This document shows, in pieces, positions 1 through 64,000 of a stretch of DNA of 64,000 nt. Position 1 is the stretch's first letter. Each line of letters opens with the position of its first letter. Position numbers and translations under genes: made by a program. Source of the stretch: Bifidobacterium coryneforme (GTDB lineage: Bacteria; Actinomycetota; Actinomycetes; Actinomycetales; Bifidobacteriaceae). The notes beneath the pieces are model-generated. The model worked only from the letters and a program-made list of their open reading frames with translations, was not told the origin of the DNA and searched no databases. The stretch spans positions 916,872 to 980,871 of the forward strand of contig NZ_CP007287.1 of assembly GCF_000737865.1 (NCBI RefSeq), given 5' to 3'.

Positions 1-641
1 TCAGCTATCTGCGCAACCTCCCCCAGTTTGTGGGTTATGAGGATGCTGGTGACCCCCTGGTCATCCCTCAGTTGCCTGACCAGGTTGAGCAGGTGGTCCG
101 AATCCTCGTCGTTGAGCGCGGCTGTTGGCTCGTCCAGAATCAACAGCCGGACGTTCTTCGACAGGGCCTTGGCTATCTCGACCAGCTGCTGCTTGCCGAC
201 ACCAAGATCCATGATTCTGGTGTCAGGATTCTCGTCCAGCCCCACCTTGGCAAGGAGCCTGGCCGCCTTGGCCCGGGTCTGGTTCCAGTCCATCACTCCG
301 CTTTTCGCCTGCTCGTTGCCCATGAAGATGTTCTCGGCAATCGAAAGGAAGGGACTCAGTGCCAACTCCTGGTGGATGATGACGATACCGTCGGCCTCGG
401 AGTCATTGATGGTGCGGTACCTGCACCCCTTTCCGTCGAACTCGATCTCCCCCTTGTAGCTTCCATAGGGATACACACCCGAAAGCACATTCATCAGTGT
501 GGACTTGCCGGCTCCGTTTTCACCACATATGGCATGAATCTCGCCCTTGCGCACCTCCATGGTGACATCCGACAAGGCCGTGACCGGACCGAACGTCTTG
601 GTGATGTTCTTCATTCGTAAGATGATGTCCTGTTGGGACAT
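1..641 (-). CDS. mmsA: Monosaccharide ABC transporter ATP-binding protein, partial (C-terminal part off the left edge)
   Basis: Only the first 213 codons are in the window. They form one ABC ATPase domain of the double-ATPase monosaccharide importers (XylG/MmsA/GguA type). Seen: Walker [10 protein letters not shown] near residue 40, a Q-loop IIHQELAL, a signature region [16 protein letters not shown] and Walker [12 protein letters not shown]. The start ATG follows a perfect AGGAGGT ribosome binding site. The gene lies 75 bases downstream of the binding-protein gene on the same strand, with a hairpin between them, so one operon is likely; the permease should lie to the left. The exact sugar cannot be read from an ATPase. 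Family confidence is high, the substrate is inferred from the ChvE-like neighbour. Confidence 0.9.
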
Positions 642-665
642 GACTGCTACCTCCTGTCCGTACCG

Positions 666-691
666 GGGTCCTTCCCAGCAGGGAAGGACCC
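666..691 (-). terminator. Intercistronic hairpin between binding-protein and ATPase genes
   Basis: An 11-bp perfect stem (arms GGGTCCTTCCC and GGGAAGGACCC) encloses a 4-base loop. It sits between the stop of the binding-protein gene and the start of the ATPase gene. No T-run follows on the minus strand, so it is more likely a 3'-end stabiliser or partial attenuator than a full terminator. Such hairpins are known after binding-protein genes of importer operons (for example malE), where they raise binding-protein mRNA over the rest. Confidence 0.6.
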
Positions 692-715
692 ACGATGACG
701 GACCTACCGGTGAAA

Positions 716-1870
716 CTACTTGGTCAGCTGATCGAATCTGTCCTGGGTCAGGTAATTGGCCTTGACCAGATCCATCAGGTTCTCCTTGGTGATTCCCTTG
801 GGATCAAGCAGCTTGGAAGGCACCTCGATGGTGTTGTTGTTGAACTTGCCGTTCAGCCCCGAGACCTTCTTGCCCTCGGCAAGCTCGATGATCATGTCGT
901 ACACGGCATCGGCCAGTTTGTTGACGTCCTTGAAGACCGTCTGACCCTGGAGACCCTTGGAGATGTTCGCGACCGAAATCTCCATCGCATCCTGTCCGGT
1001 GATCTTGGGCCAGTTCGGAGAATTGGGCTGCATGTCTGGACGCTTGGACTGGATGGCGTTGATTACGCCCTGGCTGATGCCGTCGTAGGGGCTGAGCACC
1101 GCATCCAGCTTCTCGCCATGGGCATATGTGGAGTCCAGGATGGATTCCATATCCTTCTGCGCCTGTTCCGTCTTCCAGGACTGGACCGAGATCTTCTGCC
1201 AATCGGACAGCTTGAAGTCCTTGTTCACGCCGCCACCATGCTGGGAGGGACTGACCAGAACGCCCGACTTGAAGTAAGGCTGGAGGAGATCCCAGGCACC
1301 CTTGAAGAAGTACTTGGCATTGTTGTCATCAGGCGATCCGGTAAAGAGCTCAACGTTGAAGGGACCCTTGGCTCCGGACTCCAGACCCAGTTGGTCGATC
1401 AGCCATTGCGCTTCCAGTACGCCTGTGCGCTCCAGCTGGAAGGTGGCATAGTAGTCCACCGCCTTGGTGTTCATGATCAGCCGGTCATAGGCGATGACCT
1501 TGGCACCCGAATCCTTGGCCTTCTCGACAGCCGGCCCCACTGCGGTTCCGTCCTTTGAGGCCACCACCACTATCTTGGCACCCTTGTTGACCATGTTCTC
1601 GATATCGGCATTCTGCTGGGCCGGCTTGTCGTCCGCAAAGGAGAGCACGACCTTGTACCCGGCCTTCTCCAGCTTTGATTTCAGGTTGTTGCCATCCTTG
1701 TTCCATCGCTCCTCGGACTTGGTGGGCATCGAAACGCCGATCGTCGCTCCCTTCCCCACGGCTTCGGAACCGCTGCCATTATCCCCCGAGCGGGAACCGC
1801 CACAGGCACCCAGGCCAGCCAGCATGGCCAGACCGACCGCTGCCGCCAGAGTACGTTTCATCATTTTCAT
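716..1870 (-). CDS. chvE: Monosaccharide ABC transporter substrate-binding lipoprotein (ChvE family)
   Basis: Extracellular sugar-binding protein of 384 residues that feeds the neighbouring importer. Residues 1-22 are a lipoprotein signal (basic KMMKR, hydrophobic core, lipobox LGAC) with Cys23 as the lipidated residue, followed by a Gly/Ser-rich linker. The mature protein begins with a type I periplasmic-binding fold typical of the ChvE/multiple-monosaccharide family ([17 protein letters not shown]). The frame is open 15 codons further upstream, but the ATG at 1870 has the AAGGAG site and places the signal peptide at the N-terminus. The ATPase gene follows downstream; the gene diverges from a ROK regulator. 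Xylose, galactose, glucose or arabinose are all possible ligands. Confidence 0.9.
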
Positions 1871-1942
1871 GGAGACTCCTTCTTCTTTGAATGCGCTGTG
1901 GGCCGCTGTGCCCACCAGCCTCGATGATGAGGTTCAGGAGTC

Positions 1943-1982
1943 AGCATACATCCTTGTGTTCAAAACATCAATTCAAGAATTG
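1943..1982 (-). promoter_or_regulatory. Candidate promoter and ROK operator of the sugar transporter operon
   Basis: On the minus strand TTGATG (1966-1971) and TATGCT (1943-1948) are separated by exactly 17 bases, a good sigma-70-type promoter for the binding-protein gene. The palindrome CAATTC-AA-GAATTG (1969-1982) overlaps the -35 element. A repressor bound there would block RNA polymerase. The adjacent ROK regulator is the obvious candidate; this pairing is inference from position. Confidence 0.55.
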
Positions 1983-2128
1983 CTATAAATCTGTTTTGCA
2001 TTATCTATATGAACTTAAAGTATCGTCTCGGCTCTTACATCGCTCATAGGAGTGCTCCGTTTGCGCCGGACGGTGTGGATTGCCAAGCATGTGCCGAGGA
2101 CTGGGGGTCTTGGCTACACTTGAGCTTT

Positions 2129-3322
2129 ATGGCACATCGATTGTTCGGCTCCCAGACCTCCTTGCGTGAGGCCAATCGCGCCCTGCTTCTGGACACCATT
2201 CGGAGATTCGGTGCCATGACCCAGATTGAACTCGCCGAGAACACAGGACTCTCGACGGCCACCATTTCGAACCTGGTTCGGCAAATGGGTGAGCAGCACC
2301 TTCTAGAGACCTCTTCAACGACCCGAAACGGCCGTAGGGCAACCCTGGTCATGCTGGCGCGGCAGAAGGGACTCGGTGCCGGGCTCTATATCGGGCGTCA
2401 CGAGATGCGCCTGGAACTGGTCGATGCGTCGCACACCATCCTGGCCGAGCACAATCTCGCCCTTCCCCACAATCACAAGCCCGACACGACGCTGGAGCGG
2501 GCCATGATCCTGATCAAGGAAACGCTGACTTCCATCGGTGCCGGCATGGATGAGCTGGTGGGGCTGGATATAGCCTTGGGAGCACCAGTGGACTGCCGCA
2601 CACATCAGCTTGCCATTCCGGGCATCCTCAAGGGATGGGACAACCAGGATCTCATAGGCACCTTCCGTGAGGCGTTAAAAGTGCCCGTCAGCGTTGACAA
2701 CGATGCCAACTACGCGGCCTTGGCAGAACTACGAATGGGAATTGCAGCGGGAAAACGCCATTTCGTCTATGTCCACGCCAATGATGGAGTCGGTGCAGGA
2801 ATCATCATCAACGGTGAACCTTGGCGCGGCACCACGGGGCTGGCTGGTGAAATCGGCCATGTTCAGGTCGATCCGCTCGGCGACATCTGCATCTGCGGCA
2901 ACAGGGGATGCCTGAACACTGTGGTTGACGAGAGCAGGTTGGTTTCCCTCCTGAGCGTGACCCACGGCACCATGACCCTGGAAGACCTGGTGTCCAGCGT
3001 CAACCAGGGAGACCCGGGCTGTCGGCGTATCGTTGCCGATGCCGCCATCCGCATAGGCAACGTGGTCGCCGACCTGTGCAACGCAGTGGATCCCCAAGTT
3101 GTCGTGCTTGGCGGCATACTCGGAACCACCGGCTCGGTCTTCCTGGACCCACTGCAGGAGACCTTGCAACGCATGCTCTTCCCTGATGCCATGGTGCCTA
3201 TGGAAGTCCTGCCTGCCCGATACCCGATTACCGGCCCTGCGCTGGGTGCGGCTATGATGGCAGTCGATAAGGTCAACGAACACATCGCTGTGTCCTCGCA
3301 ATCCGCAGGTCAAACGTCATAG
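2129..3322 (+). CDS. ROK family transcriptional regulator
   Basis: Probable sugar-responsive repressor (XylR/NagC type) of 397 residues. A winged helix-turn-helix lies near residues 15-60 (TQIELAENTGLSTATISNLV), followed by a ROK sugar-kinase-like domain: a DNDANYAALAE acidic motif, GVGAGIIING, and the zinc site GH...CICGNRGC. The frame is open 40 codons upstream, but that extension is Cys/Trp-rich and unlike the family; the ATG at 2129 starts just ahead of the conserved helix. No ribosome binding site precedes it, and TACACT sits 8 bases upstream, so the mRNA may be leaderless. It diverges from the transporter operon and is followed 14 bases later by an ABC ATPase. Ligand unknown. Confidence 0.88.
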   Translation: MAHRLFGSQTSLREANRALLLDTIRRFGAMTQIELAENTGLSTATISNLVRQMGEQHLLETSSTTRNGRRATLVMLARQKGLGAGLYIGRHEMRLELVDASHTILAEHNLALPHNHKPDTTLERAMILIKETLTSIGAGMDELVGLDIALGAPVDCRTHQLAIPGILKGWDNQDLIGTFREALKVPVSVDNDANYAALAELRMGIAAGKRHFVYVHANDGVGAGIIINGEPWRGTTGLAGEIGHVQVDPLGDICICGNRGCLNTVVDESRLVSLLSVTHGTMTLEDLVSSVNQGDPGCRRIVADAAIRIGNVVADLCNAVDPQVVVLGGILGTTGSVFLDPLQETLQRMLFPDAMVPMEVLPARYPITGPALGAAMMAVDKVNEHIAVSSQSAGQTS

Positions 3323-3336
3323 AGGAGGTGACCGAT

Positions 3337-4176
3337 TTGAGTGACGTCACGCCATTGATGGAGATGAGTGACATCTCAGTCAAATTCGGATTCGTTCATG
3401 CTCTTAAACAGGTGAGTCTCAGTGTGCGGCATCGCGAGGTGCTGGCCGTCGTAGGCGATAATGGTGCAGGCAAGTCGACCCTGATCAAGATCATGTCGGG
3501 ATTGCTCCACCCAGATTCAGGCACCATGAAATGGCAGGGCGAAGCGGTTACCTTGCCCTCCATCCGGGCGGCCGCACAGCTGGGCGTGGCTGCGGTCTTC
3601 CAGGGACAGAGTTTCTGCGACAACCTTGATGTGTCAGCCAATCTCTTCCTGGGCAAGGAGCTGCGCGACAATCACCTTCGCAGGGACGACGAGACCATGC
3701 AGGAGAGGACGCGCCAGGTCCTCCAATCCCTCTCGTCCGCCATTCGGGTGGGTCAGCCCATGGCTTCGCTTTCCATGGGGCAGAAGCAGACCGTTTCCAT
3801 CGCCAGGACCCTGCTGGACAACCCGCAGTTGATACTGCTTGACGAGCCCACCTCCGCGCTCTCGGTCATGCAGACCGCCGAGGTCCTCAACTACATCAAA
3901 CGAATGAGGGCCGAGGGGCAGAGCATCGTCATGGTCTGCCACGACCTGCCAGATGTCTTCGCCGTGGCCGACAGAATCGCCGTCATGCGCCAGGGGCGTC
4001 TCGTCGGCGTATTCGAAACCGCAAAAACGTCATATGAGACGGTTGTCGCACTGATATCCGGCATCGACCCGGAAACCGTCATGAATGAAACCGAGAGAAT
4101 CGATGCCTTGACCGACGCACAGGCCCGTGCCCACGCCCTCAGGGGTACACGGGCGATATGCCTGGACCAGATCTGA
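3337..4176 (+). CDS. Orphan sugar-type ABC transporter ATP-binding protein (single domain, FrcA-like)
   Basis: A single-domain ABC ATPase of 279 residues resembling the N-terminal half of carbohydrate importer ATPases. Seen: Walker A GDNGAGKST, signature LSMGQKQ (a variant of LSGGQ), Walker B LILLDEPTSALS and switch MVCHDLPD. A perfect AGGAGGTGA ribosome binding site ends 5 bases before a TTG codon at 3337, so TTG is preferred to the GTG at 3328, which lies inside that site. It follows the ROK gene in the same operon and precedes a small membrane protein. No permease or binding protein lies in its own operon; it may energise the permease expected left of the window. Confidence 0.85.
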   Translation: MSDVTPLMEMSDISVKFGFVHALKQVSLSVRHREVLAVVGDNGAGKSTLIKIMSGLLHPDSGTMKWQGEAVTLPSIRAAAQLGVAAVFQGQSFCDNLDVSANLFLGKELRDNHLRRDDETMQERTRQVLQSLSSAIRVGQPMASLSMGQKQTVSIARTLLDNPQLILLDEPTSALSVMQTAEVLNYIKRMRAEGQSIVMVCHDLPDVFAVADRIAVMRQGRLVGVFETAKTSYETVVALISGIDPETVMNETERIDALTDAQARAHALRGTRAICLDQI

Positions 4177-4188
4177 AAGGGGGCAAAA

Positions 4189-4578
4189 TTGCCGTCAACA
4201 GACTATGCCATCATCATCGGGGCCGGAATCCTGGCTCTTCTGGATGGATTTTTCCTCGGTCTTATGCCCATGAACAGCGAACGCTTGACCCCCAGCCAGC
4301 GCACCTGGTCCCAGGTGGCATCGTTGATTGGCATCGGCCTGGTAGTGGTGCTCATCCTCATCGGGCAGGATACTGCCTCCTGGGCGGCCATCGCAGCCAT
4401 GATAGCCGGAATCATCATTGGCATCGTTCCACCAGTCAAGACGGTTATGCAGACCAGGTTCGCCTGGTTGCAACCTGAGGTGGAATCCGACCGGGCGGCA
4501 GACGGCAAGAAGCAATCCCATGGGAAGCAAACCGGAGGCAAGTCCTCCCCTGCCGGGAAATCAAAAAAGAAAAACTGA
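4189..4578 (+). CDS. Small membrane protein of unknown function
   Basis: 129 residues starting at TTG, preceded by AAGGGGG at suitable spacing. Three hydrophobic segments (about residues 6-27, 42-60 and 65-83) are followed by a strongly basic, Lys/Gly/Ser-rich tail of about 40 residues that should face the cytoplasm. I recognise no family. It begins 12 bases after the ABC ATPase and shares its operon, so it may be a membrane partner or anchor for that ATPase. It is too short and poor in motifs to be a normal importer permease. Confidence 0.7.
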   Translation: MPSTDYAIIIGAGILALLDGFFLGLMPMNSERLTPSQRTWSQVASLIGIGLVVVLILIGQDTASWAAIAAMIAGIIIGIVPPVKTVMQTRFAWLQPEVESDRAADGKKQSHGKQTGGKSSPAGKSKKKN

Positions 4579-4639
4579 GCACCGTCCCGACATGGGAGGG
4601 CATCATCGTTCAACCCGGCGATAAGGTCCTTCGCCACCG

Positions 4640-5515
4640 TCAGAGGCTCAGCATCGATGACGATGCCTGGCGGACCTTGAACAGGTGACGGACATTGTGC
4701 CAGATGCGACGAGTGACACCGGCCTGGTTCATGGAATACAGGTGGATGCCGTCCACCCCTTGAGAGACCAGGTCGGCAATCTGTTGAGAGGCATAGATGA
4801 TTCCCGCCTCCCGCAGACTCGTCCGGTCATCGCCCCATCTGTCCAGGATGGTATTTACCGCCGGAGGGATGCTCGCTGCACAGACCTCGCTCATATGGCG
4901 AACCTGACCGGCATTGGTGATGGGCATGATGCCTGCCTCGATGGGCACGTCGATCCCCGTTCCCCTGGCCCTGCCCAGGAAGTCGGTGAAGTAATCGTTG
5001 TCGTAGAAGAGCTGCGATATCAAATGGGAGGCACCCGCATCGACCTTGATCTTCAGATTGTCCAAATCCGCCTGGGGTGATGCCGCCTCTGGATGGGTTT
5101 CCGGATAGCAGGCACCGAAGATGGTCATATCAGGGCGCTTGGCATGGATATAGGCCACCAGGTCGCTGGCATGATCGAAGACCCCCGCAGGGGTCCTCCC
5201 CTCCACACTGTCCCCGCGCAGAGGAAGAACCGCTGCCACACCGGCCCTGTCGAACATATCCAGGGCCTGGTCAACAATCTCCTTGTCGGCGTACTGGGCC
5301 GTAAGGTGAGCCACGGAGGGAATGCCGTACTCGGTATGAATGGTGCGGGCGATCCTTGCTGTGGCTGTACGGTCGGATTGCTTGCCCGTGCCGTAGGTTA
5401 CGGATATGAAATCAGGTATGAGCCCCTCAAGACCATCCAAGGTATCGTAGATGGTCCCCACCGGCGCATCGCGCTTCGGAGGAAACACTTCCAGCGAGAA
5501 TATGGGCTCATGCAT
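4640..5515 (-). CDS. metF: 5,10-methylenetetrahydrofolate reductase
   Basis: Reduces 5,10-methylene-THF to 5-methyl-THF, the methyl donor used by MetE encoded just upstream. 291 residues, normal length. Seen: the N-terminal FSLEVFPPKR strand with the catalytic Glu, the DFISVTYG motif, AHLTAQ and LPLRGD flavin-site segments, and the C-terminal half with SQLFYDNDYF. The flavin barrel looks complete. The gene follows metE by 49 bases on the same strand, so both are probably one transcript. Its 3' end converges with the small membrane-protein gene. Confidence 0.95.
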   Translation of the reverse strand: MHEPIFSLEVFPPKRDAPVGTIYDTLDGLEGLIPDFISVTYGTGKQSDRTATARIARTIHTEYGIPSVAHLTAQYADKEIVDQALDMFDRAGVAAVLPLRGDSVEGRTPAGVFDHASDLVAYIHAKRPDMTIFGACYPETHPEAASPQADLDNLKIKVDAGASHLISQLFYDNDYFTDFLGRARGTGIDVPIEAGIMPITNAGQVRHMSEVCAASIPPAVNTILDRWGDDRTSLREAGIIYASQQIADLVSQGVDGIHLYSMNQAGVTRRIWHNVRHLFKVRQASSSMLSL

Positions 5516-5564
5516 GATGAATCATCCCTGCTTCCGTCGGCGGACAGGCCACCGGCCGCCATTG

Positions 5565-7889
5565 TTACCGTTGTGACGACGACAGTTCTTCCCTGACCAG
5601 CTTGGCCGCTGCGACCATATGTTCCAGACTGGGCCAGGTCTCTTCATTGCCTCGGGTCTTGAGCCCGCAGTCGGGATTGATCCAGACCTTTCGGGCATCC
5701 AGCTTGTCAAGGATGGCATGTATCCGCTCGACGATCTCCTCCTCGGAGGGGATGCGGGGCGAGTGAATATCATAGACACCCGGTCCTGCTTCTGTCTCGA
5801 AGTGAGCCTCCTGGATGGCATCAAGAACAGTCAGATCAGACCTGGAAGCCTCGAAGGAGATGACGTCAGCATCCATGGCGTCAATGTCCTTGATGATGTC
5901 GTTGAATTCCGAGTAGCACATATGGGTGTGAATCTGGGTTGTCGGCTTTACGGCCGAATGAACCAATCGGAAGGCGGGAACCGCCCAGTCCAGATACCCC
6001 GTGTGCCAGTCGGAGCGCCTCAGGGGCAGTTTTTCGCGAAGCGCGGCCTCGTCTATCTGGATGACCTTGATACCCGCAGCCTCCAGGTCAAGCACCTCGT
6101 CGCGGATGGCCAGGGCCAGTTGCCGCGTCTGCTCCTCATGGGTGATGTCCTCACGGGGCCAGGACCAGTTCAATATCGTGACGGGCCCCGTCAGCATGCC
6201 CTTGACCACGTGCTTGGTACGTGACTGGGCATAGGAACTCCACCGTACGGTGATGGGCCTGGCGCGGGAGACGTCACCCCATACTATGGGGGGCTTGACG
6301 CAACGCGTACCATACGACTGCACCCAGGCGTTCTTGGTGAAGAGGTACCCATTCAGGTTCTGCCCGAAGTACTCGACCATGTCATTGCGCTCGAACTCGC
6401 CATGCACCAGGACATCCAGGCCGATCCGCTCCTGGTGGTCGATGACCTGGTCGATCTGCGAGGCGATGAACCCGTCGTACTCCTCCTGGCTGATTTCCTT
6501 TTTGCGCAGTCTGGCGCGGTAAGACCTCACCTCGGCGGTCTGGGGGAATGATCCGATTGTCGTGGTCGGCAGATCAGGGAGACCGAGTTCTTCGGCCTGA
6601 ATCCGCTGACGCTCCGCCCGGGCAGGTTGACGGACAAAGTCCTGCTCGTCCAGGGCATCAAGGCGGTTGGAGACCGCCTGGTCCCTCTCCACCCTGGTAC
6701 CGTCGAAGAGGTGCTGGTTATCGGCCAGAACGCGGGAATCCTTCTTTTCTTCGTCATCGGCTGCCGCAAGGATGGCCAGGTCATGCAGCTCATCCAGCTT
6801 CTCGACGGCAAAGGCGAAATGAGGACGGACCGTCTTGGCGTCTAGCCCCTCCTCATTCCTTACCGTAAAGGGAACATGCAGGAGGGATGAGGCGGTGGAG
6901 ACGACCACATCCGAAGTGACCTGACGGACCGCATCGAGGATACCCAGACTGACCGCATAGTTGTTTCGCCAGATGTTGCGCCCGTTGACCAGACCGGCGA
7001 AGACCGTGGTCCCCTGCTTGACCCCGTGCTCCTTAAGAGCCGCCAGATTTTCGTCACGTCCCTCGACCAGGTCCAGACCGATACCGTCAAATCCCAGCTC
7101 ATTGATACAGGCCAGACAGTCCCCCACATGGCCGAAGTATGTCTGCAGAAGTATCCTGACATACCCTTCGCCGCCTTGCCTGGCAGGAAGAATGTCCCGG
7201 TACAGGTTTCGGAAGAGGTCCAGGTCGCCGTCCTCCTTGTCAAGAACCAGGTAGGGCTCATCAAGCTGAACCCAGTCGGCGCCAAGGTCGGCAAAACGGC
7301 GGATGATGTCGGCATAAGCCTTGGACAGGGCCGATACCAGATCATGTCCAGGTTCGATTCTCTCCCCCTCGGGACCACGTGCCAGCTTGAGGAAGGTGTA
7401 GGGACCAATCACTACAGGCTTGGTGGCGATTCCCTGGTCCTTCGCCTCTTGATATTCGTCGAACGGCTTCGAACCCGCAAGCTCCACATGCGTATCAGCA
7501 TCGATTTCAGGAACCAGGTAATGGTAGTTGGTCGTAAACCACTTTTTCATGGGCAGGGCGGTCACATCGCCTTGATCACCCTGATAGCCACGGCCCATGG
7601 CAAAGAGCGTATCCTCAGGGCCAAGACCCAGATCGGCGTAACGGCGGGGCACCACATTGAGCAGTATGGCTGTGTCCAGCATTTGGTCGTAGTAACTGAA
7701 GTCATTGCTGGGAATCAGGTCTATGCCTGCTTCCTTCTGGAGATTCCAGTGCTCGGAACGCAGTGAACGGGCCGTTTCCCTGACACTGTCCAGGTCCAGC
7801 TTTCCCTTCCAGTAGCCCTCGATGGCCTTCTTGAGCTCCCGCTGTGCTCCGATGCGCGGGAAACCGATCACGGATGTGCTGGCTGACAT
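5565..7889 (-). CDS. metE: Cobalamin-independent methionine synthase
   Basis: Transfers the methyl group of 5-methyl-THF-polyglutamate to homocysteine in the cytoplasm, without B12. 774 residues, full length. The N-terminal barrel starts [20 protein letters not shown]. The C-terminal catalytic barrel keeps the zinc ligands: His656 and Cys658 in HTHMCYSEF, Glu680 in SFEASRS and Cys741 in PDCGLKTR. The ATG is preceded by GGGGAGG. metF follows. A candidate promoter lies about 80 bases upstream; I see no SAM or cobalamin riboswitch in the leader. Confidence 0.97.
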
Positions 7890-7971
7890 GAAACCTCCCC
7901 ATTGGTGGTGATATCTCAGGTCAGGTTAACAGCGCCGGTCAGGACCAGGTAATCGGTGGGGGTAGGGTGTC

Positions 7972-8000
7972 GTTATAAATTCAATTGATACCCATTCGAA
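7972..8000 (-). promoter_or_regulatory. Candidate promoter of metE-metF
   Basis: On the minus strand TTCGAA (7995-8000) and TATAAC (7972-7977) are separated by 17 bases. The start point would lie near 7965, giving a leader of about 75 bases. Three copies of GGTCAGG or its complement lie within that leader, including the short palindrome GGTC-AG-GACC; they could be a regulator site but the match is short. Confidence 0.45.
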
Positions 8001-8037
8001 TCGCTTACGGGAGAGCGGTTCAGCAGGTCTCGGCGGG

Positions 8038-8598
8038 CTAGTTCGAGAAGTCGTGCGGTTCCAGAATCCCCAGAAGACGGGCGGTGTGGGTCTGCCACTC
8101 CTCGAAGGGCTTCTCGGAGCCGAAGATGACCAGGTTGGCCGGAGAGAGGCCGAGATTCAGAAGGTCGAGCAGATCCGGGTCGGACTCGGGCTTGGCCAGC
8201 CACTGGCTGCAAATCGACATGATGGGTTCATGGCCTATGACCATGAGTCTGTGTTGCTTGGGCTTGGTCTCGGTCAGCTGGTCGAAAACGGCCTGTATTC
8301 CCGACTCGTAGAGGTCCTCGCGGTAGTCCACCTCGGGGCCATCACCAAACGGTTTGAGCATCCTGTCCAGGGTCTGGCGGGCGCGACGGGCACCTGAACA
8401 GACGATTCTGTCGGGGACCAGGTCGAATTTGACCAGTCCCTTACCCACCTTTCTGGCCTGTTTGAGTCCCTTCTCGGTCAGCTGCCGGTTCCTGTCCCCC
8501 TCAGGAGCTTCGGATTCGGTCTTGGCATGGCGCATCAACATCAACGTATAGGTGCACTTGCCAGCATGTTTGGCGATCTTCTTGATATTGACACCCAT
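8038..8598 (-). CDS. SixA-like histidine phosphatase
   Basis: 186 residues of the histidine-phosphatase (RHG) superfamily, SixA branch. Seen: the catalytic LMLMRHAKTE with the phospho-accepting His, the CSGARRARQT segment with conserved Arg, and VIGHEPIMS with the second catalytic His. SixA of E. coli removes phosphate from histidine phosphotransfer domains, but actinobacterial members are mostly uncharacterised, so the substrate here is unknown. AGAGG precedes the ATG by 7 bases. It lies 72 bases after trmI on the same strand. Confidence 0.85.
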   Translation of the reverse strand: MGVNIKKIAKHAGKCTYTLMLMRHAKTESEAPEGDRNRQLTEKGLKQARKVGKGLVKFDLVPDRIVCSGARRARQTLDRMLKPFGDGPEVDYREDLYESGIQAVFDQLTETKPKQHRLMVIGHEPIMSICSQWLAKPESDPDLLDLLNLGLSPANLVIFGSEKPFEEWQTHTARLLGILEPHDFSN

Positions 8599-8670
8599 TC
8601 CGAGTCCTCTCTTCGAAGGGTCGACAACTCCGCAAGAAAGCCGACCTGTCCATTATGACAGATTCGACCC

Positions 8671-9795
8671 CTACAAGTCGGACCTTTCCTCTGTTGGGCC
8701 CGGATACTGGTCCATGGTGCCGATTTCCTTGTCCAGATCACGAAGGACCTTGCGCAGTTTCCTGTCGGAGATATCCCGCAGCTCCAGGGAATCCAGATCC
8801 TGGTCGTCCTTTCGTGTTTCCTGCACCTGGTCGATGTCGGTCGTGTAGTCCTTGGTGGCCCGGATTTTCTTCTGAAGAGCCGTCTGACCAGGGGCCATGG
8901 CCCGGGCTACCACCAGGAAGCCGGTGTGCCCGATCATCTGATGTTCCGGTCGGACCGCCAACCCATCGGCCTTCCAGGATCGCTCCATCGTTTCTTGAAT
9001 CTCGGGCTCAGTCCAATGCCCGCTCCTGCGTAACGACTCGACCATTCGACTCATCTGGGTGGTCGTCGTGATGTAGGCCGTCAGCACACCTCCGGGTGCC
9101 AGTACCCGATAAGCGGCATCCAGCCTGTTCCATGGGTCCAGCATGTCCAGGACGATTCTGTCGAAGTAGCCTTCGTCCAGGCCGGCCGCCCTGGTGTCGA
9201 AATCACCGACCAGGAGATTCCACCAGGCGGGGCGGTTCCCGTAGTAGACCGTGGCGTTGCCCATCGCCACCCGAGCGAACTCGGGCCGCACCTCGATGGT
9301 GGTAAGGGACCCATCCGGCCCTACGGCATCAAGCAGGCCGAGGCTCATGGCACCGGATCCGGCTCCCGATTCCAGGACGCGCATACCATGCCTGACATCA
9401 CCCAGGGAAATGACCTGGGCGATGTCCTTTGGGTACATGATCTGTGCCCCGCGTGGCATGGAGAGGATGAAGTCCTCCAACCTGGGGCGCAAGACCGTAT
9501 ACTGCCACCCGCCGATGGCACGCGCCGACTTCCACGGCTTGGCACGGTCACGCTCGGCCGGTGCACTCCCGCCCGTGTCTGTATCGTCTCCGACATGACG
9601 GTCATGCCAGGCGCTGGCGGAAATGGAGGTGACGACCGATCCTTCGGGAAGGCCAACCATGTCGTCATGGGGCAGAAACCCTCTATCGGTCTGTGTAACC
9701 CCGTTCGGCGAAAGCATGACGGTAAGCAACCGGCCCTTTTTGTCTGTCAGTTGCACTCGCTCGCCATAGGTCAGCGGACCGCGTCGTACACCCAT
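8671..9795 (-). CDS. trmI: tRNA (adenine-58-N1)-methyltransferase
   Basis: Makes m1A58 in the T-loop of tRNAs, using SAM. 374 residues, somewhat longer than typical TrmI (about 280-300); the extra length is at both ends. The N-terminal beta domain begins with RRGPLTYGERVQLTD. The Rossmann core has VLESGAGSGAMSLGLLDAVG (SAM site), TIEVRPEFA and DRIVLDMLDPWN. This is the Rv2118c-like actinobacterial form. The start ATG overlaps the TGA stop of the ABC exporter gene by one base (TGATG), so translation is probably coupled. Confidence 0.93.
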   Translation of the reverse strand: MGVRRGPLTYGERVQLTDKKGRLLTVMLSPNGVTQTDRGFLPHDDMVGLPEGSVVTSISASAWHDRHVGDDTDTGGSAPAERDRAKPWKSARAIGGWQYTVLRPRLEDFILSMPRGAQIMYPKDIAQVISLGDVRHGMRVLESGAGSGAMSLGLLDAVGPDGSLTTIEVRPEFARVAMGNATVYYGNRPAWWNLLVGDFDTRAAGLDEGYFDRIVLDMLDPWNRLDAAYRVLAPGGVLTAYITTTTQMSRMVESLRRSGHWTEPEIQETMERSWKADGLAVRPEHQMIGHTGFLVVARAMAPGQTALQKKIRATKDYTTDIDQVQETRKDDQDLDSLELRDISDRKLRKVLRDLDKEIGTMDQYPGPTEERSDL

Positions 9796-11747
9796 CAGGA
9801 TTCCTCGTTCCCCTCTGTGAACTGCGAGTTATAGAGAGAGGCATAGGCTCCGCCCCTCTCCAGGAGTTGGGCATGTGTGCCCTGTTCGACGACCGACCCG
9901 TGGTTGACCACCAGGATCAGGTCGGCATCACGGATTGTCGAAAGCCGGTGGGCGATGACAAAGCTGGTCCTGCCCGCGCGGAGGGTGTTCATGGCCTGCT
10001 GCACCAGAAGTTCAGTCCTGGTATCGACCGAAGAGGTGGCTTCATCCAGGATCAGGATGTCGGGGTCGGACAGGAAGGCACGGCAGATGGTCATCAACTG
10101 GCGCTCCCCCTGGCTGAGTTCACTGCTGTCCTCAGTCAGGACTGTGTTGTAGCCATCCGGCAGCTTCCTGATGAACTCATCGACATGGGTGGCCCTGGCT
10201 CCCTCGATCATCTGCTCATCAGGGATGGTCGTCCCCTCATTCAGACCGTAAAGAAGGTTGTCACGAACCGTTCCATCGAACAGCCAGGTGTCTTGGAGGA
10301 CCATGCCGAAGTGGCTTCGCAGCTCTTTGCGGCTGACCTTGGAGATATCCACCCCATCGATAGTGATGCTCCCGCTTTGAATATCGTAGAAACGCATGAG
10401 GAGGTTGACCAGGGTGGTCTTGCCGGCACCAGTCGGCCCCACGATGGCGATGGTCTGGCCGGGCTTGGCCTCGATGGTCAGGTCAGTAATCAGTGGTTCT
10501 TCCGGTTTGTACGAGAAGCGGACATGATCAAAACGGACCAGCCCATCAATGTGTCCACTGCCATCCTTGCCCAGGTGGTCGGGGTGATCCGGGTCGGGAC
10601 GCTCCTCAGGCTCATCGAGGAATTCGAACACCCTCTTGCAGGAGGCGAGGGCGGATTGGAGCATGGTACCCATGGAGGCCAGCTGGCCGATGGGCTGTGA
10701 AGCCTGACGCGTGTACTGGGTGAATGCCTGGAGGCCACCGAGCGTCATGGTTCCGCTCAGCACGTGAACCCCTCCGACGATCACCACCACCACGAAGCTC
10801 AGGTTTCCGAAGAAGGTCGACATGGGCGTGACCAGGGCCGAGAAGAAGGACGCCTTGAATGAGGCCTGATAGAGTTCTCGGTTCTTCTCCTCGAACTCCG
10901 CCTCAGCCGCTTCCTGGTGGCCGAAGGCCCTGACCACCATGTGGCCTGAGAACATCTCCTCCACATGGCTGTTGACCTGGCCGGTCTGTATCCACTGCCG
11001 GGTGAACTGGGGCTGGGTCTTCTTGAGGATGATGCCAGCGCACAGGGCCATGACCGGGATGATGACGAAGGCAATGAGCGTCAGAAGGGGCGATATGGTC
11101 AGCATCATGATGAAGGCACCGATGAGCGAAAAGACCGAGAAGAGCAGTTCGCCAAGAATCTCCTGAAGATTGCCCGAGATGTTGTCGATATCGTTCGTCG
11201 TCCGGCTCATGACCTCGCCACGCGGTGTCCGGTCGAAGTACTCCAGAGGCAGGCGGTCCATCTTTTCCTCAATCTGCCGACGCATGGTGTAGACCGCATC
11301 GGAGACCAGCCTGGTCATCAGGAAGTTCTGGACCAGACGCACCAGGATGGAGACCACATAGACGCAAGTGACGAAAATCAGGATGGCGGCGAGGCGATTC
11401 CAGTCAATCCCCACACCGACCTGAACATCCATGGATGCGATCATCTGCGCGAACTTGTCCTCTCCCCTGCTTTCCAGGTGGGAGACGACAACCTCCTTGG
11501 GCGTTCCGGGTTTGACACCCATCTTGACCAGCATCGTTCCCAAAACACCTTCAAAAAGGACGTTGGTGGCCTGGCCCATGATCTTGGGACCGATGGCGAT
11601 CAAAGCCACGGCGGCCATACCGGCAAGAATCATGAGGACGGCTCTCCAGGGGCTGGCCAGGAGATAACGCACCAGACGCGAAACAGTATGTCTCCGCTCG
11701 CCTTTCGGCAGTACGGGGGCCTGTGACATCTCGATCTCCGACGTCAT
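9795..11747 (-). CDS. ABC exporter half-transporter, subunit with canonical ATP site motifs
   Basis: 650 residues: an N-terminal six-helix exporter domain and a C-terminal ATPase. Seen: Walker A GPTGAGKTT, Walker B LILDEATSSVD with the catalytic Glu, switch IAHRLSTI, and a divergent signature ELSQGERQ instead of LSGGQ. A roughly 40-residue soluble segment sits between the first two membrane helices. Its start overlaps the stop of the partner exporter gene (TGATG, with GGGAGGG 7 bases before the ATG; a GTG one codon earlier is possible). The two encode a heterodimer like LmrCD or TM287/288. Substrate (drug, lipid or peptide) unknown. Confidence 0.92.
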   Translation of the reverse strand: MTSEIEMSQAPVLPKGERRHTVSRLVRYLLASPWRAVLMILAGMAAVALIAIGPKIMGQATNVLFEGVLGTMLVKMGVKPGTPKEVVVSHLESRGEDKFAQMIASMDVQVGVGIDWNRLAAILIFVTCVYVVSILVRLVQNFLMTRLVSDAVYTMRRQIEEKMDRLPLEYFDRTPRGEVMSRTTNDIDNISGNLQEILGELLFSVFSLIGAFIMMLTISPLLTLIAFVIIPVMALCAGIILKKTQPQFTRQWIQTGQVNSHVEEMFSGHMVVRAFGHQEAAEAEFEEKNRELYQASFKASFFSALVTPMSTFFGNLSFVVVVIVGGVHVLSGTMTLGGLQAFTQYTRQASQPIGQLASMGTMLQSALASCKRVFEFLDEPEERPDPDHPDHLGKDGSGHIDGLVRFDHVRFSYKPEEPLITDLTIEAKPGQTIAIVGPTGAGKTTLVNLLMRFYDIQSGSITIDGVDISKVSRKELRSHFGMVLQDTWLFDGTVRDNLLYGLNEGTTIPDEQMIEGARATHVDEFIRKLPDGYNTVLTEDSSELSQGERQLMTICRAFLSDPDILILDEATSSVDTRTELLVQQAMNTLRAGRTSFVIAHRLSTIRDADLILVVNHGSVVEQGTHAQLLERGGAYASLYNSQFTEGNEES

Positions 11748-13510
11748 CACTCGGCCCTCCCTTCGTCGATGCTGAGATCCTCCACGTCCGGTCCTTGTCC
11801 TCCTTGGGATTCAACGATTTCCTGATAGGTGGCACAGGTTTTCATGAGCTGGTCATGGGTACCCGTACCGACTATCCGGCCCTGGTCAAGGACCAGGATC
11901 TGGTCGGCCGTACGGATTGAGGCAGCCCTCTGCGCCACGACAATCTGCGTGGCGTGCCGGGTCACCGGAACCAGGGCCTGGTGGAGGGCCCGGTCCGTGG
12001 TCATGTCAAGAGCGGAGAAGGAATCGTCGAAGGTGTAGATCAGAGGGTTGCGAAGAATGGCTCGGGCCATGCAGAGTCGTTGCTTCTGACCTCCTGAGTA
12101 GTTGGTGCCACCCTCGGATACGCGGGCGTCCAATCCTGCCGGGTTCTCCTTGATGAAGTCCGCAGCCTGGGCAATGTTCAGGGCCTGCCATATCTGTTCA
12201 TCACTGGCGCCGGGGTCTCCGAACAGCATATTGCTGCGGACGGTTCCGGTGAAGAGATTGGCCTTCTGGGGCACCGGTCCGAACAGGGTGGCCAACTGGT
12301 CGGGGTCGTACTCCTGCAGGTTGTGCCCGTCAACCAGAATTTCACCTTCAGTCACGTCAAACATCCTGCTGGCGAGACGAATTATGGTTGATTTGCCCGA
12401 ACCCGTCGCCCCTATGATGGCCGTAGTGGTGCCGGGCCTGGCCGAGAAGGATATGTCGCTGAGGACGGGGTCTTCTGCTCCAGGGTAGGAGAAGCCGACA
12501 TGCTTGAACTCAAGCACCCCCTTCGGGTTTTCGGGCCTGTACGGATTCTCAGGAGCCTGGATTTCACTGGTCGCTTCAAGAACCTCATTGATTCGTTTTG
12601 CCGACACGGTGGCACGAGGCAGCATGACCGACATCATTGCGGCCATCACCAGGCCCGAGAGGATGATCATCAGATACTGGATGAAGGCCTGAAGGGCACC
12701 TATCTGCATCCCGCCCGATTCAATCCGCTTGCCACCGAACCACATGATGGCGATGTTGGAGAGGTTGAGGAAGAACCAGAGCAGGGGTACCAGCATGCTC
12801 ATCAGGCGGCCGGTCGAAATCAGAACGTCATAGACATCCTTGTTGGCCTTGTCGAATCGTTGCGCCTCGGTCTTTTCCCTGACGAATGCCCGGATGACCC
12901 TGACGCCGGAAATCTGCTCGCGAACAAGTCGGTTGACCGAGTCCAGCATATTCTGCATCCGGGTGAAGAGCGGCCCCATCTGCCGCAGCAGGAAGAAGGC
13001 GATAACCAGAATCACCGGGATGATGACGGCAAGGGACCAGGTGAGCGGGCCGTCCTGACGCAGCGCCAGAACCAGTCCACCAACCAGCATGACGGGTGCC
13101 TGGAGGATGATCATAAGGGTCTGCATGGTGGTCATCTGCAGTTGTTGAACATCATTGGTCGTACGGGTTATCAGGGATCCTGCAGAGAAGCGCTCTATCT
13201 CGTTAAGACTGAATCCTTCGACCGCGGAGAACAGGTCACGCCGAAGCTCATACCCCATCCTCATGGCCAGCCGGGTGGCGTAGTAGACGGCCACGATGTT
13301 GGCGATGATCTGGAGGGCCGTGACACCCATCATCTGCCAGCCGATGCGGTAAATGGCGCCCTGGTCGCCAATGGCCACGCCCTTGTCGATGATGTCCGCC
13401 TGGAGGTTGGGCAGGTAGAGGTTAAGCGCGGTCTGCGCAACTTGGAAGATAACCAGCACAAGAACCTGCATCCAGTAGGGTTTCAAGTAGCGGGTCCATA
13501 TCTTAAGCAC
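11747..13510 (-). CDS. ABC exporter half-transporter, subunit with degenerate catalytic residues
   Basis: 587 residues: six predicted membrane helices, then an ATPase with Walker A GATGSGKST and signature NYSGGQKQR. Walker B reads YTFDDSFSALD, so the catalytic Glu is Asp, and the switch His is Gln (VVAQRAASI). Both changes are typical of the degenerate half of heterodimeric exporters. I place the start at the GTG at 13510, which has GGAAGGG 7 bases upstream and begins LKIWTRYLKPYW; the frame stays open to 13576, but that extension has no such site. The partner gene overlaps its stop. Confidence 0.9.
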   Translation of the reverse strand: MLKIWTRYLKPYWMQVLVLVIFQVAQTALNLYLPNLQADIIDKGVAIGDQGAIYRIGWQMMGVTALQIIANIVAVYYATRLAMRMGYELRRDLFSAVEGFSLNEIERFSAGSLITRTTNDVQQLQMTTMQTLMIILQAPVMLVGGLVLALRQDGPLTWSLAVIIPVILVIAFFLLRQMGPLFTRMQNMLDSVNRLVREQISGVRVIRAFVREKTEAQRFDKANKDVYDVLISTGRLMSMLVPLLWFFLNLSNIAIMWFGGKRIESGGMQIGALQAFIQYLMIILSGLVMAAMMSVMLPRATVSAKRINEVLEATSEIQAPENPYRPENPKGVLEFKHVGFSYPGAEDPVLSDISFSARPGTTTAIIGATGSGKSTIIRLASRMFDVTEGEILVDGHNLQEYDPDQLATLFGPVPQKANLFTGTVRSNMLFGDPGASDEQIWQALNIAQAADFIKENPAGLDARVSEGGTNYSGGQKQRLCMARAILRNPLIYTFDDSFSALDMTTDRALHQALVPVTRHATQIVVAQRAASIRTADQILVLDQGRIVGTGTHDQLMKTCATYQEIVESQGGQGPDVEDLSIDEGRAE

Positions 13511-13664
13511 TTCAACACCCTTCCGAGCATGCGCGTCCCCGGCGCTATCAGGACTAGAAACCGTTTTAGTGTACAACAGCAGGATGTAAGGGAGTTTTGC
13601 TTTTCCTTGAGCTGAGTTTAGGGGCGGGAATCAAGCCAGGAGGCAGGGCTGTGTCCCTCTGGCT

Positions 13665-14558
13665 TCAGACCGTTGCCGTGGCGAAGGCGCCCCAACGGCC
13701 TTCGTCATGTATCACCTTCAGGTTCAGACCGAATAGGTCGCTCAGGCGGCCTCCTGTCAGCCCCTCCTCGACCGGCCCCTGGAATGTTATGGTGCCGGGG
13801 TCCGGATCGCCTGGGGTCTGGGCGCGGACGGAATCCGACATGGGGCGGCGCCCCATCATGGCCACCTTGTCAAAGCCCTCTGGGATCTCCTCAAGACGAT
13901 GCGTGACCAGAACGACTGTCCTGTCCTTGTCCTCCTGCCCGATACGGCTCAGGGCCTTGAGAACCAGCTCACGTCCACCCAGATCCAGACCCGTCGTTGG
14001 CTCATCAAGGATGAGCAGATCAGGATTGGCCATGAGGGCCCGGCATATCAGCACCCTTCCCCGCTCCCCCTCAGAGAGTCTGTACATCCGCTTTCCACGC
14101 AGGTAGGCGATACCGAACCGGTCCATGAGCTGTATGGCGGCATCCTCCTGACCCCGTGTGAACTCTTCACGCCACCGGCCCGTCGTATCGCTGAAAGCGG
14201 TCAGAACCACATCATAAGGGTCTTCCTGGGGGTTGATGGTCTTGGCCAGCTCGGCCGAAGCGAGGCCTATCCTCCACCGGTAGGAAAACACGTTCACCTT
14301 GCCCAGACGATTTCCCAGGATTTCAACGGTGCCGCTTGACGGAAAACCTCGGGTGCTCATCATGGAGATGAGCGTTGACTTCCCTACACCGTTGGGGCCG
14401 AAGAGCACCCACTTCTCACCCCGGCCTATCTCAAGGTCGACATGGTCGAGGATGATGCGGCCCTGACGCCTGTACTGGACGTCCTTGAGCCTGATGGCAG
14501 GTTCCCGGCGCTCCACGGTATCCGACCCGCGCTTTGCAGTCCCCTTGCTACCCGCCAT
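13665..14558 (-). CDS. Cytosolic ABC ATPase, YlmA-like
   Basis: 297 residues with one ABC domain and no membrane segment. Seen: Walker A GPNGVGKST, signature RLSEGERGRV (LSEGE instead of LSGGQ), Walker [13 protein letters not shown] and switch VTHRLEEIPEGF. The last motif with its FNKV/FDKVAMM continuation is typical of the ModF/YlmA group, whose partner is unknown. GTGGAGG precedes the ATG. It lies 51 bases after a small membrane-protein gene and has no permease next to it. It could be a soluble ribosome- or RNA-linked ATPase, or supply an unlinked transporter. Confidence 0.82.
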   Translation of the reverse strand: MAGSKGTAKRGSDTVERREPAIRLKDVQYRRQGRIILDHVDLEIGRGEKWVLFGPNGVGKSTLISMMSTRGFPSSGTVEILGNRLGKVNVFSYRWRIGLASAELAKTINPQEDPYDVVLTAFSDTTGRWREEFTRGQEDAAIQLMDRFGIAYLRGKRMYRLSEGERGRVLICRALMANPDLLILDEPTTGLDLGGRELVLKALSRIGQEDKDRTVVLVTHRLEEIPEGFDKVAMMGRRPMSDSVRAQTPGDPDPGTITFQGPVEEGLTGGRLSDLFGLNLKVIHDEGRWGAFATATV

Positions 14559-14609
14559 GTTCCTCCACGACCTCTCAGTAATCTCGGACCTTTGGACCTG
14601 GGTTCGTCA

Positions 14610-15065
14610 TCACACCGCCGTACCGTAGGAGTCTAGGTTGGGGTTGTCCTTGTATGAGCCTCCAACGAAAAAGAGCAGGACGATTCCGAAACAGAAGACA
14701 CCGGCCATGGTGATGGTGCCCCATAGCGGAATGGAGGGGAACCACATGCAGACCAGGAAGGCGATCCCCGAGCCGATGATCAGCATCCAGGCGAAAATGC
14801 GCAACCACTGTCGCAGAGAGTGAGGGGCCTTGACCAGCTTGGGATTGCGATAGTTGGGGTTACCGACCGGATTTTCATCAGACAGTTCGGAGTGGCCCCT
14901 GGGCTTCCATTCCCCGCTTTCACCCGCCGCAAGCCTGCGAGAGCGCTCCTGGAGGGTCCTTTCATCGATCACTCCGGCCCGGCCGCGATCGGCTCCCCGG
15001 TATGAGTCCTGTCCTCCCCTACGACTGCGCTTGGCCTGTGCCCTGCGTTCCGCGCGGTTGGTCAT
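14610..15065 (-). CDS. Membrane protein of unknown function with basic N-terminus
   Basis: 151 residues. The first 30 are highly basic (MTNRAERRAQAKRSRRGG), a long polar stretch follows, and two hydrophobic segments occupy about residues 91-111 and 116-134. It ends in a short polar tail. GGAGG lies 6 bases before the ATG. I recognise no named family; small two-helix proteins with such N-termini are common in bifidobacteria. It lies between gltD and the YlmA-like ATPase on the same strand. Confidence 0.75.
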   Translation of the reverse strand: MTNRAERRAQAKRSRRGGQDSYRGADRGRAGVIDERTLQERSRRLAAGESGEWKPRGHSELSDENPVGNPNYRNPKLVKAPHSLRQWLRIFAWMLIIGSGIAFLVCMWFPSIPLWGTITMAGVFCFGIVLLFFVGGSYKDNPNLDSYGTAV

Positions 15066-15152
15066 CGCACGCCTCCAATAATCCGTTGCTCGTCAATGAA
15101 CCGGATGGCCGCCAGCATGTGGCGCACCATCCGGATACCGTACCAACCTATC

Positions 15153-16718
15153 TTAGCGTGCGATGGGAAGAGCCATCGGGCGTTGCGAAGATACGATGGG
15201 GGCCGGCAGCTCTGTTGCCCCGGTCAGGTAGCGGTCCACCGAGGCCGCACAGGAACGTCCCTCGGCGATGGCCCAAACAACCAGGGACTGACCCCGGCCT
15301 GCGTCACCACAGGAGAAGAGACCATCAACGTTGGTGGCATACCCGTCGTTACGGGCCACGTTTCCACGCTGGTCCAGGTTCACCTGCGTCTGATCCGTCA
15401 GGGTACCGGTCTCAGGGTGGGCGAATCCCACGGAAATCAAGACCAGGTCGGCCGGTAGTACCCGCTCGGTCCCCTCGACGGGAACCAGGTGATGCAGGTC
15501 ATCCTCCTCCACCTTGACGACTCGGACACCGCTGATATGGCCCTGCCCGTCCTCTTCAAACCCTGCAGGTGCCATGACCCTGTCGACCCGGGCCCGGGGA
15601 TCGCCCTCGTCCAACCCGGAGGAGCGCAGTACCTGGTCCCTGTCCAGGAACTCCAGGCTGTCGACGCTGTACTCATAGGTACCGCCTTCAGCCATGGAAG
15701 TGGTCTTCTGGTAGAGCCTCGCGTAGGTGGGCCAGGGCTGGTCGTCCGGGCGTTCCGTGGGTTCACAGGGACGTATCTGAAGGACCGTGACAGACCTGGC
15801 TCCCTGACGCAGGGCCGTACCCAGGCAGTCGGAACCCGTGTCCCCTCCCCCGATGATGACCACGTCCTTGCCTCTGGCATCGATGTTGTGCAGCGGTGCC
15901 TTACCCATCAGTTCACGGGTGGGGTCAGGCAGATAGTCCATGGCGTAGTGGATACCCTCCAGGCCACCACCCGGCAGGTCGACCTTCCTGGGGACCGTGG
16001 ATCCGATCGCCACTACCACGGCGTCATACCGCGAGCGCAGTTCGTCCCAGCCGATGTCGCGCCCGATTTCAACACCTGTATGGAAGCGGGTCCCCTCTGA
16101 TTCCATCTGCTGGATGCGCTGGTCCAGGAGAGACTTCTCCAACTTGAAATTGGGAATCCCGTACCGCATCAGTCCGCCTATGGCATCGGCCCGTTCATAG
16201 ACGACCACGGTGTGACCGGCGCGAGTCAGCTGCTGGGCACAGGCCAGTCCAGCGGGACCAGAACCCACCACGGCAACGGTCATATCAGTCAGCCGCTGCG
16301 GGGGCTTGGGACGCACCAGTCCGAGTTTCCAAGCCTGGTCGATGATGGTCTGTTCGTCCAGTTTGATCATCGTTGCCGGTTGGTGGATGGAGAGGACACA
16401 GGAGGATTCACACAGGGCCGGGCATATCCTTCCGGTCACCTCAGGGAAGTTGTTGGTCACCGAGAGGCGGTCATAGGCATCGTCCCACTTGCCCTGGCGC
16501 ACGAGGTCGTTGAACTCGGGAATGATGTTGCCCAGGGGGCATGCGGTCATACAGAAGGGGGTGCCGCAGTCCATGCAGCGGGCCGCCTGCTCGGTCGTCC
16601 AGGGCTGAAGACCCGACTCGGCATGCACGTCGTTCCAGTCCCGGAGCCGCTCGGCGACGGGTCGCTCCGCCAGCTCATGCCGGGTACGGACCTTGAGGAA
16701 TCCTTTGGGATCTGCCAT
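15153..16718 (-). CDS. gltD: Glutamate synthase small subunit
   Basis: Delivers electrons from NADPH to the large subunit for glutamate formation from glutamine and 2-oxoglutarate. 521 residues. Seen: N-terminal [4Fe-4S] cysteine clusters (CMDCGTPFCMTACPLG and CPALCESSCV), the FAD site GSGPAGLACAQQL, the NADPH site GGGDTGSDC and the C-terminal GDAGRGQSLVVWAI. The frame opens 16 codons earlier inside gltB, but the ATG at 16718 has AAGGAG upstream and begins MADPKGFLKV. One base separates it from the gltB stop, so translation is coupled. Confidence 0.97.
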   Translation of the reverse strand: MADPKGFLKVRTRHELAERPVAERLRDWNDVHAESGLQPWTTEQAARCMDCGTPFCMTACPLGNIIPEFNDLVRQGKWDDAYDRLSVTNNFPEVTGRICPALCESSCVLSIHQPATMIKLDEQTIIDQAWKLGLVRPKPPQRLTDMTVAVVGSGPAGLACAQQLTRAGHTVVVYERADAIGGLMRYGIPNFKLEKSLLDQRIQQMESEGTRFHTGVEIGRDIGWDELRSRYDAVVVAIGSTVPRKVDLPGGGLEGIHYAMDYLPDPTRELMGKAPLHNIDARGKDVVIIGGGDTGSDCLGTALRQGARSVTVLQIRPCEPTERPDDQPWPTYARLYQKTTSMAEGGTYEYSVDSLEFLDRDQVLRSSGLDEGDPRARVDRVMAPAGFEEDGQGHISGVRVVKVEEDDLHHLVPVEGTERVLPADLVLISVGFAHPETGTLTDQTQVNLDQRGNVARNDGYATNVDGLFSCGDAGRGQSLVVWAIAEGRSCAASVDRYLTGATELPAPIVSSQRPMALPIAR

Positions 16719-16719
16719 G

Positions 16720-19700
16720 TCAGTGAGCTCCTTCCATGACCTGCTCGTATGTCTGCTCCCAAACACCCGGGGCGTTGAAGTCCACCTGGTTCCGTCGGGC
16801 CAGTTCCATGGCCTCCTTCATGGCCAGATACTGCCTCGGGACCACGTGGGTGAAGCGGCGCAGGGATGCGGTCCAGTTGCGCACCAGTGTCTCGGCCGTG
16901 ACGGAACCGGTCTGCTCGGCATGGGACTTGACCAGGCCGAATAGCTCCTCGGCATCGCTCTCGTCGGGGACCAGGAACTTCAGAGATCCGCTCTCCTTGG
17001 CCTCGGGGTTGACCTTGGTCATGTCCAGGTCCAGGACGTAAACGTCCCCACCGGAGAAACCGGCACCGAAGTTGCGTCCGGTCGGCCCCAGGACGACCAC
17101 GGTCCCACCGGTCATGTACTCGCAACCATGGTCTCCAACACCTTCAACCACGAAGCGGCCACCACCGTTTCTGACGGCGAATCGTTCTCCGGCCTGGCCT
17201 GCCACATACATGGAACCTGACGTTGCGCCGAAACCGGCCACGTTCCCGCAGATGACATTGGTGTGCGGATCGAACCGGATACCCTCCTCGGGCCTGACGA
17301 CCAGGCATCCGCCGGAGAGCCCCTTGCCTGCATAGTCGTTGACTTCGCCATAGACCCTGATGGTCTCACCCTTGGGAATGAAGGCCCCCACCGACTGTCC
17401 GGCAGACCCATGGAGAGTGATGTCGATGGTGTCTTCCGGAAGCCCCTCGGCACGGTATCTGCGGGTGATCTCGTACCCCAGCATGGTACCGACGGTCCTG
17501 TCGACGTTTCTCACAGGCTCTTCGATCCGGACCGGCTCCTTGCGTTCCAGGGCCGGGCGAGCCATCTCTATCAGCCCCCTGTCCATGGAGCCGGACAGTT
17601 CGTGATCCTGATCCTCGGTGTGATGAAGGATGGTTCCAGGTGTGGGACCGGGTTGCACAAGCACCGGGGCGAGATCGATGCCCTGGCTCTTCCAGGTCTC
17701 TACCGCCTTGTTCTGGTTCAGGCACTCCACATGACCCACCGCCTCCTCAAGGGTGGCGAATCCAAGTTGAGCCAGGATTTCGCGTACCTCCTCGGCGATG
17801 TACATGAAGAAGTTGATCACGTGCTCGGGCTTGCCTTGGAACCTGGCGCGAAGCTCCGGATCCTGCGTGGCTATGCCCTGGGGACAGGTGTTCTTCTGGC
17901 AGGCGCGCATCATGACACACCCCTCCACCATCAGGGCGGTGGTGGCGAACCCGAATTCCTCCGCCCCGAGAAGTGCCGCTACGACCACATCTCGACCGGT
18001 TTTGAGCTCTCCGTCGCACTGGACGACCACCCTGCTTCGCAACCCGTTCATGATCAGGGTCTGCTGGGTCTCCGCAAGACCAATCTCCCAGGGGGTGCCT
18101 GCATGTTTGATGGCGTTCAGGGGGGCCGCCCCGGTTCCACCATCCTGACCGGAGATCAGGACCACATCGGCATGGCACTTGGCTACACCGGCGGCGACGG
18201 TCCCCACACCGAACTCGGAAACCAGCTTGACGTGGATCCGGGCTTTGGGATTGGCCATCTTGAGGTCGTGAATCAGCTGCTTCAAATCCTCGATGGAGTA
18301 GATGTCGTGGTGGGGAGGAGGGGAAATCAGCTCAACACCGGGGGTTGCACGGCGCACCTCCGCTATCCATGGCGGCACCTTTGCCCCGGGCAGGTGTCCA
18401 CCCTCGCCGGGCTTGGCTCCCTGGGCCAACTTGATCTGCAGGTCGGTGGCCGAAACCAGGTAGTCGCTGGTGACCCCGAACCGTGCAGAGGCTATCTGCT
18501 TGATCCTGCTGGTCCGCTCCGGATCGTCGATCCTGTCCTGGGATTCACCGCCCTCACCGGAATTGGACCTTGCCCCTATACGGTTCATGGCCAGGGCGAG
18601 TGTCTCATGGGCCTCCTGCGAGATGGACCCGTAGCTCATGGCTCCGGTGGAGAACCGCTTGACAATTTCAGTGGCGGGCTCCACCTGGTCCAAGGGAATC
18701 GGTTGACGTTTGGGGACCAGCTTCATCAGTCCGCGCAGGGTCATGATCCTGTTGGAGGTGTCATTGACATAACGGCTGTACTCCTTGAACAGCCCGTAGT
18801 CGCCACGCTGTGTCGATTGTTGAAGGAGGAAGATGGCCTGGGGGTCGTTCAGATGGTTTTCACCGGTGCGGCGCCACTTGTAATCGCCTCCGGTCTTGAG
18901 GTTCCTGTGGGGCCTGGCGGTCCATTGATTGGGATAGGCCACCCGGTGCCTGATGGCCACCTCTTCGGCTATCTCGTCGAGACCTATGCCTCCCACCCGC
19001 GACGTGGTCCCGGTGAAGTACCGGTCGATCACCTCCTGGCTGAGTCCTATGGCCTCGAAGAGCTGGGCTCCCCGGTACGACATGATGGTGCTGACGCCCA
19101 TCTTGCTCATGATTTTGAGGACCCCGGTACTCAGGGCCTTGACCAGGTTGGCGGAGGCCTGGTCCGGAGTGACACTCAGATAGCCTGAATTGGCGAGGTT
19201 CTCCACCGATTCCAAAGCCAGATAGGGGTTTACACAGGCGGCTCCGTAAGCAATGAGCAGGGCAACATGATGTATCTCACGCACGTCGCCGGCTTCGATC
19301 GCCAGGGAGACCTGGGTTCGGGTGTGGCTACGCAGGAGGTGATGCTGGACGGCGCTGGTCAGAAGAAGGGAAGGGATGGGCCCCCAGGTGTGGTTGGAAT
19401 CCCTGTCCGAGAGAATCAGCACGTTGCTGCCTACCGCTATGGCCTGATCAACCTCCTGGAATATCTGATCCAGGCGCTCCTTCAAGGCAGGTCCCTTTCC
19501 GGCAACCTGATAGAGGCCGCGCACCAGATAGGGCTTGTAATGGCCGCCCAGAATGCTGGCATGCTCCAGACGCTTCAGTTGTGCCATCTGGTCGGAATCA
19601 ACCACAGGCAGATCTATGCGAATCTTCTTGGCGTGCTGTGGCAGATCCTCCAGAAGGTTCGGCTCCGGACCGATGGCGGAAGCGATGCTGGTCACAACCT

Positions 19701-21294
19701 CCTCGCGTTCCCAGTCCAGGGGCGGGTTGGTGACCTGCGCGAACTTCTGGGTGAAGTAGTCGAACAGCATCCGCGACCGGTCGGACAGGACGGCGATGGG
19801 CGCATCGTTGCCCATGGAGCCTATCGGCTCCGCACCGTTCTGGGCCATGGGTCCAAGGATGAGCTTCAGATCCTCCTGGGTGTAGCCGAAGGCACGCTGA
19901 CGACGCTGCACCGAAACCCTTGAGTGGTTGACATGGGCACGCTCTGGGAGGTCGTCAAGGCAGAAGGTGTTCTCGGACACCCACTTGCGATACGGATGGC
20001 TACTGGCCAGTTCGTGTTTGATCTCATCATCGGAGATGAGCCTGCCCTCATCCGTGTCCACCAAGAACATTTTCCCTGGTTCGAGGCGGCCTTTCCTCAG
20101 TATGTGATCCTGCGGGGTCTTATCCAGCACCCCGGCCTCGGAAGCCAGAACCAGGTGTCCATCGTCGGTGACCTGCCAGCGCCCGGGACGCAGTCCGTTC
20201 CTGTCCAACTGGGCACCGACCAGACGCCCATCCGTGAAGACGATTGAAGCGGGGCCGTCCCAAGGCTCGATCAGGGTGTTGTTGTATTCGTAGAAGGCCC
20301 TCAGGTCGGGGTCCATGTCCGGGTCCTTCTCCCATGCCGGCGGGAGCATCATGGATATGGCGTGCGGCAGGGAGCGACCGGCCAGGTGGAGGAGTTCCAA
20401 GGTCTCGTCAAAGGTGCCGGAATCGGATCCCCCCGGGGTGGTGATGGGCAGGAGTGGCTCCATATCGCCCAGAAGTTCGGACCTGAGACGACCCTCTCTG
20501 GCGGACATCCAGTTCCGATTCCCTTGAATCGTGTTGATCTCCCCGTTATGGGCAATGAGTCGGAAGGGCTGGGCCAGGGGCCAGGAGGGGAAGGTGTTGG
20601 TGGAGAAGCGGGAGTGGACGATGGCCACCCGGGCCTTCATCGTCGGGTCCGACAGGTCAGGGAAGAACCCTGTCAGCTGCATGGTGGTCAGCATTCCCTT
20701 GTAGGTGATGGTCCTGGAGGAAAGGGAGGCGAAATAGACGCCGACTTCATGCTCCGCCCTTTTGCGGACCCGATAGGCAAGCCTGTCCAGATCGATACCG
20801 CTCCGTCGGGCCTGGTCGGCATCCTGCAGGACCAGGGTCCTGAAGAGGGGCATGGTGGAAAGGGCCTGAAGACCCAGACCATCCGGGTTTGTGGGAACCA
20901 CTCTCCAGGCCAGGACCTCCAGCCCCTCTTCGACGGCAATGGCGGCAATGGCCTGCTCTTCCTCCGAGGCCTTGACCGGATCCCTGTCCAGGAAGGCCAG
21001 GCCAGCCACGTAGTGACCTGCTTGAGGCAGGTCGACATCCAGGCTGTTCCTCATGAACAGGTCGGGCATGGAAATCATGATTCCCGCCCCGTCGCCCGTG
21101 TTGGGCTCGGCACCCACGGCACCTCGATGGTCCAGGTTCACCAGAACCTGGATGGCCTCGTCGATGATTCTCCGCTCGTCCTGCTTGTTGAGGGTGGCCA
21201 CCATGCCGATACCGCAGGCATCATGCTCCGCAGAGGGGTCATAAAGACCTCGGGGCTGATGGACGTGCAGATCAAGAGGAGCCTGGAAGGACAC
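16720..21294 (-). CDS. gltB: Glutamate synthase large subunit
   Basis: About 1524 residues: N-terminal class II glutamine amidotransferase, central domain, FMN barrel and C-terminal beta-helix. The catalytic Cys lies in DACGIGMVA; about 26 residues precede it and should be removed as a propeptide. The FMN/iron-sulfur region has GEGGHLPGAKV, QDGGTGAAPL and the 3Fe-4S cysteines of CVMMRACQKNTCPQG. The frame opens at GTG 21303, but the next GTG (21294) has GGGGTGAT at proper spacing and is preferred. gltD follows. Together they are the main ammonia-assimilation route with glutamine synthetase, which is not in the window. Confidence 0.97.
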   Translation of the reverse strand: MSFQAPLDLHVHQPRGLYDPSAEHDACGIGMVATLNKQDERRIIDEAIQVLVNLDHRGAVGAEPNTGDGAGIMISMPDLFMRNSLDVDLPQAGHYVAGLAFLDRDPVKASEEEQAIAAIAVEEGLEVLAWRVVPTNPDGLGLQALSTMPLFRTLVLQDADQARRSGIDLDRLAYRVRKRAEHEVGVYFASLSSRTITYKGMLTTMQLTGFFPDLSDPTMKARVAIVHSRFSTNTFPSWPLAQPFRLIAHNGEINTIQGNRNWMSAREGRLRSELLGDMEPLLPITTPGGSDSGTFDETLELLHLAGRSLPHAISMMLPPAWEKDPDMDPDLRAFYEYNNTLIEPWDGPASIVFTDGRLVGAQLDRNGLRPGRWQVTDDGHLVLASEAGVLDKTPQDHILRKGRLEPGKMFLVDTDEGRLISDDEIKHELASSHPYRKWVSENTFCLDDLPERAHVNHSRVSVQRRQRAFGYTQEDLKLILGPMAQNGAEPIGSMGNDAPIAVLSDRSRMLFDYFTQKFAQVTNPPLDWEREEVVTSIASAIGPEPNLLEDLPQHAKKIRIDLPVVDSDQMAQLKRLEHASILGGHYKPYLVRGLYQVAGKGPALKERLDQIFQEVDQAIAVGSNVLILSDRDSNHTWGPIPSLLLTSAVQHHLLRSHTRTQVSLAIEAGDVREIHHVALLIAYGAACVNPYLALESVENLANSGYLSVTPDQASANLVKALSTGVLKIMSKMGVSTIMSYRGAQLFEAIGLSQEVIDRYFTGTTSRVGGIGLDEIAEEVAIRHRVAYPNQWTARPHRNLKTGGDYKWRRTGENHLNDPQAIFLLQQSTQRGDYGLFKEYSRYVNDTSNRIMTLRGLMKLVPKRQPIPLDQVEPATEIVKRFSTGAMSYGSISQEAHETLALAMNRIGARSNSGEGGESQDRIDDPERTSRIKQIASARFGVTSDYLVSATDLQIKLAQGAKPGEGGHLPGAKVPPWIAEVRRATPGVELISPPPHHDIYSIEDLKQLIHDLKMANPKARIHVKLVSEFGVGTVAAGVAKCHADVVLISGQDGGTGAAPLNAIKHAGTPWEIGLAETQQTLIMNGLRSRVVVQCDGELKTGRDVVVAALLGAEEFGFATTALMVEGCVMMRACQKNTCPQGIATQDPELRARFQGKPEHVINFFMYIAEEVREILAQLGFATLEEAVGHVECLNQNKAVETWKSQGIDLAPVLVQPGPTPGTILHHTEDQDHELSGSMDRGLIEMARPALERKEPVRIEEPVRNVDRTVGTMLGYEITRRYRAEGLPEDTIDITLHGSAGQSVGAFIPKGETIRVYGEVNDYAGKGLSGGCLVVRPEEGIRFDPHTNVICGNVAGFGATSGSMYVAGQAGERFAVRNGGGRFVVEGVGDHGCEYMTGGTVVVLGPTGRNFGAGFSGGDVYVLDLDMTKVNPEAKESGSLKFLVPDESDAEELFGLVKSHAEQTGSVTAETLVRNWTASLRRFTHVVPRQYLAMKEAMELARRNQVDFNAPGVWEQTYEQVMEGAH

Positions 21295-21498
21295 CGCAAT
21301 CACCCCATTCTTGGACCGGTAGCACGACGGGGACGCTTCGGATGCCCCATTCGGCGACAGAGTAGTAGTGACTTCATAGAATAACCCATCCGCATATCAC
21401 ATCCGTGTTACTTATCGGAAGTGCGGCCCGTGGAATCTCCACTGCCTCTTTCCATACAGTCGGAGAACCGAGGGTCGCGTTTCGGGCGACGCAAGATG

Positions 21499-21522
21499 AA
21501 AAGGTCGGGCGGAGCGCCCACC
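21499..21522 (-). terminator. Probable rho-independent terminator after hemW
   Basis: On the minus strand a GC-rich hairpin (core GGGCG-CTC-CGCCC, extended by GGT/ACC with a bulge) is followed by TTTT. It begins about 7 bases after the hemW stop and separates hemW from the gltB end of the region. The core stem is only 5 bp, so strength is uncertain. Confidence 0.5.
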
Positions 21523-21528
21523 CGCCGA

Positions 21529-22944
21529 TTACCAGGTTCCGATGGACTCCAGCACCCGCTCGACGACCAGGTCGTTCAGCAGCCTGCCTTGCCGGGTGAC
21601 TCTGACCCTGGGGCCAGCCACTTCGACAAGACCCTGATGAATCAACCCCTGCAGGAATTCCCGGGAGGGACGGCGACCCGACATGGTTTCAAGCCTATTC
21701 AGGTCCAGCCCCTCGCTCAGACGAAGCCCAAGCATGACCGTTTCCTCCAGGTTTTGGGATCCGGTAAGCACTTCCGCCCCCTGCCAGGGGATCAGGCCGT
21801 GACTCATGCTCTCGGCCCAGGCCCTGGGATGGGAGATGTCCCAAGAGCGTAGCGAAGCGCCCGTCAGTTCATGGGAGTCGGGATGGGGACGCTGCCACCA
21901 GGGCAGGGTCACTTCATCATCCCGCACAGCTCCTGGTGATGCCGTGCCATCGATATTGCATGGGTCCTGGAGTTCTCCACTCCCCGTTGAGGCGACTTCC
22001 GGGGAGTTGGTACGGCGGAATCCCGACGCGGGAGCGCTCGCGGCCGATACGCTCTGGAGGTCATCGCCAGGGCGCTCACTGCCCGCCTCAGCCGGAAGGT
22101 AGTGGGAATGGGCCCCCGGCCCTATGCCTGCCCAGTCCACGTTGTGCCAGTACCCAAGGTTGTGCCTGCACTCGTATCCGGGTCGGGACCAGTTCGACAC
22201 CTCGTACCATCCGAGGCCGGCCGCCGACAGGAGGTCATCGGCCAACTCGTACTTGGCGGCCTCGTCGTCATCGTTGGGGCCGGGAAGACGGCCTGCGGCC
22301 ACCGCCCTGCCCATCTTGGTGGTGGGCTCCAGGGTCAGGGCATAGGCCGAGACATGATCAACACCGAGGTCCAAGGCCGCCTCAAGACTGGTCCGCCAAT
22401 CCTCAAGACTCTCCCCCGGCGTCCCGTAGATCAGATCCACACTGGCTTCGAGTCCCAGGGACCGCGCAGCCTGTACATTGGCGTCTACATTGGCCGGCGT
22501 ATGAGTACGGTCCAGGGTCTTGAGTACGTCACTGACAGCCGACTGCATCCCGAAGGATACCCTGGTGAACCCACCACGAAGCAGGGTTTCCAAATAGGCT
22601 GCATCAACCGTATCGGGATTGGCCTCTGTGGTGATTTCAGCCCCTTCTTCGAGGCCCCAGAGGTCACCTGCCGCACGAACCATCCGAACAAGATCGCCAG
22701 GCGGGAGGATGGTGGGGGTACCGCCGCCGAAGAAGATAGAGGATATCGCCGGCTCGGTTATACCTCGCGACTCCTGCCAGGCCTTTGCCATCCGCATCTC
22801 GCGAATGGCAAGATCGGCATAGTTTCCCCTGCTGGCTCCCCCGCCCAGGTCGGTGGCCGTATAGGTATTGAAGTCGCAGTACCCGCAACGCCTCAGGCAG
22901 AAGGGAACATGGATGTAAACCTCGAAGGGAGGCCGTTCCTCCAC
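21529..22944 (-). CDS. hemW: HemW-like radical SAM protein
   Basis: 471 residues, longer than the usual 380-400. The radical SAM motif is Cys16-x3-Cys20-x2-Cys23 in PFCLRRCGYC; FFGGGTPT, the EANPDT motif and GMQSAVSDVL follow in the family order. The C-terminal HemW domain (EETVMLGLRLSEGLDL) is present. A low-complexity Ser/Gly/Pro-rich insertion of roughly 80 residues lies between GPGAHSHY and ISHPRAW. HemW proteins bind haem and act as chaperones rather than coproporphyrinogen oxidases. The start is the GTG at 22944, 6 bases after AGGAGG within the lepA 3' end; a longer open frame lies inside lepA. It is translationally coupled to lepA. Confidence 0.9.
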   Translation of the reverse strand: MEERPPFEVYIHVPFCLRRCGYCDFNTYTATDLGGGASRGNYADLAIREMRMAKAWQESRGITEPAISSIFFGGGTPTILPPGDLVRMVRAAGDLWGLEEGAEITTEANPDTVDAAYLETLLRGGFTRVSFGMQSAVSDVLKTLDRTHTPANVDANVQAARSLGLEASVDLIYGTPGESLEDWRTSLEAALDLGVDHVSAYALTLEPTTKMGRAVAAGRLPGPNDDDEAAKYELADDLLSAAGLGWYEVSNWSRPGYECRHNLGYWHNVDWAGIGPGAHSHYLPAEAGSERPGDDLQSVSAASAPASGFRRTNSPEVASTGSGELQDPCNIDGTASPGAVRDDEVTLPWWQRPHPDSHELTGASLRSWDISHPRAWAESMSHGLIPWQGAEVLTGSQNLEETVMLGLRLSEGLDLNRLETMSGRRPSREFLQGLIHQGLVEVAGPRVRVTRQGRLLNDLVVERVLESIGTW

Positions 22945-22945
22945 C

Positions 22946-24823
22946 TCACCCCTCCTTCTTGGCCGCTGCGCGAATCTTGTCCTTGGTATCCCGGTCATTG
23001 GCCTGCTCGGTGCTCAGGGCCGCGATGAAAGCCTCCTGGGGAACCTCCACATGCCCCAGCATCTTCATCCTCTTCTTGCCTGCCTTCTGCTTTTCAAGGA
23101 GCTTGCGCTTTCGGGTGATGTCGCCGCCATAGCACTTGGCAAGCACGTCCTTACGCAAGGCGCTGATGGTCTCGCGGGCGATGATCCTTGATCCGATTGC
23201 CGCTTGGATGGGAATCTCGAATTGCTGCCGCGGTATGAGCTTGCGAAGCTTCTTGGTCATCATGACTCCATAGGAGTATGCCTTGTCCTTGTGGACGATG
23301 GCCGAGAAGGCATCGATCTTTTCTCCTTGGATGAGAATATCGACCTTGACCAGTTCGGCCGACTGGGTGCCGGCGCTCTGGTAGTCCAGGCTGGCGTACC
23401 CCTTGGTCCGGCTCTTGAGCTGGTCGAAGAAGTCGAAGACAATCTCGGCGAGGGGCATCTTGTAGTGCATCTCCACGCGTTCAGGACTCAGATACTCCAT
23501 GGTCCCCATCTGTCCACGATGATCCTGGCAGAGTTCCATCACCGACCCGATGAACTCCTTGGGGGTGATGATGTCGGCATTGACCACCGGCTCGGTGATC
23601 TTCCTGACCTTCCCCTCCGGGAACTCGCTGGGGTTCTTGACCAGGTGTCCACTCCCGTCCTCCATGGTCACCTGGTAGGTGACGTTGGGGGCTGTGGCGA
23701 TCAGATCCATGTCGAACTCGCGGCTCAGGCGCTCGGTCACAATCTCCATGTGGAGCAACCCGAGGAATCCGCACCGGAAGCCGAAGCCCAAGGCCACGGA
23801 GGTCTCAGGTTCGTAGACCAGGGCGGCATCGTTGAGTTTGAGCTTGTCCAGGGCGTCCCTGAGCTCGGGGAACTGTGCGTTGTCAATCGGGAAGAGACCC
23901 GAATAGACCATGGGTTGGGGGTCCTGATATCCAGGTAGCGGCTCTGCCGCCGGGTTGGCCTCGGAGGTTACCGTGTCGCCGACCTTGGATTGGCTGACAT
24001 CCTTGACGCCGGTGATCACGTAGCCCACCTCGCCGGCCCCCAGAGCCTTGGTCGGTGTCATATCGGGGCTGATCACGCCGAGCTCGATGGGATCGTGAAC
24101 GGTGCCCAGACTCATCATCCGGATTCGCTGCCGGGCTTTGAGCTCCCCGTCCACCATGCGGATGTAGGTCACAATCCCCCGATAGGAGTCGTAGACGGAG
24201 TCGAAAATCAATGCCCGCGCCGGAGCTTTGGGGTCGCCTTCGGGAGGGGGGACCTCATCAACTATCCTGTCGACCAGCTCCCTTACCCCTTCACCGGTCT
24301 TTCCCGAGACGCGGAGGACCTGGTCCACATCGCATCCGATCAGGTTGGCGATTTCCTCGGCGTGCTTGTCGGGCTCGGCAGAGGGAAGGTCGATCTTGTT
24401 CAGGACGGGAATGATGGTCAGATCATCATCCAGGGCCATATACAGGTTGGACAGGGTCTGTGCCTCTATACCCTGGGTGGCGTCCACCAGAAGGACGGCC
24501 CCCTCGCAGGCTTCCAGTGCACGCGATACCTCGTAGGTGAAGTCAACGTGGCCCGGGGTGTCAATCATGCCCAGGGTGTACTCCGTGCCGTCCTTCATCC
24601 AGGGAAGGCGGACCGCCTGGGATTTGATGGTGATTCCCCGCTCCTGCTCGATGTCCATCCTGTCCAGGAAGCGGTCATGCATCTCTCGCTGGGGTACGAT
24701 TCCGCTCAGTTGCAGGATCCTGTCGGCCACCGTGGACTTGCCATGGTCGATGTGGGCGATGATGCAGAAATTACGGATCAGCGACTGGTCGGTGAATCCT
24801 GGTTGATTCTTGGCATGCTCCAC
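22946..24823 (-). CDS. lepA: Translation elongation factor 4
   Basis: Ribosome-bound GTPase that back-translocates stalled ribosomes and helps initiation or assembly. 625 residues, full length. Seen: P-loop AHIDHGKST, switch [10 protein letters not shown]-type sequence ([13 protein letters not shown]), [16 protein letters not shown], and the LepA-specific C-terminal domain ending with [30 protein letters not shown]-type motif (abbreviated here by its [20 protein letters not shown] part). The start is GTG with AGGAG 9 bases upstream. hemW follows after one base, a pairing common in Gram-positives. It diverges from rpsT. Confidence 0.97.
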
Positions 24824-24966
24824 CGGGCTGTTCTCCTATCTAAGCTTGGATTATCGATTCTAACCGATGCCCTGGGCCATGATCCTCCGGGAGCGGCTTC
24901 TTATCCGCAACCCGTGCTAGTATTTACGCTTGTCTGTACAGATTACATACATCGTTTGGAGCAACA

Positions 24967-25227
24967 TTGGCAAACATCAAGTCGCAGAAGAAGCGGGTTA
25001 TCACCAACGAGAAGGCACACCTGCGCAACAAGGAAGTCAAGAGCGCCATCAAGACTTCCGTTCGTTCCGTCCGCAAGGCCGTGGATGCAGGTGACAAGGA
25101 GGCCGCACAGGCCGCCTACCAGGTTGCCGCCCGCCGCCTGGACAAGGCCGCCGGCAAGGGTGTGATTCACCGCAACCAGGCCGCCAACCGCAAGTCCGGT
25201 CTGGCCACCGCCATCAACGCGCTCTGA
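24967..25227 (+). CDS. rpsT: 30S ribosomal protein S20
   Basis: 86-residue basic protein that binds 16S rRNA. The sequence [20 protein letters not shown] and the C-terminal [19 protein letters not shown] are typical. The start codon is TTG, preceded by TTTGGAG. E. coli rpsT also begins with UUG, and there the weak start is needed for feedback control by S20. A strong terminator follows 25 bases after the stop. The gene stands alone, divergent from lepA. Confidence 0.97.
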
Positions 25228-25252
25228 CCTCACCGGTTTTCGAACCGAACTG

Positions 25253-25289
25253 GACCACCATCCTAAGCGCTGGGATGGTGGTCTTTTTT
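25253..25289 (+). terminator. Rho-independent terminator of rpsT
   Basis: An 11-bp perfect stem (GACCACCATCC / GGATGGTGGTC) with a 9-base loop is followed by TTTTTT. It overlaps the last codons of the convergent channel gene on the minus strand. Confidence 0.92.
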
Positions 25290-26066
25290 GATGCCCCGAC
25301 GACGGTGAACCGAGCGCTTGGACGATATGGTCACTTTCAGGTCCGACCTTCCACGAAGCATGTGCCTGATGGCCGCACCTATCTGTTCATCGCTCATCGG
25401 CAGATGGGCCTTGCTGCGCTTGACCGCCCCGGGGATGACGATGTCGAATCTGACCGAGAGCAACCTGAGGGCCACAATCAGAGCAACGACGAAGAGTTCC
25501 AGCAGCATCTCAACCTCAGTGGTGTAGAGCCCCCGTTCCCGGCACCGCACAACCACCAGCGTCAGGAAGCAGCCTATCAATGATGGCATGGCGTACCAAT
25601 GCTTGTCCTGAATGACCGCCGGTATCTGGTTGAGGAGGACATCCCGCAGAAGACCACCGGCCAGGGCTGTGGCCATCCCCAGGAACATGGCCGTCATCCC
25701 GCCGCTTCCCAGACCAAGGGCCTTGGCCGTGCCGTTGACCGCGAAGGCCCCCAGGGCCATGGCGTCGGTGACAAGGAGGAGCCACTTCATTCGGTCTATC
25801 TCGGGATGGGCCACGGCCACGACCAGGCCGGAGAGGATGGTTGCCAGCACGGCTCCCTTGTCCGTGATGCCAACCGGCGGCACCTGCCCCAGCATTACAT
25901 CACGGACGATTCCTCCCCCGAGGGCCGTGATCCAGGAAACCAGAAGGATGGATATGATGTCGAACTGCTTGCGTACAGCGGCCAGACCACCGGCAAGCCC
26001 GCAGCTGAAGATACCCAGATACTCGATGGCCAGGAAGATCAGATTGCCCTCCAAGACGGTCTTCAT
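25263..26066 (-). CDS. TRIC-type cation channel family protein (UPF0126)
   Basis: 267 residues with about seven hydrophobic segments arranged as two repeats, each with the family signature: GGGIVRDVMLG and AGGLLRDVLL. Bacterial and archaeal members of this family form trimeric potassium-permeable channels related to animal TRIC. A basic C-terminal tail of about 60 residues follows. The frame is open 36 codons upstream, but the ATG at 26066 (MKTVLEGNLIFLAIEYLG) has AAAGG 7 bases before it and lies past the ilvE terminator. The final codons (KKDHHPSA) are made by the antisense of the rpsT terminator stem. Confidence 0.85.
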   Translation of the reverse strand: MKTVLEGNLIFLAIEYLGIFSCGLAGGLAAVRKQFDIISILLVSWITALGGGIVRDVMLGQVPPVGITDKGAVLATILSGLVVAVAHPEIDRMKWLLLVTDAMALGAFAVNGTAKALGLGSGGMTAMFLGMATALAGGLLRDVLLNQIPAVIQDKHWYAMPSLIGCFLTLVVVRCRERGLYTTEVEMLLELFVVALIVALRLLSVRFDIVIPGAVKRSKAHLPMSDEQIGAAIRHMLRGRSDLKVTISSKRSVHRRRGIKKDHHPSA

Positions 26067-26174
26067 GCCCCTGCCTTTCAAACGGGCCAGGTTGAACCGG
26101 CCCCGGTCTGTATTCGGTCCAAGCCTAACGGAGGTCTGTCCGCCACATGCCGGTTGCAGAAACTGAAACCACAT

Positions 26175-26216
26175 AAAAACGGCGGACCGTATTCTCGAAG
26201 AATACCGGTCCGCCGT
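26175..26216 (-). terminator. Rho-independent terminator of ilvE
   Basis: A long hairpin begins 18 bases after the ilvE stop: 11-bp arms ACGGCGGACCG and CGGTCCGCCGT, an ATTCT/AGAAT inner stem and a short loop, followed by TTTTT on the minus strand. It separates ilvE from the channel gene. Confidence 0.92.
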
Positions 26217-26233
26217 CCGCTCTCAAATCAGTC

Positions 26234-27361
26234 TCAGCAGACTTTCCACATCCAGTTGTGCGGGTCCTCTTTTTCACCCAGCTGAATGCCCAGGAGCTCG
26301 TTGCGCAGATCCATGGTGACCTGGCCTGAGCCACCGTCGGAGACCTGGACGTCGAACTCCTCCGACTTGAAGCGACCGATGGGTGTGATGATGGCTGCGG
26401 TTCCGCAGGCGAAGACCTCGGTGACCTCACCCGACCTGATGTCCTCAAGAAGGTCCTGGAGACGGATCATGGTCTCCACTACGTCGCGCCCCTGGTCATT
26501 GGCCAGCTGGATCAAGGAGTTCCTGGTCACTCCCGGGAGGATGGTTCCCGTCAGGCTGGGGGTCTCCAGGTGTCCATCCTTGTGAACGGCGAACATGTTC
26601 ATGCCCCCCAGTTCCTCCAGGAAGGTCTTGCTTGCCGCATCGACGAAGCAGACCTGTTCGCACCCCTCGGCCTTGCCTCGCTGCTCTCCCAGGAGGGAGG
26701 CGGCGTAGTTACCGCCGCACTTGGCGAAACCGGTGCCTCCGGGGCCTGTGCGGAACCACTTGTCCTCAACCCAGATGCTGACCGGTTTGACTCCACCTGC
26801 GAAATAAGGGCCGGATGGCGAGGCGATGACACAGTAATCAACCTCATGCGGGGCCCTCACACCCAGGAAGGGCTCCGAGGCGAACATGAAGGGACGCATA
26901 TACAGGGTGTACTCGCGACGCGTTGGGACCCAACCGGCATCCTGTCGGACCAGGGCCGCCACCGAGCCAAGGAAGTCCTCTTTGCTCAGGGGCGGGAGGG
27001 CCAGACGCTTGGCGGAATTATGGAATCGCTCCGCATTGGCATCAGGACGGAAGAGCCAGATGGAGCCGTCCTCGTGATGATAGGCCTTCAGCCCCTCGAA
27101 CACTTCCTGGGCATAGTGCAGCACAGAGGCTCCCGGATTCAGGGCCAGCGGACCATAAGGTTCGATTCTGCGATCGCCCCATCCTTCATCCTGGGTCCAC
27201 CTCATGTGGGCCATATTGTCGGAAAAGAGCTGCCCGAAAGCCGGCTTGTCGATCAGCCCGGCTCGCTCTTCGTCGCTGGCCGGATGGTCGTTGGGCACAA
27301 CCCGGAAGGAACTCGCCATGCTCTCCAGTGCTGCCGATTCATGATGTGATTGATCTGCCAT
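26234..27361 (-). CDS. ilvE: Branched-chain amino acid aminotransferase
   Basis: PLP enzyme for the last step of Leu, Ile and Val synthesis. 375 residues, the long BCAT form. Seen: HYAQEVFEGLKAY, the RPDANAERF phosphate-site loop, GTGFAKCGGNYAASL with the PLP Lys, and EVFACGTAAIITPIG. Start chosen at the ATG at 27361 (MADQSHHES); a GTG three codons earlier is also open. The ribosome binding site is weak (AGAAG). A leader hairpin lies about 80 bases upstream, and a strong terminator follows the gene. Confidence 0.96.
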   Translation of the reverse strand: MADQSHHESAALESMASSFRVVPNDHPASDEERAGLIDKPAFGQLFSDNMAHMRWTQDEGWGDRRIEPYGPLALNPGASVLHYAQEVFEGLKAYHHEDGSIWLFRPDANAERFHNSAKRLALPPLSKEDFLGSVAALVRQDAGWVPTRREYTLYMRPFMFASEPFLGVRAPHEVDYCVIASPSGPYFAGGVKPVSIWVEDKWFRTGPGGTGFAKCGGNYAASLLGEQRGKAEGCEQVCFVDAASKTFLEELGGMNMFAVHKDGHLETPSLTGTILPGVTRNSLIQLANDQGRDVVETMIRLQDLLEDIRSGEVTEVFACGTAAIITPIGRFKSEEFDVQVSDGGSGQVTMDLRNELLGIQLGEKEDPHNWMWKVC

Positions 27362-27441
27362 TCTTGCCACTTCTTCTCACTGCTGGTTGGGTTGTTGGGC
27401 GCTGCGCTTATGACGGCGGCCGTTAAGGGAACTATGACATA

Positions 27442-27500
27442 GACACCAGGATGCGGAGTTTCATGTTTCACATTCTGACCGAGGCCATCCGCATGGTGTC
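27442..27500 (-). promoter_or_regulatory. Imperfect inverted repeat upstream of ilvE (candidate leader element)
   Basis: Arms GACACCA + TGCGGA and TCCGCA + TGGTGTC pair over 13 bp with a 3-base bulge (GGA) and a loop of about 30 bases. It lies between the rplY terminator and ilvE, about 80 bases before the ilvE start. It could be a regulator site or an RNA leader structure of ilvE. No T-box consensus or leader peptide rich in branched-chain codons was seen. Confidence 0.4.
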
Positions 27501-27509
27501 CGGATAAGC

Positions 27510-27547
27510 AAAGGGGCCGGAAAGGCTACACACGCCAATCCGGCCCC
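27510..27547 (-). terminator. Rho-independent terminator of rplY
   Basis: 8-bp GC stem GGGGCCGG / CCGGCCCC around a 19-base loop, followed by TTT on the minus strand, about 20 bases after the rplY stop. Short T-run, so moderate strength. Confidence 0.7.
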
Positions 27548-27568
27548 GGAAGTAAGGCTACCGGTGAA

Positions 27569-28195
27569 TCACTCGGCGGACTCCTCCGAAGAGGCCGCAC
27601 CCTCGGCCCCACCCTCGGCAGAGGCGGCACCGGCTTCAGGAGCAGCGGCCTCTTCCTTCGGGATCTCGACAGAGACGATGGAATCCTCGAGATCGTCGAT
27701 GATCAGTTCGGAACCTTCGGGCAGCTTGATGTCCTTGGCCAGGACCTTGTCGCCGTCGGACAGGCCTTCGACGCTGATATCGATGCGCTCGGGCAGGTTG
27801 GAGACATCGGCGCGGACCTGAAGGTTCTGGGTGTCGATGAAGGCAACGGCGGCACCCTTGGTCTCACCATTGATGAAGACGGGAACCTCAACGGTGACCT
27901 TCTCGCCCGCACGGACCTCGTAGAAGTCGACATGCTCCACCTGGCGCTTGACCGGGTTGCGCTGCACGTCCTTGACGACGGCCATCTTGGTCTTGCCATC
28001 GAACTCGATGCTGAACAGTGCGTTGGCACGACGCAGAGCCAGGGTGGTCTCACGCATAGGAAGCTTGATGTAATCAGGCTGGGCACCACCGGCGTAGATG
28101 GTGGCCGGAATCTCCTGGGCCACGCGCATACGGCGGGCTGCGCCCTTGCCGAACTGGTCGCGGACTTCTCCCGTGAGCTGGATGGTATTCGCCAT
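27569..28195 (-). CDS. rplY: 50S ribosomal protein L25/CTC
   Basis: 208-residue two-domain form (CTC) that binds 5S rRNA. The N-terminal L25 domain begins ANTIQLTGEVRDQFGKGAARR; the C-terminal beta domain includes VEVPVFINGETKGAA. It ends in an acidic Ala/Glu-rich tail of about 35 residues. The frame is open far upstream, but the ATG at 28195 has a perfect AAGGAGG site and the conserved N-terminus. Single gene with its own terminator. Confidence 0.96.
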   Translation of the reverse strand: MANTIQLTGEVRDQFGKGAARRMRVAQEIPATIYAGGAQPDYIKLPMRETTLALRRANALFSIEFDGKTKMAVVKDVQRNPVKRQVEHVDFYEVRAGEKVTVEVPVFINGETKGAAVAFIDTQNLQVRADVSNLPERIDISVEGLSDGDKVLAKDIKLPEGSELIIDDLEDSIVSVEIPKEEAAAPEAGAASAEGGAEGAASSEESAE

Positions 28196-28419
28196 GTTGT
28201 TTCCTCCTTGGTTGGTAAAGGATCGGCCTGTGTCGATCCTGGCGCATCGCCGCGTCGGATTCCAGGGCCATCCCGTAAGGAGGTCGATGACAATCACGCC
28301 GAGTCGATCACGGAGACGGAAGGCCTCCCTCGCCAAAGCAACCCGACAAATATACCACTTCCTCTGCCAGTTGCCAAGGTGGACAATAGACCGGGAATTT
28401 CCAAGACCACGGGTATCCT

Positions 28420-28437
28420 TGACATATCTGATTGTCA
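28420..28437 (+). promoter_or_regulatory. Inverted repeat just before the acyl-CoA ligase start
   Basis: TGACA-N8-TGTCA lies immediately upstream of the AAGGAG ribosome binding site of the acyl-CoA ligase gene. The left arm also contains a TTGACA -35-like hexamer but no -10 fits before the start codon, so it is more likely an operator or small mRNA hairpin than a promoter. Confidence 0.35.
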
Positions 28438-28449
28438 TAAGGAGTCAAT

Positions 28450-30468
28450 GTGTCGATATTAACATCGGTCAAGTCTTACGTGACGCACTATGTGGGCCAT
28501 GAGGATGACCCGAAGGGGAACCCGAACACGGCTAACACTGCAGGGACTGGCCGCATGACCGACCAGGACAATACAGGACTACCCACCAAGCACTTCTGGT
28601 CTGCGGACTATGCCACCACCACCTTCATGGACCAGGGTCTGATGACGGCCCGGACCGATGGCATGGACCCGGTACCCGACACCATGACTGTGTACGACAT
28701 CTACGCGGACCGTGCACGCCGCACCCCGGACAGGCCCGTGCTTCACTTCGTCGAAAACGGCGCCTGGACCTATAGGACCGGACGGGAGGTCCTGAACGAT
28801 ATCCGCAAGGCCGCCAAGGGCTTCCTGCATTACGGCATCAAGAAGGGCGATGCCGTGGCCTTCATGTGCCGCACCAGCTACGAGTGGGACATCATCGATG
28901 CAGCGGTCCTTTCCATAGGCGGGGTCATCGCCACCATCTACGACACGGATTCCGCAGAGCAGATCCGGTTCATCGTCAACAACTCCGATGCACGACTTCT
29001 GGTCGTCCAGACGGCCGATATGAAAGCCAAGGCCGATGGAGCGGAAAAGGACTGCCCCACCCTCGAGCGCATCTCCTGCCTTGAATCCGGCCTCCTTCAG
29101 GAGCTCCAGGCCTATGGGGAATCAATCAGCGATGCCGAGTTGGACCAGCGGATCAACTCAATCAGAAAGAGCGACCTCTGCTCCATCGTCTACACATCCG
29201 GGTCCACGGCTGCGCCCAAGGGTGTGGAGATGACCCATGAGCACTACTGCCAGCTCGCCAGGAACCTGAACGCTTTCATCCCCAATCTGACGTACGATCC
29301 GGAGGGATCCATCCTCCTCTTCCTCCCCCAGGCCCATACCTTCGCCCGAGCCATCAGCTACGGGGTGATCTATGGCGAAATGCAGGTCTACATCTCCTCT
29401 GGCCTGGCGACCCTCCTCCCCGACCTCCAGGAATCAAAACCAACGGTCATCATCGGCGTACCCCGCGTTTTCGAAAAGGTCTACAATGCCGCTTCCCAAA
29501 AGGCGGGCCACGGCATCAAGGGCAAGATCTTCTCCGGAGCGGCCGAGGCGGCACGCAAGTACATGACCGACATCTCCGTCCAGGGATGGCCCACCAAACG
29601 TGATGCCATGCGCAGGGCCATGTACGACCCGATTGTCTACAACTCACTCAGGCAGGTCCTTGGCGGCAAGACAAAATGGATCGTTTCCGGCGGCGCTCCC
29701 CTGGACCCCCAGCTCCTCGGCTTCTTCCGCGGTGCCAATGTGCCGGTCTATGAGGGGTATGGCCTTACCGAGACCACGGCCCCCTGTGCATTCAGCCCCT
29801 TGGGCACCCCTTACCATAAGGGTTCCGTCGGCATTCCGTTCCCCGGATTCACCATTCGCATCGCCCAGGACGGCGAGGTGCAGATCAAGGGAACCTGCGT
29901 CTTCCATCGCTATCACAAGAACGATTCCGCCACTGAGGATGCCTTTACTCCCGACGGATGGTATGCAACCGGCGACCTTGGGAGGATTTCACGTGACGGT
30001 TTCCTCTCCCTTACCGGAAGGAAGAAGGACCTTATCATCACTGCCGGCGGGAAGAACGTTTCCCCCAGGCCCATCGAAGAGGCCATCGAACGATCTGAAA
30101 TCGTCTCCCAGGCTCTGATACTCGGCGACAAGCGGCCCTTCATCTCCGCCCTGGTGACGCTGAACGAGGAAGCACTGCGTCCCTGGCTGGCCTCCAAGGG
30201 GCTCGACCAGAACATGTCCACGCAGGAAGCCGCGGAGAATGCCGTGGTCAAGGCGGAGGTCCAAAAGTACGTCGACAAGGCCAATGAGGGTGTTTCCCGG
30301 GCGGAGTCGGTTCGCAAGTTCATCATTCTCCCCGAGGAATTCACCCAGGAGAATGGGTTGATGACCCCCTCCATGAAGGTGATTCGACCCAAGGTCATCA
30401 AGCGGTATGCCGACCTGCTCAATACGAGGATGTACGTTTCCAAGAAGACGAAAGCCACCCGCCGGTAA
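28450..30468 (+). CDS. Long-chain acyl-CoA synthetase (AMP-forming)
   Basis: 672 residues of the FadD15-like AMP-binding family; activates fatty acids with ATP and CoA at the membrane. Seen: P-loop YTSGSTAAPKGVEMTH, the VYEGYGLTETTAP motif, GWYATGDLGRI and the GRKKDLIITAGGKNVSP hinge region, all in normal order. The GTG start has AAGGAG 5 bases upstream. The first 40 or so residues are a poorly conserved polar extension; a later ATG (codon 36) is possible but has no good site. It converges with era; a shared terminator lies between. Confidence 0.92.
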   Translation: MSILTSVKSYVTHYVGHEDDPKGNPNTANTAGTGRMTDQDNTGLPTKHFWSADYATTTFMDQGLMTARTDGMDPVPDTMTVYDIYADRARRTPDRPVLHFVENGAWTYRTGREVLNDIRKAAKGFLHYGIKKGDAVAFMCRTSYEWDIIDAAVLSIGGVIATIYDTDSAEQIRFIVNNSDARLLVVQTADMKAKADGAEKDCPTLERISCLESGLLQELQAYGESISDAELDQRINSIRKSDLCSIVYTSGSTAAPKGVEMTHEHYCQLARNLNAFIPNLTYDPEGSILLFLPQAHTFARAISYGVIYGEMQVYISSGLATLLPDLQESKPTVIIGVPRVFEKVYNAASQKAGHGIKGKIFSGAAEAARKYMTDISVQGWPTKRDAMRRAMYDPIVYNSLRQVLGGKTKWIVSGGAPLDPQLLGFFRGANVPVYEGYGLTETTAPCAFSPLGTPYHKGSVGIPFPGFTIRIAQDGEVQIKGTCVFHRYHKNDSATEDAFTPDGWYATGDLGRISRDGFLSLTGRKKDLIITAGGKNVSPRPIEEAIERSEIVSQALILGDKRPFISALVTLNEEALRPWLASKGLDQNMSTQEAAENAVVKAEVQKYVDKANEGVSRAESVRKFIILPEEFTQENGLMTPSMKVIRPKVIKRYADLLNTRMYVSKKTKATRR

Positions 30469-30488
30469 ACAGAGTTCCACCGGACAGA

Positions 30489-30535
30489 CAGGCGGCCGTC
30501 AATCGGGTTCATACCGACTGACGGCCGCCTGCTTT
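30489..30535. terminator. Bidirectional terminator between acyl-CoA ligase and era
   Basis: 13-bp perfect arms CAGGCGGCCGTCA and TGACGGCCGCCTG, with an inner TCGG/CCGA stem, lie between two convergent genes. Only a short T-run (CTTTC) follows on the plus strand. Confidence 0.75.
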
Positions 30536-30604
30536 CGTATCACTGCACCTCGTTCAATCCGCATCGGACAACCCCTCCGACCGCAGAAAGAAACCGGGTT
30601 CGAA

Positions 30605-31645
30605 TCAGAAGCCGAGCTTTTGCAGCAGCTTCGGATCCCCCTGCCAGTTCTTGGCCACCTTGACATGCAGATCGAGCGTTGCCTTCTGACCAAGGGTTCG
30701 GTTCACTGCAGTCCGCAGCTTCTTCTTGACCCTCACCAGATGCTCGGCTCGATGACCGATGATGATGGGCTTCTGGGAATCACGCTCAACATAGATGGAA
30801 ACGTGCACCTGTGCCTTCTGCCCATCCTCGGGCGGCTCGATCGAATCGACGGTCACCGCCAGCGAATGGGGCAGCTCATCATCCAGCTCCTCCAGGAAGG
30901 CCCCACGAACCAGCTCTGCGATAAGATCCTCGGGCCGCTCCTCGGTCAGCTGATCCTCCGGATACATCTGAGGCCCTACAGGCATGGCATCGATAAGGAC
31001 CTGCTTGACCTCCTGGACGTTGTCCTCGGTCAGGGCGCTGACCGGGACGATCTGGTCGAAATCAGCAAAGGCCGATATCTCGATGAGCTTGGACACCAAC
31101 GAGTCCCTGTCCAATCGGTCTATTTTGGTCACCACTGCGATCAGGGGCTTACGCCACTGCCACTTCCCGTCCTTGTCCTTGCGGGCAAAGTCCGACCTGA
31201 GCCTGCTCAGAATCCTCTTGTCACCCGGGCCGATGACCTGGTCACCAGGCAGAAGGAAGGCGATGGCATCGACATCTGAAAGGGATGCGTCCACCACATC
31301 GTTCAGCCTCTGCCCAAGAAGGGTTCGGGGCCGGTGGATGCCGGGGGTATCAACGAGAACCAGCTGGGCATGAGGATCGGTCACAATGCCTCGGATGGCC
31401 TTACGGGTGGTTTCCGGGCGTGACGATGCGATGGCGATGGGTCTGCCCACCAGGGCATTCATCAAAGTCGACTTACCCACATTGGGTCTGCCCACTACGG
31501 CCACGAAGCCCGAGCGATAAGGCTGGTCCGCAACGGCTTCGTCGGCCTCCCCGATATTGGAGGTTCCCGGATTGTTCCCGGGGACGGTCACCTCGGTGTT
31601 CTTTTCCTTCATCAGTTCCTGTTCCTTGTCGTCAGTTCTGCTCAT
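30605..31645 (-). CDS. era: GTPase Era
   Basis: Ribosome-assembly GTPase binding the 3' end of 16S rRNA. About 346 residues. Seen: G1 GRPNVGKST, G2 region SSRPETTRKAI, G3 DTPGIHRP, G4 TKIDRLD, and a C-terminal KH domain ending VKVAKNWQGDPKLLQKLGF. The N-terminus before residue 45 is a polar extension. I prefer the ATG at 31645 (AGGAAG upstream), which overlaps the corC-like gene by 14 bases; the ATG at 31612 with AAGGAAC is a fair alternative. Last gene of the rsmE-to-era cluster. Confidence 0.95.
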   Translation of the reverse strand: MSRTDDKEQELMKEKNTEVTVPGNNPGTSNIGEADEAVADQPYRSGFVAVVGRPNVGKSTLMNALVGRPIAIASSRPETTRKAIRGIVTDPHAQLVLVDTPGIHRPRTLLGQRLNDVVDASLSDVDAIAFLLPGDQVIGPGDKRILSRLRSDFARKDKDGKWQWRKPLIAVVTKIDRLDRDSLVSKLIEISAFADFDQIVPVSALTEDNVQEVKQVLIDAMPVGPQMYPEDQLTEERPEDLIAELVRGAFLEELDDELPHSLAVTVDSIEPPEDGQKAQVHVSIYVERDSQKPIIIGHRAEHLVRVKKKLRTAVNRTLGQKATLDLHVKVAKNWQGDPKLLQKLGF

Positions 31646-33023
31646 TGCCGGCAACTTCCTGGCCCATCGGTTCCTCTTCCAGGGTGATGTCCGAATCATC
31701 AGCTGGTTCCACGATGATGGCCGCTATCTTCTTCCGCCGTCCGGTTGCGTCCGCTGCCGTCAGTCTGATCCCCCTGGTCACCGCAGAGGACCCTTCAACG
31801 GGTACCGAGCCGAGCAGTTTGGTCAGGAGTCCGTAGACCGTGTCCACATCGTCCTCGTCAATATCTATCTCGAAGAGTTCTTCAAGGTCAGCAATGGATG
31901 TACGCGCAGGCAGACTCCAGGTATGCGGCCCCACCTGCTTGGGCTGATCGTGCTGGACCCTGTCGTGCTCATCCTCCAGCTCACCGACGATCTGCTCGAT
32001 GGCATCCTCGATGGTGACAAGCCCCGCGATACCACCGTACTCGTCAACCACCACGGCCAGGTGGTGTCTGGATTTCTGCATGTAGTGGAAGAGGTCATCC
32101 ACAGGCTTGGACTCTGGAACCAGTACCGGCTCACGCACGAAGGACTCGATGGATCCCTCATCCTTCCGTCGTCCCAGTGATATGGCTCTGACCACATCCT
32201 TCAGGTAGACCACGCCAATCAGGTCATCCATGTCCTCCCCGATGACCGGTATCCTGGAGAATCCCGAACGGGAGAAGAGCTTCAAAGCCGCTTCAGGACT
32301 AGTGTCCTTCCCCATGCAGATCATATCCGTTCTGGGAACCATGATCTCACGTGTCAGGGTGGTGGAAAGGGTGAGGACGTTCTTGAGCATCTCCGATATT
32401 TCAGGATCGAAGGCCCCGGCCTCAACCAGCTGGTCGACCATGGCCCGGCCCTGCTCGATCTGAATCTTCTCCAACTCCTCGTCATCCGAGAGGTCACTCC
32501 GTCTGGAACCCATGGATACGGAACCGTTCATGCGCCTCTTCTTAAAAGGCGCCAGTCGAACAGCGATGGAAATGATGCGAACGTACCTGAGCAGGATTTC
32601 CAGCGGCTGCTTGGCTCCATTCCTCCCAGGACCAATAGTGACCGAAATCATGGCCACCAGAACAGCTGCCACGAGGCCGCAGACAACCTGCTCCCAGACC
32701 GGGAAACCGGCAACCTGGGTCATTCCGCCCACCAGAAGGCCGATGAGGATGTCGCAGATGATCCTGAAGTAGGCGCACCCGCTTGAGGTCGCCTGGCGCT
32801 GCGAAATCAGCTTTTGGGCCTTGTGTATCCTGTCGATCCTCTTCATCCGGGAGAACTGGCTCAGGTCCTGGTCCGTCTGTAGGCCCAGAATCAGATTGTT
32901 CAGACTGGATCTGGTTACTCTGGTCACCGATCCTTCGGCCGCAGCCAGGATCAGGGAGAGACCGACGAGGATCAGTACCACCAGTGCCAGGGCAACCAGT
33001 ATCAGAATCGAACGGTTGGTCAT
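31632..33023 (-). CDS. CNNM/CorC-type membrane protein with CBS domains (hemolysin family)
   Basis: 463 residues: an N-terminal DUF21/CNNM membrane domain (hydrophobic stretches near residues 5-27, 90-110 and 115-135), a CBS pair (TREIMVPRTDMICM through GLVTIEDAIEQIVGEL) and a C-terminal CorC/HlyC FAD-like domain. The family is linked to magnesium or cobalt efflux; hemolysin is a historical name. The ATG at 33023 has GAGGAG 5 bases upstream; a 34-codon longer frame has none. ybeY lies 19 bases upstream and era overlaps its end, the usual order in actinobacteria. Confidence 0.88.
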   Translation of the reverse strand: MTNRSILILVALALVVLILVGLSLILAAAEGSVTRVTRSSLNNLILGLQTDQDLSQFSRMKRIDRIHKAQKLISQRQATSSGCAYFRIICDILIGLLVGGMTQVAGFPVWEQVVCGLVAAVLVAMISVTIGPGRNGAKQPLEILLRYVRIISIAVRLAPFKKRRMNGSVSMGSRRSDLSDDEELEKIQIEQGRAMVDQLVEAGAFDPEISEMLKNVLTLSTTLTREIMVPRTDMICMGKDTSPEAALKLFSRSGFSRIPVIGEDMDDLIGVVYLKDVVRAISLGRRKDEGSIESFVREPVLVPESKPVDDLFHYMQKSRHHLAVVVDEYGGIAGLVTIEDAIEQIVGELEDEHDRVQHDQPKQVGPHTWSLPARTSIADLEELFEIDIDEDDVDTVYGLLTKLLGSVPVEGSSAVTRGIRLTAADATGRRKKIAAIIVEPADDSDITLEEEPMGQEVAGNEQN

Positions 33024-33042
33024 CGCGACTCCTCTTCCTGAT

Positions 33043-33615
33043 TCATGAACGACTCCTATGACCGACCACGCCCGTCCCGGGACCATGACCAGGGTCTCTG
33101 CTGTCTTCATATGCCGCCAGGGCATTGAAGGCTCCGGATGGCAACGAGACCTCGCCCATGGGACCCTGCCTCAGTGACAGGAATGTCAGCAGGAGCTGAC
33201 GTTGCAAGCCGAACATCTGCCCTTCCTGGGCCCTGGTGGTGTGATCATAGCCAAGCAGATGGAGGGTGCCGTGAATGGTCAGGAGGAGCATCTCCTCCAT
33301 CACCGAGTGCCCGGCCGCCTGCGCCTGCTGCGCCGCAACCCACGGGCAGATGACGATATCGCCCAGAATGCCCTCCACCTTCCGGCTCCCGTCACCGGGG
33401 CGAAGTTCATCCATGGGGAAGCTCATGACGTCGGTCGGCCCCTCAAGGTTCATCCATCGCTCATGCAGGGAGGCCATGGGGTCCGGATCGTTGAAGATGA
33501 TTGTCATGTCGGATTGGGTGCTGACCTGCATCTGATCAAGTACCCAGACCCCCAGGTCCGAGAAGGTCTTTGCATCGATCTCCCACTGGGTTTCGTTGGT
33601 GACTTCGACGCTCAT
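33043..33615 (-). CDS. ybeY: Endoribonuclease YbeY
   Basis: Zinc-dependent rRNA maturation and quality-control nuclease. 190 residues. The metal motif [11 protein letters not shown] is intact, and [10 protein letters not shown] and GDIVICP are present. The ATG overlaps the phoH stop (ATGA), so translation is coupled. A C-terminal extension of about 30 residues rich in Gly and Arg goes beyond the usual fold. Confidence 0.95.
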
Positions 33616-34988
33616 GCCTTGTCAGGCCTCCTGTCTGCCTTTGCCCCCGCCTTGTCGTAGGCCTGTACGATCTTGCCCACCAGCCGGTTACGAACCACAT
33701 CCCCTGCCTCCAGATGCACAAAGGCGATATCGTCGATCCCGCCAAGAATCTCCTCGATGGTGGCGAGTCCTGATGTCGGCAGGCCCAGATCGACCTGGGT
33801 GATGTCGCCGGTGATGACCATCTTGGTATTGAATCCAAGCCTGGTCAGGAACATCTTCATCTGTTGGCGGGTGGTGTTCTGTGCCTCATCCAGGATGACG
33901 AAGGCATCGTTGAGGGTGCGGCCGCGCATGTATGCCAGGGGCGCCACCTCAATGGTCTCGTTGCTCAGATAATGGTGCATCCTCTCGGCGCCCAGCATGT
34001 CGGAGAGGGCATCATAGAGAGGCCTGAGATACGGATCCACCTTCTCATTCAGGGTCCCGGGCAGGAATCCGAGACTCTCACCGGCCTCGACCGCCGGGCG
34101 AGTGAGGATGATACGACTGACCTGTTTGGCCCTGAAGGCCTGCACCGCCTTGGCCACTGCCAGATAGGTCTTACCGGTTCCCGCCGGTCCGATACCGAAG
34201 GTGATGGTATGTGTCTGGATGGATGAGACATAGGCCATCTGGCCTGTGGTTTTGGGGCGGATGGGGCCTTTTGACGAGTACGCCAGGGGGCTTCTCATGA
34301 CCGATGCCACGGAGAAGGTCATCTCGGAAGGCGTTCCTTCGTCATATCCTGCCTGTCGGAGCGAGTCCCGGTGATCAGTATCCGGCGTCATACCATCAGC
34401 CACATGCCCTCCTGGAATTGCATCGTCTCCATTCTGTCCCGGCTTCGCTCCGTTCCCTCCGACGATTCTCCCATCCGTGGCACTGTCGAAGTTCCACGAG
34501 TCGGACTTCACTGCGGACAGGTTTTCGACATGAACACCGGAACCACCGTTAGCAATATCTTCAGTCGCATGCCCGGCACCGCCCACTTCCCGGTCTTCAT
34601 CTGCCGGCCGGACTCGCCTGGCAGCCATGCGGTCATTGTTCTCCATACGACGTTCCCGGGGAAGCCGACCTGATGCGGAAACCGCGACGGCACCGGTCAG
34701 GGTGGAATCGCCCATACGACGGTGATCCAGGAGCCTGCCGACCTGGTCGGCATCCAATGGTGCCTGATAGGCGGCCTGAACCAGTTCGGCAAGCAGGTCG
34801 TATACCTGGCTGGCCTCCCTGTCCCCCCCTGGCTCGGTCGCGGTCAGAACGATCCTGTTCCCGCGAATCAGCGTATTCACATGAGGGAAGGCGCTTTCGA
34901 TTCGACCCATAACCGCGTCACCAGGCCCCAGGACAAGAACAGGGTCGATTTCCGCCGGTATGTCAAGCGTTCGCGTCGTTACCGCCAC
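33612..34988 (-). CDS. phoH: PhoH-family ATPase with a large insertion
   Basis: 458 residues against about 320-350 for the family. The N-terminal KH-like domain (residues 1-100) and the P-loop ATPase domain ([16 protein letters not shown]; Walker [23 protein letters not shown]) are both intact. Between them lie about 120 Gly/Asp/Asn-rich, low-complexity residues (roughly 34330-34680). GTG at 34988 with GGAGAG upstream is the best start; 16 more codons are open before it. The product is thought to act in RNA metabolism. It is coupled to ybeY and follows the HIT gene after 28 bases. Confidence 0.92.
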
Positions 34989-35016
34989 GTCATTCTCTCC
35001 GTTGACTCGACACCCC

Positions 35017-35364
35017 TCACTCGGGCAGGACCTCACCTGTCAGGACGTGCGCATGGACATGGAAGACCGACTGTCCTGCATCCTCCCCCGAGTTGAAGAT
35101 CAAACGATAAGCCCCATTGAACTCCTCGTCGGCGATGGACTGTGCCACCTCGACGATGTGGGCCAAGGTCTGAGGCTCGGCCTTGGCCAGCTCGGCCACA
35201 TTGGCATAGTGGTTCCTGGGAACGACCAGAACATGGACCTTGGCCTTGGGATGGGCGTCCTGGAAGGCATAGACGCTCTCGTCTTCGTAGACCTTCCGGC
35301 TGGGAATATCACCTGCAACAATCCTGCAGAAGATGCAGTCATCGCCACGCGGGGAATCACTCAT
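35017..35364 (-). CDS. HIT family nucleotide-binding protein
   Basis: 115 residues of the HINT branch of histidine-triad hydrolases, which cleave AMP from substrates such as nucleoside phosphoramidates. Seen: [13 protein letters not shown] with two zinc-type cysteines, [10 protein letters not shown], and the catalytic triad [14 protein letters not shown] precedes the ATG. It lies between rsmE and phoH, its usual actinobacterial position. Confidence 0.94.
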
Positions 35365-35464
35365 AGTCGCTCCTTGTCCGAACCCTGCCGAGTCTGAAAT
35401 GCACTGTTCCCATCATATGGTTCTTGCCAGATATTTCGCCCGGATTGAAGCGTGGTCACCCCGG

Positions 35465-36244
35465 TCAGCCCTCCCAGCGACCAAGGGCTCCCGCCAGGAG
35501 GGACAGGGCGACCGGCCCCGCAGTCGAGGCTCGCATGATATTGGTACCCAAGGCAGTGGCTACGGCACCGGCCTCAGTCATGGCCTGAACCTCCATCGTG
35601 CTGATCCCCCCTTCCGGACCGATTACAACACGGACGCTTCCGCCTTCAGCCATGCCGGCGACCTGGGCCTCGACATCCCTCCAGGCCATGGTGGCATCCT
35701 GGTGGAGCACCACCGTCAGATCACCTCTGGCAGCCGCCTCGCGGCAGTCCTGGATCAGAGACCGACTGGTCATGGCCTGTAGGAGTTCCGGCGTTATGGC
35801 ACGTCTGGACTGCTCGGTCGCAGCATCCAGAACCTGACGCCACTTGCGATCGGTACGGCCTTCCTTCCATTTGGCGATGGACCTGTCCGCCTGCCAGGGA
35901 CGGACCGCATCGACCCCGATCTGGGTCGCCATGTCTATGGCGCTCTCGTCGTGACCCCCTTTTGCCAGGGCCTGGACCAAGACCAGAGACACCCTGGGCC
36001 CGCTCTCCCGTCCCACGGCCGTCACTTCGACCAGACCGGTCGAAGCGTCCCTGATGATGGCCTGGAGCCTGAGCCCATGACCGTCGGAAAGTTGCAGCTC
36101 ATTGCCTTCGGTCAGCCTCATCGATTGGATGGCATGCCGCCTGATGCGCGGGGGGAGCTCGAGTTTCCATCCCGTGTGCAGCTCGTCGCTTGCAAGGGGG
36201 GTGTCATCTTGTTGCGGGTCCAACAGGAAGAGTGGTGCAGTCAT
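35465..36244 (-). CDS. rsmE: 16S rRNA (uracil-1498-N3)-methyltransferase
   Basis: SPOUT-class SAM methyltransferase that modifies U1498 of 16S rRNA. 259 residues. The N-terminal PUA-like domain (PPRIRRHAIQSMRL) and the knotted C-terminal domain (VVIGPEGGIS, LGTNIMRASTAG) are present. LG-x-x-I-M-R replaces the commoner I-L-R, a mild change. It appears to be the first gene of the cluster running to era and diverges from tRNA-Leu. Confidence 0.94.
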   Translation of the reverse strand: MTAPLFLLDPQQDDTPLASDELHTGWKLELPPRIRRHAIQSMRLTEGNELQLSDGHGLRLQAIIRDASTGLVEVTAVGRESGPRVSLVLVQALAKGGHDESAIDMATQIGVDAVRPWQADRSIAKWKEGRTDRKWRQVLDAATEQSRRAITPELLQAMTSRSLIQDCREAAARGDLTVVLHQDATMAWRDVEAQVAGMAEGGSVRVVIGPEGGISTMEVQAMTEAGAVATALGTNIMRASTAGPVALSLLAGALGRWEG

Positions 36245-36393
36245 GCTTTCAGGCTACCGTTGGCGGTCGAAAACCGCTCCGGCGAACGGTGTTTGCCAGG
36301 TGCCCGGCACCTGCTGATGCGACACGCAAACCCTGCCCCTATGCGAAACCGGCCGGAAGATGCTATAGTATCCTCTGTTGCGAAAACGCACCT

Positions 36394-36480
36394 GTCCGGG
36401 TGGCGGAATGGTAGACGCGCTAGCTTGAGGTGCTAGTGCCTATTTATACAGGCGTACGGGTTCAACTCCCGTTCCGGACA
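36394..36480 (+). tRNA. tRNA-Leu (anticodon GAG)
   Basis: An 87-base class II tRNA. The 7-bp acceptor stem (GTCCGGG / TCCGGAC with one G-T pair), the anticodon stem CTAGC/GCTAG with loop TTGAGGT (anticodon GAG), a long variable arm (TGCC...GGCG) and the T arm ACGGG-TTCAACT-CCCGT are all visible. The discriminator base is A; CCA is not encoded. It reads CUC and CUU codons. A strong terminator follows after 15 bases. Confidence 0.95.
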
Positions 36481-36495
36481 CTCCATATGTAAGGG

Positions 36496-36524
36496 AAATA
36501 CCTCTGCAATTGCAGAGGTATTTT
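36496..36524 (+). terminator. Terminator of tRNA-Leu, near-perfect palindrome
   Basis: Arms AAATACCTCTGCAA and TTGCAGAGGTATTT are perfectly complementary with no spacer (the loop must open at AATT). A run of T follows on the plus strand. It marks the left edge of the AT-richer region. Confidence 0.9.
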
Positions 36525-37025
36525 GCTATTGAACAACAGGTCTTGGAAGCTGCTGGATGACATTAAAAGTCACGCAGCGTGCTATGATACGGCCGAAGGC
36601 TGTGTACTATGATAGTCGACACTCCCCGGCCTAATTGTTGGCCCATAATGGTATGCACGAGCCGCAACAATGCCACCCTTCAGACTAAACCCAAATCGCC
36701 GGAAAAGGCCGTCTGCCCAATTAAGTTGTCCCTAGGGCACATCGCGACAGTTCCTGCCACTAATACAGCACCAACCGATGTGCTCCGAAAACGACGTGGC
36801 GCCCACTAGACGGCGGACTATCACACAATGGAAACGCAGAGACTTCATCAACTCATCGCATAACGAGACAACAAACCCGTGTACCTACTCAGGACCATCC
36901 GGCGGGCATACACTAGAGAGGTGTGCTGGTTTCTTACGTCCGCGACTGTAATCATGTACCCAGTTGTGTCGGCCACTTTTAACGAAGCGTAGGGGCAAGC
37001 ACTGGACTTAGAAAAAGCATCAACT
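36525..37025. other. Gene-poor spacer at the left of the AT-richer island
   Basis: About 500 bases without a convincing gene. A plus-strand open frame of 66 codons (36609-36809) has no ribosome binding site and resembles no family known to me. On the minus strand 36563-36805 reads as 80 codons with a single TGA in the middle and a hydrophobic stretch (TSVGAVLVAGTVAM), which could be a decayed membrane-protein fragment. No transposase or integrase piece and no repeat of the tRNA 3' end was seen. Confidence 0.4.
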
Positions 37026-37059
37026 AATGGGCTAACCCATTCAGAACCTTAGATACACT
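37026..37059 (+). promoter_or_regulatory. Candidate promoter with palindromic operator for the two-gene cassette
   Basis: The 16-base palindrome AATGGG-CTAA-CCCATT (37026-37041) lies where the -35 region should be for a TACACT -10 element at 37054-37059. No good -35 hexamer is present, so an activator or repressor site is plausible. No regulator gene lies beside it. Confidence 0.4.
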
Positions 37060-37081
37060 GATTTTTCCAGCCTAAAGGTAA

Positions 37082-37110
37082 CCTTATCATATAGGCAATC
37101 TACGATAAGG
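37082..37110 (+). promoter_or_regulatory. Hairpin that would cover the ribosome binding site of the cassette
   Basis: CCTTATC and GATAAGG are a perfect 7-bp inverted repeat with a 15-base loop. The right arm contains the AAGG core of the AAGGA site that serves the ATG at 37121. Folding would hide that site, so translation could be conditional. Confidence 0.5.
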
Positions 37111-37120
37111 AAATCGGGTT

Positions 37121-38131
37121 ATGGCAAATGTTGCTTTTCGTCTATTTAAGATAGAGGTGCATAAGAATAATGCTCGTACGGCATTGGGGGACGGCAATCC
37201 TCTTGGGAAAGATTCATTCCAGACAACTGTTTTAAATGCGGCAGCCGCCCTGAAGGGGGAAGTTCTCCATGAACCTCCTAGGGTGTATTTAGATTCACGT
37301 ATTTTCCAACCAGAGCAACCAGCCAAATCAGGCGATCCATGTTTTTTGATCCGTGACATACGTCCCGTTTTCAGCGATGTTACCGAAATTGAAATTTTCA
37401 AAGGCAAGTATGGCGATCTTGATTACTTGATTCGCAATGACGGCGGCCTCTCAGACATACATGACGATGCCGCGACCCGAAAATTCCTGGTGAGAATATC
37501 GTTTCCGAAAGACCGGAACTGCTGTTATATTGCTTCGCAGATGAGGGCCGCCTCACAGGCGGGAACTGATCTCTTTGACCATATCTCATACTACCTCCAT
37601 AAAAAGGCTGTCAGACAAAGAGATCATGGCATAGAGCAGGTTGCCGATTGGTTCCGCTTTATTTCCGTTGCATTAGTTGATGAAAATAGATTTGATTCAG
37701 CACTCGGAAAGGCCGAGGTGGAATCGTTCAAGTTGGTCAAAAAAGGCGTGTCATCCAATGGGACAAAAACACAAGAAAAATTCACGGTAGAGTACTCCAA
37801 ACCTTCGCATATTCACAAAACTGAGGGACTTGGAATCCTTAAAAAGCTCACCAAATTTGCCACAAAATCCGCTGAATATCCTCCTGCAGTCGGAGCTATC
37901 GCTGCATTATTCCCCTCTTGGGCGAGTCAGAACATTCAAAACTGGGATGATGGGTCGATTACTTTTATCGAAAATCAGAAGCGAACGACAATTTCTGCTC
38001 TTGCAATAGCTCAGTTGTTTGTATATCCTTTGGGCGACAAAGCATCAATTCAAGATTTATGGGCTGAAGCCAATTCTCGTCTGACCGAAATCGGCCATGC
38101 GGATGGGATTATAATTCCAACTATTGTTTGA
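37121..38131 (+). CDS. Uncharacterised 336-residue soluble protein, first gene of island cassette
   Basis: No family recognised. The protein begins ANVAFRLFKIEVHKNNART, has no signal peptide and no clear membrane segment apart from a mildly hydrophobic stretch near residues 262-275 (AVGAIAALFPSW). The first half looks alpha/beta with many charged residues (IRDIRPVFSDVTEIEIFKGKYGDLDYL); no P-loop, nuclease, helix-turn-helix or protease motif is visible. AAGGA lies 9 bases before the ATG. Base composition and codon use are clearly AT-richer than the flanking genes (AAA, ATT and GAT codons common), a sign of acquisition. The next gene, for a four-helix membrane protein, starts 13 bases later. 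A sensor or regulator for that protein is conceivable but unproven. Confidence 0.8.
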   Translation: MANVAFRLFKIEVHKNNARTALGDGNPLGKDSFQTTVLNAAAALKGEVLHEPPRVYLDSRIFQPEQPAKSGDPCFLIRDIRPVFSDVTEIEIFKGKYGDLDYLIRNDGGLSDIHDDAATRKFLVRISFPKDRNCCYIASQMRAASQAGTDLFDHISYYLHKKAVRQRDHGIEQVADWFRFISVALVDENRFDSALGKAEVESFKLVKKGVSSNGTKTQEKFTVEYSKPSHIHKTEGLGILKKLTKFATKSAEYPPAVGAIAALFPSWASQNIQNWDDGSITFIENQKRTTISALAIAQLFVYPLGDKASIQDLWAEANSRLTEIGHADGIIIPTIV

Positions 38132-38144
38132 GAGGGGGAGCAAA

Positions 38145-38747
38145 ATGAAGGAGCTCTCACCTATCTATATATATAGGGCGCAGTGGAGAGCTACTTTGCG
38201 GTTTGTCCAACATGACCTAGAGAAAGGTATGAAGCACAATCAGTTTAGTGTCTTCATGATACTTGGAGTCCCAATTATCACAACAATCGCGAGCCTTGTC
38301 TTATGCTGTGTCATTGTTCTTAGGGCCGAATCGAAGGGGCAACAGGTTGATCCGCTTCCCATAGAGGATCCTTTGTTGGCTTCGCTTGCTATTCTTTCGG
38401 GTGCTCTGATAACTGCATTCACTCTTCTAGCCAGTTGGAGGAATTCTGTAAGCGCCAAAACCCAAGGTTCGACGGACTATGCTGCCGAACGATGGTTGCT
38501 TGACACATCATCGGCACATTTGCTTGCCGGAGCTTATAGCTCAATTATTGCTTCAGTTATGGTGATGCTTTTCAAAGCTCTGAACTTGCTAAACATGTCG
38601 TGGATCACCGTGGTTGGAACAAGCCTCGAAATAGGAATCAGCTCCCATGTGGTTATGAGCCTTCTCATAGCTTTACCATCTCTCTATGCGGCTTATGTGC
38701 AGCTTAACGATGTTGACCCGATTCTGAACGGACATAACGATATATAA
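38145..38747 (+). CDS. Uncharacterised 200-residue membrane protein (four predicted helices), second gene of island cassette
   Basis: No family recognised. After a polar N-terminus of about 35 residues with a helical basic stretch (YRAQWRATLRFVQHDLEKG), four hydrophobic segments lie near residues 40-61, 80-99, 125-145 and 160-185. A short Asp/Asn-rich tail follows. The ATG at 38145 has GAGGGGGAG 5 bases before it; seven upstream codons are open but overlap the first gene. Composition is AT-rich like its partner. Size and topology resemble small pore-forming or abortive-infection effectors, but no motif proves it; a subunit of a sensor or transporter is equally possible. Confidence 0.8.
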   Translation: MKELSPIYIYRAQWRATLRFVQHDLEKGMKHNQFSVFMILGVPIITTIASLVLCCVIVLRAESKGQQVDPLPIEDPLLASLAILSGALITAFTLLASWRNSVSAKTQGSTDYAAERWLLDTSSAHLLAGAYSSIIASVMVMLFKALNLLNMSWITVVGTSLEIGISSHVVMSLLIALPSLYAAYVQLNDVDPILNGHNDI

Positions 38748-38807
38748 AACGATATAAGCAACAGGCATCATCTCTGATCCGGGCTTCGTCACGAAGGAGG
38801 AAGAAGC

Positions 38808-39677
38808 ATGCGCACCGTTCGTATCAGGTCGGTCGACGACGACTGCCTTGAGGCATATACACACCTCACGGAAATGCAGCTGAGGAACAGGCTTGAACCA
38901 AGCAAGGGACTGTTCATCGCCGAGTCACCGAAGGTGATTGCCCGCGCCTTGGATGCAGGAGTGGAACCCATCTCCTTCCTGGTGGAGGAACCCTGGTTGG
39001 ATGGGATGTCCAGCATGTTCAACCAGGTCGATACCGCTTTCGGACCGGATGTCCCCGTCTATGTGGCGAGTCCCGAGCAGTTGAAGTCCATCACAGGATA
39101 TCGCCTCCACAGGGGTGCCCTGGCTGCCATGCGTCGGTGGCCCCTCCCCTCTGTGGACCAGCTGTGCAGGACCGCAACCAGGGTGGCCGTCATGGAGAAC
39201 ATCGTCGACCATACCAACGTCGGCGCGCTGATGCGGTCTGCGGCAGCCTTGGATGTGGACGCCGTCCTGGTGTCCCCGTCTTGCTCGGATCCGTTGTACA
39301 GGCGGGCAGCCCGGGTTTCCATGGGCACGGTCTTTCAGGTGCCCTGGACCCGAATCGGCGGGGATGACAAGAGCTACTGGCCGGTCCAGGGACTGGAGGA
39401 CCTGCACCGTCTGGGCTTCACGACTGCCGCCATGGCCCTGAGTGACGACTCGATCAACCTCGACGACCTGACCGCACGCCTCTCCCCCCGTTCATCCCCT
39501 TCGGATCCCGGACACATCGACAAACTCGCCCTGGTCTTCGGCACAGAGGGTGACGGGCTGTCCAGACAGACCATAGCCCATGCCGACCTGACGGTGCGGA
39601 TACCCATGAGCCACCATGTGGACAGTCTGAACGTCGCCGCCTCGAGCGCAGTGGCCTTCTACGCGACGCGCCCCTGA
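38808..39677 (+). CDS. RNA 2'-O-methyltransferase, SpoU/TrmH family
   Basis: 289 residues. The C-terminal SPOUT domain has all three motifs: NVGALMRSAAAL, LVFGTEGDGLS and IPMSHHVDSLNVAASSAVA. The N-terminal part (LRNRLEPSKGLFIAESPKVIARAL) is a substrate-binding domain as in 23S rRNA methylases such as TsnR-like or RlmB-like enzymes. The exact target base cannot be told. AGGAGGAAG precedes the ATG. GC-rich like the core genome, so the island ends between 38748 and 38807. Confidence 0.9.
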   Translation: MRTVRIRSVDDDCLEAYTHLTEMQLRNRLEPSKGLFIAESPKVIARALDAGVEPISFLVEEPWLDGMSSMFNQVDTAFGPDVPVYVASPEQLKSITGYRLHRGALAAMRRWPLPSVDQLCRTATRVAVMENIVDHTNVGALMRSAAALDVDAVLVSPSCSDPLYRRAARVSMGTVFQVPWTRIGGDDKSYWPVQGLEDLHRLGFTTAAMALSDDSINLDDLTARLSPRSSPSDPGHIDKLALVFGTEGDGLSRQTIAHADLTVRIPMSHHVDSLNVAASSAVAFYATRP

Positions 39678-39756
39678 TCTGATCCAGCCAGCACCCGACA
39701 CACTCAGGAACCGAACCACATCAGCGAGACTACCGGCGGCACACCGACTATAAGGA

Positions 39757-39791
39757 AAGGCACCCATGCTGTTACGCAGCATGGGTGCCTT
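39757..39791. terminator. Bidirectional terminator between the SpoU gene and uracil permease
   Basis: 15-bp perfect arms AAGGCACCCATGCTG and CAGCATGGGTGCCTT with loop TTACG, between convergent genes. The A/T ends of the stem supply short T-runs in both directions. Confidence 0.85.
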
Positions 39792-39809
39792 CTGCATAGG
39801 AGTCCCGGA

Positions 39810-41123
39810 TCAGGCCTCGGATGGACTCGTCTGGTCTTCGTGGATGTAGTCGTCGCCGTCAACGGTGCCACGCCAGCGACCGATGGCCTTGAGGCCGTGG
39901 TACATGACCAGGGTGGCCACCGAGCCGATTGCAATGCCGTTGAAGCTGATTCCCGCAACCGCAAAGGTGAAGTCCGCGATGCCCACAATCATGACGATGG
40001 CACCAACGGTCATGTTGACCGACTTGCCGAAATCAACCTTGTTTTCCACCCAGATGCGGATGCCAAGCATGCCGATCATGCCGTACAGCATGGTTGTGAC
40101 CCCGCCCAGAACACCGGCCGGAATGGTGTTGATGACAGCACCGAACTTGGGGCAGAGGCTGAGGAGGAAGGCGAAGAAGGCTGCACACCAGTAGGCGGCC
40201 GTAGAGTAGACCTTGGTGGCGGCCATGACACCGATATTCTCGGCATAGGTGGTGGTGCCCGACCCGCCGCCAAGTCCGGCGAAGAAGGTACCCAGACCGT
40301 CGGAAATCAGGGCCGTACCTATTTGATCGTCATAGTCGCGCCCGGTCATCAGGGAGACCGACTTGACGTGGCCGATGTTCTCAGCGACCAGAACCAGAAC
40401 GACCGGAATGAACATGGCCAGGACACTCATGTCGGCTTGGGGAGTATGGAACTTGGGAAGACCTATCCACGCCGCCTTCTCGACAGCCGTGAAGTCCACT
40501 TCACCCTGGGTTATGGCGAAGGCATACCCCACCAGGACGCCAAGAAGGATATTGAGTCGACCTATGAGCCCCTTGAAGAGCACTGAAATAAGCATGACCG
40601 CGACCAGGGTGACCAAGGCGGTCACAGGCGCAGAGCTGAAGTTATTCCAGGCGGAGGGGGCCAGATTGAACCCAATGATCGACACGATGGCACCAGTGAC
40701 CATGGGTGGCATGACCATATCGATCCACCTGGAGCCTGCGTAGTGCACGATGACGCCAATCAGAAGCAGAAGAGCACCTGTGACCATGATGCCGAAAGAA
40801 GCAACGGCCAGACCCTTATGAGCTGAGGTGACTGCCGCAATCGGTGCAATGAAGCCGAAGGAACTTCCCAGATATGAGGGAAGCTTGTTCTTGTTGATCA
40901 GCAGGAAGAGGGCCGTGGAAAAGGCCGTGAAGAAGAGTGTGGTCGACGGATCGAATCCGGTCAGAATCGGCACCAGGAAGGTCGATCCGAACATGGCTAC
41001 GACATGCTGTGCGCCTATACCCGCTGTGCGCGGCCAGGTCAGTCGTTCATCCGGTTCCACGACTTCGCCGGGTGCCAGTGTCTTTCCGTCGCCGTGTAGT
41101 TTCCAGCCCATGGAAAATGACAT
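39810..41123 (-). CDS. uraA: Uracil permease (NCS2 family)
   Basis: 437 residues with about 12-14 membrane segments; imports uracil with protons. Seen: GAQHVVAMFGSTFLVPILTGFDP at the N-terminal helix pair, the TM8 motif VAENIGHVKSV with the substrate-binding Glu, and the TM10 motif YAENIGVMAATKVYS. These fit the UraA group better than the xanthine group. The long polar N-terminus (GEVVEPDERLTWPRT) is normal for actinobacteria. Ends in an acidic cytoplasmic tail. Ribosome binding site weak (GAGAAAG). Confidence 0.92.
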   Translation of the reverse strand: MSFSMGWKLHGDGKTLAPGEVVEPDERLTWPRTAGIGAQHVVAMFGSTFLVPILTGFDPSTTLFFTAFSTALFLLINKNKLPSYLGSSFGFIAPIAAVTSAHKGLAVASFGIMVTGALLLLIGVIVHYAGSRWIDMVMPPMVTGAIVSIIGFNLAPSAWNNFSSAPVTALVTLVAVMLISVLFKGLIGRLNILLGVLVGYAFAITQGEVDFTAVEKAAWIGLPKFHTPQADMSVLAMFIPVVLVLVAENIGHVKSVSLMTGRDYDDQIGTALISDGLGTFFAGLGGGSGTTTYAENIGVMAATKVYSTAAYWCAAFFAFLLSLCPKFGAVINTIPAGVLGGVTTMLYGMIGMLGIRIWVENKVDFGKSVNMTVGAIVMIVGIADFTFAVAGISFNGIAIGSVATLVMYHGLKAIGRWRGTVDGDDYIHEDQTSPSEA

Positions 41124-41202
41124 ATCGCGTGCTTTCTCTCATACGCCGTGCCGGTCACGGCGGACCGGAATCATCATTGTATTCGCTGGGTCGGACCTGG
41201 GC

Positions 41203-41850
41203 TCAGTCGTAAGTGGGCATGTTCTCAAAGTTGAAGCCGATGGCGGCCAGTTGCTCACGCCCGTCAGGGGTGATCATGTCCAGACTCCACCGCGGTGTCC
41301 AGGTCCAATCGATCCGGAATTCCTCGACCAGCCCCGCCAGGACGCTGGCGCACTGGTCCTCTATCAGGTCGGTCAGAGGGCAGGCCGGGGTAGTCAAGGT
41401 CATCGTGATGATGGCGCGGCCCAGCTCGTCGATTTCGATTCCGTAGACCAGCCCAAGGTCCACCACATCGATACCCAATTCAGGGTCGATGACCTGGTGG
41501 AGGGCCTCACGCACATCCTGGGCTGTCGCCCGACCGATATCGTCAACGGCTTTCAGTGGAATGGCCGAGGTCTCTCCCCCCGGTTCCTCCCCAACCTGGT
41601 CGTCAGGGTCGGCACCCTCCTCGCCATGTGAACTCTCAGCCTTGTCCTTGGGCTGGTCCGCCTCCTTCTGGGATCCCACCGTGGAACGAACAGGTGCAGG
41701 ATCGGACCTGGTTCCCATTCCCATGATGGACTCCGCCTGGGTGGGATTCTGTGCCAGGGCCCTGGCCTTTCCTTCATCGTCGATGGCACGGTTGACCGAA
41801 GCCAGGATGGAATCCTGTGGCTCTGGTACCAGATTATCGGAAGAACTCAT
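41203..41850 (-). CDS. sufT: SufT-like iron-sulfur assembly protein with N-terminal extension
   Basis: 215 residues. The C-terminal 100 form a DUF59/MIP18 domain (VIDPELGIDVVDLGLVYGI, TLTTPACPLTD with the conserved Cys) that acts as an iron-sulfur maturation factor. The N-terminal 110 residues are polar, rich in Asp, Glu, Pro and Gln, and have no counterpart in typical SufT. AAGGAG serves the ATG at 41850 (a GTG one codon earlier is possible). Last gene of the SUF operon, 15 bases after sufU. Confidence 0.92.
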   Translation of the reverse strand: MSSSDNLVPEPQDSILASVNRAIDDEGKARALAQNPTQAESIMGMGTRSDPAPVRSTVGSQKEADQPKDKAESSHGEEGADPDDQVGEEPGGETSAIPLKAVDDIGRATAQDVREALHQVIDPELGIDVVDLGLVYGIEIDELGRAIITMTLTTPACPLTDLIEDQCASVLAGLVEEFRIDWTWTPRWSLDMITPDGREQLAAIGFNFENMPTYD

Positions 41851-41865
41851 CACGCCTGCTCCTTA

Positions 41866-42420
41866 TTACTTGTCCATATCCGTCAGAGCCCTGGCCACGG
41901 AGGCCTTCATGCCCTCCCAACCCAGAAGAGCGCACTTGATGCGCATGGGATATTTGGATACACCCTGGAAAACCACCGCGTCGCCAAGCTCCTCCTCGGC
42001 ATCTTCTTCCTGGACACCCTCCCCGCGAGATTCCATAAGGGTGTGGAACTCCTGGGCGAGCCGCATGGCTTCGTCCACGGTTTTCCCCTCCACCAGATCC
42101 ACCATGACCGAAAGGCTGGCCTGGGAGATGGAGCACCCGTCTCCTTGCCAGACGATTCGCCTGATGGACTTTGGCTGACCGTCCGTGCCATCGGATACCT
42201 CGACATGGATGGTGGCGTGGTCGCCACAGGTGGGGTTGAACTGATGGGACTCGGCAGGCACGCAGTACTCATGCTCGACCTTCATGGTCACATCAGCATC
42301 AGGGTCGGATGAGACTGACTGGTCTTCCGGCACACGTCCATGGGGATCCCTGGCCGCCTCCAGGATGACCTCCTGATACATCTGCTCCAGTTCCCGATCG
42401 CTCATGCCAAAATCTGCCAT
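41866..42420 (-). CDS. sufU: Iron-sulfur assembly protein SufU
   Basis: 184 residues of the SufU group of U-type proteins, which in Gram-positives receive sulfur from SufS through a zinc site. Ligands seen: the Cys-Gly-Asp in FNPTCGDH, the Cys in WQGDGCSISQAS and the Cys in IKCALLGWEGM. A 20-residue acidic insertion (GEGVQEEDAEEELGDAV) lies before the last motif, and an extra acidic loop (VSSDPDADV) lies near the N-terminus. Follows sufS by 58 bases. Confidence 0.94.
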   Translation of the reverse strand: MADFGMSDRELEQMYQEVILEAARDPHGRVPEDQSVSSDPDADVTMKVEHEYCVPAESHQFNPTCGDHATIHVEVSDGTDGQPKSIRRIVWQGDGCSISQASLSVMVDLVEGKTVDEAMRLAQEFHTLMESRGEGVQEEDAEEELGDAVVFQGVSKYPMRIKCALLGWEGMKASVARALTDMDK

Positions 42421-42478
42421 GCTTTCAACCTACCTGCATTGCTGGTTTTTCACCTGTCACTGTGCCCCTGGTGAACGT

Positions 42479-43753
42479 TCAGTCCGCCTTGAAGAAGCTC
42501 CTGACCCCGGAGACGGCTTCAAGCAGGGCATCCGTATCGGCCATCGTATTGTAGACCCCGGTCGAAGCCCTGTTCGAAGCGTACACCCCGAAGTGCCTAT
42601 GAACCGGTTGGGCACAGTGGTGTCCAACCCTGATGGCGATGCCTCTGGAGTCGATGAACTGCCCCACATCGTGAGGATGGACACCCTTCACGTCGAAGGA
42701 AACCGTACCGATCCGGTTCTCAGGCGAAGTCGGGCCAAGGATCCTGACTCCGTCCAACTGCCCCAATCTGAGCAGCCCCTTGGTGATGGCGGCCTCGTGG
42801 GAGGCAATCCGATCCATGCCGATAGCACGCAGCCAGTCGGCGGCCACACCCGCACCAATCACTTGTGCAACCGGCTGGGTACCTGCCTCGAACCGGGCGG
42901 GAGGATTCATATACCGGGCAGGCCTGTCCGTATACGCCAGCTCAACCATGGACCCGCCGAACGAGGCAGGGGGCAGAGCCTCAAGCAGCTCGCGACGGCC
43001 ATACAGGAAGCCGACTCCGGTCGGGCCGTACATCTTGTGGGAGCTCCATACCGCGAAATCAACACCCAGGCCATGCAGGTCGACCGGCAGGTGGGGCACC
43101 GACTGGCAGATGTCCAGAATCACCAAGGCACCAACCTGATGGGCTCTCCTGACAATTGGAGCGATATCGGTTACGGCGCCGGTCACATTGCTGACATGGG
43201 TCACAGCCACCACCTTGGTACGCTCGGTGATGACCTCATCGGCCGTGTCCGCCATGATTCTGCCCTGATCGTCCAAATCAAAGGTCTTCAAGACGGCTGA
43301 CGTGCGGTATGCAAGCTCCTGAAAAGGAAGGAGAACGGAGTGGTGCTCGGCCTTGCTGGTCACAATCTCATCGCCCGGTTGCAAGGCAAATCTCTGAGCG
43401 GCCTTCCCGCCCCTCCCCTGAGTTGCATTGCCAAAGGCCGTGGCAAGGAGATTGAGAGCAGCCGTGGCCCCGGCGGTGATGACAATCTCCTCACCGCCAT
43501 CCTGCGATTCCGCCCCTACCAGTTTCGCCACCTTGGCCCGGGATTCCTCGAAGGCCAAGGTGCTGCGGGCGGCCAACTCATAAGCCCCTCGGTGCACACC
43601 CGCATTGTCATGCAGGTAGAAATCCCGCTCCGCATCTACAACACACAGCGGTTTTTGGGCGGTCGCTGCCGAATCCAGATAGACCAGAGGGTGCCCGTGT
43701 ACTTCCTGATCCAGGATCGGGAACTGACTCCGAATCTGTGCTTCATCAACCAT
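42479..43753 (-). CDS. sufS: Cysteine desulfurase SufS
   Basis: Group II cysteine desulfurase, 424 residues, PLP-dependent; supplies sulfur for cluster assembly. Seen: YLDSAATAQKP, the PLP Lys in WSSHKMYGPTGVGFLYG, and the catalytic Cys in RVGHHCAQPVHRHFG. GGAGG lies 6 bases before the ATG. Directly after sufC and before sufU in the operon. Confidence 0.97.
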   Translation of the reverse strand: MVDEAQIRSQFPILDQEVHGHPLVYLDSAATAQKPLCVVDAERDFYLHDNAGVHRGAYELAARSTLAFEESRAKVAKLVGAESQDGGEEIVITAGATAALNLLATAFGNATQGRGGKAAQRFALQPGDEIVTSKAEHHSVLLPFQELAYRTSAVLKTFDLDDQGRIMADTADEVITERTKVVAVTHVSNVTGAVTDIAPIVRRAHQVGALVILDICQSVPHLPVDLHGLGVDFAVWSSHKMYGPTGVGFLYGRRELLEALPPASFGGSMVELAYTDRPARYMNPPARFEAGTQPVAQVIGAGVAADWLRAIGMDRIASHEAAITKGLLRLGQLDGVRILGPTSPENRIGTVSFDVKGVHPHDVGQFIDSRGIAIRVGHHCAQPVHRHFGVYASNRASTGVYNTMADTDALLEAVSGVRSFFKAD

Positions 43754-43786
43754 TCCGCACCTCCATCCCTTGACCGCCGCTCAATG

Positions 43787-44566
43787 TCAGGCCAGTGCCG
43801 ATTCCGAACCGGAGCCTTCAGGAAGGTACTGGTCGTACCCGGTCTCCTCCAGGGTGTCGGCAAGTTCGGGGCCGCCGGTCTTGACGAAGTGCCCCTGGGC
43901 GAAGACGTGGACGATATCGGGCTTGATGTACTTGAGGATACGGGTGTAATGGGTCACCATCAGGATGCCCAAACCTGTGTTCTCCTTGGCCCTGTTGACC
44001 CCCTCCGAAACAATGCGCAGGGCGTCCACGTCAAGACCGGAGTCGGTCTCATCCAGAACGGCGAACTTGGGCTTGAGAAGCTCCAGCTGGAGTACCTCGG
44101 CCCTCTTCTTCTCGCCTCCGGAGAAGCCCTCGTTGACCGAGCGTTGGGCGAATTTGGGATCCATCTTCAACTTCTTCATGGCGGCGTTCAGGTCCTTGGC
44201 CCATGTCCGTACGGCCGGCGCCTTTCCGTCAACCTCCGTCTTGGCGGTCCGGAGGAAGTTGGTCATGGAGACTCCGGGCACCTCAACCGGGTACTGCATG
44301 GCCAGGAACAGCCCTGCCTTGGCCCGTTCATCCGGGGTCATCTTCAGGATGTCCTCCCCGTCCAGGAGGGCCTGACCGGAATCCACCTCATACTTGGGAT
44401 GCCCGGCCAGGGTGTAGGCGAGGGTGGACTTGCCCGAACCATTGGGCCCCATGATGGCGTGGGTCTCACCCGAGCGAACCGTCAGTGTGGCACCCTTGAG
44501 GATCTGTTTGCGACCCTCCTTGGTCTCGACCGAGGCGTACAGATCCTTGATTTCCAGTGTTGACAT
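43787..44566 (-). CDS. sufC: Iron-sulfur assembly ATPase SufC
   Basis: 259-residue soluble ABC ATPase that works with SufB and SufD in the scaffold complex. Seen: Walker A GPNGSGKST, signature GFSGGEKKRAEVLQ, Walker B FAVLDETDSGLDVDAL and switch VTHYTRIL. One base separates it from the sufD stop; GGAGGAG overlaps the end of sufD. Confidence 0.97.
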   Translation of the reverse strand: MSTLEIKDLYASVETKEGRKQILKGATLTVRSGETHAIMGPNGSGKSTLAYTLAGHPKYEVDSGQALLDGEDILKMTPDERAKAGLFLAMQYPVEVPGVSMTNFLRTAKTEVDGKAPAVRTWAKDLNAAMKKLKMDPKFAQRSVNEGFSGGEKKRAEVLQLELLKPKFAVLDETDSGLDVDALRIVSEGVNRAKENTGLGILMVTHYTRILKYIKPDIVHVFAQGHFVKTGGPELADTLEETGYDQYLPEGSGSESALA

Positions 44567-44567
44567 G

Positions 44568-45794
44568 TCAGTTCTCCTCCAAAACGTGCTGCATCTCTTC
44601 GTCTTCGCCCTTGGCCAGTCTGCGGTCGATCACACCCATCAGGTGGTCGGAGACACTGGGAACGCCAATCTCCTCCACCAGTTCACCGAAGAACCCGCGC
44701 ACAACCAGTTTGCGGGCCTCCTTTTCGGGTACGCCTCTCGACTGGAGATAGAACAGCTCCTCGTCATCGAAGCGGCCAACCGAGCTGGCATGGCCGGCGC
44801 CGATGATGTTCCCGTTCTCGATTTCCAGGTTGGGTTCGGAGTCCGCAATGGCCCCGGGGGTCAGTACCAGGTTCCGGTTGAGCTCATACGAGTCGGTACC
44901 GGGGGCCGTGGGCTTGATGAGGGCATTGCCCACCCAGGTGGAGTGGGCCCTAGCCCCGTCGAGGGCTCCCTTGTATACCACTCGGGACTTGCACTCGGGG
45001 TGGTTGTGGACCACCATGGTCCGGTGCTCGATGTGCTGGCCGGGATCGACGAAGTAGATGCCCAGCATGTTCAGGTCGCTCTGTTCCCCGCCGAAGTCCT
45101 GGTCCATACGCAGACGGACGAAGTCACCACCCAGGGTGACCACGGAGTGCCGCAGTGTGGCCCCGGATCCGACATGGATGCGGTGGTTGCCCACGTGCTT
45201 CGATCCGGCCGCCCACTCCTGAATGAAGGTGGTGGAGACATGGGAGTCTTTTCCTGTGACAATCTCCGTGCCTTCGGCCAGCCTGGCCTGGCCTGTGTGT
45301 TCCACCACCAGGTCGGCACTGGCTTCGTCGTCGGCCCGGATGACCAGATGGAAGGCGTCAAGGTCCATTCCTCCGCCCTGGATCTGCACCAGAACAGGTT
45401 GGTCCAGACGTCCACGGAGGCTGACCACCGTGGCCTCGCTTCCGCTGGCCCATTCCACGGCCGCCGCACGGTCGCTGGGCTTGAGTACGGAACCACAGGG
45501 GTCCTGGCCCATGGGAACGTTGGATACGCTCACCTGGTCTGGGTCAACAGGGGTTCCGTCCATCATGGTGACCGTCACCGCCGTCAGGCCACTGGGCTTG
45601 AATACCTGGAAGAACTCCCCTATGCGGTCGATCGGTGTGAATCGCCAGTCATCCTGCTTGGCGGTGGGGACCACGAAATCATCCGGGTCGAAGGAGCGCG
45701 GCTCCTTGTCGGCGCTGGATGGCATGGTCGCCGGAATGGCATAGGGGTCCCTTGGATCCGCCCTGGGAATCGTGATTTCGCTTGTCTGTGACAT
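44568..45794 (-). CDS. sufD: Iron-sulfur assembly protein SufD
   Basis: 408 residues with the SufBD beta-helix: GAKVRHSVVTLGGDF-type region (seen as GATLRHSVVTLGGDFVRL), YKGALDGARAHSTWVGNALI and the C-terminal HASSVGRFDDEELFYLQSRG, with the invariant His in GHASSVG. SufD pairs with SufB. Its ATG overlaps the sufB stop by one base (TGATG). Confidence 0.96.
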   Translation of the reverse strand: MSQTSEITIPRADPRDPYAIPATMPSSADKEPRSFDPDDFVVPTAKQDDWRFTPIDRIGEFFQVFKPSGLTAVTVTMMDGTPVDPDQVSVSNVPMGQDPCGSVLKPSDRAAAVEWASGSEATVVSLRGRLDQPVLVQIQGGGMDLDAFHLVIRADDEASADLVVEHTGQARLAEGTEIVTGKDSHVSTTFIQEWAAGSKHVGNHRIHVGSGATLRHSVVTLGGDFVRLRMDQDFGGEQSDLNMLGIYFVDPGQHIEHRTMVVHNHPECKSRVVYKGALDGARAHSTWVGNALIKPTAPGTDSYELNRNLVLTPGAIADSEPNLEIENGNIIGAGHASSVGRFDDEELFYLQSRGVPEKEARKLVVRGFFGELVEEIGVPSVSDHLMGVIDRRLAKGEDEEMQHVLEEN

Positions 45795-47293
45795 CAGCCT
45801 ACCGAACCCTCCATCTGCAATTCGACCAAGCGGTTGAGCTCAAGTGCATATTCCATGGGCAGCTCGCGGGAAATCGGTTCAACGAAACCTCGAACAATCA
45901 TGCCCATTGCCTCCTTTTCCTCCAGACCGCGACTCATCAGGTAGAAGAGCTGGTCCTCTGAGACCTTGGATACGGTTGCCTCATGAGCCATGGAGACGTC
46001 ATCTTCACGGACATCAACGTGAGGGTAGGTATCGGAGCGCGAGTAGTCGTCGACCAGCAAGGCATCGCAGACCACCGACGAGGATGACTTCTCTGCGCCC
46101 TTGACGATTTTGACCAGGCCGCGATAGGCCGCCCTTCCGCCGTTACGCGAAATGGACTTCGAGACGATGGTCGACGAGGTATGGGGCGCCAGATGAATCA
46201 TCTTGGCACCGGTGTCCTGGTATTGCCCCTTGCCCGCGAAGCCCAGGGATAGGGTCTCGGCCTTGGCGTAAGGCTCGGCCAGGATGCAGGCTGGGTACTT
46301 CATGGTGGCCTTGGAGCCGATGTTTCCGTCCACCCATTCCATGGTGCCGCCCTCACGGACATAGGCACGTTGTGTCACCAGGTTGTAGACGTTGTTGGAC
46401 CAGTTCTGGACCGTCGTGTACCGCACCCGGGCATGAGGCTCGACGATGATCTCGACGATGGCCGCATGAAGGGAATCGGTCGAGTATATGGGAGCCGTGC
46501 AACCTTCGACGTAATGGACGTATGACCCTTCGTCGGCAATGATCAGAGTCCGCTCGAACTGACCCATGTTCGGGGTGTTGATACGGAAGTAGGCCTGGAG
46601 GGGGATGTCCACGTGGACCCCCTTCGGCACATACACGAAGGAACCGCCGGACCAGGCCGCCGTGTTCAGGGCGGCGAACTTGTTGTCATCCGGGGGAATG
46701 ACCGTGCCGAAGTACTTCTTAAAGAGATCGGGATGCTTCTGAAGGGCGGTGTCCGTATCCAGGAAAATGACACCCTGCTTTTCCAGGTCGTCACGGATGG
46801 AGTTGTAGATCACCTCGGACTCGTACTGGGCCGCGACCCCCGAGACCAGGCGGTTCTTCTCGGCTTCAGGGATGCCAAGTCGATCATACGTGTTGCGAAT
46901 ATCGTCAGGAAGCTCCTCCCAGGACTTGGCCTGTTCCTTGAGGGGCTTGACGTAGTACTTGAAGTCATCTGCATTGAATCCCGACAGGTCCACGCCCCAG
47001 TCCGGCATGGGCTTCTCCATGAAGGACCTGTAGCCCTTCAGCCTCATCTCGAGCATCCATTCAGGCTCGCCCTTGTCGGCCGAGATGGCACGGACGACGT
47101 TTTCGTCGATTCCCTTGTGGGCGGCTTCTCCGGCCTTGTCCGAATCGTGCCAGCCATAGTTGTACTCGCCGAACTGCGAGATGATTTCGTCGTCCTCTTT
47201 GATTTTATCTTCATTGACACGGGTGCGATCCGCCACGTACTGGCTCATCTCCACATCCCGTGATGTGTCCGTCTGCTGCGAGGTATTATCCAC
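45794..47293 (-). CDS. sufB: Iron-sulfur assembly protein SufB
   Basis: 499 residues; the main scaffold subunit. Seen: WKPEWML-type segment [45 protein letters not shown] with the conserved Cys, and the C-terminal [20 protein letters not shown]. First gene of the SUF operon. The GTG at 47293 has AGGAGG 9 bases before it; the frame opens six codons earlier, within that site. The 220 bases upstream, after pyrG, should carry the operon promoter, but no clear -35/-10 pair was found. Confidence 0.96.
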
Positions 47294-47456
47294 GAGCTCA
47301 GACCTCCTCACACATGTATTGTCGCTTGCCGACGACCGCCTACGTTTTCAAGGATAAACAACCTGAACTTGACCCGCCAGATTGAGGTTACGCTCTATAG
47401 GGAATTAAGTCACATTTATGACCCGAAGATACCCAAAAGGCCCGAATAGCGATTTC

Positions 47457-47482
47457 GCCCGTCCTCGAATCGGAGAACGGGC
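47457..47482 (-). terminator. Hairpin after pyrG, possible terminator
   Basis: GCCCGT / ACGGGC with an inner CTC/GAG and one C-A mismatch, about 32 bases after the pyrG stop on the minus strand. No T-run follows, so termination is uncertain. Confidence 0.4.
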
Positions 47483-47514
47483 GGAATCGTCGTATGGTCT
47501 GTGCCGTACAGGAA

Positions 47515-49176
47515 TCAGTCAGCTGCCTGCTGGTGCTCGATGCTGGCCTTTACCAGACCAGCAAAGAGCGGGTGGGGCTTGGTCGGGCGGGACTTGAACT
47601 CCGGGTGGGCCTGGGTGCCCACATAGAAGGGGTGCCGGTCCTTGGGAAGCTCCACGAACTCCGTCAGCTGGCCGTCAGGGCTGGTGCCTGAGATGTGCAG
47701 GCCGGCCTTGTCCAGATCCTGCTTGTAGGCCACGCTGACCTCATAGCGGTGGCGGTGGCGCTCCGATACCTCGGTTTTCCCGTAGAGCTCAGCAACCAGT
47801 GAATCCTGGCGAAGAATGGCAGGGTAAGCACCCAGACGCATGGTATGTCCCATGTCACCGTGTCCGGCAACGATGTCCTTCTGCTCCTCCATCGTGGCGA
47901 TGACCGGATGCTCGCAGTTCGGTTCGAATTCGGAGGAGTTGGCATCCTCCAGACCCAGGACGTGGCGGGCATACTCAATGACCATGGACTGCAGGCCCAG
48001 GCAGATTCCCAGAGCGGGCAGCTTGGTTTCACGGGCATAGCGGAGAGCGCCGAGTTTGCCTTCGATGCCTCGTACGCCGAATCCACCGGGAATGACGATT
48101 CCATCCACTCCCTGCAAAGCCTCGCGAGCGCCATCCATGGTCTCGCAGGAGTCGGCGGTAACCAGTTTGACGTCGACCTTGGCCCAGTTGGCGAACCCAC
48201 CGGCCTTTATGGCCTCGATCACCGAAAGATAGGCATCGGGCAGGTCGATGTACTTGCCGACAATCGCCACGGTGACCCGGTTGCGGGGATTATGGACACG
48301 TTCCAGGAGGTCCTCCCACTCGTTCCAATCCACGTCATGGAAGGGAAGCTCAAGTTTGCGGACAACATAGGCATCCAGACCCTCCGAGTACAGGATCTTC
48401 GGCACGTCATAGATGCTGGGGGCGTCCACGCAGTTGACCACACCTTCGGCATCGACATCGCACATAAGCGAAATCTTGTCCTTAATGGACTGGCTCAGAG
48501 GACGGTCCGACCGGAGGACCAGGGCATCGGGGGCGATGCCCAACTGGCGCAGGGCCATGACCGAATGCTGGGTGGGCTTGGTCTTCAGCTCATGGGCGGC
48601 AGCGATGTAAGGAACCAGCGAAACATGAACGAACATGCAGTTGTCCGCCCCGATGTCGCGCCTGACCTCACGGGCCGCCTCCATGAACGGCTGTGATTCG
48701 ATGTCACCTACCGTGCCGCCGATCTCGGTGATGATCACATCTACATCATCACCGGCCTGGGCACGCATGCGGCTCTTGATCTCGTTGGTGACGTGAGGGA
48801 TGACCTGGACGCACTGCCCCAGGTACTCGCCGGCACGCTCCTTGCGGAGGACGGACTGGTATATCTGCCCGGTGGTCACATTGGCCTTCTGGGAGAGGAA
48901 GACGTCCAGGAATCGCTCGTAGTGGCCGATGTCCAAATCGGTCTCGGCCCCATCTTCGGTCACGTAGACCTCACCATGTTGGAAGGGGTTCATGGTACCG
49001 GGATCAACGTTGATATAGGGATCCAGCTTCTGCTGAAGGACCCGGATTCCGCGGCTTCTCAACAGCCTGCCCAGGGAGGACGCAGTCAATCCCTTACCCA
49101 GCGAAGAAACGACGCCACCGGTGACGAAAATGTGCTTTGTGATATGCCCTTGCGAATTTCCATGTTCTCTGACCAT
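47515..49176 (-). CDS. pyrG: CTP synthase
   Basis: Makes CTP from UTP with glutamine. 553 residues, full length. Seen: synthetase P-loop [41 protein letters not shown], and the glutamine amidotransferase domain with the nucleophile Cys in LGICLGLQ and the HPEF histidine. The start ATG gives [21 protein letters not shown]. Monocistronic as far as can be seen. Confidence 0.97.
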
Positions 49177-49234
49177 GGAACTTCAGCCTATCAGGTATGG
49201 CAGACGACGACGCGGCGATGCGCCCCTCCCCCGG

Positions 49235-51931
49235 TCAGCTCCCCTGGATATGCCTGGCAAGGTACTTCCCGGTGAGGGAAACCGGACTTGCGCAGACTGT
49301 TTCAGGTCTCCCTGTGGCGACAATCATGCCACCTTCTTCTCCTCCACCGGGACCCATGTCAATCACATAATCGGCATTGGCGATCATATCCAGGTCATGC
49401 TCGATGAACACCACCGTGGCTCCCCTGTCGACCAGGCGCTCCAGGACCCCGATCAGGGTACGGACGTCCAGGGGATGGAGGCCGGTCGTGGGCTCATCCA
49501 GAACAAAGAGGGAGGTGTTCTGCCTCCGCCCGAGTTCATTGGAGAGCTTGAGCCGCTGGGCCTCGCCACCGGATAATGAGGGCGTATCCTCTCCCAGGGT
49601 CAGATAGCCCAGACCAAGATCGTTCAGGGTGCGCAGGGATCGGTGGATGCTTGGGTACTCACCGGCATCAGCTCCCTTGGAACCGGCCGCAGCAAAGACC
49701 TCCATGGCCTCCCCGACCTCCATGGAGAGGAGGTCTGTCAGACTCATGGGGTCGGGATGGGCCTTGGTGGACATCCTTATCCGTTCGATTTCAGGCTTGA
49801 ACCGGCTTCCCCGGCAGGTTGGGCAGGTGATGGGAATATCCGGAAGGAACTGCACATCAAGGCTGATCTGCCCCGTCCCTTCGCATTGCGGGCACCTGAG
49901 CGATCCTGTGTTGTAGGAGAAGTCCGAGAGCCTGTACCCCGCCTCATGGGCGGCGGCGGTTTTCGAGAAGAGACGTCGCAGATGATCCATAATGCCCGAA
50001 TAGGTTGCCACGGTGGACCTGACGTTGATTCCGATGGGTGAGGAATCGACCAGTCTGACCCGATCTATGCCGGAGGACGATATGGACTTGACCGACTCCG
50101 GCAGGGACCGTCCTTCCTGTATGGCTTGGAGAGCAGGTACCAGGCATTCCAAGACCATGGTCGTTTTCCCTGAGCCGGACACCCCTGTCACGGCCGTCAT
50201 GCGACCCCGGGGTATGGCCACATCCAGCGGCCGGACCGTATGGATGGGGCCGGTGCTCATCCGGATCCAGTCGCAGGAGGCGGCACGGGACGAATCACTG
50301 TGGGTTCGTTTTCCCCCGGTACTCACCGACCCTTGTTCCCCGTTTTCATCGGCCGACAGGGGCGTCGGTGAAGCCGGAATGTCCCGGAGCTCTCTGACCA
50401 GAACCTCTTCACGCCCGTTTAAGAAGCCACCTATGCGGGACTCGGGGGCGTCCTCCACCTGCTCGGGAGTGCCTTGCGCTATCACCCTGCCACCCTTGCT
50501 ACCGGCACCAGGTCCCATCTCGATGAAGTAGTCGGCCGCTCCGAGGACCGATACGTCATGATCCACGAAAACCACCGAGTTTCCACTGGCCAGGAGATCA
50601 CGCATGACCCCAATGAGACCTTCGATATTGGCCGGGTGAAGACCTGTCGAGGGTTCATCAAGAACATAGAGGACACCGGTTGTCTCGTTGCGGACAGCGC
50701 GGGAGAGCTGGGTACGTTGCCGTTCCCCCGTCGACAGGGAGACGGTGGACCTGTCCAGGGTCAGGTACCCCAGGCCCAGTTGCAGCAGGCGGCGACCCAT
50801 ATTTTGCAGTGTATCCGCCAAGGACCGCGCCATCGATTGCATTGACTCAGGCAAGGTGGCGGGAAGGTTCTCGGACCAGTGGAGCACCCTCCTCAACGGC
50901 CAGGAGGTGACCGCGGCCAGGTTGTCCTGCCCTATCCGAGGTTGTCGAGCAACCTCGTTGAGGCGACTTCCACCACAGTCCGGGCAGGTCCTTTCGGTCA
51001 GGAACTTCGCCACCTTGGACAGGCGTTTGTCATCGGTGGCACGTTTGAGTTCCTCGGTCACCGTCAATCTTGCGTTACGGAAGGTGAAGTCCAGCTCATG
51101 GACCCCTTTGACGGAGGTGATGGTGATGTGCTTCTTTTCGGAAGGCCCGTTGAAGACGATCTCCTTCTCGTCAGCCGTCAGGTCCTTCCAGGGCACATCA
51201 GTACGCACCCCGAATTCTCGCACGATATCAGGCTGGACGTTGAAACCGAATGTCCTCCAGGGAACCACCGCACCCTGATCGATGGTCAGATCCTGGTCAG
51301 GAACCAGCGTGGCGTCATCCACTTCCCGAACCGTCCCCGTTCCCTGGCAGGTCGGGCAGGCGCCCAGTGAGTTAAACGCCAGTTCCTCGGCGCTGGGGGC
51401 TTGGACGCGCTCCCCGCAGACCGAGCAGATGATGGGCATTTCAGCCGCCACTCGCATGGTGGGTTCCTGATAATGCCCGTTGGGGCAGACGTGCGAGGCC
51501 AGTCGGGAGAACATGAGCCGGAGAACATTGAGGAGTTCGGTGGAAGTTCCGAAGGTTGAACGCATCCCACCAGCCCCGGGGCGCTGTCTGAGCGCCAATG
51601 CCGGAGGTAGGAAACGAACGGAGTCGACCTCGGGCCGCTGGGCCTGGGTCATCCTTCTTCGGGTATAGGTTGACAGGGATTCCAAATATCGCCTTGAGCC
51701 TTCTGCATAGAGGACTCCAAGTGCCAGTGATGACTTGCCTGAACCCGATACCCCGGCGATACCGACCAGGCGATTCAGGGGTATATCAAGATTGAGACCA
51801 CGAAGGTTGTGGACCCGGGCACCCCTGACCTGAATGGTCTTCGGCACCCTTGCCGGTTGCTCACCTGTTGGCGCGGGCGGCCCGTCCGCCGCTCCTCCGG
51901 CCCTCCCGCCGGACCTTGGCAACCGCGGCAC
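49235..51931 (-). CDS. UvrA-like excinuclease ABC subunit A paralogue (UvrA2/DrrC type)
   Basis: 898 residues with two ABC ATPase domains and UvrA zinc modules. First half: Walker A GVSGSGKSS, zinc cysteines in CSVCGERV and CPTCQGTGTV, signature VSLSTGERQRTQLSRAV. Second half: Walker A GVSGSGKTT, zinc module CPQCEGTGQ and CPTCRGSRF, signature PSLSGGEAQRLKLSNELG and Walker B LFVLDEPTTGLHPLD. The UvrB-binding domain is reduced, as in the class II paralogues tied to drug or DNA-adduct resistance. About 40 low-complexity residues are inserted between the halves. The GTG start has no strong site and lies 6 bases after the aroQ stop. Confidence 0.9.
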   Translation of the reverse strand: MPRLPRSGGRAGGAADGPPAPTGEQPARVPKTIQVRGARVHNLRGLNLDIPLNRLVGIAGVSGSGKSSLALGVLYAEGSRRYLESLSTYTRRRMTQAQRPEVDSVRFLPPALALRQRPGAGGMRSTFGTSTELLNVLRLMFSRLASHVCPNGHYQEPTMRVAAEMPIICSVCGERVQAPSAEELAFNSLGACPTCQGTGTVREVDDATLVPDQDLTIDQGAVVPWRTFGFNVQPDIVREFGVRTDVPWKDLTADEKEIVFNGPSEKKHITITSVKGVHELDFTFRNARLTVTEELKRATDDKRLSKVAKFLTERTCPDCGGSRLNEVARQPRIGQDNLAAVTSWPLRRVLHWSENLPATLPESMQSMARSLADTLQNMGRRLLQLGLGYLTLDRSTVSLSTGERQRTQLSRAVRNETTGVLYVLDEPSTGLHPANIEGLIGVMRDLLASGNSVVFVDHDVSVLGAADYFIEMGPGAGSKGGRVIAQGTPEQVEDAPESRIGGFLNGREEVLVRELRDIPASPTPLSADENGEQGSVSTGGKRTHSDSSRAASCDWIRMSTGPIHTVRPLDVAIPRGRMTAVTGVSGSGKTTMVLECLVPALQAIQEGRSLPESVKSISSSGIDRVRLVDSSPIGINVRSTVATYSGIMDHLRRLFSKTAAAHEAGYRLSDFSYNTGSLRCPQCEGTGQISLDVQFLPDIPITCPTCRGSRFKPEIERIRMSTKAHPDPMSLTDLLSMEVGEAMEVFAAAGSKGADAGEYPSIHRSLRTLNDLGLGYLTLGEDTPSLSGGEAQRLKLSNELGRRQNTSLFVLDEPTTGLHPLDVRTLIGVLERLVDRGATVVFIEHDLDMIANADYVIDMGPGGGEEGGMIVATGRPETVCASPVSLTGKYLARHIQGS

Positions 51932-51937
51932 TGGACT

Positions 51938-52390
51938 TCACGACCTCTCGATGAGGTGGGCCACCGATTCAAGGGCCAAACGGTACCCATAGAATCCCAA
52001 GCCTGTAATGGTGCCGGTGGCCACCGGTGATATGACACTATGCCGACGGAAGGCTTCGCGGGAAGCGGGATTGGAGATGTGCACCTCCATCAGAGGCAGC
52101 CCGGCTTCGGTCACCTGGGCGGCCGCATCGGCCAGGCCATAGCTGTAATGGGTGAAGGCCGCCGGGTTCATGACCACCGGGGTTCGCTCATCGACCGCTT
52201 GGTGCATCCAGGAGATGACCTGGCCCTCGTCGTCGGACTGACGCACTTCCACGTCCAGGCCCAGCTCACTCCCCCAGGTCGTGCAGTCTCTGCGGAGCGC
52301 TTTCAGGTCCAGATGTCCATAGACATCAGGTTCCCTGACACCCAACCTGCCCAGGTTCGGACCATTGACCACAACGACCCTGGTACCCAT
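51938..52390 (-). CDS. aroQ: 3-dehydroquinate dehydratase, type II
   Basis: Shikimate pathway step 3. About 150 residues. Seen: VVVNGPNLGRLGVREPDVYG with the catalytic Arg and Tyr region, NPAAFTHYSYGLADA, and MEVHISNPASREAFRRHSVIS with the catalytic His. The ATG at 52390 has GGAG 6 bases before it; an ATG four codons earlier (52402) also fits. It lies 45 bases after aroKB, same strand. Confidence 0.95.
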   Translation of the reverse strand: MGTRVVVVNGPNLGRLGVREPDVYGHLDLKALRRDCTTWGSELGLDVEVRQSDDEGQVISWMHQAVDERTPVVMNPAAFTHYSYGLADAAAQVTEAGLPLMEVHISNPASREAFRRHSVISPVATGTITGLGFYGYRLALESVAHLIERS

Positions 52391-52435
52391 ATCCGACTCC
52401 ATTTCTTGCCTTGCTTCCTTTTACCGGCCCTGCAC

Positions 52436-54091
52436 TCAGGTCTTGCTTCGGATTCGTCCGAAGGCTTCCCGGACTGCATCCAGGGGAGGATCGTCCAGGT
52501 GGGTCGGTTTGCCGATTCCGTCGAGGATGATGAATCTGAGCTTGTTCCCTCTGGCCTTCTTGTCCTTGTGCATCAGGGCAAGAACCTGGTCGAAATCACC
52601 CCCGTCCCAGGTGGTGCGCAGCCCCAGGGAGGAGAGAAGACTGCGGTGGTAGTCAACCATATCCCTGTCGAGATGTCCTGTCAGTGACGCCAACTCGGCA
52701 GCAAACACCATTCCCACCGATACCGCCTGCCCATGCCGCCAGGAGAAGTGCTCTATTTTCTCGATGGCATGCCCAAGGGTGTGTCCGTAGTTCAGAAACT
52801 CACGCACTCCGACATCACGCAAATCGACGGAAACATGGTGTGCCTTGACCTGAACGGTGCGCTCAATCAGATCCTCGACCACGCCCTCCAGCCACTGCTC
52901 GGGTTCGTTTCCGTCGAAGGAACGCAGGGACTCGGCCTTCTCTTCAAGGATTCCAAGAATCTCGGAATCCATGATGAATCCGGACTTGGCCACCTCTCCC
53001 AGCCCCTCCACGAAAATGTCGTTGGGCAGGGTTCTCAGGGTCCTCAAATCAGCAAGGACCCCCACCGGTGTATAGAAGCTCCCGACCAGGTTCTTGCCCT
53101 GGTTCAGGTTGATTCCGGTCTTGCCGCCTGTCGAGGCATCCACCATGGCAAGCAATGAGGTCGGGCAGTTGACATAACGGATACCGCGCATCCAGGAGGC
53201 TGCGATGAAGCCCGCCAAATCGGTGGCCGCACCACCTCCGAGCCCCACGATGGCATCCGAGCGGGTGAATCCCTCGTCAGCAAGACGCTCCCAAATTCCC
53301 TGGGCCACGGCAACGGTCTTCCCTGCTTCGGCATCTGGAATGACCATGTCAACGACCTGGTAACCAGCCTGCCTCAAGAGGGCCCGTGCCCTGTCGGAGT
53401 GCCTCTGGACCGGTGTGGTATGGATGAGAGCCACCCGCATGACCTCTTCACCCAGAAGGACCTGGAGGCGGCTGGTCACCCCCGCGCCGATGCGTACATC
53501 ATACGGATCGAGGTTGCTGACATGAACCACCCGCTCTGAGAGGGCATCGGCAAGCCGCTGGGCTATGACATCCGGTGTGGTTCCCCTGGGTTTCAGAGAA
53601 ATGTTCGAAGCGCTCTGGTAAACCGGACGACGCTCCCTGTACAGCTCCATCCACTTCTCATGGGTCTGCCCCCGCAGCAGGGGCCGGTTCTTAACACGCA
53701 GGGACCGCGACTTCGCTTCTTCCGGGTCCACATCAAGATAGACCACCTTGCCACCATGATTACGGTACTCCCGCAGGGCTTCGTAAACGGAAGCCGTCAT
53801 CGGGGCTCCACCCCCGAGGGAGAGGACACCCCCGTCGAAGTCCCTTAAGAGGTCGCCAACAATCCGACTCTCTCTTTGACGGAAGGAGGCCTCCCCCTCG
53901 GCTTCGAAGATCTCGTTGATCGACCGGCCCGCATCCTGCTCGACAATGCGGTCCGAGTCCTTGAAGGGTACCCCCATCAGGGAGGCCGCCTCCTTACCGA
54001 TGCGGGTCTTCCCGGCTCCCGGCATCCCGATGATGACCGCCTTGGGAATATGGGGTTCCTGCCCATGCCCGACGAGAGAGTGCCTGATCAT
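52436..54091 (-). CDS. aroKB: Bifunctional shikimate kinase / 3-dehydroquinate synthase
   Basis: 551 residues fusing two shikimate enzymes. Residues 15-180 are shikimate kinase: P-loop [43 protein letters not shown] and the lid RPLLRG. Residues 185-551 are dehydroquinate synthase: [40 protein letters not shown], the metal-site Glu in [12 protein letters not shown] and HGQAVSVGM. The two reactions are steps 5 and 2, so fusion serves co-expression rather than direct channelling. This fusion is common in bifidobacteria. It follows aroC by 12 bases. Confidence 0.95.
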
Positions 54092-54103
54092 GCCTGTTCC
54101 GCC

Positions 54104-55297
54104 TTACCTGAGACCCTCATCCCATGAGTTCTGATACGCCTCGGCATTCCGAGAGACCTCCTCCAGGCTGTCCCCGCCGAACTTCTCCAGCACGAAAGCA
54201 GCCAGTGTGAGGTTCATCATGGCCTCGCCGACGACCGCAGCGGCAGGTACCGCAGTGACATCGGAGCGCTGGTGAATGGCGGTGGCCGGTTCACCGGTCA
54301 GAACGTCTACGGTCCTCAGGGCCTTGGGCACCGAGGAGATGGGCTTCATGGCCGCACGGACACGGATGGGTTGCCCATTCGACATGCCGCCCTCAAGGCC
54401 TCCCGCCCGGTTGGAGAGTCGTTGGATGGTTCCGTCCTCACCGGGAACCATCTCATCGTGGGCTTGGGATCCAGGGCGGTCGGCTTCATCGAACCCGTCA
54501 CCGATTTCAACTCCCTTGATGGCCTGGATACCCATGAAGGCCGATGCCAGTGCCGCATCGAGACGCCTATCAGACTCTACGTAGGTCCCCAGGCCGGCCG
54601 GCACACCGTAGGCAATGACCTCGAAGACACCACCTGCCGTATCGCCATCCTTCTTGATTTGGTCGATCCTGTCCATCATCCGACGCTCGGCATCCTTATC
54701 CAGGGTGCGCACCGGCGATTCGTCCAGTGCAGCACCATCGTCGGGGCCAGGCAGGACGGAACGGTCTTCCGTACCCACCCCACCGATGGACAGGACGTGT
54801 GAGACCGTTCTGATTCCCAAGGCCTGTTCAAGGAAGCGGGCAGCAATGGCACCAAGAGCCACGCGTGAGGCCGTCTCCCTGGCTGAGGAGCGCTCAAGGA
54901 TCGGGCGTGCGTCGGTGAAGCCGTACTTTCTCATACCAGTCAGGTCAGCATGGCCAGGCCTGGGCCGACTCAGAGGAGCGTTTCGCCCCTCAGCAGGCAG
55001 TTCCACCCCTTCAGGAAGCCGGTCAACGCTCATGATCTGCTCCCACTTGGGCCACTCCGTGTTGCCGATCTCAAGAGCAATGGGGGATCCGAGTGTGGAT
55101 CCGTGGCGTACTCCGGTCAGGAGACGAACCCTGTCCTGTTCGAATCCCATACGGGCGCCGCGCCCGTAGCCCAGGCGCCTACGCGCCAGAGCCCCGACAA
55201 TGTCATCGGTATCGACGCTGACCCCGGACGGTAAGCCCTCCATCATGGCCACCAGGGCTTCTCCATGGGATTCCCCCGCCGTCTGCCAGCGCAACAT
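54104..55297 (-). CDS. aroC: Chorismate synthase
   Basis: Last shikimate step; needs reduced FMN. 397 residues. Seen: the N-terminal signature [69 protein letters not shown], and the C-terminal [17 protein letters not shown]. The ATG at 55297 has AAAGGAG 6 bases upstream; nine more codons are open before it. First gene of the aroC-aroKB-aroQ operon and divergent from a prepilin peptidase. Confidence 0.97.
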
Positions 55298-55344
55298 ATG
55301 AACTCCTTTTGCCGGTTTTCTCATGTATATGCTTATCTTAGGAG

Positions 55345-55815
55345 ATGGCCTACCTCATGACCCTTCCCGGTTTCATTTTTACCCTCTACCTTGCCTGGAC
55401 CGACATCAGGACCCGCCTTGTGCCGCGTTCAATCGTCCTGCTCGGGTTCCTGGTACAGGGACTCACCCTCGTGGTCTACAGTCTGGCCGGACACGGTATC
55501 GCACCGTTGGTCACCGCTGTTGTCCTGTGTCTGGGATCAACGGGAATCCAGTTCTTTTTGGCCCTGGTACGACCGGGTGCCCTGGGGTTGGGGGACGTCA
55601 CCGCCACATCCCTGATGGCCTTCACCATCGGTCTCCTGGGCTGGACCACCACCCTGGTCTGGTGGTTGCTCATGGGGGTGCTTGGCCTGGGTTCCCTGGC
55701 AGTCGGACGAATAGGCAAAGACCGGGGCAAACGTGCTGACACCCTTGCCTTCGTTCCCGTCATACTTGTTGCGGCAGCGGTTGCCACTGCCGCAACGGCA
55801 CTGCTGGGTGGTTGA
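55345..55815 (+). CDS. Minimal A24-family prepilin peptidase-like membrane protein
   Basis: 156 residues with about five membrane segments. It has the two aspartates of the type IV prepilin peptidases: Asp20 in [12 protein letters not shown] and Asp84 in GLGDVTATS. The cytoplasmic methyltransferase domain of full PilD is missing, as in TadV/CpaA types. Its substrates (Flp/Tad pilins) are not in the window. AGGAG abuts the ATG at 55345, so the ATG at 55357 (codon 5) may be the true start. A 10-bp hairpin lies inside its last codons. It converges on mltG with a 16-base gap. Confidence 0.8.
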
Positions 55816-55831
55816 TCACCAGTCAGCACAC

Positions 55832-57019
55832 TTACTGATTGTGCTCCGACTCCCACTGCTTGTATAGCTTGACATCGGCGTTGAACTGGTCCTCGTTGTT
55901 GCTGAACCTGGTCTCACCGGTATCGAGGTTGACGGTAACGAAGTAGAGCCAGTCCCCATTGTCTGGGGTCAAGGCCGCCCTGATCGCGTTGTCACCTGCT
56001 GACCCGATTGGCCCGGGTGGCAGACCTCCATGCACCCTGGTGTTGTACGTATCATCAGGGTCCTGCAGCATCTGATTGGTCAATTCCAGGGCCGATACCT
56101 TGTTGGAGTAAGCGACTGTACTATCCATCCCCAAGGGCATGTTCCTGGAAAGGCGGTTGTCTATGACCCGGGCCACCTTCCCGTAATACTGGGGCTTGTT
56201 GACCTCCGCCTCGGTTATTGAAGCCTTGACGAGTATGTCCTGACGCTCGGAGCCTTTCGGAACCCCGAGGTTATCGAGCTTCTGGATGCGCTTCCCCACC
56301 AATGTCGACAGGATCTTCTGGGCCGACCCCAGCGATTTGACGTCATATTCGCCCGGTTCCAGCCACCCTTCGAAGTTCCCCTGGGCCTCGACGGGGAGGA
56401 TACCCTGCCCCTTGTTGCCCACGATTGCATCGAAGTCCTCCTCCGGCAACCCAGACAGCTGCTGCGCACGCGCCATGACATCCTCGGCACGGTCGCCGGA
56501 GCGGACCTGCAACATGCCACGCGCCTTGCTTCGATCGGTCAGAACAGCCATCACATCGGATGCCTTCATCTTGGTCTTGAGATCGAAGGTGCCCGGGAAG
56601 AGCTTGCCTTCCGCCTGTTCATTGGTGACTGCCTGAACGAAGGCTTCCGAGGAACGGACGATATCAGCATGGAGAAGGTTCATACCAATCTGCTCGGCGC
56701 CCTGACCGCTCTCCACGGTGAATTGGATGGGTTTTTCCCCTGGACCGGGGTAATCCAGAGCGATTTCCTTGGTCGCTGTCATCCGGGAGGATGCACCTTT
56801 CAGTGACCTGGTGACAAAAAGGGCACAGATGGTTACGACGACCAGGGCCAAGACGATGACGACAGCAGTCACACGACGGCGTCGTAGCCTCCTCTGTCGA
56901 CGCCTACGCATCTCGCGCCTGGACCTGGGCGGACGCGGGGGTTGGACCGGAATCGGGTCCTGCCCCGGCTCCACCCACTGAACCTTGTCTTCAAAAAAGT
57001 CCTGTATATCTTCAGCCAA
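55832..57019 (-). CDS. mltG: Endolytic murein transglycosylase
   Basis: Membrane-anchored enzyme that cuts nascent glycan strands and ends their growth. 395 residues: a basic cytoplasmic tail (RSRREMRRRRQRRLRRRR), one membrane helix near residues 50-72, a LysM-like part and the YceG domain with the catalytic Glu in KASITEAEVN and the RNMPLGMDSTVAYS motif. The start is TTG with AAGGAG 6 bases upstream, overlapping the ruvX stop region. Follows ruvX directly, its usual place. Confidence 0.94.
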   Translation of the reverse strand: MAEDIQDFFEDKVQWVEPGQDPIPVQPPRPPRSRREMRRRRQRRLRRRRVTAVVIVLALVVVTICALFVTRSLKGASSRMTATKEIALDYPGPGEKPIQFTVESGQGAEQIGMNLLHADIVRSSEAFVQAVTNEQAEGKLFPGTFDLKTKMKASDVMAVLTDRSKARGMLQVRSGDRAEDVMARAQQLSGLPEEDFDAIVGNKGQGILPVEAQGNFEGWLEPGEYDVKSLGSAQKILSTLVGKRIQKLDNLGVPKGSERQDILVKASITEAEVNKPQYYGKVARVIDNRLSRNMPLGMDSTVAYSNKVSALELTNQMLQDPDDTYNTRVHGGLPPGPIGSAGDNAIRAALTPDNGDWLYFVTVNLDTGETRFSNNEDQFNADVKLYKQWESEHNQ

Positions 57020-57493
57020 TTACAGCTCCTTGCTGACTTTGTACTCATCCAGGGCCGACTGCAGCAACACAACAGCGGATTGCTGATCCACCCGAGGTCG
57101 GTGCCCACGCCCACCGACCTGTGCATCGTAAAGCTGCTGATGGGCGCTGACCGTGGTCAATCGTTCATCTCGCAACACCACTCCGACCGCCGACTCCCCC
57201 TCCAGACCGTCATTCTCCTCGTCTGCCAGTATACGGGTGAGGTTCCTGACCCATCGTTTCGCATTTTTGGCGCTCCTCCCCTCGGTACCGTTGAGGAGAA
57301 GGGGGTAACCAACGATGACCTGATCGACATGATGCTCCCGGATCAGATCGACCACAGGCCAGAGGCCCCGGAAGTAGTCGCCCTGAACCTCGATATTGCC
57401 CGCCGGATATGCCAGGGTCAGCTCCGGGTCGCATAAAGCCAAGCCGATCCTGGCCTCTCCCAGGTCTATTCCCATCCATATGGGTGTGCTCAT
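57020..57493 (-). CDS. ruvX: Pre-16S rRNA nuclease / Holliday junction resolvase-like (YqgF)
   Basis: 157 residues with an RNase H fold. Seen: MGIDLGEARIGLAL with the first catalytic Asp, IREHHVDQVIVGYPLLLNGTEG, and ERLTTVSAHQQL. A C-terminal LLQSALDEYKV helix matches the family. In E. coli YqgF trims the 5' end of 16S rRNA. It sits 9 bases after alaS and directly before mltG. Confidence 0.94.
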   Translation of the reverse strand: MSTPIWMGIDLGEARIGLALCDPELTLAYPAGNIEVQGDYFRGLWPVVDLIREHHVDQVIVGYPLLLNGTEGRSAKNAKRWVRNLTRILADEENDGLEGESAVGVVLRDERLTTVSAHQQLYDAQVGGRGHRPRVDQQSAVVLLQSALDEYKVSKEL

Positions 57494-57502
57494 ACAGGAC
57501 GG

Positions 57503-60181
57503 TCAGCCTTTCAGGACCTGGTCGGTAAGGGCCGACAGGGCCTGGTCGATCTTGTCGGCATCCTGTCCGCCGCCCTGGGCGAAGTCGGGCTTGCCACCGC
57601 CACCGCCTCCAAGGATCTTGGACGCGCCTCGCACCAGGTCTCCTGCCTTGATGCCATCTTTACGGGCCTTCTCGTTGGTGGCCACATAGATCACAGGCTT
57701 CTGATCCTCGGTGACACCTGCAAGGGCCACAACAGTCGGATCATCCTCACCGAGACGTGCGCGGATATCGGTCACTGTCTTGCGCAGGGCATCCGCGGAT
57801 CCGAAGTGGCCCACGTTCTTTGCAGCAACCTTGATCGGAGCGGGAGACTGCTGAGCCTGTGCCACCAGGTCGGGCACGGACTGGGCCAGCTGACTCTCAT
57901 AGGCCGCGGCCAGACGTCTGTCGGATTCCTTGAGCTTGGCAAGGAGGGTGGCCACGCGGGCCTCCAACTCGTCGGGGCGAGCATTGAGCGTATCGGAGAG
58001 CTGCGAAACCAGGGCATGCTCCCTGGCGTTGTATTGGTATGCGCCCTGGCCCACCACGGCATCGACTCGTCGTACACCGGTACCGACCGAGGCCTCGGAC
58101 ATAATGGAGACGGCACCAATCTTGCCGACATGATCGACGTGGGTACCGCCGCAAAGTTCGCGGCTCCAACCGTCCTCGCCGATGGAAACCACACGGACGA
58201 TGTCGCCGTATTTTTCGCCGAAGAGATGCATGGCACCCAAAGCGATGGCGTCATCGAATTTCATCTCCTCGGTGGTCACGGCCAGATTGTCGCGCAGGCG
58301 ATCGTTGACCCTGGCCTCAACCGCGTCCATGGCACTCCTGCTGGGGGCCTGGGACCACTGGAAATCGAAACGCAACCTGTTGGGCGCATCCTCGGAACCG
58401 CGCTGGGTGGCCTGAGGGCCGAGCTCCTCGCGCAACGCCTTGTGCACCATGTGGGTCGCAGTATGCGAACGTGCGATGGCCCCGCGCCTGACCCGGTCGA
58501 TGGTGGCCGTAACCTGGGCCTCAAGGGTCAGGGTTCCCTCGGTCAGGCGGCACTGATGCACGGTCAGACCCTTGATGGGGTTCTGGACGTCGTCAACCTC
58601 CAGAACGGCTCCGTCGTCAGAGAGTATCTCGCCCTGGTCGGCAAGCTGACCGCCTGCCTCGGCATAGAACGGCGACCTGTCCAGAAGGACCTCGACAGTG
58701 GCCGGGGCCGTGACCGCCGGAACGGCACCCTTCCCTTCCTGGATGATGCCGATTACCCTTGAACGGCTCGAAAAGTCCGTATACCCAAGGAACTTTTGCG
58801 GCTCGGCCAGGTTCTTACGCAGATCGTCGTATACGCTCAGATCCACATTATGGCGCTTCTTGAGAGCATCCGCCCTTGCCCTGGACTTCTGCTCGTTCAT
58901 GAGCTCGCGGAACTTGGCCTCATCGACCTTGACCCCCTGCTCCTCGGCCATTTCCAGAGTGAGCTCAATCGGGAACCCATAGGTGTCATGAAGGGTGAAA
59001 GCGTCATCGCCAGAGACCTCTTCTGAGGATGACTTTCTGGCCTTTTCCACAGCGGCATCAAGAATCGTGGTTCCCTTGTCAAGGGTCCGACGGAAGGCGC
59101 TCTCCTCGCCATAGGCCGATTCTGAGACCTCCGCAAAGGTATCGTTGAGCTCTGGGTAACTGGGGGCCATGGCATCCTTGGAAACCGGGAAGAGCTGAGG
59201 CAGAACCTCATCCCTGACGCCCAGCATGCGCATTGACCGAATCGAACGGCGCAGGAGCCGGCGGAGCACATATCCCCGGCCCACGTTGCTGGGACGCACC
59301 CCGTCGCTCATGATCATCAGAGCCGAGCGGACATGGTCGGCAACGACGCGGAAACGGACGTCGTCGTCCTCGTTCTCGCCGTACTTGCGACCTGAGATCC
59401 TCTCCGCAGCCTCAATGACCGGGTATACCTCATCGGTCTCGTAGATGTTCTCCTTGCCTTGGAGGAGGTATGCCAAGCGTTCCAGACCCGCACCGGTGTC
59501 GATGTTCTTGTGTTCGAGTTCGCCCACGATGTGCAGGTCGGTCTTGGACTTGACGTTGTCGACCTCATAGTTCTCGAAGACCAGGTCCCATATCTCGATA
59601 TACCGGTTCTCGTCGGCGGATGGGCCACCTTCGACTCCGTACTTCGGCCCCCTATCGACATAGATCTCCGAGCAGGGTCCACCGGGCCCAGGGCCACCGG
59701 TGGTCCAGAAGTTGTCCTCCATGCCGAGGATTTCCATGTGCTCCGGATCGAAACCTTCGTTCCTCCATATGGAGCGGGCCTCGTCATCATCCGTGTATGT
59801 GGTCACCCAAAGGGTCTCCGGATCGAAACCGTACCCGCCCTGGTCCTGGGGACGGGTCAGGAGATCCCAGGCATAGTGGATGGCCTCCTCCTTGAAGTAA
59901 TCGCCGAACGAGAAGTTCCCGACCATCTGGAAGAAGGTGCCGTGCCTGGTGGTCTTGCCCACCTCTTCGATGTCCAAGGTGCGCACACACTTCTGGTTGC
60001 TTGCCATCCGGCTCTTCGGAGGGGTCTGTTCACCCAGGAGGTAGGGAATGAAGGGAACCATGCCTGCAATGGTGAAGAGGGTGGTCGGGTTGGGCGAAAT
60101 CAGCGAGGCGGATGGGACAACCATATGTCCCTGCTGCTGAAAGTAATCGAGGAAGCGCTTGGCGATTTCCGAAGTGCGCAT
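57503..60181 (-). CDS. alaS: Alanyl-tRNA synthetase
   Basis: Charges tRNA-Ala and edits mischarged Ser and Gly. 892 residues, full length: class II catalytic core ([29 protein letters not shown]), tRNA-binding part, editing domain with [11 protein letters not shown] and [10 protein letters not shown] zinc residues, and the C-Ala domain ending [23 protein letters not shown] precedes the ATG. A leader with three stable hairpins and a candidate promoter lies upstream. ruvX and mltG follow in the same operon. Confidence 0.97.
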
Positions 60182-60198
60182 GCTGCTTGTACTCCTTC

Positions 60199-60366
60199 AG
60201 GCCATGCCGCCCGGCATGGCCTCTACCTTTGCAAGGCAGATATCAGTTCCGCACCCGGCCATCCGTAGGCGGAACACTTGTTTCGGGACGCACGACCTGA
60301 CTTGTCATGCGTCACCCTTGATAGCTGAATAACGCCGATTCTACAACGTCCAATCCTCCATGGACA
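60199..60366 (-). promoter_or_regulatory. Structured alaS leader with candidate promoter
   Basis: On the minus strand a TAGAAT -10 (60338-60343) lies 17 bases after a weak TGTCCA -35 (60361-60366). Downstream come three hairpins: a 10-bp stem GACGCATGAC/GTCGTGCGTC (60287-60313), a 7-bp stem GTTCCGC/GCGGAAC (60246-60275), and 11-bp arms AGGCCATGCCG/CGGCATGGCCT (60199-60222). The last ends a few bases before the AAGGAG of alaS. No T-box consensus was found. A cis-acting RNA or a protein site is plausible. Confidence 0.5.
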
Positions 60367-60382
60367 GGTGAAAAACGACAGA

Positions 60383-60622
60383 TCAGCCTTGGAACCGATC
60401 CATGTACGTCTTGTTCAATTCGCTCTGGCGCTGACTGAGGGCCGAGCGGAATTCCGAGAGGAGACCAGCCAGGGTCCGCTGGGGCACCTGCTCCTGATCA
60501 GCACCGAAAACGAATTCACGCGCCTGCTTGGGAGTGTTGGCACGGACATAGGCCTCAGCCTTGGAGACCAAGACAACACCGGCCGCGACACCCAGTCCGG
60601 CCCAAAAGATCCGTTTGAACAT
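60383..60622 (-). CDS. Small uncharacterised membrane-anchored protein
   Basis: 79 residues: one N-terminal hydrophobic helix (IFWAGLGVAAGVVLVSKAEAYV) and a polar tail with a likely helix (LAGLLSEFRSALSQRQSELNKTYM). Conserved in position next to DUF948 proteins upstream of alaS in actinobacteria. Its ATG overlaps the TAA of the DUF948 gene by one base (TAATG), so the two are coupled. GGGAGG precedes it. Confidence 0.8.
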   Translation of the reverse strand: MFKRIFWAGLGVAAGVVLVSKAEAYVRANTPKQAREFVFGADQEQVPQRTLAGLLSEFRSALSQRQSELNKTYMDRFQG

Positions 60623-61092
60623 TACTTGCCTCCCTGGCTTGTACCGGTCGGGAAAGGTGCCCCACCATGACGTGAGACTTCTTTTGCTTCTGTAGAGGCT
60701 TCAGGGGCTCGCGAACCAGCAGGCTGATCGGACTTGCGACCGCCCGAGAAGAAGGAGGAAGCCGTTTTCCTGATGGCATAGAAGAAGGCGGCCGTCTTGA
60801 TGACGGGCTTGCCCAGCATGGAACCGTACAGATCCGTCAGCGCTCCGACATTGTTGGCTGTAGTCGAAGCAGCGGAGGAAATCCTGTTCACGTCCGCCAG
60901 GGTCTGGTTGAGCTGGGTGACGGTGTTGGCTGACTCATCGAGAGTTGGAATGGCATGGTCGCCCGCCTGCTTCACCGTGTCGGCCAACTGATCGAAGAGC
61001 TTGCCCAGACGAATCAACGGATAGATCAGAAATCCCGCCACCACTGCGAAGGCGATGGCTGCTATGAGACCGGCAATCTGTCCTATGTCCAT
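60622..61092 (-). CDS. DUF948 domain membrane protein
   Basis: 156 residues: one N-terminal membrane helix (IAGLIAAIAFAVVAGFLIYPLIRLG), then a helical region rich in polar heptads (TVKQAGDHAIPTLDESANTVTQLNQT, quoted in part) typical of DUF948, and a Ser/Gly/Pro-rich tail. Function unknown; members are small envelope proteins. AGAGG lies 6 bases before the ATG. Coupled to the next small gene. Confidence 0.86.
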   Translation of the reverse strand: MDIGQIAGLIAAIAFAVVAGFLIYPLIRLGKLFDQLADTVKQAGDHAIPTLDESANTVTQLNQTLADVNRISSAASTTANNVGALTDLYGSMLGKPVIKTAAFFYAIRKTASSFFSGGRKSDQPAGSRAPEASTEAKEVSRHGGAPFPTGTSQGGK

Positions 61093-61180
61093 CTCCTACC
61101 TCTCTTCTGTCAAGGATGTATATCGGTCAACGGTACCACGTGCCGTATATACAAGAGCGATTCCTGCCTCACGGACAGGC

Positions 61181-61849
61181 TCACCTGTTGTAGGACCGTA
61201 CCTCCAGCGCCTGTTCGAAGGGGAGCTCGGTATTGAAATCGAAGACCGTAACACTCCCGTTCGTCGGACGACTGCTCAGGTCATACCCCTCAGGCGCGAA
61301 CCTGTACATAAGGCTGAGGAGGGTATTACCATGCGAGATGAGCAGGACATCATCTCCATCATGCAGGGCAGGGTTACCCGACATCAAGTCGAACCCACCC
61401 CGAATCCGTTCCCAGTATTCCTTGTCGGACTCGGCATCACCGAACGGGTCGGCTTCCTTGAGGAAATCCCTGCTGGCCGCGAGGCCGAACCTGTCGACAA
61501 TCTGGTTGTAGGTCGTGGCCCCGTGAGGTGCACCGGCCGCCCACCATGCCATGCCCATATCCTGACCCTCGAAGTATCCGTAGAACTGCTCACGGAAGTG
61601 CATGTCACTGACTATTCCCGGCTTGCCCTCCGATTGGTTCGCTTCAAGAATCCGCTCGGCTGTTATCTGAGCCCTGGTGGTGTCGGAACAATAGGCGGCT
61701 TTGAACTCCAGGTCGGCAAGCTTGCGTCCTGCCCTATCGGCATCCGCCAGCCCCTCCTCCGTCAAAGGCGCATTGGCCCACCCCTGAAGGCGGTTGTATC
61801 TGTTGAAGTAGGTCTGACCATGACGGACCGCATGCAAATGGAGCAACAT
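61181..61849 (-). CDS. Histidine phosphatase family protein (phosphoglycerate mutase-like)
   Basis: About 222 residues. The catalytic motif HAVRHGQTYFNRYNRLQG is complete, with the AYCSDTTRAQITAERI phosphate-binding segment, and the second His in LLISHGNTLLSL. Likely a broad phosphatase rather than a glycolytic mutase; the acid/base Glu region (FREQFYGYFEGQDM) fits a phosphatase. The ATG at 61849 begins the conserved strand; 24 more codons are open upstream and the binding site is weak either way. It follows rpsD after its terminator. Confidence 0.85.
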   Translation of the reverse strand: MLLHLHAVRHGQTYFNRYNRLQGWANAPLTEEGLADADRAGRKLADLEFKAAYCSDTTRAQITAERILEANQSEGKPGIVSDMHFREQFYGYFEGQDMGMAWWAAGAPHGATTYNQIVDRFGLAASRDFLKEADPFGDAESDKEYWERIRGGFDLMSGNPALHDGDDVLLISHGNTLLSLMYRFAPEGYDLSSRPTNGSVTVFDFNTELPFEQALEVRSYNR

Positions 61850-61917
61850 GACTTCATTATCCCACTCCCCACCACTGATGGCTCCCATGCCAGGGAACAT
61901 CTGATCGGACTGCAGAT

Positions 61918-61948
61918 TCAAAAAGACCCCGGACGAATCCGGGGTCTT
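61918..61948 (-). terminator. Rho-independent terminator of rpsD
   Basis: Perfect 11-bp stem AAGACCCCGGA / TCCGGGGTCTT with a 4-base loop, followed by a run of T on the minus strand, about 20 bases after the rpsD stop. Confidence 0.93.
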
Positions 61949-61968
61949 CGGTAAATCCTGTTCCAGGG

Positions 61969-62595
61969 TCAGCGGGCGTAGAACTCGACCACGTACTGGA
62001 TGTTGACCTGGACCGGAATCTCCTCCGGCTCAGGCTTACGGACCAGGGTTGCCTTCAGAGAGGCCAGGTCCACATCCAGATATCCGGGAACCGCCGGCAG
62101 GACGTCGCGGTGGACACCCTCGGCTGCAATCTGGAAGGGCACGGTTGTCTGGCTCTTGGGCTTGACCTGGATGGTCTGGCCGGGCTTGACCCTGTAGGAG
62201 GGGCGATCGACGATGTTGCCATCGACCAGGATGTGGCGATGAACCACATACTGACGAGCCTGGGCGGTGGTCCGTGCAATGCCTGCACGAAGGACCAGGT
62301 TGTCCAGACGGCACTCGAGCTCGCGCAGCATGGCCTCACCGGTCTGTCCGGACTCATGGGTGCCGCGCTCGTAGATGGCCCTCAGCTGCTTCTCTGAGAC
62401 GCCGTACTGTGCGCGCAGACGCTGCTTTTCGCGCAGACGGACTGCGTAATCGGATTCGGTCCTGCGGCGGGTGCGACCATGCTCGCCGGGAGCATAGGGG
62501 CGCTTTTCGAAGAGGCGCTGAGCCTTGGGGGTCAGGGCGATGCCCAGGGCGCGGGACAGACGGACCTGCCTGCGCGCACGCTGAATCTTGGTCAT
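61969..62595 (-). CDS. rpsD: 30S ribosomal protein S4
   Basis: 208 residues; a primary 16S rRNA-binding protein and often its own translational regulator. Seen: GEHGRTRRRTESDYAVRLREKQ and the S4 RNA-binding domain RLDNLVLRAGIARTTAQARQ followed by HRHILVDGNIVDRPSYRV. The zinc-type cysteines at the N-terminus are absent (C-minus form). AAGGA precedes the ATG by 8 bases. Stands alone with its terminator, as in other actinobacteria where rpsD leaves the main ribosomal cluster. Confidence 0.97.
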   Translation of the reverse strand: MTKIQRARRQVRLSRALGIALTPKAQRLFEKRPYAPGEHGRTRRRTESDYAVRLREKQRLRAQYGVSEKQLRAIYERGTHESGQTGEAMLRELECRLDNLVLRAGIARTTAQARQYVVHRHILVDGNIVDRPSYRVKPGQTIQVKPKSQTTVPFQIAAEGVHRDVLPAVPGYLDVDLASLKATLVRKPEPEEIPVQVNIQYVVEFYAR

Positions 62596-62961
62596 TACTT
62601 CATTCCTTACTTGGTTCTGTCGTTATCTGAACGAAGACGGTCGAAACCGTCGAGTCAGGCCTCTCCAATGCTTCACCGTGCCAAGCACGAACGACCTTAC
62701 GGCCGCCGACCCATTGATGGGCTGAGACTCCAGATAGATGAGCACACAAACGCGCACACCAAGAGCCTATTTAACCACAGATCCCTGACCAGGGGAACGA
62801 AGGATGATTCCATGCCTCCCTGTATGCTCCTGACTGGCAAATCACAACAGCCCGGAACACCGATCAGAACCATCCCCACTGATTGCGTAGTTCAGGCATT
62901 CTTCCAGATCAGGAAGCGCAGACGGCAAGCATGGAGGGCCGCCTGGCAAAAAAGGAGAGCC
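62596..62961. other. Intergenic region between rpsD and the purine permease
   Basis: About 366 bases between divergent genes. It must hold the rpsD promoter and the permease promoter. A TATGCT at 62823-62828 has no fitting -35. I see no purine riboswitch core, no tRNA and no open frame with a ribosome binding site. Confidence 0.4.
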
Positions 62962-64000
62962 ATGGTCCAGCAGAGCCGTAACCAGTCCGAAATGCGACAG
63001 ACCCCAGAACGGGCATCAGACGAGATGGGCGACGCAACGAATCCCACGGAACAAGGCGCGAGGTCCACCGAGAAGGACTCCGGAAAAACGGCGAGCGCCC
63101 TTACCGACATGAACGCAAGTATCTCCTTCTGGAAGGGCCTCCCCTTTGGCCTCCAGCATGTCATGGCCATGTTCGTCGCCAATCTGGCTCCTATTTTCCT
63201 GGTGGCTGCAGCAGCCGGGATGTCTCCGGCGGAATCGGCCATGGTCATCCAGAACGGGCTCCTGGTGGCCGGCCTGGGTACCTGCCTTCAACTGTATCCG
63301 CTCTGGCGTGTAGGTGGCCGCCTGCCCATGGTCACCGGCATCTCCTTTACCTACGTGGCGGCGGCCGTGGCCATCGTGGCCCATCAGGGATACGGGGTCG
63401 TGGTCGGTGCCGTTCTTGCCGGTGGGTTGGTAGAGCTCATCCTCGGCCTGACAGCTGACTACTGGCGTCGATTCGTTCCGCCCATCGTTTCAGCCATAGT
63501 CGTCACCTCCATCGGGTTTTCCCTGCTATCGGTCGGCGCGCAATCCTTCGGCGGCGGCGCCGGAGCCGAGGATTTCGGGTCCTGGCAGAACCTGACGCTG
63601 GCGGTCATCTCCCTGGTGGCATGCCTGGCATTCCAGCTCCTCATGAAGGGAACCGCCAAGCAGCTCTCCGTGCTCTTCGGCCTGGTGGTCGGCTATGTAG
63701 TGGCCCTGTTCATGGGCAAGGTGGACCTCTCCGGATTCCAAAACCTCCAAATCGTCTCACTGCCACGGCTCATGCCGTTCAAGCCTGAGTTCGACGCGGG
63801 AGCCATCATCTCCTTCTCCCTGCTCTACGTGGTGTCTTCGGTCGAGGTAATCGGCGACACCACAGCCCTCTGCAAGGTCGGCATGGACCGCAAGCCGACA
63901 GACCGCGAAATGAGCGGCGCCATCGCAGGTGACGGATTCATCTCCATGGTCTCAGGGCTCTTCGGTTGCCTTCCACTGACATCCTTCGCCCAGAACATCG
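62962..64000 (+). CDS. Purine (xanthine/urate-type) NCS2 permease, partial at right edge
   Basis: The first 346 codons are present. AAGGAG lies 5 bases before the ATG. A polar, poorly conserved N-terminus of about 55 residues precedes the membrane domain, which starts KGLPFGLQHVMAMFVANLAPI. Seen: the TM3 region GRLPMVTGISFTYV, VEVIGDTTAL with the substrate-site Glu, and SGLFGCLPLTSFAQNI at the end of the window, just before the NCS2 signature continues. This pattern fits the xanthine/uric acid group, not UraA. Orientation opposite to rpsD. Confidence 0.92.
   Translation, partial: MVQQSRNQSEMRQTPERASDEMGDATNPTEQGARSTEKDSGKTASALTDMNASISFWKGLPFGLQHVMAMFVANLAPIFLVAAAAGMSPAESAMVIQNGLLVAGLGTCLQLYPLWRVGGRLPMVTGISFTYVAAAVAIVAHQGYGVVVGAVLAGGLVELILGLTADYWRRFVPPIVSAIVVTSIGFSLLSVGAQSFGGGAGAEDFGSWQNLTLAVISLVACLAFQLLMKGTAKQLSVLFGLVVGYVVALFMGKVDLSGFQNLQIVSLPRLMPFKPEFDAGAIISFSLLYVVSSVEVIGDTTALCKVGMDRKPTDREMSGAIAGDGFISMVSGLFGCLPLTSFAQNI

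Follow-up and report, generated by a model that had tools for sequence, protein, structure and literature searches.

Prophage exclusion pairs with anti-phage activity have been described as gp30/gp31 of Butters (PMC7542560), gp30/gp31 of Sbash (PMC6426596) and gp44/gp43 of CarolAnn (PMC6426606). According to the accounts of Sbash and CarolAnn, both genes are needed, early phage proteins serve as the trigger and a membrane channel is proposed (PMC6426596, PMC6426606). The substitutions R70A and D73A in Sbash gp31 are both reported to abolish defence (PMC6426596). In Butters, gp30 alone is described as blocking the phages PurpleHaze and Alma, with gp31 attenuating the effect (PMC7542560). Overexpression of RexA in P. 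putida is reported to result in RexB-dependent growth arrest and membrane damage (PMC12894663). By the count given in that 2026 paper, only five RexAB-like systems have been described (PMC12894663); earlier work had already listed additional homologues from phages and from genomes of Mycobacterium and Rhodococcus (PMC7542560, PMC6426596, PMC11077077). The literature on RexAB and anti-phage defence that we covered, which excludes most subscription papers and bioRxiv preprints, holds no report of such a pair in bifidobacteria.

Here we describe a pair of this kind in a 64,000-nucleotide stretch of the Bifidobacterium coryneforme genome (hereafter the window, to which all positions refer). The source genome is a single contig of 1,755,151 bp.

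A two-gene island at the 3′ end of tRNA-Leu

The soluble-protein gene (RexA-like partner, Butters gp30/Toast gp42 branch, as assigned by profile comparison and tree) lies at 37121..38131 on the plus strand and encodes 336 residues from an ATG start. It is followed after 13 nt, on the same strand, by the membrane-protein gene (RexB-like partner, Butters gp31/Toast gp41 branch; 38145..38747), which encodes 200 residues and also begins with ATG. Purine-rich stretches resembling ribosome binding sites were found by eye ahead of both frames, AAGGA at 37107-37111 and GAGGGGGAG at 38132-38140. The GC content over the pair is 0.43–0.46, against mostly 0.55–0.64 in the flanks. A plain hydropathy scan predicts zero membrane segments in the 336-residue protein and four in the 200-residue protein (residues 39-57, 77-95, 125-143 and 169-187).

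A genome of the same genus (G008) has both genes, adjacent and in the same order, with amino acid identities of 52% (soluble) and 62% (membrane). Comparison with these copies gives pN/pS values of 0.316/0.723 for the soluble and 0.249/0.795 for the membrane protein gene, with synonymous sites near saturation. Because G008 keeps both frames side by side in the same order and the changes are mostly synonymous, both ORFs are genuine genes.

Upstream of the pair lies a tRNA-Leu(GAG) gene at 36394..36481 on the plus strand (ARAGORN; Rfam RF00005). A second genome of the same species (G149) is colinear with all 64 kb at 98.7–99.1% identity, and the only window stretch of at least 60 bp that is unmatched in it is 36482-38761. 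BLAST against G149 sets the left edge of this stretch at the exact 3′ end of the tRNA gene. This inserted stretch, 2,280 bp long with a GC content of 0.46, is replaced in G149 by 80 bp. It is a presence/absence island, and the difference may reflect a gain here or, instead, a loss from G149. No integrase is apparent within the island, and no repressor, integrase or other phage gene adjoins the pair. Neither a downstream repeat of the tRNA end of at least 10 nt nor a long direct, attachment-like repeat at the island ends was found.

Directly after the tRNA gene, a perfect 14-nt inverted repeat followed by TTTTG (36496..36523) could act as a terminator; it is not among the reports of the terminator scan. 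Terminator-like matches (one found, 1.7 expected) and promoter-like matches (three found, 3.4 expected in shuffles) are at chance level, and Rfam reported the tRNA alone over 36300-38900. The leader at 36524..37120, on the plus strand, holds no recognised gene and has no blastn match among the loci compared. Downstream of the island follows a methylase-like ORF (38808-39677), named by eye.

The spacer between the tRNA and this ORF measures about 0.13–0.27 kb in G149 and three other genomes (G025, G007, G022) and 1.7 kb in G023. In G008 it reaches 4.0 kb and carries regulator-, esterase- and transporter-like ORFs as cargo (named by eye). Spacer length and content thus differ across the genus (compared at the same site in L101 and L102), so the site is a generally variable one, with no particular tie to defence genes. 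In G001 and G017, the tRNA was not found within the stretch examined.

These results agree with the first-pass annotation, which had described two AT-rich genes 13 bases apart, each with its own ribosome binding site, placed between tRNA-Leu and a methylase gene and encoding a soluble and a four-helix membrane protein. The cassette is a gain/loss island. The span given in that annotation, 37121..38747, covers both genes; the inserted unit is larger, running from 36482 to 38761.

The pair belongs to an actinobacterial Rex-like exclusion family

HMMER searches, with Z set to 1e6, were carried out with profiles that left out the proteins in question. A soluble profile built from 21 cellular and plasmid members, without the window, G008 or phage rows, recovered the window protein at an E-value of 2e-15. 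The same profile detected Toast gp42 (1.1e-42), Butters gp30 (3.6e-36), its Dulem counterpart (9.3e-28), Sbash gp30 (1.2e-16) and CarolAnn gp44 (2.4e-9). The membrane profile, built from 22 members, recovered the window protein at 3.3e-19, together with Toast gp41 (2.3e-31), Butters gp31 (6.5e-30) and Dulem (6.1e-17), and reached Sbash gp31 (2.2e-4) and CarolAnn gp43 (1.2e-3) weakly. Among 886 ORFs, family members included, the best non-family ORF had an E-value of 1.8 with the soluble profile and 0.35 with the membrane profile; the latter comes from L016, a place earlier picked up and dropped.

A membrane profile of three phage rows still detected the window protein at 2.4e-11. The soluble phage-only profile was weak (window 0.91, G008 0.069), and direct tblastn with the 336-residue protein returned nothing from genome contigs, plasmids, phages or viral contigs; the soluble link therefore runs through intermediates. 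Profile–profile comparison of the window clade with the Butters/Toast/Rhodococcus/G295 set scored 97.8% for the soluble and 98.4% for the membrane protein. These sequence comparisons show homology between the two window proteins and those of Butters (gp30/31), Toast (gp42/41), Sbash (gp30/31) and CarolAnn (gp44/43), and the window pair is a member of the actinobacterial Rex-like exclusion family. It has the homologous soluble protein, the homologous four-segment membrane protein and the soluble gene directly upstream on the same strand. Further marks by which such pairs may be recognised are a dimeric soluble protein with non-specific DNA binding, protection against other phages, and carriage by a temperate phage with expression in lysogeny. 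The window copy has no adjoining phage genes, whereas the G008 copy does. We treat carriage by a phage as a property of the known examples and not as a defining one.

Neither window protein matched a family in NCBIfam (a search that covered the window proteins only) or PHROGs, and PADLOC gave zero families at E-values up to 10. The 200-residue protein matched Pfam DUF4010 at an E-value of 0.0038 with 17.4 bits, under the cut-off of 30. Seven soluble members of alignment A4 yielded zero PADLOC families and a single Pfam match in one member (DUF6496, 0.37), and among eight membrane members of alignment A3 one matched the PADLOC model '1TM effector' (0.016). The Butters and Toast proteins have no match in PHROGs. 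Since the members scanned have no library match above cut-off, surveys relying on those libraries would miss such pairs. Profile searches against the PDB gave weak, apparently unrelated matches (best E-values 0.034 and 0.22).

The initial impression that neither product matches a known family therefore holds for library families above cut-off and fails for the pair, which has known relatives; neither protein matched a housekeeping family. The proposed likeness to anti-phage cassettes is borne out at the level of homology, given the published anti-phage activity of Butters gp30/31, Sbash gp30/31 and CarolAnn gp44/43.

Co-divergence and conserved features of the two proteins

We tabulated 29 pairs, including the window and lambda (28 if lambda is left out). 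In all 29 the soluble gene precedes the membrane gene on the same strand, and the gap ranges from –55 to +98 nt with a median of 3. Protein distances of the two partners correlate over 28 pairs with a Mantel r of 0.79 (0/10,000 permutations; r is 0.78 when two close rows are removed). The genes travel together and diverge together as a conserved pair; co-divergence alone is no proof of contact. Homologues that are usually separated were not seen, as the two genes, or what is left of them, are adjacent at every place kept.

The trees have midpoint roots and many long branches. One half of the soluble tree, supported at 100/99 and made up of 14/28 rows, contains the window and G008 proteins together with Butters gp30 and Toast gp42; Sbash and CarolAnn fall into the other half. 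In the membrane tree, a supported set of 18/30 rows (96/94) unites the window clade with Butters gp31 and Toast gp41.

At the end of the second segment, 29/30 membrane proteins have Arg in the alignment column that holds R70 of Sbash gp31; in the window this residue is R99. Aligning R99 with R70 requires a gap of one residue, and in the HMM alignment, which has no gap, the Arg is shifted by one position. Only CarolAnn shares the Asp73 of Sbash gp31, where the window has Val. Hydropathy predicts four segments in 23/31 membrane proteins and three in 8/31. CarolAnn gp43 is among the three-segment proteins, whereas its authors give four. A membrane segment was found in 1/29 soluble proteins (G871).

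Comparison with named systems

The window pair resembles Butters gp30/gp31 and Toast gp42/gp41, with which it shares homologous proteins, gene order, strand, four segments and tree group. The gap is small in all three (Butters –8 nt, Toast +24 nt, window +13 nt). Identity to the window proteins is low, at 13–18% for the soluble (alignment A7) and 22–23% for the membrane protein (alignment A8). The Butters and Toast pairs are carried by temperate phages, in Toast next to an immunity repressor, whereas the window pair is found on its own at a tRNA gene. Sbash gp30/gp31 and CarolAnn gp44/gp43 share gene order and the Arg column, and both of their proteins are reached by the leave-out profiles (the membrane protein weakly). 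They differ in their place in the soluble tree, which is the half opposite to that of the window, and, for Sbash gp31, in the Asp73 position.

Lambda RexA/RexB likewise combine a soluble with a four-segment membrane protein in the same gene order, with a gap of 15 nt. By hhalign, lambda RexA scored 0.3% against the 27-row family profile, where the best of 54 control ORFs reached 2.1% and reversed RexA 0.1%. Comparisons run without controls gave 2.4% for RexA against the 3-row phage profile and 0.5% for RexB. No sequence similarity to either lambda protein emerged from these comparisons; a two-domain fold of the RexA/RdgC type is a further mark of the lambda system. The published structural link to lambda RexA concerns Toast gp42, and its extension to the window family rests on that paper (PMC11077077). 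RexApp/RexBpp of P. putida (PP_5643/PP_5644) also consist of a soluble DNA-binding and a four-segment membrane protein, a likeness drawn from their description only (PMC12894663).

Among the catalogued PADLOC defence systems (Kiwa, CBASS effectors and others), no model matched the window proteins at E-values up to 10. Kiwa (KwaA/KwaB) has similar sizes and the same soluble/membrane split, and was considered on grounds of size and topology. Its gene order is the reverse of that of the window pair; with this difference and no PADLOC model matching, Kiwa was set aside.

Proposed mechanism and alternative explanations

From its homology, the cassette is probably a small phage-defence unit. The explanation we lean towards is a chromosomal, probably prophage-derived, stand-alone Rex-like exclusion unit at the 3′ end of tRNA-Leu, in which a sensor acts through a membrane effector. 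The soluble protein would be a dimeric DNA-binding sensor that stays inactive as long as the cell is uninfected. It would be switched on by the infecting phage, through an early protein or a DNA structure, and could then act on the membrane protein from the cytoplasm, around R99 and the loop that joins segments 2 and 3. Opened or triggered in this way, the membrane protein would let the membrane potential drop, growth would stop and the infection would abort. This order of events is taken by analogy from Sbash, CarolAnn, P. putida and lambda, and we favour it only moderately because the window groups with Butters.

Butters is the cell-tested relative of the same branch. The first-pass annotation had suggested that the membrane protein is the killing or pore-forming part of such systems, an idea that the published Butters data leave in doubt for this branch: gp30 by itself was enough to block two phages, and its effect was weaker with gp31 present (PMC7542560). 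The roles could thus be reversed, as proposed for Butters, with the soluble protein as the effector and the membrane protein binding and restraining it until infection. Both trees, which place the window and G008 with Butters and Toast, are in line with this arrangement. However, the near-invariant Arg and the four predicted segments in 23/31 membrane proteins (three in the other eight) fit an active membrane part, and the papers cited here describe cell-based tests for a single member of the branch. We regard reversed roles as rather unlikely. Slightly more doubtful still is the broader proposal that the Butters/Toast branch and the stand-alone copy form a separate defence class, with a soluble DNA-binding effector and a four-segment membrane-bound brake, spread over Actinomycetota prophages, plasmids and bare chromosomal islands and unnamed by family libraries.

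RexA has been argued to bias the lambda switch, with exclusion perhaps a by-product (PMC11077077), and several relatives adjoin a repressor. A prophage-born regulator pair that tunes lysis and lysogeny could accordingly have been left on the chromosome; yet the window copy, with no repressor or phage genes beside it, has kept both frames open with mostly synonymous change against G008, and we consider this origin improbable. Recently arrived prophage debris that is non-functional in its host would fit the lack of phage machinery around the pair and the decayed second copy in G008. This is very unlikely for two intact genes with ribosome-binding-like sites and the spacing of the family. Least probable of all is a toxin-antitoxin or addiction system that keeps the island in place. 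A compact mobile unit of two genes, one of them for a membrane protein, with relatives on three plasmids would suit such a role, but CarolAnn gp43 or gp44 alone is reported as non-toxic (PMC6426606), and the window proteins have no match in Pfam above cut-off, NCBIfam or PADLOC. For the favoured exclusion unit, the sequence spread, the near-invariant Arg and a natural with/without pair of genomes of the same species make the effector partner testable.

Genomic context and distribution of relatives

The nearest relative, in G008, lies within a prophage (pair at 8418-10048 in L055:800-15218, G008:C1). On one side are packaging genes, of which the portal was identified by PHROGs (phrog_104) and terminase, HNH and capsid genes by eye; on the other is a replication-initiation gene, again identified by PHROGs. 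Toast (L027, annotated) and three further loci (L022, L045, L046, by eye) show an arrangement familiar from phage immunity cassettes: an HTH repressor gene, then the soluble and the membrane gene, then a gene for an HExxH metalloprotease. Elsewhere, relatives lie near integrases, resolvases, type I restriction genes or repressors accompanied by an IrrE-type protease. Three plasmid copies show further neighbours. On Rhodococcus opacus pCP105 (L019, pair 7001-8601), TIR-domain and caspase-family genes lie about 5 kb downstream; on a Microbacterium plasmid (L018, pair 6899-8437), a type I restriction-modification set (HsdR, S, M) follows directly; and on Glutamicibacter pR912A (L029, pair 4965-6402), an IS6100 transposase gene adjoins, with sul1 further upstream.

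Using a simple ORF rule, we compared 149 neighbouring ORFs from 17 loci with 110 control ORFs from 14 loci; the survey omits L056, L073, L074, neighbour ORFs below 105 residues and, for size, 6/20 control loci. Among the matches listed, the neighbours include Phage_integrase (4), HTH_3 (4), Methylase_S (3) and HSDR_N, N6_Mtase, Resolvase, phage antirepressor and IrrE peptidase (2 each), as well as housekeeping families. Among the matches listed for the controls, none of these families has two or more members; single matches are possible. At 1e-10, PADLOC matched 201 families in the neighbours, largely type I restriction models on a few proteins, and 32 in the controls, where the matched proteins include helicases and one type IIG restriction enzyme. 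These counts are too small for a claim of enrichment and are only suggestive.

The genome samples are partial and overlapping, and counts of relatives in them are not prevalences. Queried with the 336-residue protein, 2/149 relatives gave matches, namely the source genome and G008. The membrane profile found five genomes besides the source genome among 396 of the order, each with the soluble gene directly upstream. Among 396 genomes of the phylum it gave five matches, two of them real pairs. The other three (G483, G644, G672) were dropped as chance matches, having no soluble partner by eye and no ORF in the soluble-profile list. Soluble profiles identified relatives in 6/149, 5/197 and 6/200 genomes of three further samples (partly the same genomes), with a membrane partner at each. 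Further relatives came from protein searches, on plasmids of Microbacterium, Rhodococcus and Glutamicibacter and in the phages Butters, Toast/PCoral7 and Dulem virus 32; the queries L010 (plasmids, viral contigs), L022 (plasmids) and L009 (genome contigs) had no match. Diverged pairs of the same kind thus occur across many actinobacterial families, on plasmids and in prophages, plus the window copy free of phage genes.

Some copies are decayed or repeated. At a second place in G008 (L003, G008:C1:1391787-1395179), a decayed soluble gene stands beside an open membrane ORF, and in G1127 (L048/L050) a transposase-like ORF interrupts the soluble gene while the membrane gene remains. G1155 carries the pair at three near-identical places (L045, L049, L051).
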